From contig NZ_JASTLB010000004.1 in NCBI RefSeq assembly GCF_030499535.1, forward strand, positions 124,001-188,000: a stretch of DNA of 64,000 nucleotides, given 5' to 3'. This document shows positions 1 to 64,000 of the stretch, piece by piece (the first letter of the stretch is position 1; the number at the start of each line of letters is the position of its first letter). This stretch comes from Streptomyces sp. TG1A-8 (GTDB taxonomy: Bacteria > Actinomycetota > Actinomycetes > Streptomycetales > Streptomycetaceae). The notes beneath the pieces are model-generated. The model made no database searches and was not told the origin of the DNA. It saw only the letters and a program-made list of their open reading frames with translations. The position numbers and the translations under genes were made by a program.

Positions 1-1
1 C

Positions 2-430
2 AATGACGGACCCGGCGGGCACGCCGCCGGCGACCGCGTCCTGGCCGCCACCGCGCAGCGGCTCACCGCCTGGGCGGGCAGCCGCGGGGCGGTCGGCAGG
101 CTCGGAGGGGACGAGTTCGCCTTCGCGGTGCGGATCGGACCCGCCCGCCGCGAGCTCCGTCTCGCCCAGCTCACGCAGCTGCTCGCGCAGCCGGTTCAGG
201 TCGACGACGGTGTCCTGGTCGACGTCGCCGCGTCGGTCGGCGCCGCCTGCCCCGACGTCCCCGGCACTCGGGACCTGTCCCTGCTTCAGCGGGCCGCCAA
301 CGCCGCGATGTACGCGGGCAAGCACACCGGCCGCGCCGTCTTCGCCGACCGCTCCCACGCCACTGTGCCGTCCATCAACGGCCGCCGTGCCGGACGGCCG
401 GGCACCCACACGCTGGGGCGGGCGGCATGA
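2..430 (+). CDS. GGDEF-domain protein, C-terminal part (5' end outside window)
   Basis: Frame 2 is open from the window edge and reads NDGPGGHAAGDRVL, then LGGDEFAFA at codons 34-42, then the usual tail AANAAMYAGKHTGRAVF. This is the diguanylate cyclase fold: the GGDEF motif binds GTP and metal, and the family makes cyclic di-GMP. Only the C-terminal ~140 residues are visible, so N-terminal sensor domains and the true start are unknown. The stop TGA overlaps the ATG of the next gene (ATGA), which points to translational coupling with the ASCH gene. All signature residues are intact, so activity is possible. Small GGDEF proteins encoded on plasmids are known, but the role here is inferred. Confidence 0.8.
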   Translation, partial: NDGPGGHAAGDRVLAATAQRLTAWAGSRGAVGRLGGDEFAFAVRIGPARRELRLAQLTQLLAQPVQVDDGVLVDVAASVGAACPDVPGTRDLSLLQRAANAAMYAGKHTGRAVFADRSHATVPSINGRRAGRPGTHTLGRAA

Positions 431-885
431 GCGAGACCACCACCGTCGACCCGGGCACCTGGATCCGGGGCATCACGATCCGCCAGCCCTGGACGACCTG
501 CATCCTCGCCGGGAAAGACGTGGAGAACAGGCCGGCCCCCTGGTCCTGGCGCGGCTGGCTGCTGCTGCACGCCGGGCAGGTCACCGAACGGGCCCCGATG
601 CGCGACCCGCTGGTCGCCACCGCGATCCGCGGCCGCGCCCTGCACACCCGGGCCGTCGTCGGTGTCGCCCGCCTCACCGACTGCCACCAGGACGCCGCCG
701 GCACCGCCCCGTGCTCGAAGTGGGCGCAGCCCGACGCGTTCCACCTCGTCCTCACCGACGTCCACGAGCTCGCGCTCCCCATCCCGTGGCTGCACGGCCA
801 GCTCGGACCGTGGCGCCCGTCGCAGGACCTCGTGGACCAGGTCCTCCTCCAGCTCCCCCACCTCGCCCCGGAGGGCACCTCATGA
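427..885 (+). CDS. ASCH-domain protein (predicted RNA-binding)
   Basis: This 152-residue protein begins with the typical ASCH block IRQPWTTCILAGKDVENR (residues 16-33). WLLLHAG and a C-terminal beta-rich part follow. ASCH domains resemble PUA domains and are proposed to bind RNA or modified nucleotides; the biochemical role in this subfamily is not known. The ATG overlaps the stop of the upstream GGDEF gene, and its own TGA overlaps the ATG of the downstream whiB-like gene (ATGA at both junctions). The three genes are therefore almost certainly co-translated. The protein has no membrane segment or signal peptide and should be cytoplasmic. Confidence 0.8.
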   Translation: MSETTTVDPGTWIRGITIRQPWTTCILAGKDVENRPAPWSWRGWLLLHAGQVTERAPMRDPLVATAIRGRALHTRAVVGVARLTDCHQDAAGTAPCSKWAQPDAFHLVLTDVHELALPIPWLHGQLGPWRPSQDLVDQVLLQLPHLAPEGTS

Positions 886-1442
886 GCGGCAATCACACCG
901 GCGTCGCCAAACTGCCGGACATCGTCCCCGCCGACGACCGGATCCCCTTCCCCCACACCGACCAGGCCCTGCGCTGCCGCACGGAACCCGGCCTGTTCGC
1001 CATCGAGGACATCCACAACACCGACGAAGACCCCCGCGCCCGGGAGAAGGCGCTCGTCAAGGCCAAGCACGCCTGCTCCGGCTGCCCGATCGTCGAGGGC
1101 TGCCTGAAGTGGGCGCTCGCCAACCTCGCCCTGACGAAGACCGGGGTGTGGGCGGCGACCACCGCCCGGGACCGCAAGCAGCTGCGCAAGCAGCTCGTAG
1201 CCCGCCTCGGTGACGACTGGGTCGGCGTCGTCGCCGAACAGGACCGCCGCCGCCGTGAGCGGCAGCGCGCGGCGCGCGTCGTCCCGCCGACTGCCCGCGA
1301 ACAGGCCCTCACCCGGCTGGAGCTGGAGCTCATCCCCACCCGGCCCAAGCCGTACAACCGCTGGAAGGAACCGATCACCCCGGCGCAGGCGGCGTCCAAC
1401 CGGCACGTGCTGGAGCTGGTCGCCAGCGCCAAGGCGACGTAG
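882..1442 (+). CDS. WhiB-family iron-sulfur transcriptional regulator
   Basis: The protein has 186 residues. Cys32, Cys65, Cys68 and Cys74 form the C...CxxCx5C pattern that ligates a [4Fe-4S] cluster in Wbl proteins. It is followed by a GVW turn (residues 88-90) and a basic tract RDRKQLRKQL. The family comprises actinobacterial regulators that often bind sigma factor SigA and respond to redox or nitric oxide. The C-terminal ~80 residues extend beyond a minimal Wbl domain and are basic and Arg-rich. The start overlaps the ASCH stop (ATGA) and the next gene begins 3 nt after the stop, so it sits inside an operon. Target genes cannot be inferred. Confidence 0.9.
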   Translation: MSGNHTGVAKLPDIVPADDRIPFPHTDQALRCRTEPGLFAIEDIHNTDEDPRAREKALVKAKHACSGCPIVEGCLKWALANLALTKTGVWAATTARDRKQLRKQLVARLGDDWVGVVAEQDRRRRERQRAARVVPPTAREQALTRLELELIPTRPKPYNRWKEPITPAQAASNRHVLELVASAKAT

Positions 1443-1444
1443 CC

Positions 1445-2284
1445 GTGTTCACCGACTGGACCGAGGCCCTTGAGGCCGAAGCGCTGCCCCTGGACCCGAA
1501 CCTGGCGCAGCAGCTCGCCGCCGCCCGGGTCACCGCCCGCAGCTCCCGCGACAAGGACGACATGGCGCTGCTCCTGGACGTCCTCGGGCTGCCCACCGAC
1601 GAATCCACCCTCACCGCTCTGCTCCCCCTCATCCCGGAAACCGGAGACGCACCCACCATGACGAACGCCCCCGCCGCCCCGGCCCTGTCCGCGCACGAGG
1701 CCATGGCGATCTCCATGCACAACAACGGCGACAGCGAGCAGGCCATCCGCGAGGCCACCGGCCTGAGCGAGACCGAACTCAGCGACCTCATCGCCGACCA
1801 GGTCCTCGGATTGCCCGGCGTGGCCGCCGACGCCCCGGCCATCAACGTCCCGGTCGTCCCGCTGGCCGTCTCCAACGAGGTGCAGCAGCTGCTCGACTGG
1901 GCGGCCGCGCACCCGGCCGCCTCGGTCCGCAGTCGCGCTGCCCGCATCACCGCCGACCTGTCCGAGCTGACCGAGCGCCGCGAGAGCGAGGCCGCACAGC
2001 GCGAGGCCGAAGAGAAGGTCGCCAAGGCCAAGGCCGAACTGGAGAAGGCGCAGGAGGAACTGCGCGCCGCGAAGGCCGGCACCCGCACTACCCCGGCGGC
2101 CGCCACCGCGCCCACCCCGATCCGCTCGGGCCTGGGCAGCGGCCGCACCCGGGAGGAGCTCGCCGCCATCAGGACGTGGGCGCGCGCCAACGGCCACCAG
2201 GTCGCCGACGCGGGCATGGTCCGCAAGGCGGTCCTGGAGGCGTACGACGCCGCCCATCAGGCGCCGGTCCGGAAGGTCGGCTGA
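1445..2284 (+). CDS. Lsr2-like DNA-binding protein with coiled-coil region
   Basis: This 279-residue protein starts with GTG 3 nt after the whiB-like stop. Residues ~170-210 are a charged Ala/Glu/Lys stretch that should form a coiled coil. The last ~40 residues (TREELAAIRTWARANGH ... VLEAYDAAH) match the C-terminal AT-hook-like DNA-binding domain of Lsr2, the actinobacterial xenogeneic silencer. The N-terminal Lsr2 oligomerisation domain is absent, so this is a plasmid-type Lsr2-like protein and not Lsr2 itself. Sitting with GGDEF, ASCH and WhiB genes, it may manage expression of horizontally acquired DNA; that role is an inference. Confidence 0.75.
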   Translation: MFTDWTEALEAEALPLDPNLAQQLAAARVTARSSRDKDDMALLLDVLGLPTDESTLTALLPLIPETGDAPTMTNAPAAPALSAHEAMAISMHNNGDSEQAIREATGLSETELSDLIADQVLGLPGVAADAPAINVPVVPLAVSNEVQQLLDWAAAHPAASVRSRAARITADLSELTERRESEAAQREAEEKVAKAKAELEKAQEELRAAKAGTRTTPAAATAPTPIRSGLGSGRTREELAAIRTWARANGHQVADAGMVRKAVLEAYDAAHQAPVRKVG

Positions 2285-2287
2285 CTC

Positions 2288-2431
2288 ATGGCCGACGACG
2301 CTATAGCCCTGGACGGCTTTCTGGACGAAGAGACTGTGCCCGGCGATCTGCACGGCAGCACGGCACGGTTTCGCCTCACCGTCTCCCCGACGGACGAGCG
2401 CACGGACGAGATGATCCTAATCCCTATGTAA
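2288..2431 (+). pseudogene. Small ORF, fifth gene of the operon, cut by an IS end
   Basis: An ATG 3 nt after the Lsr2-like stop opens 47 codons (MADDAIALDGFLDEETVPGD...), acidic and without a recognisable domain. The TAA stop (2429-2431) is the first three bases of the inverted repeat of the adjacent IS5-family element. The original gene was therefore longer and has lost its 3' part. Its position suggests a further member of the upstream operon. Function unknown. Confidence 0.5.
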
Positions 2432-2700
2432 GCGCTCCTAGCAAAATGACCGACTGTGCCTTGGAATGACAGCCTGTCAGTCGGTGTTGCGCTTGCATCT
2501 GGTGGATCGGGGTGGGGTGTGGGGCAGCGCAGGCCGTGGGAGGTCGAGGACGGGCTGTGGGAGCGGATCGCTCCGCTGTTGCCGGTGGTCGAACGCCGGC
2601 AGCGGTATCCGGGGCGCAGGCGGCTGGATGACCGGCGGGTGCTCAGCGGGATCCTGTTTGTGCTGTACACAGGAATCCCATGGAGGTTCCTGCCACGGGA
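2429..2700 (+). mobile_element. IS5-family element, left-end fragment
   Basis: Left inverted repeat TAAGCGCTCCTAGCAAAA (2429-2446) is followed by the 5' part of a transposase gene. The fragment matches 4473-4723 almost base for base from 2450 until the two diverge after 2700. Only about the first 80 codons (…VEDGLWERIAPLLPVV…LYTGIPW) are present, so it cannot transpose on its own. The matching right inverted repeat lies at 5352-5369, after the second copy. From 2701 to 2900 I see no recognisable gene. Confidence 0.8.
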
Positions 2701-2900
2701 ACCCGGTCGTTCTCACGCCGTGCCGACCTGCTGACGGATCGTAGGCGGGGGCCGGTCGTGGGCGTAGCCGAACCGGGCATCCCGCCGGAGCGGGATCTGT
2801 CCGATGATCCACGCCATGGTCATCGGCCGCTGACCGGCACGAGTACCCAACTCGCCATTCAGATCAGACCTGTGACCAGCAACTTCAGGTTGCACACCGC

Positions 2901-3506
2901 TCATTGAGGCGCGGTTGCGGTTCGTATGATCATTTCGACAAGCTGATCGCCGGTAACGTGCCACTTCTGGGTTTCCAGGAGACCGCCGTTCTCGAAGCTG
3001 ATGATGCCGTGCACGCTGGTCAGCAACATCGCACCGACCGGCCGGGCGCGCTGTGGATCCGCGAGGGCACCCGCGACGATCGAAAGGAACTTGTCGTGCG
3101 TGCGTGACACCGCAGCGATCGCTTCGCTGGACGCAGTCGATGACACGCCAAACATCAACGCATAGGTGTGTGGGCGCCGCCGACCGACGTCCATCAGGTC
3201 GGCCAGTGCGCGTGCCAGGCGCTCGGCCGGCGTCAGATGTTCCGCCGCAATGAGTGCATCGAGACCTTCGCTAACATGCCCCCAGCTCCTGGCTGCGACC
3301 GCGGCGAGCAGGTGCTCCTTGTCCGGAAAATGTCCGTACGGCGCCCCGCGAGACACGTCCGCCCTGGTCCCCACGGCGCGCAGGGTCACCGCGCCGGGAC
3401 CACCCTCGTCCAGCAGATCGGCGGCAGCTTCGACCAGCGCTCGCCGGGTGGCTGCGGCACTTTCCAATCGGCTGACCATGCCCCCAATGTTACGTGACGC
3501 TGTCAC
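2901..3506 (-). CDS. TetR-family transcriptional repressor
   Basis: The protein has 201 residues with an N-terminal helix-turn-helix: RALVEAAADLLDEGGPGAVT, then VSRGAPYGHFPDKEHLLAAV, the classic TetR signature. The C-terminal ligand domain is divergent and the inducer is unknown. It starts with GTG at 3506; an ATG at 3479 preceded by GGGGG is an alternative. It is divergent from the short-chain dehydrogenase at 3551. The intergenic region holds three TGACA/TGTCA-type dyads, one overlapping each start, so it very likely represses itself and the dehydrogenase. It is part of a cargo piece lodged inside a split IS5-family element. Confidence 0.88.
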   Translation of the reverse strand: MTASRNIGGMVSRLESAAATRRALVEAAADLLDEGGPGAVTLRAVGTRADVSRGAPYGHFPDKEHLLAAVAARSWGHVSEGLDALIAAEHLTPAERLARALADLMDVGRRRPHTYALMFGVSSTASSEAIAAVSRTHDKFLSIVAGALADPQRARPVGAMLLTSVHGIISFENGGLLETQKWHVTGDQLVEMIIRTATAPQ

Positions 3507-3562
3507 ACGACTCGTTTGACAATGTCACGTGAGCCGCTATCGTCACTCATATGACAACGTCA
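3494..3562. promoter_or_regulatory. TetR operators and a leaderless-type promoter for the SDR gene
   Basis: Three dyads are visible: GTGACGCTGTCAC (3494-3506), TGACAATGTCA (3517-3527) and TGACAACGTCA (3552-3562). TTGACA (3516-3521) and TATCGT (3538-3543) are spaced 16 bp apart. This would place +1 near 3549-3551, at or next to the ATG at 3551, with no ribosome binding site, so the transcript may be leaderless. The second dyad covers the -35 box and the third covers the start codon, an arrangement suited to tight repression by the divergent TetR protein. Confidence 0.6.
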
Positions 3563-4429
3563 CATGAGCACTCCGGGATGATCCTGATTACTGGCGCGTC
3601 GACGGGCATGGGTGCCGCGACCGCCCGCGAGCTTGCCCGCCGCGGCTTTCATGTTCTGGCAAGCGTCCGGCGCCAATCCGACGCCGACACACTGCGGAGC
3701 GCGGGACTGGAGCCGGTGCTCCTGGACATCACCGATCCCGAACAGATCGCCTCAGTTTCCAAACGTATCGCCGACGACCCGGCAGGGCGACCGCTTCGCG
3801 CAGTGATCAACAACGCCGGCATCGCCATCAACGCGCCGGTCGAGGTGCTGTCGATGGAGCAGTGGCAACGGCAATTCGACGTGAACTTCTTCGGGCACAT
3901 CGCGGTGACCAAAGCCGTCCTGCCCGCACTGCACGCCAGCGGCGGCCGGGTGGTGAACATCAGCTCCATCGGAGGCCGGATCGCGATGCCGACCTACGGC
4001 GCCTACGCCGCTGCGAAGTTCGCCATGGAAGCGATGAGCGACTCCCTGCGGCGGGAGCTCGCACCTCACGGCGTGCAGGTCGTGGTCGTCGAGCCCGGCG
4101 GGGTAAAGACCGAGATGACCGGCCACGGCATCGAGCGGGCGAACGACACCATTGCCACGTTGTCGCCGACCCAGCGCAGCCGCTACGGCGAGCTGCTACA
4201 GGCGATCATCAACCAGGCGACATCGTTCACCGACTCCGGACTGTCCGCCGAGGCCGCCGCCCTGGTCATCGCCAAGGCCGCGACCGCCCGGCGCCCGCGC
4301 ACCCGGTACACCATCGGGCGCGACGCGGCCGTACTCACCCGCCTGTCACGGATCCTCTCCGACAAGATGCTCGACCGCATCCTTGCCGCCAACCTTCGCC
4401 CCCATTACCCCAAACCGCACAGCGCCTGA
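3551..4429 (+). CDS. Short-chain dehydrogenase/reductase (SDR)
   Basis: This 292-residue classical SDR has the cofactor motif TGASTGMG (14-21), NNAG (87-90), catalytic Ser138/139 in NISSIGG, and Tyr152-x3-Lys156 in the active site. Such enzymes oxidise or reduce alcohols and carbonyls with NAD(P)H; the substrate cannot be told from sequence. The C-terminal part (TRYTIGRDA...) resembles SDRs acting on lipophilic substrates. The ATG at 3551 is preceded by promoter elements but no Shine-Dalgarno sequence; Met10 (3578) is the alternative start. Its control by the divergent TetR repressor suggests a detoxification or xenobiotic response role, which is inferred. Confidence 0.9.
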   Translation: MTTSHEHSGMILITGASTGMGAATARELARRGFHVLASVRRQSDADTLRSAGLEPVLLDITDPEQIASVSKRIADDPAGRPLRAVINNAGIAINAPVEVLSMEQWQRQFDVNFFGHIAVTKAVLPALHASGGRVVNISSIGGRIAMPTYGAYAAAKFAMEAMSDSLRRELAPHGVQVVVVEPGGVKTEMTGHGIERANDTIATLSPTQRSRYGELLQAIINQATSFTDSGLSAEAAALVIAKAATARRPRTRYTIGRDAAVLTRLSRILSDKMLDRILAANLRPHYPKPHSA

Positions 4430-4472
4430 TCAATTGCCCCAGCAGGGAGGGTGTATCAGGAATCAGACACTC

Positions 4473-5369
4473 CCGACTGTGCCTTGGAACGACAGCCTGT
4501 CAATCGGTGTTGTGCTTGCATCTGGTGGATCGGGGTGGGGTGTGGGGCAGCGCAGGCCGTGGGAGGTCGAGGACGGGCTGTGGGAGCGGATCGCTCCGCT
4601 GTTGCCGGTGGTCGAACGCCGGCAGCGGTATCCGGGGCGCAGGCGGCTGGATGACCGGCGGGTGCTCAGCGGGATCCTGTTCGTGCTGTACACAGGAATC
4701 CCATGGGAGTTCCTGCCGCAGGAGCTGGGCTACGGATCGGGAAGTACGTGCTGGCGCAGGCTGCGGGACTGGCAGGAGGCCGGAGTGTGGCAGGCGCTGC
4801 ACGAGCTGCTGCTGGCCGAGTTACGTGCGGCCGATCTGCTGGACTTCTCCCGGGCCGCGGTGGACGGCTCGCATCTGCGGGCGATGAAGGGCGGAGCCAA
4901 GACGGGGCCGTCCCCGGTGGACCGGGGCAGGACGGGCAGCAAGCACCACGTAATCGTGGAGGCGCACGGCATCCCGCTCGCCGCCATTCTGACCGGCGGC
5001 AACCGCCACGACGTCACCCAGCTGATGCCCCTGGTCCACGCCGTGCCCCCGGTCCAGGGCAAGCGCGGGCGACCCCGCCGGCGCCCCGGCGTGCTGTACG
5101 CCGACCGCGGCTACGACTACGACGTCTACCGCCGCGCCGTGCGTGAGGTGGGCATCCGCCCGGTCATCGCCCACCGTGGGACCGGGCACGGCTCCGGCCT
5201 GGGCGTGCACCGCTGGGTCGTCGAAGCCGCCTTTGCACTCCTGCACTGGTTCCGCCGTCTGCGCATCCGCTGGGAGGTCCGCGACGACCTCCACGAAGCC
5301 TTCCTCAGCCTCGGCTGCAGCATCATCTGCTGGCGTCGCCTGAAGACCTCTTTTTGCTAGGAGTCCTTA
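4473..5369 (+). mobile_element. IS5-family element, copy with intact transposase and right end
   Basis: Homology to the fragment at 2450-2700 begins at 4473, and the element ends in TTTTGCTAGGAGTCCTTA (5352-5369), which pairs with the inverted repeat at 2429-2446 (16 of 18 positions). This copy has no left inverted repeat of its own. Together the two partial copies look like one IS interrupted by a ~2 kb segment carrying the TetR/SDR pair, with ~250 bp of IS sequence duplicated on both sides of the cargo. Confidence 0.8.
4542..5360 (+). CDS. IS5-family transposase
   Basis: From GTG 4542 this encodes ~272 residues: N-terminal VEDGLWERIAPLLPVV (the DUF4096-type insertion domain), then DDE transposase blocks AAVDGSHLRAMKGG, GPSPVDRGRTGSKHHV, YADRGYDYDVYR and WVVEAAFALLHWFRRLRIRW. 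The catalytic Asp residues lie in AVDGSH and ADRGYD, and the Glu in WVVEAAF. Unlike the IS5 copies at 6.8 and 44 kb, the reading frame is continuous through the KGG block. In-frame upstream codons extend to ~4488, so the exact start is uncertain. Probably a functional protein, but its element lacks one end. Confidence 0.85.
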   Translation: MGQRRPWEVEDGLWERIAPLLPVVERRQRYPGRRRLDDRRVLSGILFVLYTGIPWEFLPQELGYGSGSTCWRRLRDWQEAGVWQALHELLLAELRAADLLDFSRAAVDGSHLRAMKGGAKTGPSPVDRGRTGSKHHVIVEAHGIPLAAILTGGNRHDVTQLMPLVHAVPPVQGKRGRPRRRPGVLYADRGYDYDVYRRAVREVGIRPVIAHRGTGHGSGLGVHRWVVEAAFALLHWFRRLRIRWEVRDDLHEAFLSLGCSIICWRRLKTSFC

Positions 5370-5370
5370 G

Positions 5371-6768
5371 TACTCCAGCAGCGGTTCGTGTCCTGAGCTG
5401 GTGGTTGTCGTTGTCCTGGTATGGAGGGGATGAGTGAAGCCGCTTGCTGGGCCGGCGAGTTGGAGTTGGTGTTCGCTCGGGTGGCGGGCAGGTTCACTCG
5501 GGCGGATCTGCGGTGGCGGATGCGGGACTACGTCCGTGGTCTGCTGGGGCGGGCGACACGCAAGAACGGCTGGCAGCTTGCGGAATGGGCAGGTCACCGC
5601 ACTCCGGACGGCTTTCAGCGGCTGCTGAACAGCAGTGTCTGGGACGCGGACGCCCTGCGTGACGACGTCCGTGCCTACGTCGCCGAACGGCTCGGACCGG
5701 GCGGTGTGCTGATCATCGACGACACGGGATTCATCAAGAAGGGCACCACCTCAGCCGGGGTCAGTCGGCAGTACACCGGCACCTCAGGAAAGATCGACAA
5801 CTGTCAGATCGGCGTGTTCGCCGCCTACGCCACCAGCTCAGGCCGGGCCTTGGTGGACCGGGAGCTCTACCTGCCCAAAGCCTGGACGTCCGACCGTGAC
5901 CGCTGCCGGGCGGCCAAGATCCCCGACGGGCGAGGCTTTGCGACCAAGGGGGAACTGGCCCGGGACATCGTCCGCCGCTGCCTGGCCGCCGGCCTGCCGG
6001 CGTCGTGGGTGACCGCGGATGAGGCCTACGGGCAGGACTGGCACTTCCGCCGCCTGCTCGAGCAGACGGGCGTCGGCTACGTGGTGGCGGTGCCCAAGTC
6101 CCAGCAGATCAAGTCCCTGGCCGGCATCTGGCGCATCGACCATCTCATCGATGAAGCACCCGATGATGCCTGGCAGCGGCTGTCCTGCGGCGATGGGGCG
6201 AAGGGCCCGCGGATCTACGACTGGGCCGGGGCCAAGTTGCCCGCCAACATCATCTTCGATCCGGATCCGCCGACCCATCACCGGTGGGTGATGGCCCGCC
6301 GCAGCCTGTCCGACCCCGAAGATGTGGCCTACTACCTGGCCTACGCACCCGTGGATGTCGAGATCGCCGAGCTGGTCCGCATCGCCGGCTCCCGCTGGGC
6401 GATCGAGGAGTGCTTCCAGGCCGCGAAGAACGAGTGCGGCCTGGACGAGTACGAAGTCCGCCGCTATGTCGGCTGGTATCGGCACATCACCCTGGCCATG
6501 CTCGCCCACGCCGTCTTGGCCGCACTCGCAGCACAAGCCCAGGCCGGCGGGGAGGCAAAGGGGGCTGCAGAAACGGATCAGCCACCGTCCCGCTCACCGT
6601 GGCAGAGATCCGGCGGCTCCTGGACACTCTCCTGCCCCACCCACGAGCCGACCGCGATCCCATCACCCACGCACTGAACTGGTCCGCCTGGAGAAGACAC
6701 CGCCAGGCCATCGCCCGCCGCTGCCACTACCGAAAACGCACCTCAGGCCACGAACCGCTGCTGGAGTA
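5371..6768 (+). mobile_element. IS701-type insertion sequence, complete, TTAG target duplication
   Basis: Perfect 20-bp terminal inverted repeats TACTCCAGCAGCGGTTCGTG (5371-5390) and its complement (6749-6768) bound a 1398-bp element. TTAG is duplicated at 5367-5370 and 6769-6772, the YTAR-type 4-bp target known for IS701-like elements. The target was the terminal CTTA of the IS5-family element on the left, so this insertion is younger than that IS. Confidence 0.92.
5421..6677 (+). CDS. IS701-family transposase, probably extended by -1 frameshift to 6772
   Basis: The zero-frame product has 418 residues and shows the DDE-type blocks VLIIDDTGFIKKG, WVTADEAYG and RWAIEECFQAAKNE. After GGEAKG the zero frame turns into low-quality sequence. 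The -1 frame there continues with TVPLTVAEIRRLLDTLL, a normal transposase C-terminus, up to a TAG at 6770-6772. The switch point has an in-phase A_AAG_GGG heptamer, a canonical -1 slippery sequence. The second IS701 copy at 59.6 kb switches frame at the same place. ATG 5430 is an alternative start. Confidence 0.88.
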   Translation: MEGMSEAACWAGELELVFARVAGRFTRADLRWRMRDYVRGLLGRATRKNGWQLAEWAGHRTPDGFQRLLNSSVWDADALRDDVRAYVAERLGPGGVLIIDDTGFIKKGTTSAGVSRQYTGTSGKIDNCQIGVFAAYATSSGRALVDRELYLPKAWTSDRDRCRAAKIPDGRGFATKGELARDIVRRCLAAGLPASWVTADEAYGQDWHFRRLLEQTGVGYVVAVPKSQQIKSLAGIWRIDHLIDEAPDDAWQRLSCGDGAKGPRIYDWAGAKLPANIIFDPDPPTHHRWVMARRSLSDPEDVAYYLAYAPVDVEIAELVRIAGSRWAIEECFQAAKNECGLDEYEVRRYVGWYRHITLAMLAHAVLAALAAQAQAGGEAKGAAETDQPPSRSPWQRSGGSWTLSCPTHEPTAIPSPTH

Positions 6769-6809
6769 TTAGACGTCGTCTCATTTGGGGTGCTGGGTAG
6801 TCTGCCGGT

Positions 6810-7163
6810 GTGGTGATGGTCGAGCGCATGGTGCCGGATGAATTGTGGGAGCTGTTCGAGCGGGTGGTCCCGCCTGCTCCATCGCGGCCGCAGGGCGGCG
6901 GTCGGCGGCGATACGGGGATCGCGAGGTGCTGGCCGCGATCATCTTCGTGGCCACGACGGGCTGTACCTGGCGGCAGTTGCCGCCGGTCTTCGGCCCCTC
7001 AGGGCCGACCGCGCACCGGCGCTTCACCGAGTGGAGTGCCGCCCGGGTCTGGGCGAAGCTGCACCGCCTCATCCTCGACGAGCTGGGCTCGCGCGGAGAT
7101 CTGGACTGGTCGCGGTGTGCGATCGACTCGGTGAACATGCGGGCCCTGAAAGGGGGGACCTGA
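6810..7163 (+). CDS. IS5-family transposase, OrfA
   Basis: OrfA (117 residues) carries the N-terminal insertion domain (MVPDELWELFERVVPP ... GCTWRQLPPVFG) and the first catalytic Asp block CAIDSVNMRALKGG. Translation stops at TGA 7161-7163, just after GGGGGG (7152-7157). The rest of the DDE domain continues in the -1 frame (OrfB). Two overlapping frames joined by -1 frameshifting at a homopolymeric run are common in this IS group, so the arrangement is likely functional and not a mutation. Confidence 0.85.
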   Translation: MVMVERMVPDELWELFERVVPPAPSRPQGGGRRRYGDREVLAAIIFVATTGCTWRQLPPVFGPSGPTAHRRFTEWSAARVWAKLHRLILDELGSRGDLDWSRCAIDSVNMRALKGGT

Positions 7164-7612
7164 CAGGTCCGAATCCTGTGGACCGGGGCAAGAAAGGCTC
7201 GAAGATCCACTTGATCACCGAGCGGACCGGTTTACCCCTCTCGATCGGGATCTCCGGCGCGAACCTGCACGACAGCCAGGCACTCGAGCCGCTCGTGCGC
7301 GGCATCCCGCCGATCCGCTCCCGCCGCGGCCCGCGCAGGCGACGGCCCGCCAAACTGCACGCGGACAAGGGATACGACTACGACCACCTGCGCCGCTGGC
7401 TACGCAAGCGAGGCATCCGGCACCGCATCGCCCGCAAAAGCATCGAGTCCTCCACCCGGCTGGGCCGGCACCGCTGGACGATCGAGCGCACGATGTCCTG
7501 GCTGGGCGGCTGCCGTCGCTTACACCGCCGCTACGAACGCAAGGCCGAGCACTTCCTGGCCTTCACCGCCATCGCCTGCAGCCTCATCTGCTACCGCAGA
7601 CTCACCAAATGA
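7157..7612 (+). CDS. IS5-family transposase, OrfB (expressed by -1 frameshift)
   Basis: The -1 frame begins DLTGPNPVDRGKKGSKIHL directly after KGG of OrfA and carries ADKGYDYDHLRRWL (second Asp) and RWTIERTMSWLGGCRRLHRR (Glu). It has no start codon or ribosome binding site at its beginning, which supports production as an OrfA-B fusion through slippage on the six-G run at 7152-7157. The fused protein would be ~270 residues, normal for the family. Confidence 0.82.
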   Translation, partial: DLTGPNPVDRGKKGSKIHLITERTGLPLSIGISGANLHDSQALEPLVRGIPPIRSRRGPRRRRPAKLHADKGYDYDHLRRWLRKRGIRHRIARKSIESSTRLGRHRWTIERTMSWLGGCRRLHRRYERKAEHFLAFTAIACSLICYRRLTK

Positions 7613-7624
7613 GACGACGTCTTA

Positions 7625-8490
7625 TCCACCCCTGCTCGATCCGCTTCAACACGCCAATCCAACAGGGAAGGGAACGCGGGCTGCCAGGAAGCAACCGACG
7701 ACGCCGTGTTCGCGCTCGAAGCCGTCCTCGAGGCGCGCCTCGCCCGCCGGAAGATGGTGGTCGTCGACGCCACGAATTGCGAGCAGGCGGTACGCGCCAA
7801 CCTGATCGCCGCCGCCCGCCGCCACGGCGTGCCCACGGTCGCGCTGGTCGTGCCCACCCCGGCCTCCGTGTACGTCGAACGCCAGAAAGGCCGGCCCGCG
7901 AACCGGCGTGTGCCCGAGCCGGTCGTCCGCGCGCAGCACGCCGCCATGGCCGACGCCTGGCCCGGCCTGCCCGGCGAGGGCTTCGACCACGTCGTCGTCG
8001 CGGAGAACATCAACCGCCTTCAGCCTCTGCTTCAGCGGCTCAGCGACGTTCGGCGCGCGGATCTCGGCTGGGACGGCGGCGAGGGGCTGGGCGACCTGCT
8101 CCCGGTGCGCCGCTACTTCGGCCCCGAGATCCTGCCGATGTGGCGCTGGCGCGACGGCTCGCAGCTCGCCGACGGCGACCGCGTCGTGGAGATCCGGTTC
8201 GGAGCGGACCGCATCGTCCTGAGAACGGCTTCATCGTCCATCGCGGCATGCACGTCACCGGTATCGACGACCCCACCGACGATCACCTCTATCCGGTCGG
8301 CTTCGTCTTCCTCGGACACCACCGGTGGGCCGACATCATCGAGACCGCCGCCGCGTACATGGCCCGGGTCCACGGCTGGCGGAACCTGCATCTGTACCCG
8401 GGCGACGACCCGGCGGTGCCCATTCCCCGCATCCCTCGCGCCGTCCTCACGCACGGCGTCTTCTTACGGCACCCGCACCCTTGTGTATAG
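7625..8490 (+). pseudogene. AAA-type nucleoside/polynucleotide kinase-like gene, 5' end lost and frameshifted
   Basis: The frame beginning directly after the IS5-type element reads CQEATDDAVFALEAVLEARL, then KMVVVDATN and RPANRRVPEPVVRAQHAAM. These blocks match the lid and substrate regions of T4 Pnk-like P-loop kinases. The N-terminal Walker A segment is missing because the IS replaced it. Near 8215-8225 the coherent frame shifts: the continuation ENGFIVHRGMHVTGIDDPTD ... HPHPCV is in frame 1. The gene is therefore doubly broken. No partner gene is visible. 8491-8660 holds no recognisable gene. Confidence 0.7.
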
Positions 8491-8660
8491 GCGGTCAGCG
8501 ACCAGTTGTGTAAGGGGTCTGGAAGGCGGTTGGCTTTTCACCTTCCTGGGGCACGGGTGACGCTCACCCGGCGCGCGCCGGGTGGCAAGCCGCCCTCGCC
8601 CGGCTCGGCCGTGACCCAGCCGATGTTGTGCCCGGTGCCGTTCGGCATTGCGGTACAGGC

Positions 8661-9980
8661 TCAGGTGCCGTCCGGGTAGGAGACCAGAAAGGACAGGGCC
8701 ACGACCACCGCACACAGCAGGACGATAGTGCGCCTGCGCCATAGCAGCCTCTCCGGCCGGCTGGGTAGGGAGCTGCCTGTTTTCTCGGGCACTGCGCTGC
8801 CGAACGTCACCAGGATCACCGTTATGGTGCCGTAGAAGAGGATCCGGTGGGCGGGGCCCCACAGCAGCGGGAACTGCGGGCTTGTGAGAACAGCAGGCAT
8901 CAGGATGAAGCAGCCCAAGAAGGCGAAGGAAGTCGCCACCGACGGGTACCAGCGGTAGAACCTGAAGCCCTTTTCCAGCTGGTGCAGCACCTCGTACCGC
9001 CGCTGCCAGTGCGGGTGGAACCGCCACAGGTGACGCCACCAGCGCCGGACCGGGCCCAGTGCTCGGCGCTCGGCGGCGGCGGCCCGTTGCCACAGGCTGA
9101 GGTCCGCACCCCACCGGTAGGCGTCCAAGTCGGCACACAATTCCCTGTTACGCAGCACTTCCGCACGCGTGAAACGGGCCACCACGACGATGGCGACGGC
9201 CAGGACCGCTGTGCCTCTGCCGCCGTAGTGGAGTGCCCAGTAGGGGCTGTCCGTCCAGTTCTCCCAGGCCCATTGCACCGCGCACGGCAGGACGACCAGG
9301 GCCAGCCATACGCGCCACAGGGAGACGGTGGCGTAGGCGAGGGTGACGTCCTTGTTACGGAGGTGGGCGAATTCATGCAGGACCACGGTGCGGAAGGCCA
9401 CGGGTTCCTCCCGCAACATTTTCACCAGACCGTTGTTCAGACACAGAACCAGCAGGCCGGGCCGGCCGAAGACCAATGCCGTCTTTGTTGGTACGCCGGG
9501 GGCGATGACGTACCTGGGGCGTACGGGAAGACGACACTGGGTTCGCAGGTCCTCCAGTTCCTGGTACAGCTCACTCTTGGACGACGCGTGCACGCGCACA
9601 AGGCGGCGCAAGCGCCACGTCGGCATGAACCAGAACACAGCGAACGTCACGAAGGCGACGATCACGAAGCTCGCCACGGTGACTGCGGAGGACCAGGATG
9701 CCAGCCGCTGCTGACAGGGGGCCGACACCATCCACTCCAGCGCCGCCCCGTCCGTCAGCAGGGTTCGGGCGTCGAACGTCTCACCCGCCAGCCGCCACTG
9801 GTCGTTATACGCCTGTACGCAGGGCGCGTACGCGGAGCGCCACAGGGCGGTCTGAGCGGCTGTATTCAGCAGTAACATGCCTGAGGTGGTCAACAGCAGG
9901 AGCAGGAGAACGAACCTGCGGGTCGTACCAGCGCTCAACCGTCGGTAATAGGCTTCTGTCTCCGCGGAAGGTGGCCACAC
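8661..9980 (-). CDS. Membrane-bound M48-like zinc metallopeptidase
   Basis: The protein has 439 residues with several hydrophobic segments (about 22-42, 100-120, then pairs around 225-290 and 350-435). The zinc motif is HEFAH (202-206) in VVLHEFAHLRNKD, and RELCADLDA about 70 residues later supplies the third ligand, as in the M48 (HtpX/Ste24) and M56 families. It should sit in the cytoplasmic membrane and cleave membrane or misfolded proteins. The start is GTG 9980, 13 nt after the stop of the upstream gene at 9994, so the two form an operon. The substrate is unknown; pairing with one specific small protein suggests a dedicated role. Confidence 0.82.
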   Translation of the reverse strand: MWPPSAETEAYYRRLSAGTTRRFVLLLLLLTTSGMLLLNTAAQTALWRSAYAPCVQAYNDQWRLAGETFDARTLLTDGAALEWMVSAPCQQRLASWSSAVTVASFVIVAFVTFAVFWFMPTWRLRRLVRVHASSKSELYQELEDLRTQCRLPVRPRYVIAPGVPTKTALVFGRPGLLVLCLNNGLVKMLREEPVAFRTVVLHEFAHLRNKDVTLAYATVSLWRVWLALVVLPCAVQWAWENWTDSPYWALHYGGRGTAVLAVAIVVVARFTRAEVLRNRELCADLDAYRWGADLSLWQRAAAAERRALGPVRRWWRHLWRFHPHWQRRYEVLHQLEKGFRFYRWYPSVATSFAFLGCFILMPAVLTSPQFPLLWGPAHRILFYGTITVILVTFGSAVPEKTGSSLPSRPERLLWRRRTIVLLCAVVVALSFLVSYPDGT

Positions 9981-9993
9981 GTACGGGGCCCGG

Positions 9994-10443
9994 CTACTGG
10001 TTGCGCTCGATGTGGCGGATGACGCTCAACGCGAGTTGCCCGGCCGTGTCCTCGGCGAGCCCCGCCTCCTGAGCGCGCTGCCTGACGATGCCACGCAGTT
10101 CCTCACGCTGCGCCTCGTCCAGCCGCGGCAGGGCGGACACGCTCTCCGGTGGCCTGCCGCGCAGCCTGCGCCATGCTGTGGACAACCGACCGGTCGCCGC
10201 GCGCACTGTCACGCCAGCCAGTTCCTGCGCGAACTGCTGGAGCACCATCCACACCAGCGGCGTCACCAGCACGGCCACCTCGCCCAGGCCGAAGCCGAGT
10301 TCGCTGTCCCCGCTGCGGGACGACAGCATCCGCGTGATCTCATCAGGGTCCCGGTTCAGCAGGTCCGCTGCTGTGTCCTGTTCCTCGGGTGCGCGCTCCG
10401 CCACGACCCCATGCACGACATCGACGATCCGCGCGCCGTCCAT
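9994..10443 (-). CDS. Hypothetical protein, operon partner of the M48-like peptidase
   Basis: ATG 10443 is preceded by GGAGGGGGAGT, a strong ribosome binding site, and opens 149 residues. The N-terminus is acidic and helical (ARIVDVVHGVVAERAPEEQD). The middle holds a hydrophobic/amphipathic stretch EVAVLVTPLVWMVLQQFAQE, and the C-terminus is a charged helix ending IRHIERNQ. No known domain is recognised. The peptidase gene follows 13 nt downstream on the same strand, so it could be its regulator, adaptor or substrate; this is inference from context only. Confidence 0.7.
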   Translation of the reverse strand: MDGARIVDVVHGVVAERAPEEQDTAADLLNRDPDEITRMLSSRSGDSELGFGLGEVAVLVTPLVWMVLQQFAQELAGVTVRAATGRLSTAWRRLRGRPPESVSALPRLDEAQREELRGIVRQRAQEAGLAEDTAGQLALSVIRHIERNQ

Positions 10444-10630
10444 ACTCCCCCTCCGAGACCGCTTGGCACACCAGCCTATCCGGAGGCCGGCGACTCCATG
10501 CAGCTGTACAAGCAACGGTCGGCCTGGCCACGGGGCGGAATCCTGGGGAAGTGGTCAACGGTCAACTGCAAACCCTGATCACAAGCACCCGGATCACGGT
10601 TGCGGATGCGAGTGGGATGAGACGTGGCGG

Positions 10631-10759
10631 ATGGTGTGGGCACCCAGCACCGAACCCGGCGCGGTCCCGATCACCGCCATGCGCCACCCGGCCGCCCTGG
10701 TGACTGCCACCAGCATCCCCAACCCCGACGAAGGCGCGCCCGCGACCTGGACGGCCTGA
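10631..10759 (+). CDS. Possible small protein upstream of a strong terminator
   Basis: A frame reading HGCGCEWDETWRMVWAPSTE ... DEGAPATWTA ends at TGA 10757-10759, just 15 nt before a strong intrinsic terminator. ATG 10631 would give 42 residues; the CxC-containing part lies upstream of that codon, so the real start may be earlier and non-canonical. Composition looks coding, but no homologue is recognised. Low confidence. Confidence 0.3.
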   Translation: MVWAPSTEPGAVPITAMRHPAALVTATSIPNPDEGAPATWTA

Positions 10760-10774
10760 CGCGCACCGCACGGC

Positions 10775-10820
10775 AAAGGCCCGTGCCCACCACGCATCCG
10801 TGGCGGGCACGGGCCTTTTT
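10775..10820 (+). terminator. Intrinsic terminator upstream of parA
   Basis: AAAGGCCCGTGCCC (10775-10788) pairs with GGGCACGGGCCTTT (10805-10818), with further pairing inside the loop and five T residues at 10816-10820. It isolates the partition operon from upstream transcription. Confidence 0.85.
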
Positions 10821-10982
10821 GTGTTTTCAGGCTCGACACGGCTACGCACGTCACCCTCATACCAGTTGGCGATCACCGTGATGCTGGGCAGCGATTTTGT
10901 GACGTGGTGCCGGCCACGGTGCCCGGGGAGACGTGGCAGCATCTTGCGGAACGTAGCTACTGCACGAGGAGAGAGCCGCGCC

Positions 10983-11624
10983 GTGCTCATCGCCAACATC
11001 AGCCCGCGAAGTATGGGCAAGACGACCGACACCGGCATGATGGGACACGCATTCCATGAGGCTGGATACCGTGTGCAGCTGTGGGACGCGGACGAGTCTG
11101 AGCACCTGACTCAATGGTCCGAACTCGCCGGCTTCCCCTTCCCTGTGAAGCACAACGCCTCCGCCAAGTTCGCTGAGGAGTACACGCCGCTGGGAGAGGC
11201 CGGGATCGACATCGTCGATGTCGGTCACACCGAGAACCACCCGCACATTGCAGACAGCGTGCTCAAGGTGGCCGACCTGGTACTCATCCACATGGAACCG
11301 TCGATGGCCGACTACCAGCGGGTCCATCAGCCGCGCACTTCCACCCCGGTCAAGACGATGGTCGGCCGCTCCGCGTTCGACAGGCCCTCACGCACGGCCC
11401 CACCGATGTGGGTGCTCCTCAACCGAGTGCGCCCCAATGTCCGGAGTGAGAAGGAGATCCGGGGCCTGCTCGCGGACGCCGACTACAACGTGCTCACGGT
11501 GAAGATTCCGGTCCTGGACGACATCAAGCAAGCTACGGGCTTCCCGGTGGAGCATGCCGCCCGGGGGCCGTTCGGTGAGCTGGTCACCGAGCTGCAGGAG
11601 CGGGGGCTGATCAAGAGTGCCTAA
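10983..11624 (+). CDS. parA: ParA-like plasmid partition ATPase
   Basis: GTG 10983, preceded by GAGGAGAGA, opens 213 residues. The protein begins MLIANISPRSMGKTTDTG; Lys13 sits in a deviant Walker A motif, WDADES (34-39) is the switch region and IDIVDVGHTE (75-83) is Walker B-like. This matches the short MinD/ParA-type ATPases that drive DNA segregation of Streptomyces linear plasmids. The stop overlaps the GTG of the next gene by 8 nt, so the two are coupled. Function would be positioning of replicon copies at cell division with the downstream protein and a centromere. Confidence 0.8.
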   Translation: MLIANISPRSMGKTTDTGMMGHAFHEAGYRVQLWDADESEHLTQWSELAGFPFPVKHNASAKFAEEYTPLGEAGIDIVDVGHTENHPHIADSVLKVADLVLIHMEPSMADYQRVHQPRTSTPVKTMVGRSAFDRPSRTAPPMWVLLNRVRPNVRSEKEIRGLLADADYNVLTVKIPVLDDIKQATGFPVEHAARGPFGELVTELQERGLIKSA

Positions 11625-12618
11625 GCGTCGTGACTTCCGAGCGGCGGCCAACAAGGGAGCGCAGCAATCTCCCGCCAACAGCGCGAGCACCACGTCAGAG
11701 AGCCTGGCTGTGCCTGACCAGCCTGCGGATCCTCCGCAGATGCGTGCTCAGCCCTTCACGATGGAGCACTGGGGACTGACCCTGCCCGACGTGGACGCTA
11801 CGCCGGAGACCGCCAACGGCCCGCTCGACGAGCACGAGCAGCGGCTCCTTGCCGAGGCTCACCGAGCCGTCGACAACGCCCGCACAGCCCGCTGGATGCT
11901 CGGCTACTCCCTGGAAGTGGTCCGGCGGCGCCGCCTGTACCGCGGCGACGGCACCCGCACCTGGGAGCAGTACCTGCAGCAGGAGCACGACGGTCTCTCG
12001 ACCAGCGAGGCGGATCGCCTCCAGAAGACTTGGCGCCTAGCGCAGGCCGTGCAGAAGGAACTCGGCCGGCCCCTGCCCGACAGTCACCTGCGAAAGCTGC
12101 AACCGTACGCGGAGCGCACCAGCGACCAAGAAGCCGCGCGCGCCTACGCCGAGCTGTACTGGGCTCACCAGAAAGGCGGCGTCCGGCTTGTCGCCAACCA
12201 GGTCCAGCAGCGAGTGAAGAAGGCGGTGGCAGCCGCCAAGGGCGTTTCTGATCCGGTAGAGCGCAGCCAGGCCGTCAGCGCCGCCTGGACGACCGCACCC
12301 GAAGCGGTGATGCCCACGCAACGTGTCGAAGCGGAGCGCGAGCAGAGCGGCACGCCCAGCCGGAGCTCGGACCCCGTAGACGGCGCGCTAGAGCTGCTGA
12401 ATGTGGCGCGACAGGCAATCGAGAACGCCACGGAGGACAAGGCCGCACGTAAGGCCCGTAGCAGCGAAGAAGCCCAGCGGCAGCAGGACGCCATCCGCCG
12501 CATCGGCCGCATCCTCAGCAAGGTAAAGGTCGACGCCGACGCCACCCCCGATGTCAACGTCGACGCCGGCGCCGTCGACGAGGACGGCATCGTCGATGCA
12601 GAGCTGGTTGAGGGCTGA
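11617..12618 (+). CDS. Putative ParB-like partner of ParA (centromere-binding candidate)
   Basis: A 333-residue hydrophilic protein whose GTG lies inside the end of parA (8-nt overlap). Residues ~70-200 are helical with a possible DNA-binding part: ARTARWMLGYSLEVVRRRRL, YLQQEHDGLSTSEADRLQKT and HLRKLQPYAERTSDQEA. The C-terminal ~60 residues are acidic and repetitive (VDADATPDVNVDAGAVDEDG). No canonical ParB or Noc motif is visible. The call as partition partner rests on coupling to parA and on a strong terminator right after it. It could instead be an unrelated regulator. Confidence 0.55.
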   Translation: MPKRRDFRAAANKGAQQSPANSASTTSESLAVPDQPADPPQMRAQPFTMEHWGLTLPDVDATPETANGPLDEHEQRLLAEAHRAVDNARTARWMLGYSLEVVRRRRLYRGDGTRTWEQYLQQEHDGLSTSEADRLQKTWRLAQAVQKELGRPLPDSHLRKLQPYAERTSDQEAARAYAELYWAHQKGGVRLVANQVQQRVKKAVAAAKGVSDPVERSQAVSAAWTTAPEAVMPTQRVEAEREQSGTPSRSSDPVDGALELLNVARQAIENATEDKAARKARSSEEAQRQQDAIRRIGRILSKVKVDADATPDVNVDAGAVDEDGIVDAELVEG

Positions 12619-12633
12619 CCCCTGCTGTTGAGC

Positions 12634-12668
12634 GGGACTTCCCCAATTGGGGAAGTCCCCCGATTTTT
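12634..12668. terminator. Bidirectional intrinsic terminator after the partition operon
   Basis: GGGACTTCCCC-AATT-GGGGAAGTCCC is a perfect hairpin (12634-12659) followed by CCGATTTTT. It ends the parA operon, and on the other strand it lies just beyond the stop of the convergent gene at 12689. Confidence 0.9.
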
Positions 12669-12688
12669 GGCGGCACTGCTCCGGGCAG

Positions 12689-13381
12689 TCAGCGTGAGGC
12701 GACACCCTTAAAGCCCGGACCGAGCCCGCGCCGCTTGCTGCGTGACGCTGCGCCGGGCCGTGCGGTGAGGGCCGCGACCACCGCCTGAGCCGTCTGCGGG
12801 GTGAGTCCGGCGCTGACCTGGCCGGAGGCCAGGACCCGTGCGTATGCGCCCGTGCTGTGGGCGCGGAGAGCGTCGGCGAGTGCGGCCGCCGCGGTCTCCG
12901 CCGGCCCGGCCCCCCAACCGCCCTCGTCCCCCTGCTGCGCCTGTCGGGGGAGGGTGTCGCGTCGGCTGAGGAGCACGGCCAGGGCCTGCGCCTCGGATGC
13001 GTCCAGCGTGACCGTGATCAGCGCGGCCCCGAGCTGGTGGACGCGGTTCCGGGTCAAGCCGTGAGTAGCGAGTGCCTGGCGCAGCGCCGGGCTCGTTCCG
13101 GCTGCAGCTCTGTCGCCGACGGACTCGCTCACCCCGGCTCCGGCCTGTTCGGCGCGCTCGACGACGGCGGCCGCGGCGATCGGCACGACGGAGAGGATCT
13201 CTGCGCACTCCGGATCGAGCTGGGCGAGCGCACCGGCCAGGACCTCGAGGGCGGCGGCCACGTCCTCCACCGCGTCTGCGCTCCAGTGCAACGGGTCGGC
13301 GGCGTCGGCCAGCGTGCACGCCGCGACGACGGCCTCCTCCGCCAACGCCTCGACCCTGCCCGGCCCGGTAGTCAGCTTCAT
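12689..13381 (-). CDS. Hypothetical Ala-rich helical protein
   Basis: ATG 13381 after GGGCGGGAC opens 230 residues, rich in Ala and predicted all-helical (VEALAEEAVVAACTLADAAD ... SVVPIAAAAVVERAEQAGAG ... QAVVAALTARPGAASRSKR). The tail is basic (SKRRGLGPGFKGV). No known domain, signal peptide or membrane segment is seen. It is convergent with the partition operon and may belong with the Cys-rich gene upstream on the same strand. Longer in-frame extension upstream of 13381 is Arg/Pro-rich and looks non-coding. Confidence 0.6.
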   Translation of the reverse strand: MKLTTGPGRVEALAEEAVVAACTLADAADPLHWSADAVEDVAAALEVLAGALAQLDPECAEILSVVPIAAAAVVERAEQAGAGVSESVGDRAAAGTSPALRQALATHGLTRNRVHQLGAALITVTLDASEAQALAVLLSRRDTLPRQAQQGDEGGWGAGPAETAAAALADALRAHSTGAYARVLASGQVSAGLTPQTAQAVVAALTARPGAASRSKRRGLGPGFKGVASR

Positions 13382-13494
13382 GTCCCGCCCAACGAGATGC
13401 GACCGCGCAAGGTCGTGCGCGCTGATTACATGATGACGTCCGTGATCTCCTCCATCGGCTCGTGTGGTCGTGGCGCAGTATTCGCACGGCCCGG

Positions 13495-13689
13495 TCAGCT
13501 GCCGTAGCGGTCGTTCATCAGGTCGTTCCACTTCTGCGCGTTGGCTGGCTCGTTGGCGCAGCTGGTGCAATGGGGCAGGTAGTCGGTCCGGGTGGGGTAC
13601 GGCACGTTCGAGCGGACGACGACGGTCGGGCACAGCGTGAGGGGCTGGCCGCACAGTGGGCAGGGGTCTCCGTGGAGCAGTTCGTTCAT
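13495..13689 (-). CDS. Small Cys-rich (zinc-ribbon-like) protein
   Basis: ATG 13689 opens 64 residues: MNELLHGDPCPLCGQPLTLC ... PHCTSCANEPANAQKWND, ending RYGS. The CPLCG and CTSC pairs would suit a zinc ribbon. There is no convincing ribosome binding site. The opposite strand is open here, but that frame is only the artificial extension of the relaxase remnant that becomes recognisable after 13690. The gene abuts the rearrangement junction that beheaded the relaxase. Confidence 0.55.
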   Translation of the reverse strand: MNELLHGDPCPLCGQPLTLCPTVVVRSNVPYPTRTDYLPHCTSCANEPANAQKWNDLMNDRYGS

Positions 13690-14877
13690 GCGGTGGTGAC
13701 GGTCCGCGTCCGGCGGCCGGATGACAAGGGGACGTGGGGCAACCTGTCGGCGGACTCGCTGATGGCCCACATCGTCGCCGCCGACACCCTCTACCTCCTG
13801 TACTTCATGGAGGAGGTGTCCGCCCGGCTCGGGTGGGCGTGGGAGCCGCGCGAGGTGACGCTCGGCCGCCGGCCGGTCATGGACATCGCGGGCATCGATC
13901 AGCGGCTCATAGGCTGGCAGTCGACCCGCCGCCAGCAGATCGAGGACGCGATGTCCGTCCTCACCGCCAAGTACGAGGAACGGCAGGGGCACCCGCCGGG
14001 GGAGCGGGCCACCTACGCGCTGGCCTGCCAGGCCGCCGACCAGACGCGGCCGCCCAAGCGCACGGAGCTGCTGTCGCTGACCGAGCTGCGTAAGCGATGG
14101 CGTACCTCAGCGATCCGGGCCTACGGCGCTGACGTCGTCGACCGGCTGGCACAGCGGGCGCGGGCGGCGGCCGTGGCGGTGTGGGCGCGGGTGCGGCCGG
14201 TGGTCGACATAGCACTGGCGGCCGTCGACGTCGTCGTCGTGGTGTACGTGATGCGCGGCGCGTTCAAGCGCCACCACCTGCTCGCCGAAGCCCGCCGCTA
14301 CCTCTCCTACGTCCTGCGCGGCCGGCACCACCAGGCGGGCCTGGACGAACAGATCGTGCAGACAGCCGTCGACGACTACACCCGCCCGGCCAGCCGACGG
14401 ATGATGACCGCCGACCTGCGCGCCCTGTACCCGCGCGACACCGAGGACCAGGCCGTGCTGCGCCCACTGACCCGGAAGCGGTCCGCGCCCCCGTACGAGC
14501 GGGCCCGCCTCGCCGTCGGCGCCCTGGCCACCCGGGTCCATGCCGTGCGGCGTGCGGAGCGCCTGAGCTCCCGCACCAGGCACGCCGTCGCCGTGCCTGC
14601 CGCCTCGAGGTCGCACCGGCGGCCGTTCCACTCCGGCCGGGAGGTCGGCCGCGTTAGGGAGCAGGAGACCAGTGTCGACACGGTGGAGCAGACTCGCCGG
14701 ACCCTTGAGGCCGCCGCCGCCAAGCTCCAGGACGGCATCCGGGAGCGCGCCGTCGCCCACGGCCTCCGACCGCAGCCCGCCCCGGCGACGGCCCCGCCGC
14801 CGCACACCCAGCAGCCCGGCACCCAAGCGCCCGGCACCCAGCACACACCGAGCCGGACCACAGGAGGAGTCGCGTGA
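13690..14877 (+). pseudogene. MobF (TrwC/TraA-type) relaxase, N-terminal catalytic part missing
   Basis: From ~13695 the frame reads GTWGNLSADSLMAHIVAADT, RRPVMDIAGIDQRLIGWQST and EERQGHPPGERATYALACQA, the middle part of the TrwC-like relaxase domain, followed by an Arg-rich C-terminal region. The N-terminal ~150 residues with the active Tyr and the His triad are absent, and upstream in-frame codons are antisense to the Cys-rich gene. There is no start codon with a ribosome binding site at the junction. The helicase part of full-length MobF proteins is also missing. It therefore cannot nick oriT but marks an ancestral conjugative plasmid. Confidence 0.65.
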
Positions 14878-15221
14878 GCATCCCGGAAGAACGACCCAGC
14901 CTTGATGACGCCCTCGCCCTCGCCCTCGCAGCCGCCAAGGACATATCCGCCGCACTCGACGAGGACCAGGAGCCCGAGTCCGATGAGCCCCTAGGGTGGC
15001 AGCCGATCTGGAAGCACCCCCGGAAGCCGAAGTCGAAGGCGGCGAAGAAGCAGGAGCTGCGCAAGCAGCGGCGGCGACTCCAGGACGCCGGGCGGCGCCG
15101 ACTCGCCGCCGGGCAGTCGCGCCGGCCCCGGTCCCGGCAGAACCGGATCGGTAACGCGGCCGCGCGCCGCGATGCCCGTGCCCTGTCCCGGGTGCGGCAC
15201 TCCACCGCCTGGCTGTGGTGA
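14874..15221 (+). CDS. Small basic hypothetical protein coupled to the relaxase remnant
   Basis: GTG 14874 overlaps the TGA of the relaxase frame (GTGA) and is preceded by CAGGAGGAGTC, a good ribosome binding site. The 115-residue product has an acidic, helical N-terminus (LDDALALALAAAKDISAALD) and a very basic C-terminus (SKAAKKQELRKQRRRLQDAG). It has no known domain. Position suggests an accessory mobilisation protein that binds nucleic acid; this is inference. Confidence 0.6.
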   Translation: MSIPEERPSLDDALALALAAAKDISAALDEDQEPESDEPLGWQPIWKHPRKPKSKAAKKQELRKQRRRLQDAGRRRLAAGQSRRPRSRQNRIGNAAARRDARALSRVRHSTAWLW

Positions 15222-15244
15222 CGATGCCGGGCATCGTCCACCGA

Positions 15245-15343
15245 GTGGAGCCCACGATGTTCTGCATCCAGTGGTGATGCACGACATCGGGTGGACTCCA
15301 CTCAGTGGACTCCACCCGATGGGATCCACCGAGTGGACTCCAC
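15245..15343. repeat. 14-bp iteron array built on the dyad GTGGA-N-TCCAC
   Basis: GTGGACTCCAC occurs at 15291, 15305 and 15333, with a degenerate copy ATGGGATCCAC at 15319, so four units follow each other at exactly 14 bp. A single outlier, GTGGAGCCCAC, lies at 15245. Each unit is itself an odd-centred palindrome. The array lies in an ~800-bp non-coding region after the mobilisation remnant. Candidates are a replication origin, a partition centromere or an oriT-associated site. Confidence 0.75.
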
Positions 15344-16024
15344 TCCGGTGCGCCGGATGACGATGCACGCTACGTGGTGCGCACCGCGATGTCCGCCACC
15401 GCACCACCCGACGATGCCAGGCACTCTCGCGCACGCCCGGTGCGCCGCACCCGATGTCCCACACCGCACCGGTGCGCCCACCGCCGACCGGCCCCTTGAC
15501 CAGGTGCGGCCGGTGGCGTGCGCTACCCCTTGACCAGGTCCGCCACCGAGGACGTTTCCCCTAATCCAGTGCGTATGCAGACGGCCCGGGCCCATGTACG
15601 ACCCGGGCAGATGCTCGCGCAGGACAGCGAATGCCTGGCTCCCCCCTGGCTGTCAAGGCCTCCTCAAAGAGCGGCATCGCTGTCCGTTGTGGGGTTCGCG
15701 GTGATGACGCGGGCGCCGGGCTGATGCCTCCGTTTCCCCGGGCCCTTGAGGCCTCTGTCAAGAGCGGCGCAGCCCGGTGCCTCCGTGATCAACGCGAAAC
15801 TCGCGGCGGCTTGCCAGACGTTGATTGTCACGGCGCGAGCCCGCTCCAGGGTCGACCTCTTGTTCATCCGTGAGCCCGCGAGCTCTGCAGAAGATCGAGC
15901 CCCTGGAGTGCGCTGGTGTTGCGAACGGCTACTGAGATGGCGGACCAACGAGTCCTTGGATTAGGGCGCCGCGTGACCCGCATGTGCTCGTGACTGCGTA
16001 AACGGACTGACCTGGGAGGACAGA
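15344..16024. repeat. Repeat-rich non-coding region
   Basis: I see no gene here. CCGGTGCGCC occurs at 15345, 15437 and 15469. CCCCTTGACCAGGT is repeated directly at 15492-15505 and 15526-15539. Two similar blocks containing AAGGCCTC or GAGGCCTC followed by AAGAGCGGC lie near 15655-15680 and 15745-15770. Together with the iterons just upstream this looks like a control region and not decayed coding sequence. Confidence 0.55.
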
Positions 16025-16614
16025 TTGACCGTGTTCTGCGGCATCGACTGGGCGGAGCGACACCACGACGTTGCCCTCGTCGACGAAGCCGGGACTTTGC
16101 TCGCCAAAGTCCGTATCGCCGACGACGTGGCCGGCTACCACAAGCTCTTGGACCTCTTGGCCGAGCACGGCGACAGCCCAGACGACCCAATACCGGTGGC
16201 CATCGAGACCAGCCACGGCCTCCTGGTCGCGAGCCTGCGCACCGGCAGCCGTCGGGTCTTCGCGATCAACCCGCTCGCCGCCGCTCGCTACCGCGACCGT
16301 CACGGCGTCAGCCGGAAGAAGTCCGACCCGGGCGACGCGCTGGTCCTGGCGAACATCCTGCGCACCGACATGCACGCCCACCGGCCCCTGCCGGCCGATT
16401 CCGAACTCGCCCAGGCCATCACGGTCCTGGCCCGAGCACAGCAGGATGCCGTCTGGACTCGGCAGCAGGTCGCCAACCAGGTCCGCTCGCTCCTGCGCGA
16501 GTACTACCCCGCTGCTCTGCTGGCCTTCCAGAGCAAGCAAGGCGGCCTGACCAGGGCTGACGCCCGCGTCATCCTCACTCTGGCCCCGGCCCCGGCCAAG
16601 GCCGCGAAGCTCAC
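16025..16614 (+). pseudogene. IS110-family transposase, N-terminal fragment
   Basis: TTG 16025 after GGGAGGACAGA opens the RuvC-like DEDD domain: CGIDWAERHHDVALVDEAG, VAIETSHGLLV, NPLAAARYRDRHGVSRKKSD and GDALVLANILRTD. The C-terminal domain with the catalytic Ser is missing because the IS3-family element begins at 16615 after AKAAKL. The missing half is not found on the far side of that IS3 element, so a deletion or recombination accompanied the event. Confidence 0.8.
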
Positions 16615-16664
16615 TGAACCGCCCCGGTTCGAATAGAGACTCGATTTCATGAAAGGATCGAGTC

Positions 16665-16991
16665 ATGGCACGACCTTCCCGTTACCCGCTTGAGCTCCGC
16701 CGTCGTGCGGTGCGCATGGTCGCCGAGGTGCGCGACGACTACCCGAACGAGACGGCCGCCCTGCAGGCGGTCACCGACAAGCTCGGCATCGGCTCCCGCG
16801 AGACACTGCGGAACTGGCTGAAGCAGCAGGAGATCGACGCGGGGCAGCGTCCGGGGACGACGACGGAGGAATCGGTCCAGCTCAAGGCGCTGAAGAAGGA
16901 GATCGCCGAGCTGAAGCGGGCGAACGAGATCCTGAAGGCGGCGGCGAGTTTCTTCGCGGCCGAGCTCGACCGGCCACACCTGCGCTCGTAG
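16665..16991 (+). CDS. IS3-family transposase, OrfA
   Basis: This 108-residue protein has the OrfA helix-turn-helix (PLELRRRAVRMVAEV ... LGIGSRETLRNWLKQQE) and a leucine-zipper-like coil (LKALKKEIAELKRANEILKA). Its end overlaps the -1 reading frame of OrfB, as usual for the family. ATG 16665 is preceded by GAAAGGATCGAGTC. Confidence 0.9.
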   Translation: MARPSRYPLELRRRAVRMVAEVRDDYPNETAALQAVTDKLGIGSRETLRNWLKQQEIDAGQRPGTTTEESVQLKALKKEIAELKRANEILKAAASFFAAELDRPHLRS

Positions 16992-17917
16992 CGTTCATCG
17001 ACGAGCACCGGGACCGCTTCGGCGGGGTCGAGCCGATCTGCAGGACGCTCACCGAGCACGACTGCAAGATCGCCCCTTCCACCTACTACGCCTACAAGAA
17101 ACGACTGGCCGCCCCGTCCGCTCGTACCGTGCGGGACACGGAACTCAAGGAGCTGATCCGGCAGGTCTACACCGACAACTACCGTGTCTACGGGGCACGG
17201 AAGATCTGGCGGGAACTGAACCGGCAGGGTCATGAGGTGGCCCGCTGCACCGTGGAGCGGCTGATGCGCGAGCTGGGCATCGCCGGCGCCGTCCGCGGCA
17301 AGAAGGTCATCACTACGGTCCCGGACCAGCAAGCCGGGCGGGCACCGGACCGGGTGGACCGCGACTTCGTCGCCACGGCACCGAACCGCTGCTGGGTCGC
17401 GGATTTCACGCACGTGGCGACCTGGGCCGGGGTGGTCTACGTCGCCTTCGTCGTGGACACCTTCTCCCGCCGTATCGTCGGCTGGTCCGCCGCGACGTCG
17501 AAGGAGACCCAGCTCGTCCTGGACGCTCTGGAGATGGCGCTGTGGCAGCGCGACCGCGATGAACGCCCCCACATTCGGGGCGAGTTGATACACCACAGCG
17601 ATGCGGGCAGCCAATACACCAGTTTCAAGCTGGCCGAACACCTCGACGCGGCCGGCATCGCGGCCTCGATCGGCTCCGTCGGCGACGCCTACGACAACGC
17701 CCTGATGGAGAGCACGATCGGCCTGTTCAAAACCGAGTTGATCAAGCCACAGCGACCCTGGAAGACACTCTCCCAGGTCGAGCTGGCCACCGCCGAGTGG
17801 GTCGACTGGTACTGCCACCGACGCCTGCACGGTGAGATAGGCCACGTCCCACCCGTTGAGTACGAGACCAACTACTACACGGAACTCACGAAACCACAGG
17901 TCACACCCACAATCTGA
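16988..17917 (+). CDS. IS3-family transposase, OrfB (by -1 frameshift)
   Basis: The -1 frame continues VAFIDEHRDRFGGVEPIC and YYAYKKRLAAPSART, then the integrase core: CWVADFTHVATWAGVVYVAF (first Asp), LIHHSDAGSQYTS (second Asp), GLFKTELIKPQ (Glu). All catalytic residues are present. OrfB has no own start at the overlap; ATG 17129 is internal. Expression as an OrfAB fusion is expected, so the element may still be active. Confidence 0.88.
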   Translation, partial: VAFIDEHRDRFGGVEPICRTLTEHDCKIAPSTYYAYKKRLAAPSARTVRDTELKELIRQVYTDNYRVYGARKIWRELNRQGHEVARCTVERLMRELGIAGAVRGKKVITTVPDQQAGRAPDRVDRDFVATAPNRCWVADFTHVATWAGVVYVAFVVDTFSRRIVGWSAATSKETQLVLDALEMALWQRDRDERPHIRGELIHHSDAGSQYTSFKLAEHLDAAGIAASIGSVGDAYDNALMESTIGLFKTELIKPQRPWKTLSQVELATAEWVDWYCHRRLHGEIGHVPPVEYETNYYTELTKPQVTPTI

Positions 17918-18341
17918 GATCTCTACCGAACCCGGGGCGGTTCACCTGACCGTCCCACGGCCCGGGGACCTGGCGGCCTGGCGGCGACCGCTCCGTGGGC
18001 GCTGGCCGCCGCGCCTGCCGCTCCGCTGCCCGACGCTGCTTCTCTTCCGCTTCGGCCTGTGCGGCCTGGCGGCGAAAGGGGGTGGCGCCGTCGGGGTTGT
18101 CGAGCGCGGCCGTCGGTGTCTGCTCGCCCATCCGGCCCAGCCTCCGCCACACCGCCGCGTCCACGCCGCGCTTTGTCAGCTGCTCCAGCGTGGTGACGAG
18201 CATGGGCACGGCCTGGCTGTAATCCTTCGCCGTGACCGCCTCGTACCGGCGCGGCGCCCAGTAGCGGCGGCCTGCGCTCTTCAGCACGGCGATCGTGTTG
18301 GAGACCTTCACGGCCGTGGTGTCCGCGAACACGAACGCCAT
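17901..18341 (-). pseudogene. Truncated gene downstream of pspA-like gene
   Basis: The frame directly after the pspA-like stop reads EKQLWRRVYPPAGREGLPP, then MAFVFADTTAVKVSNTIAVL and RRYEAVTAKDYSQAVPMLVT. Its C-terminal end runs into the IS3-family inverted repeat (17944) and is replaced by IS sequence. It weakly recalls the C-terminal part of plasmid replication-relaxation proteins, but I cannot confirm this. It has no plausible start with a ribosome binding site, so it is probably a fragment. Confidence 0.45.
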
Positions 18342-18416
18342 CGGCGGCAGGCCCTCCCGGCCGGCCGGCGGGTAGACCCGGCGCCACAGCTGTTTTTCGT
18401 GGTGGGCTGCTGGTGG

Positions 18417-19127
18417 CTATGCGGCTTTCAGGGCCGCCAGGCGCGCTTCGATCTCGGTTGCGTCGCCGAGTCCCTCGAGCTGTTCGAACTGTGCGTCCAC
18501 GGAGGAGGAGGCGAGTTCCTCCTTGCCCATGGCCCGGGCTTCTTCGCGGCGCACTGTCTCCTCGAACCGGCTGAGTTCGCTTGTCGGGTCGAGGACGTCG
18601 ATGCTTTGGACGGCGTCCAGCATGCGGTTTTGTGCCTCGGCGGACTTCGCCCGTGCCACGAGCTGGTCGCGCTTGCCGTGCAGTTCTTGGAGTTTGAGCT
18701 GCATCTGGTCGAGGCCGGTCTTGAGTTTGTCCACGACGGCCGTGCTGGAGGCGATGGTCGGCTCGGCTGTCGTGGCTTCCCTTTCGGACTGCAGTTGCCT
18801 GCTCAGGGCGACCTTGGCCAGGGCGTCGAACCTGTCCGCGTCCACGGGGTCTCCTGCAGCGCGCAGTTCGTCTGCCTTCTTGCTGGCTGCGAGTGCCTTG
18901 CGGCCCCACTCGGTGGCGGCTTCCTTGTCCTCCCTGTAGTCCTGTTCCATCAGGCGCAGGTTGCCGATGGTGGTGGCCACCGCCTGCTCCGCTTCCCTGA
19001 TGTTGTCGGTGTAGTCGCGGATCAGCTGGTCCAGCATCAGCTGAGGATCTTCCGCTTGGTCGATAAGGGCGTTGATGTTGGCCCGGGCCAACTGTGCGAC
19101 CCGTCCCAGGATGGTCTGCTTGGTCAT
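18417..19127 (-). CDS. PspA/IM30-family membrane-stress protein
   Basis: The 236-residue protein is almost entirely helical and begins MTKQTILGRVAQLARANINA; ANINALIDQAEDPQLMLDQL is the characteristic PspA start (amphipathic helix, then coiled coil). PspA/IM30 proteins are ESCRT-III-like and assemble at damaged inner membrane. The gene follows the TPM-domain gene at 45 bp, so it is the second gene of that operon. ATG 19127 is preceded by AAAGGAGAGACGCC, a strong ribosome binding site. Length is normal, and nothing looks broken. Confidence 0.92.
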   Translation of the reverse strand: MTKQTILGRVAQLARANINALIDQAEDPQLMLDQLIRDYTDNIREAEQAVATTIGNLRLMEQDYREDKEAATEWGRKALAASKKADELRAAGDPVDADRFDALAKVALSRQLQSEREATTAEPTIASSTAVVDKLKTGLDQMQLKLQELHGKRDQLVARAKSAEAQNRMLDAVQSIDVLDPTSELSRFEETVRREEARAMGKEELASSSVDAQFEQLEGLGDATEIEARLAALKAA

Positions 19128-19172
19128 GGCGTCTCTCCTTTGGACACGTGATGCAAGGAAATCGGGGTGGTG

Positions 19173-21197
19173 TCAGAAACGGCCGCCGCCCATCCGGCCG
19201 CGTGTTCCGCCGCCTCCGAAACTGACCGGCCCGGTGCTGTAGCCGCCGCCGAACCCGCCGCCGAGCAGGATCCCGCCGAGCATGGCCCCTGCCAGTCCGC
19301 TGCCGGCGCTTCCTACCGTGTACACACCGGGCTCGATGGCGACGCCGAAACCTTCTACGTCCTCTTGGGCGAGCAACAGGGCATCCTGCGCCAGTGCGTC
19401 GGCCTGCTGCGCCTCTGCCAAGGCACTGTGCGCATCCGCCCCGCCGCGGCCGGAGAATGCCTCGGCCCGCTCCAGCCTGCGCTGCGCCTCCGCGAGCCGC
19501 GTGCGGGCCTCGCTGCCGACGGCTCCCCGGTGCGTGATGATGTAGTCCACGGCCGCGCCGACGCTGGACTGCGCACCAAGGACCGCCCGCTCGAGCAGCG
19601 CCCGGGCGCGCCGTGTGCCCTGCTCGTTCTCCTGGGCCCCCATGAGTGCCTCGTCGAGCCCGGCGTCGGCCTCCTCCACCCGGCGCAGCGCGTCGATGGG
19701 GTCGTACTGGCCCCTCTCCATGGCCCTGCGTACCTCGGTCGCCACGGTCTCGGCGCGTGCGATGCGCCCCTGCAGGGCGGCCGTGGGAAGTTCTTTGGCT
19801 CCCTGGAGCAGGCCACGCGCCTCTGCCAGGTCCGCGTTCGTCTCGGTCAGTGCGCCCGGCAGCGCGCCGGCTGCGTCGGCGAGTTCCTGTGCCCGCCGGT
19901 CGACGGCGTCGGTGAGCCGGTTGGCCTGTGCGACGGCCGCCTCTGCGGCCCGGACCTGGATCGCGGCCGCGCCGTTGTCATTGCTTTCCACGGCTTGCCG
20001 GGCCTGTTGCAGGCTGTTCTGCGCGAACTGCAGTCGGCTGCCCGCCTGCTCGAGGTCGTTGAGGACGGGTGCGATGGCCGAGGAGGCGTACCGCTCGCGC
20101 ATGGCAGCCAGGGTGGCCTGCGCGCTGACCATCCGACCGCTCGCGGTGTCGAAAGCGGCCTGGGCCGCGGTCAGGGCTTGAGGTGCGTTGCGTTCGAAGG
20201 CACGCAACCGGTCGAAGTCCTCGGCCTTGTCGTCCAGCAGGCGATTGGCCTGCGCGCACCGGGCAAGGATCTCCTGGACCATCTGCAGGCGGGTCGAATC
20301 GTCCTCGGGGTAGGCGTCGTCGAGTTGCTGCCGCAGCCGGAACGCCGCCGTCAGCTCCTGTTTGGCCGTCTCCACGGCTTCGGTGAAGGGCCGGGTCGCC
20401 TCGTCGCCGAACTGCGCGGCGGCAAAACCCAGCTCTTCCTGGCTGGTGCGCACCGCGTTGTCGGTTCGCACCAGAGCCTGGCGCGCCTGCGCGTCGAGAT
20501 CCGCCAGCGACTCCGGGGACGGCCCGCCCCACGTCTCTTCGCCGCCGCGCGACCCGGCGGCCCTGCGCGACCTGCGTCGGATCAGGGCGTACGCGACCAG
20601 AGCCAATGGAACGAGCACCACAAGCAGGAAAAGCCAGCCACCTGCGCCGACGTCTACCTGCTCGCCCTGACCCGGATCCGCCTCTGCGGGCGTCACGTCC
20701 ACCGAGGGCACCGGCTCACCCGAGAGCACCGCGCCGTACCCCCGCGCCGCGCCGATCGCCGCTCCCGCCCAGTCGTTCTGCCGCAGTGTCGGCGCGACGG
20801 CCGTTGCATCGACCTCAGCCAGGTCCTGACGCGTCAGCGGTGAGCCGGCGTCCACGAAGTAGGAGTACTGGCGGGCCCCGGTGGCGACGGCGAGCAGCGC
20901 GTCGTCGGCGCCGAGCCCGTTTCTCGCGGCCGTCTCGGACGCCCACCGCTGGGGGGAGCGGCCGGAGAAATCACTCACATAGACCACGAACAGCTGCAGT
21001 GCGTGTTCATCGGCCAGCCGGGCCAGCGCCTGGGCGACCTCGGGTTCCCGGTCGCCGAGTGCCCCGACCCGGTCCGTGATCTGTCCTTCCCGCGACAGAT
21101 CGACCGGGGCGTCGGCCAGAGCGGCGTTCGCCGTAGCCAGGGTGAGACCGCCTGCCGTCAGCAGCACAGCCAAGAGGATGCGCACAAAGGTCCGCAT
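19173..21197 (-). CDS. TPM-domain secreted/membrane protein with long coiled coil
   Basis: From ATG 21197 the 674-residue product starts with a signal peptide (MRTFVRILLAVLLTAGGLTL...ALADA). A TPM domain (~33-150; the TLP18.3/MOLO-1 fold, e.g. LQLFVVYVSDFSG) follows, then one membrane segment (WLFLLVVLVPLALVAYALI), a long Ala/Gln/Glu-rich coiled coil (~230-600), and a Gly-rich end GGGGTRGRMGGGRF. The operon with a PspA-like gene suggests a cell-envelope stress system in which the extracytoplasmic TPM domain reports to the inner-face scaffold; that link is inferred. The ~100 in-frame codons upstream lack a signal sequence and look non-coding. Confidence 0.85.
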   Translation of the reverse strand: MRTFVRILLAVLLTAGGLTLATANAALADAPVDLSREGQITDRVGALGDREPEVAQALARLADEHALQLFVVYVSDFSGRSPQRWASETAARNGLGADDALLAVATGARQYSYFVDAGSPLTRQDLAEVDATAVAPTLRQNDWAGAAIGAARGYGAVLSGEPVPSVDVTPAEADPGQGEQVDVGAGGWLFLLVVLVPLALVAYALIRRRSRRAAGSRGGEETWGGPSPESLADLDAQARQALVRTDNAVRTSQEELGFAAAQFGDEATRPFTEAVETAKQELTAAFRLRQQLDDAYPEDDSTRLQMVQEILARCAQANRLLDDKAEDFDRLRAFERNAPQALTAAQAAFDTASGRMVSAQATLAAMRERYASSAIAPVLNDLEQAGSRLQFAQNSLQQARQAVESNDNGAAAIQVRAAEAAVAQANRLTDAVDRRAQELADAAGALPGALTETNADLAEARGLLQGAKELPTAALQGRIARAETVATEVRRAMERGQYDPIDALRRVEEADAGLDEALMGAQENEQGTRRARALLERAVLGAQSSVGAAVDYIITHRGAVGSEARTRLAEAQRRLERAEAFSGRGGADAHSALAEAQQADALAQDALLLAQEDVEGFGVAIEPGVYTVGSAGSGLAGAMLGGILLGGGFGGGYSTGPVSFGGGGTRGRMGGGRF

Positions 21198-21919
21198 CGT
21201 GGTCTTCGCTTGTAGGGACCCGCGAGCCTTTGGGCGACCGGACGGCCCGGCCGACGAACGCATTCGCCGGGCCGTCCGGCAGCCGACGGCAGTACTGCGG
21301 CCGGGGGCGGTGGGTGGCAACACCCAGCCCGCAGCGAACACGGCCACCCGGGAATCCTGAGGGCTGTGCACCCCGGGCGAGAAGGAGCCGACGTCGCCCG
21401 CCGGCCCCTCGTTCCGCTCCGGCCCACCCATCGCAGTCCCCCTTTCGCACGGGCATTCCACGGCCGCGTACCCGCCCCGTTCATTCTGATTCATCTAGTA
21501 ATGTCGCTTATGTGCCGCCTGTTTGCCGTCTGCCGCAAGAAGCGCGATGGGCGGGCGAATCTGTTTAGCCGACAACCAATTGCATCCTCACCGCCGAGGC
21601 TGTGCTCGGCATCCGCCGCGAGCGCACGGACGCCTGCCGGATGAGGCGTTTCTCGCCCGTCCAAGCGGTACGCGGCATCGGCGCCCATCCGCCAGAGGCC
21701 CGGCAAGGTCGAAGGCGAGCCTGACAAGCTTCAGCGAGGCAGGCCGGCGGCCGACAGGCGCGGCACGAGGCGCTGCCGACCCGGGACAGCTGACAGTTGA
21801 ATAGAAAACCTAACTAAACGGGCATGTCTTCGCAATATGTGTGTTACTGGAGACACTAGGCATACAGGAGAGCCCTCAGCGACTGATGGGTCAGGGGGCA
21901 GCATCCAAGAGGAGACGCC
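21198..21919. other. Intergenic region between TPM operon and WGxxGxxG gene
   Basis: I see no convincing gene in these ~720 bp. They must contain the promoters of the divergent TPM operon and the small secreted-protein operon. The stretch around 21800-21860 is AT-richer than its surroundings (GAATAGAAAACCTAACTAAA) and is a likely promoter area for the gene at 21920. Confidence 0.5.
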
Positions 21920-22195
21920 ATGCGCAAAATCGCCAGCACGGCACTCATCGCCCTTCTGCTTGCTCTTGCGCCGGCGGGAACGGCGTTCAGCCAGAATGCT
22001 GCCGAGCAGGCGAGCCCGCCAGCGGCCACCGCGACGGTTCAGGCCCAGGAGGACCGGAACGAGGACGACGATGACGCGGGCCTGTGGGGCCTCCTCGGCC
22101 TCCTCGGTCTGGCCGGTCTGATTCCGTGGCGCAAGAAGCGCGACCGCGACCACCAGGGCCACAGGGACTCCACCACCCGCTCCACCGGCATGTGA
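21920..22195 (+). CDS. Small secreted WGxxGxxG-type protein
   Basis: ATG 21920 follows AAGAGGAGACGCC. The 91-residue product has a signal peptide (MRKIASTALIALLLALAPAG) cleaved after AFS/AQ, an acidic linker EDRNEDDDD, then GLWGLLGLLGLAGLIPWRKK, the WG-rich hydrophobic anchor followed by basic residues. This is the usual layout of WGxxGxxG-CTERM-like envelope proteins, which are anchored with the short basic tail inside. Its stop overlaps the GTG of the next gene. It may be linked to the neighbouring membrane-stress operon. Confidence 0.8.
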   Translation: MRKIASTALIALLLALAPAGTAFSQNAAEQASPPAATATVQAQEDRNEDDDDAGLWGLLGLLGLAGLIPWRKKRDRDHQGHRDSTTRSTGM

Positions 22196-22485
22196 GGCGG
22201 GAGAGCACCACGCTGGTCAAGAAGATGCACGAGAGGGGCATCCGCAGCGAGCACGCCTACCTGGCCGCCTTCGCCTCCATCGGCCGGACCGTTGCCGCAT
22301 GGGCGGTCTCGCTCACAGCAAAACCGGGAACCGGGCTCGCGCGCGCCGACCGATGGGGCATCTTCGTGGGCGAGCGGGCTCCCACCTCCTTCGGCCCTGG
22401 CATCGCCCTGTCCCACTACGAACAACAAGACGGCACCCTCACCGCCAGCCCTCACGAACTCAGGCAGCACCAACAGGCAAGCTGA
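22192..22485 (+). CDS. Hypothetical protein coupled to the WGxxGxxG gene
   Basis: GTG 22192 overlaps the upstream TGA (GTGA). The 97-residue product reads STTLVKKMHERGIRSEHAYL ... RADRWGIFVGERAPTSFGPG ... HELRQHQQAS. No domain is recognised and no signal peptide or membrane segment is seen, so it should be cytoplasmic, unlike its partner. A strong terminator follows directly. Overlap with the antisense end of the next minus-strand gene is ~30 bp. Confidence 0.6.
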   Translation: MRRESTTLVKKMHERGIRSEHAYLAAFASIGRTVAAWAVSLTAKPGTGLARADRWGIFVGERAPTSFGPGIALSHYEQQDGTLTASPHELRQHQQAS

Positions 22486-23144
22486 AACCAGGCAGCCCCG
22501 CCGCAATGCGGCGGGGCTGCCTTCACAAGGGCCCCGCCGCAACCGCCCACACCTCCCTGGCGAGCTTGGTTCAGAAGCCGCTCCCAGGTCCGGGGTGATC
22601 CACCGTGCTCTTGCGCGAGGCTGGCAGCGATGCGGCTGATGGGAGCGCCTGCGCCGGCAGCGAGAGCATCGCTGGCTGTTCGCAACCGCGGATCACCGGC
22701 GTACGCGTGGGCTTTACGGGGCCCCTGCCGTTCGCCAGCGCGGCGTCCACCTCCCTTGCCCTGCCCGAGGGGATTGTCGCGACGCCGCTCGATCTCGTGG
22801 CGCCTCCAGACTCGGGCGCCGTAGACGGTCTCGCCACGTGAGAGGTAACCCTGTCCTGCGTAGGCGCGAACAGTGCTCGGGTCGACCCCGAGGATGCCGG
22901 CGGCTTCCTTGTCGTTCAGCTGGTCGTCGGGATCTTCATCTGCGACCAGGTCAGGGACGGGCTTGCCGTCGAGGTATGCCGTGGCCTGTTCCAGGTCGTA
23001 AATCAGGAAGCGACTGCCGGGGAAGAGGCTCGGGACGTGCTGACGGAAGGCGGGGGCATCGCGCCGGCGCCATGTAGCGAGAGGGACTCCGACGCGTTGG
23101 GCGATGTCGGCTTCGTTGATGACCGGACGGCCCTTGGGGATCAC
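22452..23144 (-). CDS. Helix-turn-helix DNA-binding protein (MerR/excisionase-like)
   Basis: GTG 23144 after GGGAGTGACGCA opens ~230 residues. The middle holds LNDKEAAGILGVDPSTVRAY followed by GYLSRGETVYGARVWRRHEI, a typical HTH_17/excisionase fold; an N-terminal part (INEADIAQRVGVPLATWRRR) looks like a second, similar helix-turn-helix. This is common on actinomycete plasmids as a regulator of transfer or integration. The last ~35 residues are a translation through the terminator hairpin and are Gly/Cys/Trp-rich, so the true C-terminus may have been lost. Confidence 0.65.
   Translation of the reverse strand: MIPKGRPVINEADIAQRVGVPLATWRRRDAPAFRQHVPSLFPGSRFLIYDLEQATAYLDGKPVPDLVADEDPDDQLNDKEAAGILGVDPSTVRAYAGQGYLSRGETVYGARVWRRHEIERRRDNPLGQGKGGGRRAGERQGPRKAHAYAGDPRLRTASDALAAGAGAPISRIAASLAQEHGGSPRTWERLLNQARQGGVGGCGGALVKAAPPHCGGAAWFQLACWCCLSS
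22491..22524. terminator. Intrinsic terminator (GGCAGCCCCGCCGC hairpin)
   Basis: GGCAGCCCCGCCGC-AAT-GCGGCGGGGCTGCC (22491-22521) is a perfect 14-bp stem with a 3-nt loop. It lies just after the stop at 22485 and inside the annotated 3' end of the convergent gene at 22452. Confidence 0.85.
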
Positions 23145-23590
23145 TGCGTCACTCCCCGAAGGGAGCCTGTTGATGCCATGGCGCCCCCTGTATCCTGGTT
23201 GAGGTCCCAGCCGCTTTCGCCGGCCGGGCTGTTGGCAGTGAGGGCCGGTGGTGTGCCGGGTCGCTCCAGGGCGACTCTCCACCGGCCCTTTTTGCATGGG
23301 CAGGCCTGCTGCGACCTTGAGCAGCACACGAGCCGCCATATTCAACCTTACAGCACTTAGACTCTGAGTGTGAGCGGTGCCGTACGCGCCAGACCGCTGC
23401 CGGCTCCTGCTCAACCCCACTTCGTTCTCCAGGTGGGCGGCCGAGGGAGCTCTACAGGGAAGGTCGGCCCTGGTCATGCCCTGCAGGGCTTGGTGGCCAG
23501 CGAGAACAAGGCGCGGGTCGAGCGACTCGCGCAAGAGAAGTCGCAGGAGATGGCGCGACCGTTGACGCAAGAGGTTGAAGCCGGTCGACG
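23145..23590. other. Intergenic region without recognised gene
   Basis: I see no gene in 23145-23590, apart from the terminator-like hairpin listed separately. A short stretch near 23560-23585 (CGCAAGAGGTTGAAGCCGGT) resembles the end of ISL3-family transposase genes such as the one at 29.75 kb, so old IS debris is possible. Confidence 0.4.
23241..23293 (+). terminator. Terminator-like hairpin
   Basis: AGGGCCGGTGG (23241-23251) pairs with CCACCGGCCCT (23279-23289) across a 27-nt loop and is followed by TTTTT, giving + strand terminator geometry. No + strand gene ends here, so it may be a remnant or protect the divergent start at 23144. Confidence 0.5.
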
Positions 23591-23891
23591 TCAGTCCCGG
23601 CGCGGCCACCAGCGACGCCGCTTGCCCGTGGCGGGGCCGTGCGCGGCCTCCCCTGCCTCCATAGAGGCGGGTGCCGGAGAGTGAACGACAGACGCCGAAA
23701 ACGGTTGTGCGGGCTGGGGAATGGCCGCCCGCTGCGGGGCCGGCGTCAGGGCCGCAAGGGCGCGCTGCAGGTCCTCGATGTGAGCGGCACGTTCATCTAG
23801 TCGCGCCTGGAGGCGCCGGGCCTCGGCCTCGGCGAGATGGCGGGCGTTGCGCTCGTCGGCGAGCGCCAGGGCAGTCTCGTGGCGCATCCGC
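23591..23891 (-). pseudogene. Coiled-coil protein, C-terminal fragment cut by IS6 element
   Basis: The frame reads HETALALADERNARHLAEAE, RLQARLDERAAHIEDLQRAL, a Pro/Ala linker, and ends GKRRRWWPRRD. The 5' part is missing because the IS6-family left end lies at 23892. A Met at 23887 is only one codon from the junction and has no ribosome binding site. The charged coil plus basic Trp-containing tail is typical of actinomycete plasmid regulators, but the identity is not recognised. Confidence 0.5.
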
Positions 23892-24739
23892 GGCACTGTC
23901 ACGTTGACTGACCGGGTGGGATGATCTTCTGGTTGGTCATGCCGGGAGGGGTCGTCCGTGGACAGCGCGCCGCCGTCGTACAAGGGGCACCGATACCCGG
24001 TGGAGATCATCGCGCACTGCGTGTGGCTGTACTTTCGCTTCCCGCTCAGCTTTCGCGGGGTCGGGGAACTGATGCTGGAGCGCGGCGTGCTCGTCTCCTA
24101 TGAGACGGTCCGCCGCTGGTGCGCCAAGTTCGGGCAGACCTACGCCAACGGCCTGCGTCGCCGGCTGCCCCGCCCCGGGGGCAAATGGCACCTGGATGAG
24201 GTCTTCATGAAGATCAACGCAGAGCGGAAGTACCTGTGGCGGGCCGTGGACGCCGACGGCACCGTCTTGGACATCCTCGTGCAGAGCCGACGGGACACCG
24301 CTGCGGCCCGGCGCTTCTTCCGCAGGCTGCTGAAGAAGACCCATACGGTGCCCAGGGTGGCCGTCACCGACAAGCTGCGCTCCTGCAGCGCGGCCCACCG
24401 CGAGGTCATGCCCTCCGTTGAGCACCCCTCGCACAAGGGCCTGAACAACCGGGCGGAGAACAGTCATCAGCCGACAAGGCAGCGTGAACGCGCGATGAAA
24501 GGCTTCCGCAGTACCGGTGGGGCCCGACGGTTCCTGGCTGCCTTCAGCGGCATCTCACCGCACTTCCGGCCCCACCGCCACCTGATGACCGCTCCCGGCT
24601 ACCGAGCCGAGACGACCCTCCGCTTTGCAATCTGGGACCAGGCCACCGGCGCCGCCGGGACCTGAACACCGCTTCGAAACCCGGTCCCGCCCCATACCTC
24701 ACGCGCTGCCAGAAAACCACTCAATAACGTGACAGTGCC
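23892..24739 (+). mobile_element. IS6-family insertion sequence, copy 1
   Basis: Perfect 14-bp terminal inverted repeats GGCACTGTCACGTT (23892-23905) and complement (24726-24739) bound an 848-bp element with one transposase gene. No 8-bp target duplication is visible (GCATCCGC left, TTCAGCTG right), which fits IS6-type cointegrate or recombination products. The right end lies 1 nt beyond the stop of the whiB-like gene. Confidence 0.9.
23958..24665 (+). CDS. IS6-family (IS26-like) transposase, catalytic triad intact
   Basis: GTG 23958 after GGGAGGGGTCGTCC opens 235 residues. The order is SYKGHRYPVEIIAHCVWLYF, a helix-turn-helix (VLVSYETVRRWCAKFGQTYA), then the DDE core: KWHLDEVFMKI (Asp), VAVTDKLRSC (Asp), NRAENSHQPTRQRERAMKGF (Glu). 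All three acidic residues are present, in contrast to the copies at 43.2 and 58.6 kb. Length is normal. Confidence 0.93.
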   Translation: MDSAPPSYKGHRYPVEIIAHCVWLYFRFPLSFRGVGELMLERGVLVSYETVRRWCAKFGQTYANGLRRRLPRPGGKWHLDEVFMKINAERKYLWRAVDADGTVLDILVQSRRDTAAARRFFRRLLKKTHTVPRVAVTDKLRSCSAAHREVMPSVEHPSHKGLNNRAENSHQPTRQRERAMKGFRSTGGARRFLAAFSGISPHFRPHRHLMTAPGYRAETTLRFAIWDQATGAAGT

Positions 24740-24740
24740 T

Positions 24741-25070
24741 TCAGCTGGCCTCACGTCCATGCCCGGCAGCGCCCGGGTCCTGCCCGGCCTGCCGCTCGTG
24801 TTCCGCCCGTGCGGTCTCCAACAGGTCCCGCCAGGATGTCACGGTCGGCCGCCGCCGCAGAAGGCTGCGTCTGTCGCGTTCTGTCATCCCTCCCCAAATG
24901 CCGTGCTCGATACCGCGGTCCAGGGCATGAGCAAGGCACTCGGTGCGTACCGGGCAGCCGGTGCAGACCGCCTTCGCCCGGTTTTGGGCCGCGCCTTCGA
25001 CGAAGAGCTCGTCGGGATCAGCAGTGCGGCACACCGCCCGTGCTGTCCAGTCGTCCTCGCCGATACCCAT
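24741..25070 (-). CDS. WhiB-family iron-sulfur regulator (second copy)
   Basis: ATG 25070, preceded by GGGGG, opens 109 residues. Cys14, Cys36, Cys39 and Cys45 plus the GIWGG turn (57-61) make a complete Wbl signature; the helix TERDRRSLLRRRP follows. It is much closer to chromosomal WhiB proteins than the one at 882-1442. Its stop codon lies 1 nt from the IS6 right end, so the gene escaped disruption. It probably binds the principal sigma factor and regulates stress or development; targets unknown. Confidence 0.92.
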   Translation of the reverse strand: MGIGEDDWTARAVCRTADPDELFVEGAAQNRAKAVCTGCPVRTECLAHALDRGIEHGIWGGMTERDRRSLLRRRPTVTSWRDLLETARAEHERQAGQDPGAAGHGREAS

Positions 25071-25447
25071 CCCCCGATACCGTCCTTCTCCGGCTCGCAC
25101 ATCCGGCCCTTGCGCCAAGACGCCTACCCTGACCGTACGCCCCTCGCTCAGCAGCGCCGCACCCGGCAATGACGGCAATCCCATTGGGTGACAGCCCTGT
25201 TGACAGATCCAGCTCGGCGATCCACTTCCAGCGGCATCCGGGAGAAGGCGATACCGGCGTTCACTCGGTCACCCTCTGGTACAGAGGCAGGAGGTAGGCA
25301 TCGTTGACGGGCTGCGTGCTCATGTCCGCCCACGGTAGGTGGAGCGCAGGCTCGGGCAGGACGTGTTCTGGGGCGCAACCGCGGGGCAGCCGTGGGGCAG
25401 CCGTCGTTCTGGCATTCTGCAGGGGCTGATTGATCAGGGGGAAGGTC
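25071..25447. other. Intergenic region
   Basis: No convincing gene. A 20-codon frame on the minus strand (25323-25261, MSTQPVNDAYLLPLYQRVTE) has a GGGCGGAC-ATG start but is too short to call. A tandem GGGGCAGCCGT repeat lies near 25382-25403. Confidence 0.4.
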
Positions 25448-25603
25448 ATGGACGAGCACGGGCTGAAGCGCGCATCTGAGGTGGGACTGGATCAGCGGGA
25501 GGCCGGCAAACGCACGGTGGAGCGCCTGCAGGCCATTGCCTTCCGCCTGATCGGTGCCGCCTTGTTCTTCGGCCTCGGTGGCTGGCTGCTGGGCAAACTC
25601 TGA
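25448..25603 (+). CDS. Small single-pass membrane protein
   Basis: ATG 25448 after AGGGGGAAGGTC (strong ribosome binding site) opens 51 residues: MDEHGLKRASEVGLDQREAG, a charged cytoplasmic part, then LQAIAFRLIGAALFFGLGGW, a single hydrophobic segment ending LLGKL. Function unknown; small proteins of this type are frequent in plasmid transfer or membrane-stress loci. Confidence 0.6.
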   Translation: MDEHGLKRASEVGLDQREAGKRTVERLQAIAFRLIGAALFFGLGGWLLGKL

Positions 25604-25834
25604 ATCCCGGTATCCCGTCACGCGCCACTGGCATGACCGGCCGTGCGCGGCACGGCCTCCGCGAAGCACGCACACCCACGGGGCAAACCGGGCGAAATCG
25701 CGCGTCGTGCCGTGAGTTCTGCTCGGCCGGCTGCCATGCTGGTGTGCTGTGGCGCCGCCGTGGCCGTGGCAGCAGCCTCGGGCGCATGGACGGCTCTGGG
25801 TGAGCAGCGGCTTGAGAAAGGGGAGCGGTCTTCC

Positions 25835-26410
25835 ATGGCGAAGCGAGGACGTGTTTGCCGGCGGCAGCGCGCTGCGGGTGAGGCGGCCCGGCGGGCCGCG
25901 GCGGCTGTTCGTCGCGCGCAGGTCCCAGCGTCGCGGCGCGCGGAGCCGGAGCCTGCCGCGGCCGGGTTTGCGGCGCCTGCGGGGCCGGTGGACTGGGCGC
26001 GGCTCGAGGGCCCCGCCCAGGTGTCGGTGTGTGCTCCCGGGTGCCCGGTGTGCGCGGAAGCCAGCGAACGGTTCGCTGCCGTCCGTGCGGAGTCGGTGGA
26101 GCAGCGGCGCCGGTTCGACCAGCCCGACCGGTACCCCTATGCCGCGGGCAAGCACACGCTGCACCGGGCCGCATGCCGTGAGATCGCGCAGTCCGTCGGC
26201 CACGTCCAGGGGGACGATTCCATCTGGATGCAGGGCGCGCTGACGCGTTTCGCCCACGAAGGCACCCTCAACTCCGGGTGGGCGACGCACAAGCGGATGA
26301 TGGAGCCCGGCGAGGCGGCGGCCTGGGTGGCCGAGCGCATCGGCCCGCGCGGCGGCATCCGCTACCGCCTGTGCCGGATCTGCACGCCCCAGCTGCCGAT
26401 GGCCGGCTGA
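25835..26410 (+). CDS. Hypothetical protein with Cys/His metal-site pattern
   Basis: ATG 25835 after GGGGAGCGGTCTTCC opens 191 residues. The N-terminal ~45 residues are basic (MAKRGRVCRRQRAAGEAARR). The core has CAPGCPVCAEA, later HTLHRAACREI, and near the end RLCRICTPQLP, so several Cys and His could bind zinc. The region FAHEGTLNSGWATHKRMMEP has no match I recognise. No membrane segment. The coupled small membrane gene upstream is 230 bp away, so co-transcription is uncertain. Confidence 0.6.
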   Translation: MAKRGRVCRRQRAAGEAARRAAAAVRRAQVPASRRAEPEPAAAGFAAPAGPVDWARLEGPAQVSVCAPGCPVCAEASERFAAVRAESVEQRRRFDQPDRYPYAAGKHTLHRAACREIAQSVGHVQGDDSIWMQGALTRFAHEGTLNSGWATHKRMMEPGEAAAWVAERIGPRGGIRYRLCRICTPQLPMAG

Positions 26411-26550
26411 ACCAGCGCAGCCCGGCGCGGCGTTCGTCCCGCCACGCCCCGCTGACAATCGCCCGGGCCATGCGCTGATGCACCGGTCCGCGCCCGACCG
26501 GCCGCCGTTTTTGTCTCGCCCGTGCCGGCCGAGGCCCTGCGCTGAAGCAC

Positions 26551-26985
26551 GAGGCCGGCATTCGCGGCGATCGCCTTGATGTCTGCGCGCAGGTAGGCGT
26601 AGTCGCCGGCGATGCGGTACTCGATCAGGTCCGTACCGGCGCTGGAGAACTTCACGGCCATGCCGGTGAGGTCCTTCTCCCCCGAATCCTTCAGCGGCTT
26701 CTTCGACTGCACCGACAGCGAGACGCGGGCGTCGGCGAGCAGCTGGGCGGCATCGGCGGGCATCGGGTTGCCGGGGTCCGTCTTGTTGTCCAGGGCCTTG
26801 AGCGTGGCGGCGTCGGTGTCCAGGTCGAGTTCCATGGAGAGCGAGCGCTGCTCGCCGAGCTTGTCGACGGCCTGATCGATCTTCTGTGCCGCGGAGAGCT
26901 TCTTGGCGGTCCCGCAGGCTGCGGCACCGGCCAAGACGGCGCCGACCAGGGCTGTGGCGGTGAGGGTCTTGCGTATGGCGGGAAT
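26551..26985 (-). pseudogene. Lipoprotein gene, 3' end lost, no normal start codon
   Basis: The frame reads IPAIRKTLTATALVGAVLAG then AAACGTAKKLSAAQK: a lipoprotein signal peptide with lipobox AAAC, followed by the start of a LppX/LprG-like or DUF-type actinobacterial lipoprotein (KIDQAVDKLGEQRSLSMELD). A good GGAGGAG site sits 6 nt before an ATT codon at 26985, where ATG would be expected. The coherent sequence ends near 26551 after AIAANAGL and is followed by unrelated sequence. It is probably dead. Confidence 0.55.
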
Positions 26986-27250
26986 GACGGTCTCCTCCGG
27001 GATACTGCCCCGCGCCGATCGCGTGCGGGCGGCCTCGGTCTCCACCGTGCCTACTGCCGTCTGGACGCAGCCAGCCCCCACCGCGGCGTACCCGGCGGCC
27101 TCCCGCCGCGCGGGCTGCCGAGTACGCTGCTTCCCGCCGCGCGGGCGCCTTGGGGCCGTCGTCGTCCCGCTGCGGCCGCGCCGACGACGGGCGTGTCACA
27201 ATCCCAGTCGCTTGGGTCGCTTGATCCTGTCCGGTCGGGGCGGGAGGGGG

Positions 27251-27688
27251 TCAGGCCGAGCGCAACGGGATGACGGTGCGTTCTCCAGTGGCCTTCTCGC
27301 CCAGGCGGAAGATGGGACTGTTGGAGATCCGTTCGACTTCTTCGAGCCAGCCGTCCCTGGCGAGTTCGCCACGCACCCGGCTGAACAGGGTGTGCTTGGA
27401 AGTGGGGTGCCACACGCTCTCGGGGTGGTGCCCCGCGGCGGGGGCCTGGCCTGGTGAGTGAGCGAAGTGCGTACGCACCTGTCCCCCGAGGCGACCCCGG
27501 ACCACAAGCGGGATCCGGGTGCCCTAGGGCGCGTCGATGCCGCGATGGCAGTAGCAGCAGATGAGGGTGGCGTCGCCGTGTGGGTATCCGCGGGCGCGCC
27601 AGTACTGCGCCGGCTGCTCTGAGACGTGGACCTCGCGGCCGGTGCGCAGGTCGAAGCCGACCACCAGCAGATCCGTGTCGCCGTCCAC
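27251..27688 (-). pseudogene. Hypothetical protein gene interrupted by an in-frame TAG
   Basis: GTG 27688 follows GGGGGAGGGGCAG and opens DGDTDLLVVGFDLRTGREVH ... TLICCYCHRGIDAP, then TAG at 27524-27526. The same frame continues GTRIPLVVRGRLGGQVRTHF ... SKHTLFSRVRGELARDGWLE up to RTVIPLRSA. The part around the stop recalls CoiA-like proteins of actinomycetes, with a CxxC pair in YCHRG context, but this is uncertain. One base change would restore it, so it is a recent nonsense mutation, a sequencing error or a readthrough site. Confidence 0.5.
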
Positions 27689-28166
27689 CTGCCCCTCCCC
27701 CGTCGGTTGCACCTTGCACCTGACATCCGCCGAGCATGAGCGGCGCTGGACAGGGGCACGAGAGGTCCAGGCCCGGTCAGCACGTGACTCGCCAGCGGGC
27801 CGGGCGCGGGCCGGCCCTGGTGCGGAGCGTCCGCCGTCCACCGGCCCGGTGAGAGCCGGGGAGAGCCGGTCCGCGCAGTTCGCCGCCGGGTGATCGTTTG
27901 AGACCGGTGGTGAGTTCGCCGCCGGGTGGTCGGTTGAGTCCGGTGGTGACTCAGCGGCCGGCGCCGGTGCGGCCCGGTCGGCAAGGACGGGGACGTCCTG
28001 GGCGTTGGCAGATGTGGACGATGCGCTGGGTAGCGCGGCGGTCAGGTGGTGGGTGCGGCCCGGCAGGGCAGGTGAGATCCACAGCACCTCGCCGTCGGAT
28101 CGGTGACGACCTGCGTGTTCACCCTGAAAGGGCTCACTGATTGTGTCGCGGCCGCCGGAGACGGCG
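27689..28166. other. Region without a confident gene
   Basis: On the minus strand an open frame extends upstream of the gene above to 28087, but it is Pro/Ala/Asp-rich with a repeated SPPxSxDHPAAN unit (imperfect DNA repeats at 27890-27960) and could be either a real disordered N-terminus or non-coding. Confidence 0.4.
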
Positions 28167-28197
28167 CCGGCCGGGCACGTTTGCCGTGCCCGGCCGG
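28167..28197. terminator. Intrinsic-type hairpin downstream of the MFS gene
   Basis: CCGGCCGGGCAC (28167-28178) pairs with GTGCCCGGCCGG (28186-28197). It lies ~40 bp beyond the stop of the minus-strand MFS gene. The T-tract is poor, as often in Streptomyces. Confidence 0.7.
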
Positions 28198-28235
28198 AGT
28201 GGGGTCATCACTCTGTGGGGTCCACACCTGGGTGG

Positions 28236-29582
28236 TCAGACACCGGTGCGGGATGTCCGTCGTGCCGGCCAGGCGATCAACGTCGTTGCCAGGGCGCCGA
28301 CCGCGAGCGCCGAAGCGGCGACCAGGACCGGCACCGGGCCCCAGAGCTTGCCCAGCACCTGCACCAGGACGGGGAAGGCGAATCCGACGTAGGTGAGGCT
28401 GTAGAACACGGCGATCACGCTTGAGATGTTCCGCGGGCCCGCCAGGGACTCCGCGAGCTGCAGACCGCTCACCAGCAGCAGACCGTAGGCCGAGCCCAGG
28501 ACGACGGCCGTCACCAGCAGGAGCAGCAGTGAACCGGTGGCGACGGTGACCGCCGCGGCGAGCAGCCCGCTGACCACCGCCGCCATGCCCACCCGGAACG
28601 GCGCCGCCGCCGAGTGCCGGGTCAGCCGACGCGCCCACGGCTGTACCGCGATGCCGCTGCCCAGGGTGACGGCGGCGACCAGGCCGCCGCCGACGGCGCC
28701 GTACCCTCCCAGCGGCACCAGGACGGGCAGCGCCGCCAGGGACACGGTCGCGGCCCCAAAGACCCACGGTGCCGTCGGAAGCACCGCGGTCAGGAAGAGG
28801 CGGCTGGTCAGTACCTTCATCGGTCCGTCACCGGACTTCGAGGAGTGGCCGCGCCGCCCGGCGGCGGGCAGAGCCGACTCGGAAGCACGCCACACCATGG
28901 GCAGCGTCAGTGCCACCAGAGCGATGTGCACCAGGTAGGCCGTGGTCTCCGGCGAGGGCAGCCACTGGACGATGACGCCCGACAGCAGCGGACCGAAAGC
29001 GAACCCCGCGGTCAGCGCGACCGCCGAACGCCGCGCCCCCACCCCCGCTCCCCCGCCCGCAGTCTTCGCGGTGTCGGAGAGGTCCTTGATCCATGCCGTG
29101 CCCGGCCCGAACGCCGACCCGGCACTTACTCCGACCAGGATCCGCCCGGCCAGGATCGTCCCGAACGCCCCGCCGGAGAAGAGGATCACCGCGGAGCCGA
29201 GCGCGGAGAGCAGCAGAGCGGCCAGCAGAACGCGCCGCCGGCCGAGCCGGTCGGAGACCCTCGCCATGACCAGCAGGGCCGGAATGAGCCCGAGCGCGTA
29301 GGCGCCGAACAGGGCGTTCACCTGGAAGCCGCTCAGATTCCCGCGGTAGACCTGAAGGACGGAGGCGAACATGTTCGCTCCCCATCCCACCGTGAAGACG
29401 GCGGCCGCGGGCCGTGTCCAGGCGGTCCGTGTGATCACCGCCGGGGTGGCTTCCGTGGCGTCCGCCGCGGCCGAGGTGCCGGTGGCGGGAAGCCGCGCGC
29501 CGCGGTTCCGCCCGCCACCGGAGCTGAGCGGGTGGAGTGTGACGTGCCCACGACGGGAGGTGGTGATCTCTTGAGTAGCCAT
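28236..29582 (-). CDS. MFS-family transporter (drug-efflux type)
   Basis: The 448-residue protein has about 12 hydrophobic segments after a ~50-residue polar N-terminus. The loop 2-3 motif RVSDRLGRRRVLLAALLLSA and the motif ILAGRILVGVSAGSAFGPG are typical of the major facilitator superfamily. Substrate unknown; export of a drug-like compound is the usual role of such genes. A dyad TAGAC-CAGTC-GTCTA (29605-29619) just upstream of the ATG at 29582 looks like a TetR-family operator, but no regulator gene remains next to it; an ISL3-family element occupies that place. Confidence 0.88.
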   Translation of the reverse strand: MATQEITTSRRGHVTLHPLSSGGGRNRGARLPATGTSAAADATEATPAVITRTAWTRPAAAVFTVGWGANMFASVLQVYRGNLSGFQVNALFGAYALGLIPALLVMARVSDRLGRRRVLLAALLLSALGSAVILFSGGAFGTILAGRILVGVSAGSAFGPGTAWIKDLSDTAKTAGGGAGVGARRSAVALTAGFAFGPLLSGVIVQWLPSPETTAYLVHIALVALTLPMVWRASESALPAAGRRGHSSKSGDGPMKVLTSRLFLTAVLPTAPWVFGAATVSLAALPVLVPLGGYGAVGGGLVAAVTLGSGIAVQPWARRLTRHSAAAPFRVGMAAVVSGLLAAAVTVATGSLLLLLVTAVVLGSAYGLLLVSGLQLAESLAGPRNISSVIAVFYSLTYVGFAFPVLVQVLGKLWGPVPVLVAASALAVGALATTLIAWPARRTSRTGV

Positions 29583-29604
29583 GACGATGACGATAGAGCA
29601 TGAG

Positions 29605-29619
29605 TAGACCAGTCGTCTA
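29605..29619. promoter_or_regulatory. Candidate operator upstream of the MFS gene
   Basis: TAGAC-N5-GTCTA lies 23-37 bp upstream of the MFS start, a perfect 5-bp-arm dyad similar to many TetR-type operators of drug exporters. Confidence 0.5.
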
Positions 29620-29747
29620 TGTGGTTGACCGAGCCTTTGCCGACAACGGCCGCCGCGCCCCGTGGGGTGAGTACTCGTCGCCCACCATCCGCTCCGGTGT
29701 TGCTCCGCGATCTCTCTGCGACTCCAGCAGAGCTCGTGACGAGCCCG

Positions 29748-31317
29748 TCAGGATGCCAGCAGGACTCGTTTCCGCAAGAGGCTGAAGCCGGTCCGGCCGT
29801 ACATCTGGCGCTTGAGCATTTTGATCCGGTTGACGTGGCCTTCGACGACGCCGGAACTCCACGGCAGTGTTAGGCCCGCGGTGACGGCGGCGAGATCGCG
29901 TTCGAGGCCGTTGACGAAGGCGTGGAGGCTGGGCAGGTCGTCAACGCGGACCGCCTTGATCCATTGCGGGAGCTGGTCCCCCTGGAGTTGGGTGAGTATC
30001 TTCCCGAACACGCGGACGTGCCCGGTGAGGGCATTCGGTTCGGGGCAGTCGGCCAGGACGGATTTGAGTTTCAGCCGCTCGCCCTCAGGCAGGGTGTCGG
30101 GGTGAGTCAGGATCCAGCCGGTGAGCGTGCGCGGGGACGGCGGACGGGCTGCCGGTGCGGTCGGGGATGTGCGGAACGGCTGGAGGTAGGCGCGGACGGC
30201 TCCGTAGCCGCCCGTGTAACCGTGGGTCCTGATCTCTTCCCAGAGGGTCCAGGCGTTCGTGCAGCCTTCGGTCCATCGCTCGTGCAGGTAGGGCTTGAAG
30301 TCGTCGAGCTTGGTCCTGCGGTTCTGCCACTGTCCCTGGAACAGGTCTTCCGGCCTCGTGGCGTCGGCCAGCCGTTGGACGGTGCGGTAGGTCATGCCGA
30401 GCTGTCGCTGGATCGAGCGTCGGCTGTGGCCGGCGGCCAGCAGCGCGTGGACGGTGGCGTGCTTGGCGCGGGTGCGGTCGGCGAACCGGCGCCCGGCGGG
30501 CCATGGCGACCCGCTCTCGGCCGGTGCCGGAGCCTCCTCCGGCACCGACTCGGCGAAGGTCGCGCGGAGGCACGAGCGGTGGCGGGAGACGTACCGCTCG
30601 GCCGCTTCGCTGAGGTTGCGCCAGAGGTGAAACCGGTCGGCGACCTGGACCGCTGTGGGTGCCCCGATGCTGGCGCCCTCGGCGAAGACCTCGATCCCCG
30701 GGTGCTCGGCCAGCCAGGCCGCGACAGTGCCTGCCTCGCGATCCGGCAGCAGGTCCACCGGCCTGCGGGTCTCGACGTCGACCAGCACGGTCCCGTAGCC
30801 GCGGCCCTTGCGCATCGCCTACTCGTCGACGCCGACCACACGCGGGACTTGTGACGGGGGTTCCGGGAAGCGTCGACCAGCCGCAGTACCGTATTCCGGC
30901 TGACCCTCACCCCGAAGACGTCGGCCAGCCGGGCACCGGCCCGACCGGCCAGGGCGAGGCCGACCTCGGCCATCACCGACCGCATTCGTTCGGTGCGTTG
31001 GCTGTGCCGCCGGGTCAGGCCCGCGACCTGCTCTACGAACGTCCGCCGCCCGCAGGATGCGTCTTCGCACGTGAAGCGGCGGACACGAAGCCGCAGCACC
31101 ACCCGCGCCGTCCCGACACGGGTAGGTCAGCGGGAAACCGCAGGTAAGAGCCGTGCACCCTCCCCGACCAGCTTGCGCAGCCTGGGCACCGAGCCCCGGC
31201 CGTCCGGCATCTGACACCGACTCGGATCGCCTCGCCACCGTCCTGCACCGACTCCACCCTGATCCCCGGATCCGCCAGGAAGAGCAGCTCTTCCAGCCGG
31301 AGCAGTACATCGTGCAC
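29748..31317 (-). pseudogene. ISL3-family transposase, broken by frameshifts and a stop
   Basis: Three frames carry successive parts. From 31317: RLEELLFLADPGIRVESVQD and CPGCASWSGRVHGSYLRF (zinc-finger part). From ~31100: CEDASCGRRTFVEQVAGLTR and SRNTVLRLVDASRN. From 30815: RKGRGYGTVLVDVETRRPVD, ADRFHLWRNLSEAAERYV and SSGVVEGHVNRIKMLKRQMY. VDEYAMR is interrupted as VDE-TAG-AMR near 30820. It is therefore a decayed ISL3 (DDE_Tnp_ISL3) gene. I could not define its terminal repeats. Its insertion probably removed the regulator of the MFS gene. Confidence 0.8.
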
Positions 31318-31506
31318 GGCTCAGAACCATCAGCCCGAACGCGGTAGGCGCTGGCAGTTTCCAGACGATCTCGCCAGACCTACCAGCAACCCACGGTCAC
31401 AATGAGTAGGCACACCACAGAAGTTGGACCAGAACCCGAGTTTTTGACAGCAGTGGAGTACTTGCCAGGGCAGCATCGGGATGCTCCTGGTGAAAGGTCC
31501 CGGTTC

Positions 31507-32254
31507 ATGCCGCAGATGTCCAAGGTCGAGCTGTACGCAGCGATCCGGTGCGATCACCGTGCCGGCATGAGGATGCGCGAGCTGGAGCGCAAGTACAACG
31601 TGTCGTGGCGGACGGTCACGGGGGCCGTGGACTCGGTCTGGCCGGAGCCCCGGAAGAAGCCGCCGCCGCGCCGCACTGCGCTGGATCCGTACAAGCCGGT
31701 GATCGACGAGATGCTGCGGACGGACCCCGACTCGCCGCGCAAGCAGCGCCATACGATCACCCGGATCTTCCACCGGCTCGTCGAGGAGCACGGCGCCGAC
31801 GTGTCCTGTCCCATGGTCCGGCGCTACTTCTCCGACCGGAAGCCGGAGATCCTCGCTGTCTCGGGCAAAGCCCCGGTGGAAGCGTTCGTGCCGCAGACCC
31901 ACCTCCCCGGTCACGAGGCGGAGGTCGACTTCGGCGACGTGACAGTGCGCCTGGCCGGCGAACTGGTGACCTGCTATCTGTTCCCGCTCCGCCTGTCCTA
32001 CTCGGGCACGGCCGTCCACCGACTTTGCCTCCTGCGACCAGGAAGCTTTCTTCAAAGGGCACGTGCACGCGCTTCGCACGCTGGGCGGTGTCCCTCGGGG
32101 CAAGGTTCGCTACGACACCTTGAAGTCGGCCGTCGCCCAGGTGCTGGGGCTGAACAGGGCCCGGGTGGAGACCGACCGTTGGATCGCCTTCCGCTCGCAC
32201 TTCACCATCGAGAGCTTCTACTGCCGCCCGGGCATCGAAGGAGCTCACGAGAAA
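31507..32254 (+). pseudogene. IS21-family IstA transposase, frameshifted and truncated
   Basis: The frame from ATG 31507 carries the IstA helix-turn-helix (DHRAGMRMRELERKYNVSWR) and the first integrase block HEAEVDFGDVTVRLAGE. Near 32020 a 1-nt shift moves the coherent sequence to frame 2 (FASCDQEAFFKGHVHALRTL, then GKVRYDTLKSAVAQVLG and FYCRPGIEGAHEK). After 32254 unrelated sequence begins, so the IstA C-terminus and all of istB are missing. Confidence 0.8.
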
Positions 32255-32275
32255 CCTCTGTCATCACACCGCACC

Positions 32276-33916
32276 TCATCGGGTCGTTGCGGAGTGTTCG
32301 GGATCCAGGACGCTTCGGCGTGGTCGGCCGATGAGGGGCCGGACCAGGTCGGGGCCGGGCACGGGGTAGAGGTACTCGCCCTTGTCGTTGGCCAGGACGC
32401 CGGTGATGATGCCGTCTCGGCGCCAGTGCTTGACGATCTGGAAGTGGATGCCGAGGTGGCGGGCAAGTTCGGAGACGGTCAGCATCCCGGCGTCGAGGAG
32501 GCGTTGGCGGGTGGCTGCGTAGCTGGTAGGCGTTGCGCAGGTGGACGATCATGCCGCGGGTGAGGGGGCGGCCCATGCCGCTGGGCAGGCCGTGCTCGTT
32601 GAGGATGCCGGCGCTCTGGGCGTCGGTGTGTTCCTCCAGGAGTTCATCGAGCGCGGTGATGACGGCGGGGTCGGTCTGGCGGAGTTCCCAGGCGGTTTGC
32701 GGGCGGGGCAGGGTGATCTGGTGTGCTGACCGCCGCGCAGGACGACACCGATGGCGATGTGGTCGGTCTTGGTGAGGGTGACGTCGGTGACCAGGAGGCG
32801 GATCATGCGCTTGCGTTCCCGTATCGGGGTGGCCGAATCGTTCCAGAGCCGGGGAAGTCGGCGGCCAGCGCGGTGATCCTGGCGCGGGTCTCGGGCGAGA
32901 GCGGGCCTGGCGCGGGTCTCGGGCGAGAGCGGGCCTGGCGCGGTGTTCTTCGCGCGCTCGTACTCCTCGGTCGCTTCGGCGAGTTCACGCAGGGCGGTGT
33001 TCCAGTCGGCCTCCAGGGTGTCGGCGACCAGCCGGTTGGTGGGATCGACGGCCAGGTAGCGGCGGCGGGCGAGGTCAGCGCGGTAGCGGGCGCGTTCGAC
33101 GCAGGCGGCGCGGAGCCGGTCGGCTTCCTCGGCGCGGGCGTTCAGCTCGTCGCTGACCCGCAGGGCGACCTCCAGGGTGAGTGGGGTGAGGGCGGTCAGC
33201 AGCAGCTCGCCGACGGCGGCGTCGATCTGGTCGCCGACCATGGTCTGGCAGATCGGGGCCGCGTTGCGGATCCCCTCGGACTGGCAGAGGTAGATCGGTT
33301 TTCCGGTGCCTTTGTAGTGCTGGTAGCGCACGGTCATCCGGCGTCCGCACTTGCCGCAGGAGACCACACCCTGCAGCAGCGCGGCCCCCTCCCGGGGTGG
33401 GGAGGCTCTGCACTCGGTGCCGTGGGCGGCGGCGAGTTCGGCGAGCCGGGTCTGGGTGGCCTCGAACTCGGCCCAGGTCAGGTAGCCCGGATGGGGTTCG
33501 GTGATCAGCACCGTCCGTTCCTCGCGTGGCAGGACGTGGCTGGTCGTCTTGCCGCCGGGACCGCGGCGTTGATGCCGGCGTCCGAAGAAGAACACGCCGG
33601 CATAGCGCGGGTTGTGCAGGACCCGGTGGTGCTGCAGGATGCCCCAGGTCAGCTCGCCCTTGTTCGGGCCGGTGCGGATCCGGCGCGGGAACTTCAGCCC
33701 CTCGTCGGCGAACACCTTCACGACGGCATAGGCGGAACCGGTCGCGGCGAACGTGGCCAGCAGATGCCGGATCGCCTGCTGGACAGAGGCGTCCGGATCC
33801 AGAACCACCCGCTCGGCGTGGTCGTAGACGAGACCGACGGGCAGCGGCTGGATCAGCTCCCCGCGCCTCGCCCTGGACAGCACTCCGCCCCGAAGACGGG
33901 CCTTGAGCAGGTGCAA
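32276..33916 (-). pseudogene. Large serine recombinase, catalytic domain lost, frameshifted
   Basis: From 33916 the frame reads LHLLKARLRGGVLSRARRGE, the Recombinase domain (GILQHHRVLHNPRYAGVFFF), the zinc ribbon (VVSCGKCGRRMTVRYQHYKG ... CQ) and the coiled coil. The N-terminal resolvase domain with the nucleophilic Ser is absent: the gene fuses to a GntR-type fragment there. A 28-bp tandem duplication (32881-32936) shifts the frame. Further frame changes precede the C-terminal helix-turn-helix (TVSELARHLGIHFQIVKHWR), which ends near 32276. Not functional. Confidence 0.75.
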
Positions 33917-34473
33917 CTCGGCTTGCAGCGCCTCTCCTTCGGCGTCGTTTTGTCGACGACGAGCCGGCCGCCTACGCCGAAACCCACCTCGCCGCCGACC
34001 TGGTCGCCGGACTGGGCGCGCACCTGACCGAACACGACAGCCTTTGCGAGGTCCTGACCGACATTTACGGGCTGGCGCCCCCTCGCGCCTGGGTCAAAGC
34101 AGAGCTGGAAGTCTGCCCTTCCGAGGTCGCCGAACACCTGGGTCGCGGCAGTCGGCGACTGTTGCTCCGCTTCCGTGCCCGCAGCGACAGTCGACGACAC
34201 GGGCACCCCCTGGAACTCACCACAAGTTGGATGCGCCCCGATTTCTTCCGCCTGGTCTTCTCCCTCACGCAGGCCCCTTCCTCGCTCGCGGGCGAGGAGG
34301 ACCAGAACCCGTCATCACCGCCTGCCGCCACGCGGCAGTCGAGACCTGCGTGCCGCGCTCATTCCGGGCTCAGCATCCGCAGGTTGGTCTTCGCCAGTTC
34401 GACGATCTCATCGGCGCCTCCGGACAGGATCGTGCGGGTGGCGAAGAGGGTGAAGCCCTTCATCTGCTCGTAA
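33907..34473 (+). pseudogene. GntR-family regulator, UTRA-domain fragment
   Basis: The frame after the TGA at 33904-33906 reads LAAPLLRRRFVDDEPAAYAE, HLAADLVAGLGAHLTEHDSL and EVLTDIYGLAPPRAWVKAEL, then LELTTSWMRPDFFRLVFSLT. This is the ligand-binding UTRA domain of HutC/GntR regulators. The N-terminal winged helix is missing at the junction with the recombinase remnant, and the C-terminal end past ~34300 runs antisense into poxB. It is a remnant. Confidence 0.65.
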
Positions 34474-36095
34474 GTGATCTTGGGCGGGAGGGAGAGTTCC
34501 TGGCGTGCGGTGACGACGTCGATCACGGCGGGCCCCTGGTGTGCGAAGGCTTCGCGCAGTGCGTCGTCCAGGTCTCCGGCGCGCTCCACGCGAACCCCGT
34601 GCACGCCGGCTCCGCGGGCCACCGCGGCGAAGTCGGTGTCGCTCAGCTCCGTCCCGTAGGTGACCACTCCGGCGGCCTTCATCTCCAGTTCGACGAACGA
34701 CAGAGCGCCGTTGTTGAAGACGACGATCTTCACCGGCAGGTCGAGCTGGCGCAGGGTGAGCAACTCGCCCATCAGCATGGCCAGTCCTCCGTCGCCGGAC
34801 AGGGCCACCACCTGGCGGTCCGGGTACGCGGACTGGATGCCGATGGCATGCGGCAGCGCGTTGGCCATCGTGCCGTGGTTGAAGGAACCGATCAGCCGGC
34901 GGCGGCCGTTCATGGTCAGGTAGCGCGCGGCCCACACCGTGGGCGTGCCGACGTCGACGGTGAAGGCGGCGTCCTCGGTGGCCAGCCGGTCGATGGCGCG
35001 GGCCACCGTCTGCGGATGAATCGGCGCGTCCGAGGCCTTGGACGTGGCCAGCCGGTCCAGCCGCGCCCGCACCTGCCGGTAGTGGCCGATGATCTTCTCG
35101 GCGAACGAGGAGTCGGTGCGTTCCCGCAGCAGCGGCTTCAGGGCCTGTGCGGTGTCCTTGACGGTGCCGACGAGCGGCACCGTCACGCGCGTGCGCCGCC
35201 CGATGTTCTCCCCGCGCAGGTCGACCTGGACCACCGCCACACCCTCCGGCGGATAGAACTGCCGGTACGGGAAGTCGGTGCCGAGCATGAGCAGCGCGTC
35301 GCAGTGCTCCATCGCCCGGTAGCCGGAACTGAAGCCGATCAGCCCGGTCAGGCCGACGTCGTAGAGGTTGTCGTACTCGAGGTGCTCCTTGCCCCGCAGC
35401 GAGTGCACCACCGGTGCCCGCAGCCGCTCGGCGAGCGCCACCACCTCGTCGTGGGCGCCTTCGCAGCCCGCTCCGGCGAGGATGGTGACCCGCTCGGCCC
35501 CGTTGAGCACCTCGGCGGCCCGGCCCAGCGAGTCCTCGTCGGGACGCACGAGCGAGTGCGTCCTGTGCACTGCGACGGGCCGGACCGACCGGGGCAACTC
35601 GGCGAGGAACAGTTCGCCGGGGACGACCAGGACCGACACGCCCTGGCCTTCGACCGCCGCGCGCATGGCCATCTCCAGAAGCCGCGGGACCTGCTCCGGG
35701 TACGAGGCCAACTCGCAGTACAGGCTGCACTCGCGGAACAGCTCCTGCGGGTGGGTCTCCTGGAAGTAGGAACTGCCGATCTCGCTGCGCGGGATCTGAG
35801 CGGCGATGGCCAGCACCGGGACACGGCTGCGCTGGGCGTCGAACAGCCCGTTGATCAGGTGGAGGTTGCCGGGCCCGCAGCTTCCCACCGTCACCGCGAG
35901 CTGCCCGGTGGTGCCGGCGTCACCGGCCGCGGCGAACGCCGCGCTCTCCTCGTGGCGGGTGTGGGCCCAGGCGATACGGCCGTCGCGGCGCAGCGCGTCG
36001 GTGAAGCCGTTGAGCGAGTCGCCGGGCAGTCCGTAGACGCGCTGGACTCCCGACTCACGGAGGGTGGCGACCATCAGGTCGGCGACAGTAGTCAT
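34359..36095 (-). CDS. poxB: Pyruvate:quinone dehydrogenase (pyruvate oxidase, ThDP-dependent)
   Basis: The 578-residue protein has the three-domain ThDP enzyme layout. The N-terminal PYR domain carries the catalytic Glu in HTRHEESAAFAAAGDAGTTG; a central FAD-binding-type domain follows; the C-terminal PP domain has LSGDGGLAMLMGELLTL ... VVFNNGALSF (the GDG-x-NN thiamine site). Length and order match E. coli PoxB (572 aa), which oxidises pyruvate to acetate and CO2 and reduces membrane quinone. The C-terminal ~20 residues, which bind lipid in E. coli, are divergent. ATG 36095 has only a weak ribosome binding site. A group II intron ends only ~10 bp upstream and separates the gene from its old promoter. 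Confidence 0.85.
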   Translation of the reverse strand: MTTVADLMVATLRESGVQRVYGLPGDSLNGFTDALRRDGRIAWAHTRHEESAAFAAAGDAGTTGQLAVTVGSCGPGNLHLINGLFDAQRSRVPVLAIAAQIPRSEIGSSYFQETHPQELFRECSLYCELASYPEQVPRLLEMAMRAAVEGQGVSVLVVPGELFLAELPRSVRPVAVHRTHSLVRPDEDSLGRAAEVLNGAERVTILAGAGCEGAHDEVVALAERLRAPVVHSLRGKEHLEYDNLYDVGLTGLIGFSSGYRAMEHCDALLMLGTDFPYRQFYPPEGVAVVQVDLRGENIGRRTRVTVPLVGTVKDTAQALKPLLRERTDSSFAEKIIGHYRQVRARLDRLATSKASDAPIHPQTVARAIDRLATEDAAFTVDVGTPTVWAARYLTMNGRRRLIGSFNHGTMANALPHAIGIQSAYPDRQVVALSGDGGLAMLMGELLTLRQLDLPVKIVVFNNGALSFVELEMKAAGVVTYGTELSDTDFAAVARGAGVHGVRVERAGDLDDALREAFAHQGPAVIDVVTARQELSLPPKITYEQMKGFTLFATRTILSGGADEIVELAKTNLRMLSPE

Positions 36096-36104
36096 TGGTA
36101 GTCC

Positions 36105-38073
36105 GGGGCACGGAACTCTTTCGAGCCGTTTCCCCTTTCCCCTTTCAATCCGTGTGTGCGGTTTTCCCGCACACGGCTTACCGATGATCTTCTTGACAGG
36201 GTTACGCAGCCTTCGGATAGCGGATCGTGCCACGCAATCGGTACAGGCCGTGCCCGTTGAACCACTCTTCCGTCCACACCTTGATCTGGCCTGCTCGTAG
36301 GTTTCGACCTCGCTTCCTTACCATGAGTCCGCGAAGGCGCCCTACTACGTAGCCGTCGACCTGGATGAACTTCTTGGCGGCATTCCCGGTTCGGAAGTAG
36401 TTGCCCCAGCCGCGCAGGATCGGATTCACCTCCGCGATCACGTCGCGGATATCCGTTCCCGTCCGGCGGCGGTCGGTCCGTTCATGGACCCTGTCCCGGA
36501 GTCGCTTCATCGTCGCTTGCGACGGCCAGCGATGCAGATAGAAACGCACCTTGCGGTACTTCTCCCACATCCTGCCGGAGAAACGGGCCCTGAAGTGGCA
36601 GCCGAGGAAGTCGAGTCCTTCCCGGCCCTCTCTGAGGTCAACCAGCTTCGTCTTGTCCGGGTGCAGCTCCAGCCCCAGCGAGCCGAGGATCTCCCCGACC
36701 GCCCCCAGAGCCTTCCTGGTGTTGGCCACCGACCGGCACAGGACAACACCGTCGTCCGCGTACCGGACCAGTTCGCCGACACCGCGCTCAGCGAGCTCGG
36801 TGTCCAGGACGTGCAGGTAGATGTTGGCCAGCAAGGGTGAGATCACCCCGCCCTGCGGAGTCCCGGCGACCGTCCGCCGGACCTCCCCGTCCACCATCAC
36901 ACCCGCCTGGAGCCACAACCGCAGCAGCTTGAGCACCCTTCGGTCCGATACCCGCCGTCCCACTTCAGCAAGCAGCCGACCGTGATCGATCTCGCCGAAG
37001 AAGTTGCGGGTGTCGAACTCCACAACGACACAGCGGCCCTCGATGAAGCCCGTCCGAAGACGCTCCATCGCCTGCAACGCCGACCGCTTGGGCCGGTACC
37101 CGTACGAGGACGGCAGGAAATCCGCCTCGAACACCTGCTCCAGGAGGATCTTCGCCGCCTGCTGGGCCACTCTGTCGCGCACCGTGGGAATACCCAGCGG
37201 CCGCTTACCACCCTGTGGTTTCGGGATATCCACGCGCCTGGCCGGCGCCGGACGATACGTACCTGAGCGGAAAGCCTGCTGGAGTTCGCCGAGCAACCGC
37301 CGAACCCCGTACTGGCTCTCCACGAATTCCAGGGTGACCCGATCCACCCCGGAAGTCCCTCTGTTGGCCCGGACCCGTTCCCACGCCTCCCACAGGACGT
37401 CACCCCGGTGGATACGGTCGTACAGGGCGTGGAAACGTCGCTCCGGAGACTGCTTGGCCGCAGTCCGTAGCGCACGTTGAAGTTTTCGCACTTTCGAGAC
37501 GGACGCAGGCCCGTCCACTACGACCTGGAAATCCCGGCCGGGGTAGTTGACCGGTCTTTCTCCGGCCATGCCCTCGCGCTTACCTCCGCCACGAGCATGA
37601 TCAAAGTGGGGGTCCTTCCCTCCCGGCGCGTTATGTTGCACGCCGATCAGCGGTACTACGGCCCCCTCGGACTCCCGCTGCCCTCCGGACGACTTCACCA
37701 TCGGCTTATACGTCCGGTCTCCTGCCCGACGAAAGGCGTGGTCAGACGGGTCTCTCCTGTTCCGGCCCAGACTGTGCACACGTGCCGCCCCCCATACCCC
37801 GGAAGAACCCCGAGGGCTGACCCCGGAACAGGGCCCCCGAGACGTGGCCTTCGCCCTGACATGAGGGGCTCGGCTTCTCCGCTTTGAATCTGACGAGGCT
37901 GCAAGGTTCGCTTGATGCTACGGCCCGCGTACTTGCCCCCTCCGAAGAGGCTTTTGACATCCCGCTCAGCCCGTCGCGTCTCCACGACGAACCGGGACCT
38001 GCTACCGGGCACTCCGGTGCCTACCCGGGCGGGACTTCCACCCGCGAGCCTGGACCAGCTTTCAGGACGCAAC
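36105..38073 (-). mobile_element. Group II intron (ends approximate)
   Basis: It encodes a reverse transcriptase/maturase. Domain V is visible on the minus strand at 36147-36179: AAGCCGTGTGCGGGAAAA followed by CCGCACACACGG, a hairpin with the expected AGC base. A domain VI-like hairpin (CGGCTCGAAAGAGTTCCG) follows. The 5' end is probably near 38073 (GTTGCGTCCTGAAAGC). It lies immediately upstream of poxB. Exact splice boundaries were not fixed. Confidence 0.75.
36202..37701 (-). CDS. ltrA: Group II intron reverse transcriptase/maturase
   Basis: From ATG 37701 the product has 499 residues. The reverse-transcriptase domain shows RGTSGVDRVTLEFVE, GGKRPLGIPTVRDRVAQQA, GTPQGGVISPLLANIYL and RYADDGVVLCRS, whose YADD supplies the catalytic Asp pair. 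The GIIM maturase domain follows (ILRGWGNYFRTGNAAKKF). No HNH endonuclease domain follows, as in many bacterial class C-like introns. The first ~26 in-frame residues before Met 37701 are less convincing. The reading frame is intact, so splicing and mobility remain possible. Confidence 0.9.
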   Translation of the reverse strand: MVKSSGGQRESEGAVVPLIGVQHNAPGGKDPHFDHARGGGKREGMAGERPVNYPGRDFQVVVDGPASVSKVRKLQRALRTAAKQSPERRFHALYDRIHRGDVLWEAWERVRANRGTSGVDRVTLEFVESQYGVRRLLGELQQAFRSGTYRPAPARRVDIPKPQGGKRPLGIPTVRDRVAQQAAKILLEQVFEADFLPSSYGYRPKRSALQAMERLRTGFIEGRCVVVEFDTRNFFGEIDHGRLLAEVGRRVSDRRVLKLLRLWLQAGVMVDGEVRRTVAGTPQGGVISPLLANIYLHVLDTELAERGVGELVRYADDGVVLCRSVANTRKALGAVGEILGSLGLELHPDKTKLVDLREGREGLDFLGCHFRARFSGRMWEKYRKVRFYLHRWPSQATMKRLRDRVHERTDRRRTGTDIRDVIAEVNPILRGWGNYFRTGNAAKKFIQVDGYVVGRLRGLMVRKRGRNLRAGQIKVWTEEWFNGHGLYRLRGTIRYPKAA

Positions 38074-38169
38074 ATGATCTGATCCTAGGTAGGGGAGGTC
38101 CGGGGGGACCGCAGGCGATCACGGGGGGCTTCGGTCCGGCGGACCTGCGGCTTTCACGCGACGGCGGAT

Positions 38170-38496
38170 CTATGCCCCGCTGCCGGTGCCGGGGAAGGGC
38201 CCGACCCTGGCGGAGGGGCGGACGAGACGGTCGAACTCCTCAGCGGTGACGTACCCGGACGCCAGGGCGGCCTCGCGCAGCGTGCTGCCGTCGCCGTGTG
38301 CCGTGTGTGCGATGACGGAAGCCCGGTCGTATCCGACGGCCGGTGACAGCGCGGTCACCAGCATGAGCGACTGGTCGACGTAGGACTCGATCTGGCGCGC
38401 GTAGCCGGACCACTCCTGTCCCACGGTGAGGGGGACGGCATCCTCCAGGCTCGTCCGGCCGATCTTCACCACGGCCTGCCACTCGTCCGCCGGAGT
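38170..38496 (-). pseudogene. Aspartase/fumarase-family gene with large internal deletion
   Basis: WQAVVKIGRTSLEDAVPLTV plus GQEWSGYARQIE is the middle block of class II fumarase/aspartase proteins. It is joined directly to ALSPAVGYDRASVIAHTAHG and TLREAALASGYVTAEEFDRL, the C-terminal block. Roughly 200 residues between the blocks, including the signature loop, and the whole N-terminus are missing. It lies between the intron and the malic enzyme gene on the same strand, so it once was part of a dicarboxylate pathway cluster. Confidence 0.65.
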
Positions 38497-38637
38497 CGGT
38501 CTCGCGCCGTGTGCCCGAGACGCTCAGACCGACGGGAACGTTCCGTATCCGCGGAGCGGTGCAGCCGTCGTCCGTTGCCCGGCCAACGGGGAGGCCTCGG
38601 GCCGCGGATGAGCCCGCGGCAGAGGCGTCCGGGGCCG

Positions 38638-40308
38638 TCACGGCATCTCGTTCGGGTAGGCGGGCTCCCACATGCTGCTGCGGACGGCCTGTTCGGGGTC
38701 TTCGATCGGCCGGGTGGCGACGCCGTCCCGGAGCGCCGCGCGGACCACGGCGGTGGCGGTGATCGCCGAGGATTCCCTCAGGTCCTCCACCGGCGGGAGC
38801 AGCGCGGCTCCCGGCGCGGACACGTCGACCTGGTCGGCCACCGCCTGGGCGGCGGCCAGCAGCATGCCCTTGGTGACCTTCGACGCCCCGGCGACGATGG
38901 TGCCCAGGCCCAGACCGGGGAAGAGCAGCGCGTTGTTGGCCTGCCCTATCCGGTGGGTCACCCCTTCGTACACGACGGGCTCGACGGGGATGCCCGTCGT
39001 GACCAGAGCCGTGCCCTTGGACCACGCCAGCACGTCGGCGGGCATCGCCTCGATCCGCGAGGTGGGGTTGGACAGGGGGAAGATGACCGGGCGCGCGGTT
39101 CCTGCGGCCATCGCCTCGACCACCTGCCGGTCGAACGCGCCCGGACGGCCAGACGTGCCCAGCAGAAGGGTCGGCTTGACCTGCCGTACCGTCTCCAGCA
39201 GCGACACGGCGTCCCCGTCGGTGGCCCAGCCCCTCACATCGGACCGGTCACGCGCGTAGGTCCGCTGGTAGTACCGCAGGTCGCTCATGTCGGAGCACAG
39301 CAGCCCCTGCCGGTCGATGAGCCACACCTGCGCCGTGGCCTGCTGCTCGGTCGCTCCGTCCCGGACCATGGCGTCGCGCAGCTGGTCGGCGATCCCGACC
39401 CCGGCGGTGCCGGCGCCGAACACCACCAGGCGCTGGTCGCGCATCGGCACACCGCTCACCTTGACCGCCGCCAGGGTCGCCGCCAGGGTGATCGCGCCGG
39501 TTCCCTGCATGTCGTCGTTGAAGATCCGGTAGGTGTCGCCGTGCGTCTCCAGGATGCGCCGGGCGTTGCCGGGCCCGAAGTCCTCGAAGTGCAGCAGAGC
39601 GTGCGGGAAGCGGTCGGCGGCGGTGCGCAGGTACTTCTCGATGAACGCGTCGTAGGCGGCGCCGCCCACCCGGGGGTGCCGGTTGCCCAGGTAGAGCGGA
39701 TCGTCCAGCAGCGACTGGCGGTTCGTGCCCACATCCAGTGACACGGCCACGACCCTGCTCGGATCGACGCCGGCGGCCGCGGTGTAGACGGCCAGCTTGC
39801 CAACCGCGATCTGGATACCGCCCACGCCCCAGTCGCCGATTCCGAGGATCGACTCGGCGTCGCTGCACACGATCAGGTCGACGTCGTCCGGTCCCAGTTC
39901 CAGGGTCGCGAACGCCTCGTCCATATCGTCCGGCTCGTCGACGGACAGGAACAGACCGCGGGGCCGGCGGTACTCGTGGGAGTAGTGCTCGATCGCTTCA
40001 CCGACCGTCGGGTTGTAGACGATCGGCAGGAGCTCGACGAGGTGGTCGCAGAGCACCTTGAAGTACAGGGTCTCGTTGCGGTCGTGCAACTGCTCCAGGT
40101 ACACGTTCCTGGCCAGGTCACTCGGCAGGGAACCCAGCTGACGGTACGCCCGCTCGGCCTGCTGCCCCAGGGTCAGCACCCCCGAGGGCAGCCGCCCGGT
40201 CAGGCCCAGCTTCTTACGCTCGCTCCGTGTGAACGCGACACCGCGGTTCAGCAGCGGGTCGGACAGAGCCGTCGGGATGGCAGGCGTCAGCCGGCCGGAC
40301 TTCGTCAT
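38638..40308 (-). CDS. NAD-dependent malic enzyme
   Basis: ATG 40308 after GGAGACCATC opens 556 residues. N-terminal malic domain: RNVYLEQLHDRNETLYFKVL, the Tyr-containing VYNPTVGEAIEHYSHEYRRP and RGLFLSVD. Metal/NAD region: LLHFEDFGPGNARRILE, IFNDDMQGTGAITLAATLA and the Rossmann motif VVFGAGTAGVGIADQLRD. Length fits the SfcA/MaeA type. It decarboxylates malate to pyruvate with NAD reduction and thus could feed the PoxB enzyme encoded nearby. The reading frame is intact. Confidence 0.9.
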   Translation of the reverse strand: MTKSGRLTPAIPTALSDPLLNRGVAFTRSERKKLGLTGRLPSGVLTLGQQAERAYRQLGSLPSDLARNVYLEQLHDRNETLYFKVLCDHLVELLPIVYNPTVGEAIEHYSHEYRRPRGLFLSVDEPDDMDEAFATLELGPDDVDLIVCSDAESILGIGDWGVGGIQIAVGKLAVYTAAAGVDPSRVVAVSLDVGTNRQSLLDDPLYLGNRHPRVGGAAYDAFIEKYLRTAADRFPHALLHFEDFGPGNARRILETHGDTYRIFNDDMQGTGAITLAATLAAVKVSGVPMRDQRLVVFGAGTAGVGIADQLRDAMVRDGATEQQATAQVWLIDRQGLLCSDMSDLRYYQRTYARDRSDVRGWATDGDAVSLLETVRQVKPTLLLGTSGRPGAFDRQVVEAMAAGTARPVIFPLSNPTSRIEAMPADVLAWSKGTALVTTGIPVEPVVYEGVTHRIGQANNALLFPGLGLGTIVAGASKVTKGMLLAAAQAVADQVDVSAPGAALLPPVEDLRESSAITATAVVRAALRDGVATRPIEDPEQAVRSSMWEPAYPNEMP

Positions 40309-40412
40309 GATGGTCTCCGTGGGTATCACTCGTCCGAGGCGCCGCAGCAGGACGAGCGCGAGGGTTGCGCGATCGCCGCCGCCCCCGCTGTTCGTCGCTG
40401 CGGGCAGGGCGG

Positions 40413-40748
40413 TCAGACGATGTCGAGCAGATCCAGGAACGGTTCGGCGGCGGGGGCGTCGCCTGTGCTGTCGCAATGCTCACGCCAGGGCGTGCGGGTC
40501 GTGGCCCAGGAGATGAAGTCGGTGGCCGTGCTGCGGATCCGGACGTTGCCGTCGGCCCCGGGCGCCACGGTCAGGCGCCTGGGGCTCGGCCGCTTCGTGG
40601 GCAAGGGCCCCCAAGTGGGCGTTCACGTCGATCACCCGCCAACCCGCGCAGGCCGATGGCATGTTCCATGCCTCCTCGTTCACCAGCGGCACGATGTCCG
40701 CCAGTTGGGCGGTGCTGGCCCGCGCGGCGTCCAGGCCGGCTCGGGTCA
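40413..40748 (-). pseudogene. Maleylpyruvate isomerase-like (DinB/MDMPI) gene, internally deleted
   Basis: ATG 40748 opens TRAGLDAARASTAQLADIVP, EEAWNMPSACAGWRVIDVNA and HLGALAHEAA, the N-terminal MDMPI metal-binding part. The expected middle is missing. In another frame the C-terminal end RLTVAPGADGNVRIRSTATD ... EPFLDLLDIV follows directly. A ~250-residue protein has collapsed to two pieces joined out of frame. The deletion style resembles that of the aspartase-like remnant nearby. Confidence 0.6.
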
Positions 40749-40838
40749 TCGTCTTCTCCCTCCTCTCAGGGCCGGTCGTTACGGGCGGCCGGCATGGGTC
40801 GGTCGGCATGGGTCGGCCGGATGCCCGGACGATGCCGG

Positions 40839-41738
40839 TCAGGCTGTTCCGGCCCGGCGTGACTGGCGGTAGGTGGCCGCCACGTCGGCCCGGCCCAGAC
40901 CGTTGCGCGCAGCCGACTGAAGCCGGTCGCGGACCACCTCCGCGATGCCCAGCCGCAACCCCGCGCCGCGTGCCGCCTCCACGATCAGGCCGGCGTCCTT
41001 GGCCGCCGCCTCCAGCGGGAAGGAGGGAGCGTCGAGGTCGTCGCTGATCATCCTCGGTCCCTTGGACCGGACGTACGCGCTGTCCAGCGCGCTGCCGGTG
41101 ATGGCGTCGATCACCTTGCTCGGATCGACGCCCAGGGCGTCGGCGAGAGTGAGGGCCTCAGCGATGCCCTCGACGGTGGTCAGCACCCAGGCGTTGTAGG
41201 CGAGTTTGAGGCCACTGGGCCGGCCGATCCCCTCCAGCCAGATCGTGCGCTCGCCCACCGCCTCCAGGACCGGCCGCACACGCTCACGCGCGCCTTCCCA
41301 GGAAGCGGCGGCCAGCACGGTCAGGGTGCCGGCGACCGCCGGTTCCTTCGTCCCCAGCAAAGGCGCCTCCACATAGGCGACGCCGAAGCCGGCCGCCTGC
41401 TCCGCCAGACGCCCGCTGCCCTCCGGTGAGACCGTGCAGCATTGCAGCCACACCGCGTCCCGCTCCAGGCCGTCACGGGCCTTGTCCATCACCTCGGCCA
41501 CGACCCGCTCGTTGGCGAGAACGGTCAGGACGACCCCCGCGCCACGGCATGCTTCGGCCGCCGTGTCACAGACCACGGCACCGACCCCCGCCAGGGGCTC
41601 GGCAGCCGTGGAGTCACGGTTCCACACCTGGAGCCCCAGCCCGGCCTTCGCGATGTTCCGCGCCATGGCGTCCCCCATGGTCCCGATCCCGAGGACCGCC
41701 ACCACAAGGCGACCCGGCTCGCCGTTCGCTGCGCTCAT
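40839..41738 (-). CDS. NAD(P)-dependent beta-hydroxyacid dehydrogenase (3-hydroxyisobutyrate type)
   Basis: ATG 41738 is preceded by GGAGCGGAGATGCACGG; an ATG at 41777 that overlaps the upstream stop is an alternative. The 299-residue protein has the Rossmann start VVAVLGIGTMGDAMARNIAK, the substrate-site segment CCTVSPEGSGRLAEQAAGFG and the catalytic Lys region GLKLAYNAWVLTTVEGIAEA. It oxidises 3-hydroxyisobutyrate, tartronate semialdehyde or a similar short hydroxy acid. It follows the succinate-semialdehyde dehydrogenase gene closely, so the pair probably handles a C4 hydroxy acid/semialdehyde route. Confidence 0.85.
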   Translation of the reverse strand: MSAANGEPGRLVVAVLGIGTMGDAMARNIAKAGLGLQVWNRDSTAAEPLAGVGAVVCDTAAEACRGAGVVLTVLANERVVAEVMDKARDGLERDAVWLQCCTVSPEGSGRLAEQAAGFGVAYVEAPLLGTKEPAVAGTLTVLAAASWEGARERVRPVLEAVGERTIWLEGIGRPSGLKLAYNAWVLTTVEGIAEALTLADALGVDPSKVIDAITGSALDSAYVRSKGPRMISDDLDAPSFPLEAAAKDAGLIVEAARGAGLRLGIAEVVRDRLQSAARNGLGRADVAATYRQSRRAGTA

Positions 41739-41769
41739 CCGTGCATCTCCGCTCCGTCCGACGCGCTGT

Positions 41770-43152
41770 TCAGACATCCTCGCCGATCCAGACGGTCTTG
41801 GCGTTCATGAACTCCCGCATGCCCAGATCGGACAGCTCCCGGCCGTAGCCACTGCGCTTCACCCCGCCGAAAGGGATCTCCGGGTAGCTCGTGGTGTTGC
41901 CGTTGATGAAGGCCATGCCCGACTGGACATCCCGGATGAACATCTCCCGCTCCACCGGGTCCTCACTCCACAGGTTCGACCCCAGCCCGTAGGGGTGACC
42001 GTTGGCCTCCCGCAGCGCCTCTTCCAGCGAGGAGACGACGAACACCTGCGCCACCGGCCCGAAGACCTCTTCGTGGTACATCTTCATCCCCGGTGTCACG
42101 CCGGTCAGTACGGTCGGCGGGTAGAACCACCCAGGCCGCTCCGGCCGCTTCCCGCCCACCAGCACGGTCGCACCCTTGCCGACCGCGTCGTCGACATACG
42201 CCTCCACGTCCTCCCGTCCGGACTCCGTCGCCAACGGGCCGACGTCCGTACGCTCGTCCATCGGGTCCCCCACCACCAGCGCTTCCATCTTCGACGCGAA
42301 CAGACCGAGGAACGCCTCCGCGATGTCCTGGTGCACGTAGAACCGCTTGCCGTTGATGCAGGACTGCCCGTTGTTCAGCGTGCGTGCCCGGACCGCCGCG
42401 TCCGCGGCCCGCTCCAGATCGGTGGAGGGCATCACGATGAAGGGGTCGGAGCCGCCCAGTTCGAGAACGACCTTCTTGATCTCCTCGCCGGCGATGGTGG
42501 CCACCGACTGCCCCGCAGGCTCACTGCCGGTCAACGTGGCGGCCTTGACCCGCTCGTCACGCAGCACCTGCTCCACCCGCCGGGCGGAGATGAGCAGCGT
42601 CTGGAAGACACCGTCGGGAAAGCCCGCCTCCCGGAACAACCGCTCCATGTACAGCGCGCACTGCGGCACATTGGAGGCGTGCTTGAGCACTCCGACATTA
42701 CCGGCCAGCAGTGCCGGCGCCGCGAAGCGCATGGCCTGCCACATCGGCAGGTTCCACGGCATCACCGCCAGCACCACACCGATCGGCTGGTACGTCACGA
42801 ACGTCTTCGTCGCTCCGACCCGCCCCGCGTCGCCCGGCAGATCCCGCAGGAAGCCCGGCCCCTGCGCGGCGTAGAACCGCAGCCCGTGAACGCACTTGGC
42901 CACCTCGTCCCGGGCCGCCCGGAGGGTCTTGCCCATCTCCGTGGTGATCATCCGGCTGACGGTCTCCGCCTCCTCCTCGAGCAGGTCCGCGGCCCGGCTC
43001 AACCAGCCCGCCCGCTCCTCGACGGTCGTCAACCGGTACGACTCGGCCGCGGCGGCCGCGCGGGCAAGCTTTTCCTCCAGCTGTTCAGGGGTGAGCTCGT
43101 CGAAGTTTTTGAGAACCTCACCCGTTACCGGGCTCGTGGTTTGGATAGCCAT
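41770..43152 (-). CDS. gabD: NAD(P)-dependent succinate-semialdehyde dehydrogenase (aldehyde dehydrogenase family)
   Basis: The 460-residue aldehyde dehydrogenase has PWNLPMWQAMRFAAPALLAG (cofactor and active-site Asn), catalytic Glu in KKVVLELGGSDPFIV and catalytic Cys in NNGQSCINGKRFYV. The C-terminal end FGGVKRSGYGRELSDLGMRE is intact. It is closest to the short GabD/Sad type that converts succinate semialdehyde to succinate; other aldehydes are possible. It is the first gene of a minus-strand operon with the hydroxyacid dehydrogenase. Only ~32 bp separate its ATG from an IS6-family element, so its native promoter has been lost. Confidence 0.88.
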   Translation of the reverse strand: MAIQTTSPVTGEVLKNFDELTPEQLEEKLARAAAAAESYRLTTVEERAGWLSRAADLLEEEAETVSRMITTEMGKTLRAARDEVAKCVHGLRFYAAQGPGFLRDLPGDAGRVGATKTFVTYQPIGVVLAVMPWNLPMWQAMRFAAPALLAGNVGVLKHASNVPQCALYMERLFREAGFPDGVFQTLLISARRVEQVLRDERVKAATLTGSEPAGQSVATIAGEEIKKVVLELGGSDPFIVMPSTDLERAADAAVRARTLNNGQSCINGKRFYVHQDIAEAFLGLFASKMEALVVGDPMDERTDVGPLATESGREDVEAYVDDAVGKGATVLVGGKRPERPGWFYPPTVLTGVTPGMKMYHEEVFGPVAQVFVVSSLEEALREANGHPYGLGSNLWSEDPVEREMFIRDVQSGMAFINGNTTSYPEIPFGGVKRSGYGRELSDLGMREFMNAKTVWIGEDV

Positions 43153-43184
43153 AATTCCACACTATGCCAGGAAGCGAGATGAAA

Positions 43185-44030
43185 GGCGCTGTCACGTTGG
43201 CTGACCGGATGGGATGATTTTCTGGTTGGTTGTGCTGGGAGGGGTCGTCCGTGGGCAGTGCACCGCCGTCGTACAAGGGGCACCGGTACCCGGTCGAGGT
43301 GATCGCGCACTGCGTGTGGCGGTACTTTCGCTTCCCGCTCAGCTTCCGCGAGGTCGAGGAGCTGGTGCTGGAGCGCGGCGTGATAGTGACCTCCGAGACG
43401 GTCCGCCGCTGGTGCGCGACGTTCGGGCAGTCCTACGCCAACGGCCCGCGCCGCCGCCAGCCCCGGCCCGGGGACAAGTGGCACCTGGACGAGGTCTTCG
43501 TCAGGGTCAACGGCGAGCAGCGGTACCTGTGGCGGGCCGTCGACGCCGGCGGCAACGTGCTCGACATCTTGGTCCAGAGCCGGCGGGACACCGCTGCGGC
43601 CAGGCGCTTCTTCCGTAAACTACTCAAGAAGACTTGCTCGGTGCCGTGGGTGGTGGTCACCGGCAAGCTCCGTTCCTACGACGCGGCCCACCGCGAGGTC
43701 ATGCCCTTGGTCGAGCACCGCTCGCACAAGGGCCTGAACAACCGGGCCGAGAACAGTCATCAGCCCACCCGGCAGCGTGAACGCGCCATGAAAGGCTTCC
43801 GCGGCGTCGGCGGAGCCCAGCGGTTCCTGTCCGCGTTCAGCGGCATCCCACCCCACTTCCGACCCCGCCACCTGATGAGCGCCCCCGGCCACCGAGCCGA
43901 GACGGCCATCCGCTACGCGATCTGGGACCAGATCACCGGCGCCGCCGGCCAGCCCGCCAAGACTTGAGCACCGGCCCGAAACCCGGCCCTCCCCACACCC
44001 CGATACGCGGTCAGAGACCCACGCACCCAA
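43185..44030 (+). mobile_element. IS6-family insertion sequence, copy 2 (right end replaced by IS5-type element)
   Basis: The left repeat GGCGCTGTCACGTT starts at 43185. The sequence runs to CACGCACCCAA at 44030, where the IS5-family element begins. The corresponding end in the inverted copy at 58.6 kb continues with ATAATGTGACAGCGCC, so ~15 bp including the terminal repeat are missing here. It is nearly identical to the copy at 58572-59435. Confidence 0.88.
43251..43967 (+). CDS. IS6-family transposase with altered catalytic Asp
   Basis: GTG 43251 after GGGAGGGGTCGTCC opens 238 residues with the family order KGHRYPVEVIAHCVW, a helix-turn-helix, KWHLDEVFVRV (Asp), VVVTGKLRSYDAAH and NRAENSHQPTRQ (Glu). 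The second catalytic Asp, found as TDKL in the copies at 24.4 and 55.1 kb, is Gly here (TGKL). The same change occurs in the copy at 58.6 kb. The protein is full length but predicted catalytically dead. Confidence 0.88.
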   Translation: MGSAPPSYKGHRYPVEVIAHCVWRYFRFPLSFREVEELVLERGVIVTSETVRRWCATFGQSYANGPRRRQPRPGDKWHLDEVFVRVNGEQRYLWRAVDAGGNVLDILVQSRRDTAAARRFFRKLLKKTCSVPWVVVTGKLRSYDAAHREVMPLVEHRSHKGLNNRAENSHQPTRQRERAMKGFRGVGGAQRFLSAFSGIPPHFRPRHLMSAPGHRAETAIRYAIWDQITGAAGQPAKT

Positions 44031-44924
44031 TAAGAACTCCTATCGCAATGACGTCAGGCGCCTCCAGCAGATGAGCGCGCATCCGAGGGTGAGGAAGGCT
44101 TCGTGGATGTCGTCGCGGATCTCCCAGCGGATCCGCAGACGGCGGAACCAGTGCAGGTGGGCGAATGCGCGTTCCACGACCCAGCGTTGGGTGCCGAGTC
44201 CGGAGCCGTGTTCGGTGCCGCGTCGGGCGATCAGTGGCTTCACGCCCAGGTCCCGGACGAGCCGGCGGTACTTGTCGTGGTCGTAGCCGCGGTCGCCCAG
44301 CACCACGTCCGGGCGGCGTCGGGGCCGGCCTCGCTTGCCCCGCACCGGCGGTATCGCCTCCAGCAGAGGGATCAGCTGGGTGACGTCGTTGCGGTTGCCG
44401 CCGGTCAGCGTGGCGGCGAGCGGGATGCCGGTGGCGTCGGTGATCAGGTGGTGCTTGCTGCCGGTTCTGCCCCGGTCAACAGGGCTTCGTCTGGTCTTGG
44501 GACCCCCTTTAGCGCGCGGATGTGGGAGCCGTCGACGGCCGCTCGGGAGAAGTCCAGGGCGTTCGCGCTGCGGAGCTTGGCAAGGAGGACCTCGTGCAGT
44601 CGGGGCCACACGCCGGCCCCGGTCCACTCGGCCAGGCGTCGCCAGCAGGTCATGCCCGAGCCGAAGCCGAGTTCCTGCGGCAGGTGTTCTCAGGAGATCC
44701 CGGTGTGCAGGACGAACAGGATGCCCTGGAACACCAGCCGGTCCGGATGCCGCTTGCGCCCTGGGTGCCGGGCCCGACGCTCGACCTTGGGCAGCAGCGG
44801 TTCGATCACCGCCCACAGCTCGTCATCGACTTCCCACGGCTTCGGCCGTGCCACTTCGCACCCCCAGATCATCGCTGCCGTAGTGATCCAACCACCTCGA
44901 AGATCATTTCGTTAGGAGTTCTTA
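44031..44924 (-). mobile_element. IS5-family insertion sequence with imperfect 21-bp ends
   Basis: TAAGAACTCCTATCGCAATG (from 44031) and the complement of TAAGAACTCCTAACGAAATG (ending 44924) bound an 894-bp element. It is inserted in the end of the IS6-family copy on the left, and on the right it cuts the 5' part of the virginiamycin B lyase-like gene. The ends resemble those of the element at 2429-5369. Confidence 0.88.
44040..44872 (-). pseudogene. IS5-family transposase with stop codon and frame change
   Basis: From 44872 the frame reads PWEVDDELWAVIEPLLPKVE, then FVLHTGIS-TGA where related proteins have HTGISWEHLPQEL: a TGG to TGA change. The same frame resumes HLPQELGFGSGMTCWRRLAE to HIRALKG. 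There an in-phase A_AAG_GGG precedes the -1 frame continuation GGPKTRRSPVDRGRTGSKHH ... FRRLRIRWEIRDD. The frame change may be programmed, but the nonsense codon makes this copy inactive. Confidence 0.8.
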
Positions 44925-45754
44925 CGGCATCGCGGCCGGACCTGACGGTGCGCTGTGGCTCACCTTCGCGCGCAGTGGTCGCGTCGCGCGTCTCACGCTC
45001 GACGGCGAACTCAGCGAATACCCCCCTGGACTCGTCCGAGTGTCGCCCTACGGTCATTACCCCTGGGCCCGACGGAGCACTGTGGTTCACCCGGTCCCAG
45101 GACCACCGGATCGGCCGCGTCACCGCCGACGGTGAAACGGAGTCCTTCCCTGTACCGACGCCCGGCAGCGGGCCCTTCGGTATCACTGCCGGTCCAGACG
45201 ATGCGATGTGGTTCACGGAGATGAACACCGACCGTATCGGCCGTATCACCGGCAAGGGAGAGATCACCGAGTTCGTCCTTCCTCAAGCGGGTGCCTTTCC
45301 CTCGGCAATCACCGCGGGCCCTGATGGGGCCCTGTGGTTCACCCTCAACCAGGCGAACGCGATCGGCCGCATCACTGTCGACGGAGACATCGTGATGTAC
45401 TCACTCCCTACGGCCGGCGCTGCACCCGTGGGTATCACCAGTGACGGCGCCGCCTTGTGGTTCGTTGAGATCGCAGCGGGCCAGATCGGCAGGATCTCGG
45501 TGGATGGCGGGATCAAGGAGTTTCCGCTCCCTGACCGCACGGCCAAACCCCACGCTATTGTCGCGGCCTCCACCGGGGAGTGCTGGTTCACCGAATGGGG
45601 AGCCAACCGCATTGGCCACATCACCGATGGCGGCGAGATCGCCGAGTACGGCCTGCCGTCACCGTCGTCCGAGCCGCACGGCATCACCCTGGGCCCCGAC
45701 GGTGCTCTGTGGGTGGCCCTTGAAACGGGAGGGGTCGCGCGGGTGGAGCCGTAG
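44925..45754 (+). pseudogene. Virginiamycin B lyase (Vgb)-like gene, 5' truncated and frameshifted
   Basis: Repeated propeller blades with GPDGALWFT-type motifs are seen: IAAGPDGALWLTFARSGRVA, then after a frame change near 45050 VITPGPDGALWFTRSQDHRI, GITAGPDDAMWFTEMNTDRI, AITAGPDGALWFTLNQANAI and so on to GGVARVEP. Vgb linearises streptogramin B antibiotics by C-O lyase action at a seven-bladed propeller. Here the first blade(s) were removed by the IS5-family element and the frame is broken, so no active enzyme is expected. Confidence 0.8.
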
Positions 45755-45888
45755 CCTCGGGACGGTGAACTGCCACCACTCTGGAGCTCCGCGCGCATGT
45801 TTCGAGCAAGCCCAGGGCAGCCGTGTGTCGATGCCGCGCCACGCGAGACGCTGACGCGGCCCGATCGACGCGCTGTACCTGCGCAGGT

Positions 45889-48800
45889 TCATATTCTCCC
45901 CACGGTGGAACGTACGGCCTTACCGTCTACGGTCCGAGGGCCGGGAACGGTTGCCGCGGTGAGGCTGAGACGGGTGTCCATGTCGAGGTTCACCTCACCG
46001 TACGGGCGTACATGGGACCAGAACAGAGGAGTCAAGCCGCGCCGGTCGGCGGGGGTGAGGAGGTCTGCCCACTCCTCTTCGCCGAGGATGTCCTGGAGCA
46101 TCAGGGTGTTCACGTAGACCAGAGCTGATTGCAGAATCCGCAGGCACAGCACGAACATCTCCTGCTCGTCGCGCCGGTTCGAGGCGATCTCCCCGCCCTT
46201 GCCGTAGGCGATCACGGAGTTAGCGCCGTTGGAGGACTCCATCACGTTCAGGCCCTCCTCGATCTCCCGCTGAAGGTCCCTCAGCCGCAGATAGCGGGCC
46301 ACGAAAATGGTCTTCTGAGCGCGGCCGACCTCCAGCATCGCCACGTAGGTGGGGTGGGAGGCGTTGCGGGTAAAGCGGCGCAGGATCGCCTCGGTGGACG
46401 CGGTGCGGGTCCGAATCGCGGTCGCATACTTGATCATCTGGTCGTACTGCTGGGCGATGAGTTCCCAGCGAATCGGACGGGTCAGCGCCGGGGTCAGCTG
46501 CGGGTAGGCATCCGGTTCGCCAGCCACCGGCCGGTACAGCTTCACCTTGTTGATCCGCTTGATTCGCGGCAGCAGGTCGAAGTTCAGCAGCCTTGTGATG
46601 CCGAACCCGATTTCCGACTGGCCATGGCTGTCTGTGTAGTTGGCTTCGACGTCCATGGTGGTGCCGTGCCGCATCGCGCCCTCGATCATCGCGGCGACTT
46701 CGGAAGCGGTGCAGTTGATCAGCTGGGAGTGGATCGCCAGGGACTTTTTCTCCACGTGCCAGTAGATGAGCACACCGCGTCCGCCGTAGCGCGAGTGCCA
46801 CTCGGTGAACAGGTTCTGGTCGTAGGCCCGCACGTGGGTGGAGTCGGAGGCGACCGCGGTCGATCCCTGTCCCCACAACTCGGTACTGCGGGCGGCGAAG
46901 GTGGCATTCGCGATCTCGATGGCGATCTGCCGGGCCGTCTCCGGGGTCAGATACCGGCGGCGCACGTAGCGTAGTTCGTCCTCGGTGTGACCATGCCCGC
47001 CGGAGGCAACGGCCTTGATCCCGGTGTTCGTACCATAGGCGTAGATCACCAGGAGCAGGCGCTCGGCCAGGACTTCCGCCGGGAGGGAGCCACCGCCGGA
47101 GACCGAGGTGACCGCGTCCAGGCAGCCGGTGCGCAGGACGGCTTCTTTCAGCATGTCGATGAGCGGCACGATGCCCCACCGGCGCTGTACCTCGCCCTTG
47201 ACCCGACGCAGGTTCTTCGGCTCGGGCTGGGCCTCGGCCGGAGTCAGCCGAATCGCCCCGGACTTCCGCTCAGCGATGTCCAGCCAGCCCAACTTCGGCA
47301 TCCGGTCGTTCAGCAAGCCCAGTTCGGTGGTCATCTGCTCGCGCAGCTCGTCGACGAAGACGGCAGGGTCCAGCGGCTTGCGCAGTTCGCGGTAGTTCTC
47401 CTCGCGCCGCTCGGCGAAGTCCTGGGGCAAATCCTCGTCCGGGTTGCGCCACTTGTCGGCGCCGACCACCCATATCTCCTTGCACTTGAGCTGGTCGCGC
47501 AGGGCCTGGAAGGCGACGACCTCGTAGACCATGCGCACCACTCGGCGCCGGCCGCGCTTGTCGGTGCGGTGGACGACCTCGGCCCAGTCTCCGCCCATCG
47601 CCTTGTGCACGGGCACGGTCTCGCCCAGCGGGTAGTAGGTGGTGTTGCCCGCCGCCGCGTACCGGGCCACCAGCGCCAGGGCCTCGATCACCGGCCGGTG
47701 GGTGTGGTTGGACGAGCGGAACTCCAGCACGTCCAGCAGCTTGATCAGCCCGCGCCGGTAGTGGTTGGTGTACGACGCCTTCAGTGTCGCCTGCACCGTG
47801 CGCCGGTAGACCGGGCCGCGGGTCTTGAACTCGTGTACCAGCTCCCGCAGCGTCTGCTCACCGCCGGACACCGCCGGGTAGACCACCTCACGGACCGTGC
47901 CCTCCGGCTTCCCGATCGACGCCTCGGCGAGCTTGAAGAGGATGTTCTCCTTGCCCGACACCTTCTTGAACGCGTTGACCAGCTGCTCGGTGACCTTTTT
48001 CTCCGCCCGCGCCCCGATCCGATGCACCGTGGATATCAGCAGCTCCACCAGCGTGTCCGTGATCTCCCGCTTCCGCTCGTGCAGCAGCGCGGCCAGCAGC
48101 GTCACCCGCAGCGGCAGCGGGTGCGTGCGCAGATGAGAGGGGGATTCCACCGCGGCTCGCGCCCGCCACCCGGCCACCACCTTCGGCGCGACGTCGGCGA
48201 ACAGGTCCGCCGGCAGCCCGACCGCCCTCACCGCGAGCAGCTTGTCGATCTCGGTGAGCATCGTCTCCAGGCTCACATTGCCCGGAGCCTCCTTGATCTT
48301 CCCCAGGACCGGCGGCCCGTCCTCGCCCTCACCGGGTGCGGCGTCGCCCTCCTGGTCGGCGCCGACGACCAGGGCCACGATCCGCTCCGTGCTCTCCACC
48401 GTCAGCCGCGCCGAGATCCTCGCCGTCAGCGTCTCCTCGGCCACTCGCAGCGCGGCGCCCACGATCCGGTCACACCGCCCCGGAGTCGGCGGCTCAATGC
48501 TCTCCGCCCGGCAGCGGGCCAGCAGTTCCACCCGCACCTGCTCCGGCCGCCGCTCCTCGCACGCGACATGCTCAGCGAGCCAGCCGGTCAGCTTGTCCGC
48601 ATCCGCCACGCTGCACTCGCGAAAGCCCAGGTGCCCGCGGATCTGCGCGCGGTGGTATTCGACCGTCCGGCCGCTCCACTCGTACGCGTCCAGCTCGGCG
48701 GCGGACACCTGTACCTGCCGAGCGACGAACTCCACCGCCTCGCCCGGCAACTCGAACCGGCCCCGGGGAAACCGGCCGTGCTGCGTGTAGAACTTCAGCA

Positions 48801-48915
48801 ACACGGCGAAGCCGAGTCGCGTCGCACCGCGCTTGCCGGACACGAGCCCTTGCTCGTCCTTCAACAGCGTCCAGTGCTCGACCAGGTCGTCCAGGTCCAA
48901 AGGGGTACGGGCCAC
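45889..48915 (-). CDS. tnpA: Tn3-family transposase
   Basis: The intact 1008-residue reading frame has the normal Tn3 length. An N-terminal DUF4158-type domain begins TPLDLDDLVEHWTLLKDEQG. The catalytic core includes GSTAVASDSTHVRAYDQNLF (first Asp), ANYTDSHGQSEIGFGITRLL (second Asp) and the conserved end NGANSVIAYGKGGEIASNRR with DEQEMFVLCLRILQSALVYV. It mediates replicative transposition. No resolvase gene or res site is found beside it. A terminal GGGGTCGTACAGCTG is visible on the right (ends 48952); no left match was found. The element is probably incomplete. Confidence 0.92.
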   Translation of the reverse strand: MARTPLDLDDLVEHWTLLKDEQGLVSGKRGATRLGFAVLLKFYTQHGRFPRGRFELPGEAVEFVARQVQVSAAELDAYEWSGRTVEYHRAQIRGHLGFRECSVADADKLTGWLAEHVACEERRPEQVRVELLARCRAESIEPPTPGRCDRIVGAALRVAEETLTARISARLTVESTERIVALVVGADQEGDAAPGEGEDGPPVLGKIKEAPGNVSLETMLTEIDKLLAVRAVGLPADLFADVAPKVVAGWRARAAVESPSHLRTHPLPLRVTLLAALLHERKREITDTLVELLISTVHRIGARAEKKVTEQLVNAFKKVSGKENILFKLAEASIGKPEGTVREVVYPAVSGGEQTLRELVHEFKTRGPVYRRTVQATLKASYTNHYRRGLIKLLDVLEFRSSNHTHRPVIEALALVARYAAAGNTTYYPLGETVPVHKAMGGDWAEVVHRTDKRGRRRVVRMVYEVVAFQALRDQLKCKEIWVVGADKWRNPDEDLPQDFAERREENYRELRKPLDPAVFVDELREQMTTELGLLNDRMPKLGWLDIAERKSGAIRLTPAEAQPEPKNLRRVKGEVQRRWGIVPLIDMLKEAVLRTGCLDAVTSVSGGGSLPAEVLAERLLLVIYAYGTNTGIKAVASGGHGHTEDELRYVRRRYLTPETARQIAIEIANATFAARSTELWGQGSTAVASDSTHVRAYDQNLFTEWHSRYGGRGVLIYWHVEKKSLAIHSQLINCTASEVAAMIEGAMRHGTTMDVEANYTDSHGQSEIGFGITRLLNFDLLPRIKRINKVKLYRPVAGEPDAYPQLTPALTRPIRWELIAQQYDQMIKYATAIRTRTASTEAILRRFTRNASHPTYVAMLEVGRAQKTIFVARYLRLRDLQREIEEGLNVMESSNGANSVIAYGKGGEIASNRRDEQEMFVLCLRILQSALVYVNTLMLQDILGEEEWADLLTPADRRGLTPLFWSHVRPYGEVNLDMDTRLSLTAATVPGPRTVDGKAVRSTVGRI

Positions 48916-48952
48916 GGTTGCCGATCATCCTCCCGCGCAGCTGTACGACCCC

Positions 48953-49446
48953 GGACTCACCCACACGGGTGACACCCTCGCAAGATCACCGCCGTTTGCG
49001 GCTGGTGACAGCGTTCTTACCGGCACCCCGTGTACGCGGACGTGATCCTCGATCGCGGCCTGCAAGCGGCTCGTATCCGGGCGGACTCGGACCCCGGCGG
49101 TGCGCACGTCGGTAGCCAGGTGCCGGCGGTAGCGCCGGTGTGCGGCCTTGTAGAGGTCGCGGCAGATCCGTACGGCGCCGCCCCGGCGGCCCAGAGTCGC
49201 CTGAACGAGATCGGCGATCTCGGTCTTCCCTGCACCCGGTTGCCCGGCGACCACCACGACGACCGAATGCGACTGGCGCACGGCTCCCCTCGTGGCCGCC
49301 GGAATGATCACCTGCTCCATCACCTGGCGGCTCTCCGACTCGGGCCACGCCTCCAGAAGGTCGCCTTCCCCCACCACTCCTCCATGCCGGTCGAGCCCAC
49401 ACGGCCGGGGACCGAGCGGAGCTGTTTGCCTTTTCAAGGTCAACAT
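48953..49446 (-). pseudogene. Zeta-toxin-like P-loop kinase, N-terminal fragment
   Basis: From ATG 49446 the frame contains VIIPAATRGAVRQSHSVVVV, the Walker A motif GQPGAGKTEIADLV, RDLYKAAHRRYRRHLATDVR and PDTSRLQAAIEDHVRVHG. This is the start of the zeta toxin family, which phosphorylates UDP-N-acetyl sugars and blocks peptidoglycan synthesis. The coherent sequence ends near 49010 and the frame then enters the Tn3-family end (48952). The active-site half is lost. No epsilon-type antitoxin is recognised. The gene is divergent from tap. Confidence 0.65.
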
Positions 49447-49453
49447 AGCAGGC

Positions 49454-49502
49454 GTACGCGAAAAGAACGAAGTTAGTACGGCAGTCGTACGCAATCGGTA
49501 CG
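49454..49502. promoter_or_regulatory. Five helically phased GTACG repeats in the tap promoter region
   Basis: GTACG occurs at 49454, 49476, 49487 and 49498, and GAACG at 49465, so five units start exactly every 11 bp. They lie between the divergent zeta-like fragment (ATG 49446) and tap (ATG 49538). One helical turn spacing on a promoter-sized region indicates cooperative binding of a protein to one DNA face. Candidate binders are Tap itself (it has a helix-turn-helix) or a lost omega-like regulator. Confidence 0.6.
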
Positions 49503-49537
49503 GTTTATGGGGTAGGATGTGGGTCAGGAGGTGTTCC

Positions 49538-51826
49538 ATGTCTGAGTTGTTCGATGCGGTCGACGCGCTGGTCGCGTCCCGCTCTCCGCTGCCGCCGGCG
49601 GAGGAGCGCAAGCGGCTGCGGGTAGCGCACGGCCTGACGCTGGACGAGGTCGCCGCCGCGCTGAAGGTGCGGCGGGCCACGGTGTCCGGCTGGGAGTCGG
49701 TGAAGAAGCCGACCGAGCCGCGCGGTCCGGAGCGTGAGGCGTACGCACGGCTGCTGAGGAAGCTCGCGGAGCTCTACCCCGCACCGGCAACGCCGCAGGA
49801 GCCGGCCGCGCCGGTTCCCGCCACGTTTACCGGCGCGCCCGACCCGGCAGGCGCAATGCCAGAGGTGCCGGACGCTTTGATCGACGAAGTGGTCGCAAAC
49901 CTTACGCCGCCCGCTCCCGCCCCGGCAGGCGATATGCCAGCGGTTCCGGACGATGCCATTGACCAGGCGTTCCCTGTATGGCCTGCCGGGGCGTCGCGGC
50001 GCCCGGCGAACACCACCAGGAGCTCGTCGACGTCGCGCCGTCCGGGCGTGAAGAAGGCGGCCCCGGCTGGTACTCCGGCGGGCAACGCCGATCCGCGGTT
50101 CGAGAACGGTCCGCTGGCGGTCGTCGACGCCGACGCCGACGGGAAGGTGGTGGCGTACTGCGTCGGTGGCCTGGTCCTGGACGTGCCCGCCAAGTCCCTG
50201 CCGTCCCTGGTGGACTGGACCCTCAAGGAGGCGAAGCTCGGGCAGCCGAAGCTGTCCGGCCCCGGAAGGCCGGCCGACCCGCTGCTCGTGCTCACCGAGG
50301 CCGCGTGCGAGCGCTACGGCCTCCCGGCCGCCCTCACCGAGGAGGAGCGGCTCGCCGGGCGCATCCCGGAGGGCCACAAGGTCATCAAGCAGCTGACCCG
50401 CGCCGACTGGAAGCTCACGAAGCGCGGCTTCGGGCCGTGGGCGCGGATCTACCGCCCGGCCAAGGGCTCGGACCGCCAGTGCGTGCAGTTGTGCATCCCG
50501 TCCTGGCACGCACTCGACACCCGTCACTGGGGCCACGCCGCGCAGCTTCCGCCGGCGGAACTCGCTCGCGTGCTGGGCGTGTACGCCTCGAGGGTGATGA
50601 CGCCGCGCGGCTCCACCGCCGTCACCGGCCTGGAGCTGATGACCGCGCTGCACCCGCCGACCCACGCCGTGCGGGACGAGGCCACCGGTGAGCTACGGCA
50701 GGCCCCCGACAAGACTCCCGGGTCCCTGGGCGTGAAGCCGGTGGACTGCGCGCCGTGCGAGGCCCCCGACGGCCACCCGCTGCTGAAGGACCTGCCCCGC
50801 TTCCACGTGCGCGGCCCCGGCGAGAAGCTGTTCGAGGAGTCCTACGACTGGGCGCGGCCGATGACCGATGCCGAGTGCACCCTGCGCTACCTGGTCGGCC
50901 TGGATGTGAACCTCGCTTTCGGCGCCGGCGCCAACGGCCTGACCGTCGGCCTGGGGGAGCCCACGCAGGTGAAGAACCCGGTGTTCGACCCGAAGCTGCC
51001 CGGCTCCTGGCTGGTCGACCTGTCCCACGTGGACCTCTCAAGGGTGAAGGTCGGCAAGGAGTGGGTGGAGCTGGACGGCAGCCTGCTGCCGAGCCCGTTC
51101 ACGCCGAAGGGCGACCGCCCGGAGGGCCCGGCCTGGTATGCGACGCCGACCGTCGCGTACGCGGTGGAGCTCGGCTACGAGGTGCGCCCGCTGGAGGCAT
51201 GGGTGCGCTATGACAACGGCCGCTACCTGGACGGCTGGTACACCCGGCTGCGCGACGCCTACCTCGCCACGATGGCCGACCTCGGCGTGCACGCGGACCT
51301 GGAGCCGGCCGACTTCCTCGCGGCGATGGACGGCTACAAGGAGCGCGATCCCGAGCTGGCGATCGTCGCCACCGCGATCAAGGCGACGGTGAAGGGTGGC
51401 ATCGGCAAGCTGCGCGAGCGGCCCCGTGGTGAGGGTTGGCGGTCGGGCGAGCGGTGGCGGGCCCTGGAGCGGCCGACCTGGCGCCCGGATATCCGGGCGG
51501 CGGTCATCTCCCGCACCCGCACCAACCTCCACAGGAAGATCGTCAAGCATGCGGCGTTCACCGGCCAGTACCCGGTCGCCGTCAACCACGACTGCGTCGT
51601 CTACGCCTCGAACGGGCCCTCGCCGCTGGACTTCCTGCCCTACCGGGACGGCAAGCCGCTGCCCGGCGGGTTCAAGCTCGGCATCAACCCCGGCTTGGTC
51701 AAGCACGAGGGCACCCAGACCGTCCTGTGGGGCGAGGAGGTCCGCGAGCGGTTCGACGCTCCGGAGCTCAACCTCGCCCGGTACATCAAGGACGGCACCG
51801 TCATCGACACCGACAACGGGGAGTAG
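49538..51826 (+). CDS. tap: Telomere-associated protein Tap
   Basis: ATG 49538 after CAGGAGGTGTTCC opens 762 residues. Residues ~18-60 form an XRE-type helix-turn-helix (KRLRVAHGLTLDEVAAALKV, RRATVSGWESVKKP), followed by a Pro/Ala-rich linker (~85-170) and a long conserved domain (~190-762) containing LTRADWKLTKRGFGPWARIY, RYLVGLDVNLAFGAGANGL and SRTRTNLHRKIVKHAAFTG. Known Streptomyces Tap proteins (~740 aa) bind the 3' overhang of linear ends and recruit the terminal protein. The tpg gene follows 9 nt downstream, confirming the call. All parts look intact. Confidence 0.93.
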   Translation: MSELFDAVDALVASRSPLPPAEERKRLRVAHGLTLDEVAAALKVRRATVSGWESVKKPTEPRGPEREAYARLLRKLAELYPAPATPQEPAAPVPATFTGAPDPAGAMPEVPDALIDEVVANLTPPAPAPAGDMPAVPDDAIDQAFPVWPAGASRRPANTTRSSSTSRRPGVKKAAPAGTPAGNADPRFENGPLAVVDADADGKVVAYCVGGLVLDVPAKSLPSLVDWTLKEAKLGQPKLSGPGRPADPLLVLTEAACERYGLPAALTEEERLAGRIPEGHKVIKQLTRADWKLTKRGFGPWARIYRPAKGSDRQCVQLCIPSWHALDTRHWGHAAQLPPAELARVLGVYASRVMTPRGSTAVTGLELMTALHPPTHAVRDEATGELRQAPDKTPGSLGVKPVDCAPCEAPDGHPLLKDLPRFHVRGPGEKLFEESYDWARPMTDAECTLRYLVGLDVNLAFGAGANGLTVGLGEPTQVKNPVFDPKLPGSWLVDLSHVDLSRVKVGKEWVELDGSLLPSPFTPKGDRPEGPAWYATPTVAYAVELGYEVRPLEAWVRYDNGRYLDGWYTRLRDAYLATMADLGVHADLEPADFLAAMDGYKERDPELAIVATAIKATVKGGIGKLRERPRGEGWRSGERWRALERPTWRPDIRAAVISRTRTNLHRKIVKHAAFTGQYPVAVNHDCVVYASNGPSPLDFLPYRDGKPLPGGFKLGINPGLVKHEGTQTVLWGEEVRERFDAPELNLARYIKDGTVIDTDNGE

Positions 51827-51835
51827 GAGAAGGCC

Positions 51836-52393
51836 ATGGCCTTGTTCGGGGACGGCCTGGAGGCCGCGGTGCAGAAGGCGTTCACCCGCCCGGCACCCAA
51901 GAGCGCGGGCGCGCAGATGCGGTACCTGGTCAAACAGATGAAGGGCACCAAGGCGGTCGCCCAGATGCTGCGGATCTCCCAGCGCACCGTCGAGCGGTAC
52001 GTGAAGGACCAGATCAAAAAGCCCCGCCCTGACCTTGCCGCGCGCCTGGAGCGCGAGGTGAAGAAGCGGTGGCAGCCGCAGATCAGAGCCAAGGCCCGGC
52101 AGAAGGCGGCCACCACCGGCGGCATCGTCATCGACACCCGCGCCCGCCTCGGCTACACCGCGCCGATCGGGACGACGGACCAGGACCGCATCCGGCACCT
52201 CACCGTCGCCCTGCCCCCGATCTACGCCGCGCGCCTCTTCGATGCCCAGAAGGCTGGCGCCAGCGACGCCCGACTCCAGCAGATCGCCGCCGAAGCGCTC
52301 AAGGAGGTGTACTTCCAGGACAACGGCCGCCGCGCCGGCTCCCTGGAAGAGGTCCGGTTCACGGACATCGAGCACCTCGAGTTCGAGCTGTAG
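51836..52393 (+). CDS. tpg: Terminal protein Tpg of linear replicons
   Basis: ATG 51836 after GGAGAAGGCC opens 185 residues, the normal Tpg length (~184). An N-terminal helix-turn-helix (KGTKAVAQMLRISQRTVERY, residues 36-55) is followed by a basic segment and the region YTAPIGTTDQDRIRHLTVAL. Thr114 lies in GTTDQ; a Thr at this position is reported as the DNA-linked residue in Streptomyces Tpg. Tpg caps the 5' ends and primes end patching. Coupled to tap, it shows that the replicon is, or derives from, a linear molecule. Confidence 0.94.
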   Translation: MALFGDGLEAAVQKAFTRPAPKSAGAQMRYLVKQMKGTKAVAQMLRISQRTVERYVKDQIKKPRPDLAARLEREVKKRWQPQIRAKARQKAATTGGIVIDTRARLGYTAPIGTTDQDRIRHLTVALPPIYAARLFDAQKAGASDARLQQIAAEALKEVYFQDNGRRAGSLEEVRFTDIEHLEFEL

Positions 52394-52781
52394 CAGCCGA
52401 CCCGAACAGCCCGCCACACGTGTGGCGAACCTGCTGAACTAGGGGGGTAGCACCGAGGTAAGCCCCAAAAGCCGCCAGTACTTGATCTTGACGGGGGCGG
52501 TGATGCTCGGTCTGCTCAACGCGGGCTGGCAGCCGTGAAGCGTTGACGCGGTTCTCGTACTCGCGGTGGGCGCTGTGCCGGGACGGTCGGGGCGCCTTGG
52601 TTACCGTCGAAGGGCCGGCAGAGGTTGAGGAGCTGGCGATGAACCACCGCGCGGCGGTGACGCGCAGGGTGTAGCCCTGGCCGCGCCGCACCGTCACGTC
52701 GTGGTCGACGGTCCGCTGGGACTATGCGGCCGGCAACGCGGTGCGCCCCTGGAGGCAGCGGTTGTTATAGGCGAGTACCCC
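52394..52781. other. Region after tpg without an intact gene
   Basis: No intact gene is seen. A frame at ~52546-52678 (TRFSYSRWALCRDGRGALVT, then VEGPAEVEELAMNHRAAVTR) looks like a decayed coding fragment but is not identified. Confidence 0.4.
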
Positions 52782-53639
52782 TCACTGCCGCTCAAGGAGA
52801 GCTTCCAGGTCACGCTCGCCCTCGCGGGTCTGCATGCCGGCGGCGAGTAGCCGGTGTGCGAGTGCGGCCGCGTCGGCGCTGAAGAGGGGGGTGAGCAGAG
52901 CGTTCTCGGTGCCGAGACCCTCGCGGGTGACGGGGGTGGCCGCGGCGTTCACGGCGGTCTTGACCGCGCTGATGATTTCTGGCTTGAGGGCGCCGATGCG
53001 TCGGGCGAGGGAGGTGACGAAGTCGTCGATCTCGTCGGCGGGCAGAGCACGGTTGACGAGGCCGTACCGCTCGGCGAGTTCGGCATCCACGAGCTGTGCG
53101 CCCAACAGGAGTTCCAGGGTGCGGGCGCGCCCGATCAGGGAGGTCATGTACTGGGTGCCGCCCCCGCCGGCCATGATGCCCAGGAGTACTTCGGGCTGGG
53201 CCTGACCCGCGGTGCCGATGGCGGCGAAGCGCATGTCCAGCGCCATGAGGAACTCGTTGCCGCCGCCTCGGGCAAGGCCGGTGAGTTTGGCGATGGTGAC
53301 CTGGGGCAGCGCACGCACCTCTTCGTGCACGACCTGCATGAGGTTCAGGCCCGGGGGGAATTCGGCGTCGGGGCCGGCGGCCTGGATGGCGGCGCCGGCG
53401 GCGGCCATGACGTCGGGGTCGGTCACGAAGCGCATGTCTCCATGGGCGATGAAGAAGTCCGGGTCGGCGCTGTCGAAGACGATGACGCGCACGTCGGTGT
53501 CGTCACGCACCTGGGCGACGAAGCGACGCAGCGAGGACAGCAGCGTGCCGTCGGAGAGGTTGAGCGGCGGGTTGTCGAGAGTGACGGTGGCGACGCCGTC
53601 GGCCACGGTGATGTGCAGGGCGGGCAGGTCATAGGTCAT
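52782..53639 (-). CDS. Enoyl-CoA hydratase/isomerase family protein
   Basis: The 285-residue crotonase-fold protein begins LHITVADGVATVTLDNPPLN; the CoA and oxyanion-hole segments are IVFDSADPDFFIAHGDMRF and AKLTGLARGGGNEFLMALDM. LGIMAGGGGTQYMTSLIGRA and a C-terminal helical part follow. In this sequence Gly/Glu positions vary from classical hydratases, so it may act on a different acyl-CoA or as a decarboxylase or dehydratase. It is divergent from a TetR gene at 53763, a common pairing. ATG 53639 is preceded by AGAGGAATTGGC. Confidence 0.85.
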   Translation of the reverse strand: MTYDLPALHITVADGVATVTLDNPPLNLSDGTLLSSLRRFVAQVRDDTDVRVIVFDSADPDFFIAHGDMRFVTDPDVMAAAGAAIQAAGPDAEFPPGLNLMQVVHEEVRALPQVTIAKLTGLARGGGNEFLMALDMRFAAIGTAGQAQPEVLLGIMAGGGGTQYMTSLIGRARTLELLLGAQLVDAELAERYGLVNRALPADEIDDFVTSLARRIGALKPEIISAVKTAVNAAATPVTREGLGTENALLTPLFSADAAALAHRLLAAGMQTREGERDLEALLERQ

Positions 53640-53762
53640 GCCAATTCCTCTGTGAGATGGGTGAGCGAACGACTGACATCAAAGGTTGTGCTGATACTGA
53701 GTGTCAAGGTAGCCATTGAAGTTCAACTATGCAAGCGAGTATCCGACCTGTAGTCTGGGCGC
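53640..53762. promoter_or_regulatory. Divergent promoter region with imperfect dyad
   Basis: TGATACTGAGTGTCA (near 53690-53704) is an imperfect 15-bp dyad between the hydratase and TetR genes and the likely target of that TetR protein. The region is AT-richer than both genes. The TetR start lacks an obvious Shine-Dalgarno sequence. Confidence 0.45.
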
Positions 53763-54371
53763 ATGAGAGGTGTAAGTACTCGCGCCATCGGGCGTGCTGC
53801 GATCAAGGACGAACTGGCGGCCATCGCCCGTCCCCTCTTCCTTGATGCCGGTTTCGACAACGTCACCTTTGACGACCTCGCAGCCGCGGCCGGCGTCTCG
53901 CGCAGCACCTTCCTGAGGTACTTCGGGAGCAAGGAGGACGTCGCCCTCTTCTCTTTCGACCCCTTGGGTGAAGCGATGTCCGCAGCGTTGGCGTCCCGAC
54001 CTGCCGATGAGGATGAGTGGACATCCCTGAGGCGTTGCATCGATCCGGCCATCGCCCTACTCGTGCGCGAGCCGGATGAGGGCCTGGCCCTTTTGCGTCT
54101 GGTGTGGAGCACCCCGCCGTTGTGGGCGCGCCTGCACGAGAAACAGGCCAGCTGGCGTTCCCTGCTGGTCGAGCGTCTGACCGAGCGTTCCGGGGCCGAC
54201 CCCGACTCCCCCCGCACGTCCCCTCTCGCCCTGCGCACGCGGGCGATGGCTGCGCTGGGATGCTTGATGGTCGCCTTCGACAGCTGGGTGGAAGTTGAAG
54301 GACAGGAGGATCTGGACGTTCTGACGGATCTGACCTTCGAGGCCTTGGCGCCGACCGCGCCTCGGCGCTGA
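53763..54371 (+). CDS. TetR-family transcriptional regulator
   Basis: The 202-residue protein has a clear N-terminal helix-turn-helix: IKDELAAIARPLFLDAGFDN, VTFDDLAAAAGVSRSTFLRY, FGSKEDVALF. The C-terminal domain includes LLRLVWSTPPLWARLHEKQA. It probably represses the divergent enoyl-CoA hydratase gene and itself; the inducer may be an acyl-CoA or aromatic compound, which is inferred from the neighbour. Confidence 0.88.
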   Translation: MRGVSTRAIGRAAIKDELAAIARPLFLDAGFDNVTFDDLAAAAGVSRSTFLRYFGSKEDVALFSFDPLGEAMSAALASRPADEDEWTSLRRCIDPAIALLVREPDEGLALLRLVWSTPPLWARLHEKQASWRSLLVERLTERSGADPDSPRTSPLALRTRAMAALGCLMVAFDSWVEVEGQEDLDVLTDLTFEALAPTAPRR

Positions 54372-54674
54372 CGTCGGTCGGTGGTGACGGAGGGTGTGGT
54401 CAGCCCGGGAGGATGCGGTGGCGGAGGGGGAAGCTGCCGGAGCTGTGCACCTGGCGCTTCCTGGGACGACGACACCGGCTGGTCCTACGCCCTGCTCGGC
54501 TCAACACCGGCCAGGTGCTCCTCAAAGCCCCCGTCGCCTCGCTGCGCCGTGTCTTGGCAAGCCCGGACGATGTCGCCGAAGGGCTCGCGCATCACTGACG
54601 TATACCCGACGACGAGTACGGCGCGGAGTGGGATCAGGCACCGCAGGTGCGATCCGCGCTGGAGGAGTTGCATC
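54372..54674. other. Short region with a possible gene fragment
   Basis: A 61-codon frame at 54413-54598 (RWRRGKLPELCTWRFLGRRH ... LASPDDVAEGLAHH) has a GGGAGG immediately before its ATG and could be a remnant or a small gene. Not recognised. Confidence 0.3.
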
Positions 54675-55536
54675 GGCACTGTCACGTTGACTGACCAGGT
54701 GGGATGATCTTCTAGTTGGTCATGCCGGGGAGGGATCGTCCGTGGACAGCACGCCACCGTCGCACAAGGGGCACCGGTACCCGGTGGAGATCATCTCCCA
54801 CTGTGTGTGGCTCTGCCACCGCTTCCCGCCGTCGTTCCGGGAGGTCGAGGAGCTGCTGCTCGGGCGCGGCGTGTTCGTCTCCTACGAGACGGTCCGCCGC
54901 TGGTGCGCCAGGTTCGGGCAGGCCTACGCCAGCGCGCTGCGCCGTCGGCGGCCTCGGCCCGGGGACAAATGGCATCTGGACGAGGTCTTCGTCAGGATCA
55001 GCGGAGCGCGGAAGTACCTGTGGCGGGCCGTGGACCAGGACGGCAACGTGCTGGACACCCTCATGCAGAACCGCCGGGACAAGGCCGCGGCCAGGCGGCT
55101 CTTCCGCGGGCTGCTGAAGAGGACCAGCGCGGTGCCGCGGGTGGTAATCACCGACAAGCTGCGTTCCTACGGCGCGGCCCACCGCGAGGTCATGCCCTCG
55201 GTCGAGCCCCGTCAGTCGAAGTACCTCAACAACCGGGCCGAAAACAGCCACCAGCCGACCAGGCAGCGTGAACGCGCCATGAAGGGCTTCCGCTCGGTGG
55301 GCGGGGCCCAGCGGTTCCTGTCCGCGTTCAACGGTATCCCGCCCCACTTCCGGCCCCGCCGACACCTGATGCCCGCCACCGCCCACCGAACCGAGATGAG
55401 TATCCGCTTCGCGATCTGGGACCAGATCACCGGCGCTGCCGACCAGCCCACCACGGCCTGACCACAGGCCTGGCTCACAAGCCCACCCTGCCCCGACGCA
55501 CCGCCAGGCAGTCCACACCAACAACGTGACAACGCC
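54675..55536 (+). mobile_element. IS6-family insertion sequence, copy 3
   Basis: GGCACTGTCACGTT (54675) and the complement of GGCGTTGTCACGTT (ending 55536) bound 862 bp. There is no target duplication (GTTGCATC left, TACAACGT right). Its right end abuts and truncates an IS3-family element. Confidence 0.9.
54742..55461 (+). CDS. IS6-family transposase, catalytic triad intact
   Basis: GTG 54742 after GGGAGGGATCGTCC opens 239 residues. KGHRYPVEIISHCVWLCHRF, a helix-turn-helix (VFVSYETVRRWCARFGQAYA), KWHLDEVFVRI (Asp), VVITDKLRSYGAAH (Asp) and NRAENSHQPTRQ (Glu) are all present. It is distinct from copies 2 and 4 in sequence and retains TDKL, so it is the likeliest active IS6-type enzyme here together with copy 1. 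Confidence 0.93.
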   Translation: MDSTPPSHKGHRYPVEIISHCVWLCHRFPPSFREVEELLLGRGVFVSYETVRRWCARFGQAYASALRRRRPRPGDKWHLDEVFVRISGARKYLWRAVDQDGNVLDTLMQNRRDKAAARRLFRGLLKRTSAVPRVVITDKLRSYGAAHREVMPSVEPRQSKYLNNRAENSHQPTRQRERAMKGFRSVGGAQRFLSAFNGIPPHFRPRRHLMPATAHRTEMSIRFAIWDQITGAADQPTTA

Positions 55537-55552
55537 TACAACGTTGCGACGA

Positions 55553-56155
55553 TCATGCGAATCCACCTTGCGACCCTCTGTCGCCGTGATGGACCAGCCC
55601 GGAGTCCTTCTTGATCCGGCGTCTCCACAGCGCCATCTCCAACGCATCCAGCGGAAGTTCGGTCCGCATGTGGTTCGCGACCTGCCAGCCGACGATCATC
55701 CGGGAGAAGACGTCCAGGACGAACGCCACATACACCCAGCCCGTCCAGGTGCGGACATAAGTCATGTCGGCCACCCACAGCTGGTCGGGCCGGCTCGCGG
55801 TGAAGTCGCGGTCGACCAGGTCCGGCGGCCCGGGTGCCGACGGCTCCGGCACCGTGGTGCGGTGCCGCTGACCGCGGATGACGCCCTCCAGACCCAGCTC
55901 GGCCATCAGCCGCTCGACGGTACAGCGTGCCACGAGGACGCCCTCGCGCCGCAGTACGCGGGTGATCCGGCGGACGCCATAGGTGCCGCCAGACTCGGCA
56001 TGAACCTGTTCGATCAGCGGCATAAGCTGCTCGTCACGCAGCCGACGAGCAGACTTCGGCCGCTTCTTGCGCGCGTAGTACGCCGACTCCGACAGTCCCA
56101 GCACCCGGCAGACGAACCCGACCCCGAGGCCCTTGTCCCTGAGGTGCTCGATCAC
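55553..56155 (-). pseudogene. IS3-family transposase OrfB, C-terminus missing
   Basis: GTG 56155 overlaps the OrfA stop. GLGVGFVCRVLGLSESAYYA, a winged part GGTYGVRRITRVLRREGVLV and the integrase core LWVADMTYVRTWTGWVYVAF (first Asp) are present. The sequence ends at LVHHGDRGSQ (second Asp), where the catalytic Glu region should follow; it is replaced by GFA-stop next to the IS6 end. Inactive. Confidence 0.85.
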
Positions 56156-56463
56156 CTGGTCGGCCTCGTCCGGGGACGGTCGAGTTCGGCCGCAAAAAAC
56201 GCGCTCGCGGCCTTCAGAATCTCGTTCGCCCGCCTCAGCTCCGCTACTTCTCTACGAAGTTGCTTCAGTTCCTCGTGCTCGGCGGTGGTCAGCCGGCCGT
56301 CGCGTTCGCCGGCGTCCGCCTCGGCCTGACGGACCCAGCCGCGCAGGGCTTCCTTGTGAATGCCCAGGTCCTTGGCGACGTGCGCGATCGGCCGGCCCGT
56401 CGTGCGGACCTCGCGGACGGCCCGCTCGCGAAGCTCGTCCGGGTACCTGCGTGGTGCTGGCAC
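56152..56463 (-). CDS. IS3-family transposase OrfA
   Basis: 103 residues: helix-turn-helix YPDELRERAVREVRTTGRPI, LGIHKEALRGWVRQAEADAG and a coiled coil ELKQLRREVAELRRANEILK. The ORF is intact, but its OrfB partner is truncated. Confidence 0.88.
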   Translation of the reverse strand: MPAPRRYPDELRERAVREVRTTGRPIAHVAKDLGIHKEALRGWVRQAEADAGERDGRLTTAEHEELKQLRREVAELRRANEILKAASAFFAAELDRPRTRPTR

Positions 56464-56626
56464 AGCTCGTGGTTCTCCTTCGGGCCAGGATCATAAGCCT
56501 GGCTTCAGGTACTCCACGAAACCGGGGTCAGCTCAGAGAGGAAAGCCCCCAGATCCCAAGAGTGGTTGGCCGGGCATGCTCAGGGCGCGTCCTGAGGGCG
56601 GTGGCAACTTCGCCGCGAGGCACCTA

Positions 56627-57733
56627 TTGATGCGAAACGGTTTGGGTTCTGGGTCGTTGGTGGGGTGTGAGCGATCTGGTGGGGGACGCGCGGCATCTGT
56701 CGCCGTCGGCGCAGGAGGCCCTGCGGTTGCGGGCGGTGGCCGCGTTGGTGGCGGGGCGGGGACTGTGAGGATGTGGCGGCGGTCTTCGGGGTGTCGCTGA
56801 AGGCGGTCGACGGGTGGTGGGTGAAGTGGCAGGCCGGTGGCCGCGGGGCGCTGGTCATGCGGCCGCGGGGCAAGCCGGTCGGGGTGCACCAGGTGCTCGG
56901 GGAGGCCGGGCAGGACGCGGTGCGGCAGGCGGTCTTCGATCACCGGCCCTGTGACGTGAAGCTTCCCGGTCAGCTGTGGACGCGGCGGCTGGTGGGCGAG
57001 CTGATCGCGAAGCTGTACCGGGTGCGGCTGACCGAGGTGGGGGTGGGCAAGTACCTCAGGCGTTGGGGGCTGTCCTTCCAGCGTCCGGACAAACGGGCCG
57101 TCGAGCAGGACCCGCAGGCCGTGGCGCGCTGGCATTAGGAGACCTGGCCGCAGATCCGAGCGAAGGCGAAGGCCGAAGGCGGTGAGATCCTCCTCGCCGA
57201 CCAGGTCGGCATCCGATCCGACCAGGTCACCGGCCGCACCTGGGGAGAGAAGGGGAAGACGCCCGTGGTGCGGCGGAGCGGGAACCGGTTCTCGGTCAAC
57301 GCGATGTCGGCGATCAGCACCAAGGGCCGGATGCACTTCATGGTCTTCACCGAGCACTTCACCGCCGAGGTGATGTGCCGCTTCCTGGACCGGCTCGCCG
57401 GCCACTTCGACCACAAGGTCCACCTCGTGGTCGACGGGCACCGCGCCCACCGCTCCAAGGAGGTCCGCGACTGGCTCGCCGCCCACCCCGACGACGTCGA
57501 ACTGCACTTCCTGCCGCCGTACTCACCAGAGCTGAACCCCGACGAACTGGTCAACGCCGACCTCAAGCACAGCCTGCCCCGGCAGCACCGAGCCCGTGAT
57601 CAGGCCGAACTCACCGCCGAGACCCGCCGCTTCTTCCGCCGACGCCAGCGTCAGCCGCACATCGTCCGCGGCTACTTCGACGGCCCGCACGTCCGCTACG
57701 TCCTGGACGAGAACCCCATGAGTTTCTGATCAA
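56627..57733 (+). mobile_element. IS630-family insertion sequence with TA duplication
   Basis: Ends TTGATGCGAAACGG (from 56627) and the complement TTGATCAGAAACTC (ending 57733) lie between TA dinucleotides (56625-56626 and 57734-57735), the IS630/mariner target. GGGTTCT recurs inside both ends. Confidence 0.8.
56667..57729 (+). pseudogene. IS630-family transposase, frameshift and nonsense codon
   Basis: GTG 56667 opens SDLVGDARHLSPSAQEALRL; near 56765 the coherent sequence moves to frame 1 (VAAVFGVSLKAVDGWWVKWQ). A TAG at 57136-57138 interrupts ARWH-stop-ETWPQIRAKAK, where Glu is expected. The DDE part is otherwise complete: GEILLADQVGIRSDQVTG (Asp), KVHLVVDGHRAHRSKEV (Asp) and LPPYSPELNPDELVN (Glu). 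Two lesions make this copy inactive. Confidence 0.85.
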
Positions 57734-57803
57734 TAACCCCTTGGCTCGCGGCTATGTGTAAGCTGCAATTCCGGTTCTCACCAGTACTTTCCAGGAGTTC
57801 ACC

Positions 57804-58490
57804 ATGTTAATTGCACTTCACGGATCGTGGCATCAGCCCGCGCACTTCGCCGACCTCACCAGCCGCCTCACGTCCCTCGGAATTGATGTCCTTGCCCCCG
57901 ATCTGGACAAGGACTCCCTGCCGGACCGCATAGCCGCCGCGCAGCAGGCTATTGACTCATGCCCGGAACCGCCGCTCGTGCTCGCACACTCCTTCGGCGG
58001 CCTGGTGGCCGGGTCACTCACCGGAGTCCGACACATCATCTATCTCGCGTCCTACGTACTCGACCCGGGCGAGACCGCCGTAGACGTCGCCGTCCGCGCA
58101 ATCGAACAGACCGGCACGCCGGATCCCCTGCTCACAGTCATGACTCCCGGCCCGGACGGACACACACACGTCGCTCCGGAAAACGCTAGGGAAACCTTTT
58201 TCGCCGACTGCAGTGCGGAAGTCGCCGAAGCGGCCACGCAGCTGCTGCGTCCGGAGCGGGACGACATCGGACAGTGGACTCCGACCTGGGTCAACCGTGA
58301 AGTCACGCGCAGCACCTACGTGCAGTGCGAACAGGACCGCGCCCTGCGCCCCGAGATTCAGGAACAGTTCGCCGCCCGCTGCAACGAAACCCTGGCCTGG
58401 CCGACCAGCCACTCTGCCTATCTCAGCCGGCCCGACCTCGTCCTGGACCTCATCCGCCGTACCAACTCGACGGATGCCTCACAGGTGTGA
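57804..58490 (+). CDS. Alpha/beta hydrolase
   Basis: ATG 57804 after CCAGGAGTTCACC opens 228 residues. LIALHGSWHQPAHF carries the oxyanion HG, VLAHSFGGLVAGSLTG the nucleophile Ser in GxSxG-like HSFGG, and LAWPTSHSAYLSRPDLVLDL the catalytic His near the end. It resembles short esterases of the EstA/PHB-hydrolase-like group; the substrate is not known. It has no signal peptide and is cytoplasmic. It sits between IS630- and IS6-family elements as single-gene cargo. Confidence 0.85.
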   Translation: MLIALHGSWHQPAHFADLTSRLTSLGIDVLAPDLDKDSLPDRIAAAQQAIDSCPEPPLVLAHSFGGLVAGSLTGVRHIIYLASYVLDPGETAVDVAVRAIEQTGTPDPLLTVMTPGPDGHTHVAPENARETFFADCSAEVAEAATQLLRPERDDIGQWTPTWVNREVTRSTYVQCEQDRALRPEIQEQFAARCNETLAWPTSHSAYLSRPDLVLDLIRRTNSTDASQV

Positions 58491-58571
58491 CCGCACATCC
58501 CCCACCGCCCCCAGCTCAGAGCCACGCAGCACGCGATGAAGCGGCGGGGGCGTAGCGGGAGGCCCTGAAAG

Positions 58572-59435
58572 GGCGCTGTCACATTATTGGGTGCGTGGGT
58601 CTCTGACCGTGTATCGGGGTGTGGGGAGGGCCGGGTTTCGGGCCGGTGCTCAAGTCTTGGCGGGCTGGCCGGCGGCGCCGGTGATCTGGTCCCAGATCGC
58701 GTAGCGGATGGCCGTCTCGGCTCGGTGGCCGGGGGCGCTCATCAGGTGGCGGCGGGGTCGGAAGTGGGGTGGGATGCCGCTGAACGCGGACAGGAACCGC
58801 TGGGCTCCGCCGACGCCGCGGAAGCCTTTCATGGCGCGTTCACGCTGCCGGGTGGGCTGATGACTGTTCTCGGCCCGGTTGTTCAGGCCCTTGTGCGAGC
58901 GGTGCTCGACCAAGGGCATGACCTCGCGGTGGGCCGCGTCGTAGGAACGGAGCTTGCCGGTGACCACCACCCACGGCACCGAGCAAGTCTTCTTGAGTAG
59001 TTTACGGAAGAAGCGCCTGGCCGCAGCGGTGTCCCGCCGGCTCTGGACCAAGATGTCGAGCACGTTGCCGCCGGCGTCGACGGCCCGCCACAGGTACCGC
59101 TGCTCGCCGTTGACCCTGACGAAGACCTCGTCCAGGTGCCACTTGTCCCCGGACCGGGGCTGGCGGCGGCACGGGCCATTGGCGTAGGACTGCCCGAACT
59201 TCGCGCACCAGCGGCGGACCGTCTCGGAGGTCACCATCACGCCGCGCTCCAGCACCAGTTCCTCGACCTCGCGAAAACCGAGCGGGAAGCGGAAGTACCG
59301 CCACACGCAGTGCGCGATCACCTCGACCGGATACCGGTGCCCCTTGTACGACGGCGGTGCACTGCCCACGGACGACCCCTCCCAACACGACCAACCAGAA
59401 AACCATCCCACCCGGTCAGCCAACGTGACAGCGCC
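58572..59435 (-). mobile_element. IS6-family insertion sequence, copy 4 (inverted twin of copy 2)
   Basis: GGCGCTGTCACATT (58572) and the complement of GGCGCTGTCACGTT (ending 59435) bound 864 bp. It is nearly identical to 43185-44030 but in the opposite orientation, so the two copies bracket a ~15.4 kb segment containing tap-tpg. Flanking 8-mers differ (CCTGAAAG and TGACGGTT). Confidence 0.9.
58650..59369 (-). CDS. IS6-family transposase with altered catalytic Asp (twin of 43.2 kb copy)
   Basis: GTG 59369 opens 239 residues. It differs from the 43.2-kb copy at only a handful of positions (e.g. LGFREVEE for LSFREVEE and one extra Arg in FRPRRHLM). It shares TGKL in place of TDKL at the second catalytic Asp. 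First Asp (HLDEVF) and Glu (NRAENSH) are kept. It is predicted to be inactive as a strand-transfer enzyme. Confidence 0.9.
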   Translation of the reverse strand: MGSAPPSYKGHRYPVEVIAHCVWRYFRFPLGFREVEELVLERGVMVTSETVRRWCAKFGQSYANGPCRRQPRSGDKWHLDEVFVRVNGEQRYLWRAVDAGGNVLDILVQSRRDTAAARRFFRKLLKKTCSVPWVVVTGKLRSYDAAHREVMPLVEHRSHKGLNNRAENSHQPTRQRERAMKGFRGVGGAQRFLSAFSGIPPHFRPRRHLMSAPGHRAETAIRYAIWDQITGAAGQPAKT

Positions 59436-59546
59436 TGACGGTTCGCTGACACACTTCACCCTGCCGTCCGGCACATCAGGGAAGTCGCTGAGGGGCGTAC
59501 TGCTGGCCGGGCACTTCGCGGCCGCAGCCGCCCGCTACTTCCTTAG

Positions 59547-60918
59547 TACTGCAACGACACTCCGTGATTTCCTCTGCGTTTGTGGTGGCTGATGCGGGCT
59601 CGTGCTTGGCTTCTTCTTCGTCATAGTGACCATGCGAGTACGTGTCGGATGTGGTGGCGGAGGGGAGAGGAGATGCGGGTGAAGAGCCGCCGGGCTTCGT
59701 TCGTGGTCAGGGGTATGAGGGGTTGATCACTGCCGGTGTCCGGGTCCCCTTTTTTGCCTCTGCCCGCAGGATGGCGAGGAAGGCGAGGGCGGCCATGGAC
59801 AAGGTGATGTGCCGGTACCAGGCGGTGTAGCCGCGGACTTGATAGTGATCGAGTCCGGTTTCGTTCTTCGCGGTCTGGAAGCATTCCTCGACCATCCACC
59901 GGGACCCTGCGATCCGCGCGAGTTCCTCCAACAGGGTCCCGGCCGGGCAGAAGCAGATGTGGTAGGCGAGGTCCGTGGGATCGGTGAGGCTGCGCCGTGC
60001 CAGTAACCAGTGGTCCCAGCCTTCCCGCCGCCAGGGCCGGATCGGGGCCGCCGCCCAGTCGTACTCGCGTGGCCCGTGAGCACCGTCACCGCAGCTCAGA
60101 CGCGCCCAAGCGTCGTCGGGGAGTTCGCTGACCAGCTGGTGTGCGCGGGCCTGGCCGAAGAATTCCATGGTCATGACCATCTGGGATTTCGGGACGGCCA
60201 GAACATGGGGGATGTCATGTTCTTCCAGCCACATCCGGATCCGGCTCCTCTGGCCGTAGACCTCGTCGGCGGTCACCCACCCGAAAGGGATCCCCGACTC
60301 CACAGCACGCTGGAGCATCCGCAGGCCCAGGTCCGGCTGGGTGGCGAACTCGACATCGTCACCGATGCCTGCGGCCCGGCACCGCTCGCGGTCCGATATC
60401 CAGTCCTTCGGGAGATACAGCTCGCGGTCGATCAGGGCCCGCCCCCGGTCGGATCCGTAAGCCAGGAAAACTCCGATCTGGGAATTCTCGATCCGGCCGG
60501 CCGTCCCCGAGTACTGCCGGGCCACCCCCGCCGACTTGATGCCCTTCTTCAAAAAGCCCGTCTCGTCGAGGATCAAAATTCCCCGGTCGGGACCTGCGAT
60601 GTGCTCCACGACCGCGTCGCGGACGTCGTCCCGCAGAGCATCGGCATCCCACAGGTAGTAGTTCAGCAGCCGCTGCATCCCCTGAGGACCGTCATCGCCG
60701 GCGGCTTCGGCCAGGGTCCAGCCGTTCTTCCGTTCCGCCTCGCTGAGCAGTCCCCGCAGATAGGACACCATGCACCGTCTCGGCTCCACCCGCCCGAAGC
60801 GTCCCGCGAACCGCGCCACGAAGTCACCGAACACACCTGACCAACCGTCAGCTATCTCGTCCACCACAAAGCGACCAACGACTACGGCCGCATCGAGTCA
60901 CGGACTGTCGTTGCAGTA
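59547..60918 (-). mobile_element. IS701-type insertion sequence, second copy
   Basis: TACTGCAACGACACTCCGTG (59547) and the complement of TACTGCAACGACAGTCCGTG (ending 60918) bound 1372 bp. The flanks are TTAG (left) and CTAA (right), which are complementary, not identical, so there is no direct duplication. The right flank continues straight into the 3' half of an IS6-family gene. Confidence 0.88.
59707..60867 (-). CDS. IS701-family transposase, probably extended by -1 frameshift to 59621
   Basis: 386 zero-frame residues: GILILDETGFLKKGIKSAG, WVTADEVYGQRSR and RWMVEECFQTAKNETG are the acidic catalytic blocks. After RAEAKKG the zero frame ends quickly. The -1 frame reads DPDTGSDQPLIPLTTNEARR and continues to VLAWSL-stop at 59621. 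The switch has AAAAAAGGGG with an in-phase A_AAG_GGG. The position equals that in the 5.4-kb copy, whose protein is only distantly similar. Confidence 0.88.
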   Translation of the reverse strand: MVDEIADGWSGVFGDFVARFAGRFGRVEPRRCMVSYLRGLLSEAERKNGWTLAEAAGDDGPQGMQRLLNYYLWDADALRDDVRDAVVEHIAGPDRGILILDETGFLKKGIKSAGVARQYSGTAGRIENSQIGVFLAYGSDRGRALIDRELYLPKDWISDRERCRAAGIGDDVEFATQPDLGLRMLQRAVESGIPFGWVTADEVYGQRSRIRMWLEEHDIPHVLAVPKSQMVMTMEFFGQARAHQLVSELPDDAWARLSCGDGAHGPREYDWAAAPIRPWRREGWDHWLLARRSLTDPTDLAYHICFCPAGTLLEELARIAGSRWMVEECFQTAKNETGLDHYQVRGYTAWYRHITLSMAALAFLAILRAEAKKGTRTPAVINPSYP

Positions 60919-61137
60919 CTAAAGGGCTTCCGCTCCGTGGGCGGGGCGCAGAGGTTCCTGTCCGCGTTCAACGGTATCTCACCCCACTTCCGGCCCCGTC
61001 GCCACCTGATGCCCGCACCTCACTACCGAGCCGAAATGACCGTCCGCTTCACCATCTGGGAGCAGATCACCGGCGTCACGGACCGACCTGCCCCGACGCA
61101 CCGCCAGGCAGCCCACACCCAACAGCGTGACAACGCC
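60919..61137 (+). mobile_element. IS6-family fragment, C-terminal half and right end
   Basis: KGFRSVGGAQRFLSAFNGIS ... RFTIWEQITGVTD is the end of an IS6-type transposase most like copy 3, followed by a terminal repeat ...GCGTGACAACGCC ending 61137. The 5' half was removed by the IS701-type insertion or an associated deletion. Confidence 0.82.
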
Positions 61138-61500
61138 TCCTCACGGTCTTGCCGTCGATCGCGATCACCCGCCGGCCCGCGACCAGCGCGGTCCGCGTCG
61201 CGGCCCAGGCCCCCCCGGACGGCATCGAGACGGTCCGCGTCCAGTCGCGCGAACGGGCGACGCAGCGTCGACTCGTCCACCGAACCCCGCTCCAGACCCA
61301 GCCGCGTCATGGCCACCGCCTCCGCGTCCCGGGTCCACTCCCCGACAGCCGTGAAACCGCGTGCCCCGGCCATGACCACGCACACCGCGACCGCGATCAG
61401 AGCGCCCACCGGATGACGGACCCCGCGCCGCCGACGCGGATCGGGTATCCGGCCGAGCAGATCAACAAGGAGCTCGTGATCCGGGACGGACGTGCGAACA
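61138..61500 (-). pseudogene. ISAs1-family transposase, N-terminal fragment
   Basis: HELLVDLLGRIPDPRRRRGV, HPVGALIAVAVCVVMAGARG, FTAVGEWTRDAEAVAMTRLG and VDESTLRRPFARLDADRLDA are the N-terminal blocks of H-repeat/ISAs1 transposases (DDE_Tnp_1-associated domain). Past ~61170 the frame shifts and ends at the IS6 fragment. The catalytic domain is missing. Confidence 0.7.
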
Positions 61501-61639
61501 GGTGCACAGATGCGGGACGATGGCATGGCACGGGCGTTGTTCCCTGGTCGGACAGAAGGCGTAAAAACCTCCATCCAACCGGACCGGAACACGCCCGCGC
61601 ACCTCACTCACCCGAAAACCCCACGTCACAGGGCTGCCA

Positions 61640-61965
61640 GACAACTTTGCCGGAGCCCTGGTCCAGGTGCCACTTGTCCCCCAATTGGGGCTGCCGGCGG
61701 CGCAGCGCGTTGGCGTAGGTCTGCCCGAACTTGGCGCACCAGCGGCGGACCGTTTCGCAGGAGAGGACGATTCCGCGCTCGAGCATGAGCTCCTCGACCT
61801 TGCGGAAGGACAGCGGGAAGCGGTGGTACAGCCACACGCAGTGGGAGATGACCTCGACCGGGTGCCGGTGACCCTGGTACGACAGCGACGCGCTCCCCAC
61901 GGACAACCCTTCTCAAATTGATCAACCCCAAGATCATCCCACCGGGCAGCCAACGTGACAGTGCT
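61640..61965 (-). mobile_element. IS6-family fragment, N-terminal half and left end
   Basis: The left repeat AGCACTGTCACGTT lies at 61952-61965 (minus strand). GTG/ATG-proximal coding SLSYQGHRHPVEVISHCVWL, a helix-turn-helix and DKWHLD follow, breaking off at ~61655 after the first catalytic Asp. It points towards the C-terminal fragment at 60919 but in the opposite orientation, so the two derive from different copies or an inversion. Confidence 0.8.
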
Positions 61966-62234
61966 CCCTTGACGCCTTTGACGACGGGTGGGCACTGATC
62001 AAACCGCTGCTGCCGACACCGGCCTGTGACGTGACAACCGAGACGTGTGTTCCTGGCCTGGGTCGATGACGAGTAGCTGGCTGAAAGTAGTCATGCCGCT
62101 ACCTGGAGTAGCTCAGAAAAACCTCAAAAAGCTTCAGTAAGTAGATCACGTACTGCTTAGGTGATGGGGCCAACGCGTGAAGGGGGACGCTTCTACCTTC
62201 ACTTATGTCATGCATGCGACAGATTGGGGCTTTC
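61966..62234. other. Junction region into lower-GC DNA
   Basis: 61968-62030 still encodes an IS5-family N-terminal scrap (DAFDDGWALIKPLLPTPA). From ~62040 the sequence becomes clearly less GC-rich (e.g. AAAAACCTCAAAAAGCTTCA) and holds the presumed promoter of the gene at 62235. Confidence 0.5.
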
Positions 62235-62665
62235 ATGCGTACCAAGATCAAGGCTGTGGCCGTCTCCTGCGCCATCGCGGCCGGTACTGTGGCGTTAGGT
62301 GCGCCTACCGCCTCCGCCTCGGCCACCGCCTACTACTGCGACTCCTCTGGCTACATGGCCGATAACACGCCCACGCACCGCTGCACCTCCCTGTCTAACG
62401 GCGTCCTTGCCCACTGGAAGTCGTATGGGTCCGGCACCAGCACCAACATCGTCACCAACTACTCCAAGACTGGCGGCTCCACCGTCAGCGCTCGCGTCGG
62501 TTACAGCATGGGCGGTAGCACCGTCTACAGTTCGTACTTCTCCATCAGCGATGGCGAGACGGAGGGACACACCTGGAACAAGACGGGGACTACTACTGCT
62601 CCTCCAGCACCGGCTTGCTGGACTACACGGGCGGCACGTACCAGACACCTTCCGCGCACTGCTGA
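62235..62665 (+). pseudogene. Secreted Cys-containing protein, frameshifted near the 3' end
   Basis: ATG 62235 opens a signal peptide (MRTKIKAVAVSCAIAAGTVA...APTASA) followed by AYYCDSSGYMADNTPTHRCT, HWKSYGSGTSTNIVTNYSKT and SARVGYSMGGSTVYSSYF. After HTWNKTG the -1 frame continues DYYCSSSTGLLDYTGGTYQT PSAHC with a stop at 62663-62665, mirroring the first YYC...C pair and so clearly the right ending. A missing G in the GGGG run near 62597 would explain the shift. Four Cys suggest two disulfides. A secreted small beta-rich protein of unknown role; may be a sequencing error. Confidence 0.6.
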
Positions 62666-62675
62666 ACCTCTAGCG

Positions 62676-62707
62676 CCTGGGCCCCGTCTGTTTGGGCGGG
62701 GCCCAGA
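62676..62707 (+). terminator. Intrinsic-type hairpin after the secreted-protein gene
   Basis: CTGGGCCCCGTC (62677-62688) pairs with the downstream GGCGGGGCCCAG across TGTTTG; it lies 11 nt beyond the restored stop codon at 62665, which supports that stop as the genuine gene end. Confidence 0.8.
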
Positions 62708-62742
62708 GTGCCTCTCGTGTCTGACTGCCAAGGATTACGCCC

Positions 62743-64000
62743 ATGTTTACCGCAGTTTTCCAAGCTCACTACGTCTATCTAGCCGCATGCGCACTGATCG
62801 CTTTTGTGTTCGGCGGCTTAGCGTGGTTCCTGAGTCTCCGTTTCGGCAAGCTCCACGGCGTGTGGTGGGGTTTGCTTGTTGCCACGGTAATCGGAATCCT
62901 TGGAGTCACTTTTATGGGTGGCGGACCGGCCAGCGGCCAATGCGTCATCAATCATAACGTCGCTGAGCCCTTCCATACCACACAAGGCCTGTGGAATCTT
63001 GCCATGACTGTGCCGCTTGGGCTGTTTGGTCTGCTGGCCGTCCGTCGACCCCTGCCCGTAGTGGTTGGCGTTGTGACACTGCCGTTAGCCATCGAGTTCA
63101 CCCAGGCGACAGTGGGCGGTCTCGGGCGGGTATGCGACAGTTCGGACGCCGAAATGAACATTGTCGGCGGTCTTGTGGGGCTCACCGCCGCACTAGTAAC
63201 CATGGCAGGCCGGCGGTCGGTCGAGTGGCAGGGTGGCCTAAAGGCGTCGCTCATCGCTGCGGCGGCGCTTCTCCTGATAGGCACCGGAGTTGCTCGCCCG
63301 ATGCTGGCATACAGTAATATAGATGGAACCGGCTTGTCGGTAGCGAAAGATTCACAACGGCAGGCCGTCGAGCGGGCCGTGCAAGAAGCATTCGGCGACC
63401 GGTATGCGCTTGGGCACGTGTATGAGCAGCCGTGTATTGGGGTGCCGTGTACAAATATCATCTTTACGCTGCTGAGTCGGGATGAGAAGCACCCGCAGGA
63501 TTTTGCCAACGGCAGTCTTTCATGGCCGGACAAGAAGCACTTGAACGTACTCTTGGAAGACAGTGATCGCTCGTACGTTATGGGCTATCCCGTGGCGGGG
63601 ACGAGGAAGCCGACCAACCGGCAGGATGCGTTTCAGATTGCACAGTCGTACATACGCGAGCGCTACCCGTGGGCCAAAGACGCGCCGGTGCACCGGACTT
63701 TCCCTGTTGGCCAGAAAGCGGAACTGGGATGGATGACCAACTGGCGGTGGCTCGAGGGTAACGTTCTCATGCCAAGAATGCTGGACGTTCAGGTTGACAG
63801 GGCCGGACAGGTTTCGCAGGTGGACGTGACGCTTGGATCCACTCACGTGAAGCTCGAAAAGGCCAAGTTAGATGCCAGGCAAGCTGAAAGGGATGTCCAA
63901 GAGGCAATGGCAGCCCGGTCTAAGGCTAGCGGGAGTGGCGACCAAGGCGACCTCAGTTTCAAGGCATTCACACTGAAGGCCGTCAATAGAGATGGCGTGT
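62743..64000 (+). CDS. VanZ-family membrane protein with extracytoplasmic C-terminal domain (3' end outside window)
   Basis: ATG 62743 after AAGGATTACGCCC opens at least 419 residues. The N-terminal part has several membrane segments (YVYLAACALIAFVFGGLAWF, VWWGLLVATVIGILGVTF, and others). LWNLAMTVPLGLFGLLAVRR, PLAIEFTQATVGGLGRVCDS and DAEMNIVGGLVGLTAALVTM form the VanZ-like block. After a fifth hydrophobic segment (~185-205) a ~200-residue soluble domain follows, which I do not recognise. VanZ gives low-level teicoplanin resistance in enterococci; most VanZ-like proteins have no known role. GC is lower than in the rest of the window. Confidence 0.75.
   Translation, partial: MFTAVFQAHYVYLAACALIAFVFGGLAWFLSLRFGKLHGVWWGLLVATVIGILGVTFMGGGPASGQCVINHNVAEPFHTTQGLWNLAMTVPLGLFGLLAVRRPLPVVVGVVTLPLAIEFTQATVGGLGRVCDSSDAEMNIVGGLVGLTAALVTMAGRRSVEWQGGLKASLIAAAALLLIGTGVARPMLAYSNIDGTGLSVAKDSQRQAVERAVQEAFGDRYALGHVYEQPCIGVPCTNIIFTLLSRDEKHPQDFANGSLSWPDKKHLNVLLEDSDRSYVMGYPVAGTRKPTNRQDAFQIAQSYIRERYPWAKDAPVHRTFPVGQKAELGWMTNWRWLEGNVLMPRMLDVQVDRAGQVSQVDVTLGSTHVKLEKAKLDARQAERDVQEAMAARSKASGSGDQGDLSFKAFTLKAVNRDGV

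Follow-up and report, generated by a model that had tools for sequence, protein, structure and literature searches.

A phased array of 11-bp direct repeats upstream of the Streptomyces telomere genes tap and tpg as a putative operator of Tap

The window analyzed here, a 64,000-nucleotide stretch of Streptomyces sp. TG1A-8, codes on its forward strand for the two proteins of the telomere system. The gene tap (49538..51826) specifies the telomere-associated protein (NF047542, 1101 bits), which bears an N-terminal XRE-type helix-turn-helix (HTH) domain (PF01381 at residues 25-54) with the recognition helix RRATVSGWE at residues 45-53; among proteins of solved structure, none matches this N-terminus in sequence at an E-value of 0.1. 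It is followed by tpg (51836..52393), coding for the terminal protein (NF047541, 296 bits). The available portions of PMC4513846 and PMC3572947 describe tap and tpg as an operon and Tap as an HTH protein that binds telomere palindromes II and III. This operon keeps Streptomyces chromosomes and plasmids linear, and no description of its control was found in the literature searched: in keeping with the original prediction, which knew of no such operator, none came up for tap-tpg at the level of titles and abstract openings, a range outside which the 2017 and 2003 Tap papers fall. In word searches of the portions available, "repress" is absent from PMC4513846 and PMC3572947, in which "promoter" occurs zero times and once, respectively, and "promoter" is likewise absent from PMC6662830 and PMC8743542.

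The reverse strand carries, at 48925..49380, a zeta-toxin family gene reduced to its N-terminal part (positions 10-96 of the 199 in profile PF06414) and truncated beside a Tn3-family transposase (45889-48915). Its frame starts near 49380, judging from a comparison by eye of its N-terminus with those at loci L155 and L158, and the gap to tap is hence about 157 bp; the 91 bp that the original prediction gave for this gap is the length of the span which that prediction had delimited.

In this gap, on the forward strand at 49454..49508, are five 11-bp units that are kept in relatives. Their cores are GTACG, starting at 49454, 49476, 49487 and 49498, and GAACG, starting at 49465, and direct reading confirms that they follow each other in steps of exactly 11 bp, as had been predicted. 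The count of phased 5-mers in shuffled sequence, proposed along with that prediction, rules out a chance origin: among 20,000 dinucleotide shuffles of the 130-bp region preceding tap, not one contained at least three consecutive exact units, and in a separate set of 20,000 not one contained at least five units with one mismatch.

Downstream of the array, TAGGAT (49513..49518, forward strand) is the likely -10 element of tap, with the proximal unit beginning 15 bp ahead of it, and AGGAGGTG (49526..49533, forward strand), before the ATG, is the likely ribosome-binding site of the gene, with a similar sequence seen by eye in most relatives. This geometry recurs: in a table of 75 loci compiled without L028, L059, L060, L081 and L085, the start of the proximal unit is separated from the -10 by 15 bp in 43 and by 13 bp in 14, with another distance in 13 and no -10 match in five. 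Four units are present in 42 of the 75 and five units in 25. Counted as 7 bp, the proximal repeat ends 8 bp before TAGGAT in the window and the -10 in the 43 loci, and 2 bp closer in the 14. A -35-like hexamer (at least 4/6 matches) is found in only 2 of 79 tap promoters, as against 12.9% of shuffles. The array thus occupies the -35 and spacer positions of the predicted tap promoter. Overlapping the predicted promoter of a gene that itself encodes an XRE-type protein, it lies where an XRE operator would be expected. Together, 313 units from 73 loci give the consensus GTACGSNANNC, with mostly C or G directly after GTACG and A and C favored at positions 8 and 11. While CGTACG is itself palindromic, the unit in its wider extent is directional, as are the words that characterize the other classes described below.

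On the other side of the array, 6 bp from its distal unit, TATGTT (49442..49447, reverse strand) could conceivably be the -10 element of the divergent zeta gene. Six of 103 sequences have TCAACATAGCA upstream of tap, and each of these six has a zeta match. A divergent zeta-toxin family gene with a match starting less than 200 bp from tap is present in nine of the 103 (the window, L016, L017, L042, L044, L051, L155, L158 and L164), and a zeta match anywhere in the stretch in 14. As the array sits between the two genes, it may serve both.

The original prediction proposed a search for 11-bp phased pentamers upstream of related tap genes, against comparable random regions; they prove to be conserved in the former and rare in the latter. 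Scanning one genome from each species yielded 166 Tap relatives, and the best 80 of them were retained; the sample comprises Streptomyces and close kin. At least three consecutive phased units (at most one mismatch) are present in 71 of 80 tap upstream regions (the window and 79 relatives with an intact 5' end), or in 67 of 76 once near-copies are removed. Such runs occur in 7 of 6729 control windows tiled across the same loci (mostly coding sequence) and in 8 of 3800 dinucleotide-shuffled sequences. The pooled autocorrelation of the tap upstream regions peaks at lags of 11, 22 and 33. Arrays read by omega regulators of omega-epsilon-zeta systems are tandem heptads with a 7-bp period; here the period is 11 bp and the autocorrelation at lag 7 is a mere 0.024, so the hint at an omega-type regulator in the original prediction is not borne out.

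When 986,284 bases (the window plus 80 loci) were scanned with a weight matrix, GTACG-type arrays came up exclusively at tap, in 75 of the 81 sources; as the matrix was trained on these same arrays and is blind to those of other classes, the figure speaks for specificity rather than being an independent count. The six sources without such an array are L028, four loci of another HTH class (L059, L060, L081 and L085) and L082, a variant that has P47 and carries two GTACG. L086, whose match lacks the Tap N-terminus, stands outside the 80-region count and has an array in the weight-matrix scan. The counts also leave aside L120-L125, read by eye, and L168-L170, which lack a usable tap start, so that the tap genes of Rhodococcus and Microbacterium lie outside the sample. 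The array precedes tap on chromosome-size contigs as well (L032 and L076). Three exact phased GTACG occur in 204 of 392 same-genus genomes, a figure that pools matches at tap with those elsewhere.

Within the genome of the window, a four-unit search allowing at most three mismatches also matched C4:350575 and C1:3663281, and a three-unit search two further places on C1. The array-like stretch at C4:350575-350612 is near a transposase-like frame and a pair of small genes that is, by eye, toxin-antitoxin-like. The only full-length tap found in the assembly is on the 518-kb contig C4, which also has a partial copy (C4:245286-246470), and on the 7.1-Mb contig there is just a weak match to the HTH region. 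By analogy with S. rochei, for which the available part of PMC6662830 reports dependence of the chromosome on a plasmid, the chromosome of this strain may depend on its plasmid. Over the 420 bases read, the two ends of C4 (L175 and L176) match each other as inverted copies, apart from small differences; by eye, the contig ends of C1 and C4 do not have the look of finished telomeres. We also considered telomeres as a second site of the array words: the end of the pSV2 record has TGCGCGA at 25 and a single GTACG at 199, and those of pFRL2 and pSGRIFU3 have neither word, so we claim no link.

The repeat word follows the class of the Tap HTH. With 22 plasmid loci added, the word goes with Tap residue 47, in the recognition helix: at least two GTACG are found in 73 of 78 loci with A47 and both loci with P47 (75/80), and in none of the 18 with E47 or the four with Q47 (0/22). 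Other words are repeated in the latter classes: at least two copies of TGCG are present in 12, of RCGATT in eight and of GTGYG in five of the E47 loci, with two GTTAGAT in one, and GGNTAA occurs at least twice in all four Q47 loci. TGCG is not confined to E47, occurring twice in 17 of the 78 A47 loci. The A47 exceptions are L032, L040, L054 and L171, with fewer than two GTACG, and L028, where no array is present and tap shares its frame with an upstream ORF that, by eye, resembles an acetyltransferase (984 codons together). By eye, no array was seen in L124, which belongs to a further HTH class. Spacing is looser in other classes, with lags 11 and 12 equal in 10 loci with RREAVGNWE-like helices and, by eye, 11-13 bp elsewhere. 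Phased repeats are retained in several HTH classes and the word differs with the helix. As a separate observation, repeats resembling GTTAACGCC precede tap in L160 and L161, and VNAVNA runs occur in the linker of the L160 Tap.

Six natural chimeras (L059, L060, L081, L085, L152 and L172) combine a Tap body 76-89% identical to that of the window with an E47 HTH that is 80-93% identical to the HTH of L156 and 50-60% identical to that of the window. None of the six has two GTACG upstream; the replacing repeats are weak in L152. Both types coexist in one strain, S. viridochromogenes NRRL 3413 (L011 and L060). L171, a further candidate for an HTH swap when only residues 1-80 were aligned, was rejected, its body being an ordinary Tap.

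Distance-based tests agree with this pattern. In partial Mantel tests on 98 of 101 loci (the 113-residue frame of L076 is outside the alignments), operator distance correlates with HTH distance when the Tap body is held (r 0.546; 0 of 2000 permutations as high), and not with the body when the HTH is held (r 0.07; 268 of 2000). Within the HTH, the recognition helix has no advantage over its flanks: the operator correlates with the recognition helix given its flanks at r 0.337 and with the flanks given the helix at r 0.366, or at r 0.334 and r 0.267, respectively, with the body also held. On the body tree, HTH class changes six times, four of them forced by supported branches. The operator goes in the same direction as HTH class in an average of 3.9 of four independent pairs and never in the opposite one, a number of pairs too small for significance (p 0.125). 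The operator trait itself changes 11 times, in part through decay while the HTH stays the same; consequently, HTH class is the same in about half (3.6) of seven operator-differing pairs.

Since the array is kept in relatives and changes with the DNA-reading helix of Tap, we posit that Tap probably controls its own genes, with the array as a putative operator to which Tap itself binds. The original proposal of Tap as reader thereby gains support from the covariation of word and HTH, with no independent signal from Tpg; its binding to the array and regulation of tap-tpg are what we infer from it. Under this proposal, each 11-bp unit would hold one HTH domain, one per helical turn, such that four or five Tap molecules, probably binding cooperatively, would be lined up along a single face of the DNA, over the -35 and spacer. 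As a protein placed there would block RNA polymerase, we lean modestly toward repression over activation, and the output of tap-tpg would then be matched to free Tap; the absence of a -35 fits an activator equally well. If Tap reads the array, then an HTH of the L156 type should prefer a TGCGCGATTC-type array. With a short conserved array and natural swaps of HTH and operator at hand, the hypothesis is directly testable. An extension, which we regard as distinctly unlikely, is that the array is a telomere-load sensor that also restrains the divergent zeta gene on zeta plasmids: Tap drawn to unfinished 3' overhangs would leave the operator, and tap-tpg would rise until the ends are patched. In that case, losing either the plasmid or Tap would open the ends and at the same time release the toxin.

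The main rival to Tap as reader, in our view unlikely, is a host activator of the SARP or OmpR-fold kind that replaces the missing -35. According to the available part of PMC10936776, SARP targets consist of direct repeats at distances of 11 or 22 bp, and 8 bp separate the 3' repeat from the -10. This geometry is matched by the 11-bp period and, if the proximal repeat is counted as 7 bp, by the 8 bp between it and TAGGAT, and the lack of a -35-like hexamer fits as well. However, the repeat word shifts with the HTH class of Tap even inside one strain, which argues against a host reader; moreover, no GTACG-type array is found away from tap in 986 kb, and there are mostly four or five units as opposed to the two repeats of the AfsR box (PMC10936776, in the same part). 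Binding by Tpg, or by a Tap-Tpg complex via Tpg, would be suggested by the HTH also predicted in Tpg (available part of PMC3572947) and by the correlation of operator and Tpg distances, r 0.365 when uncorrected for the Tap HTH. In the 76 loci used, from 78 of 102 in which Tpg was recognized (L156 being among those missed), this vanishes with the Tap HTH held (r 0.027; r 0.010 for Tpg residues 21-62), whereas the operator retains r 0.603 with the Tap HTH given Tpg. With, in addition, an apparently low DNA-binding specificity of Tpg in vitro, as given in that part of PMC3572947, we reject Tpg as the reader, a reading that we hold to be very improbable.

The covariation could also arise from hitch-hiking: the operator adjoins the HTH codons and both can travel together as a cassette of promoter and 5' end, in which case the covariation would not point to any particular reader. 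In line with this, the operator is predicted equally well from the HTH flanks and from the recognition helix, but phasing persists across classes while the words follow the helix, for which linkage alone is insufficient, and we give this account a very low probability too. Finally, tandem repeats at the helical period are typical of plasmid iterons, and the stretch at C4:350575-350612, on the same contig and without an evident gene, scores nearly as high as the tap array (36.3 vs 37.6), as might be expected of a replication or partition element that precedes tap by accident. Against this, which we consider quite improbable, stand the same pre-tap position on chromosome-size contigs, the preferred distance to the -10 and the absence of such arrays elsewhere in the 81 sources.

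Several known systems resemble the tap array, or its proposed role, in part. XRE operators of the lambda and 434 type are usually palindromes bound by dimers; these autoregulators share with the proposed role of Tap an HTH protein acting on its own promoter, whereas the tap array consists of tandem direct repeats, and its matched HTH-operator pairs are available for studying how XRE domains read such repeats. Autoregulated iteron replication proteins likewise control their own gene through repeated sites, as proposed for Tap; unlike those systems, the tap array lies in a promoter and also occurs on contigs of chromosome size, and Tap has its role at telomeres. The SARP boxes, exemplified by AfsR at afsS in the available part of PMC10936776, share with the array the 11-bp direct repeats, the heptamer-counted gap of 8 bp to the -10 and a poor or absent -35. 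They differ from it in that the tap word is GTACG, or others following the Tap HTH, in mostly four to five units, and in their reader, an OmpR-type domain as against the XRE HTH of the candidate reader Tap. The sites of BldC, too, are direct repeats, bound by cooperative multimers according to the available part of PMC5859096; BldC, in contrast, is a MerR-like protein that acts on developmental genes.
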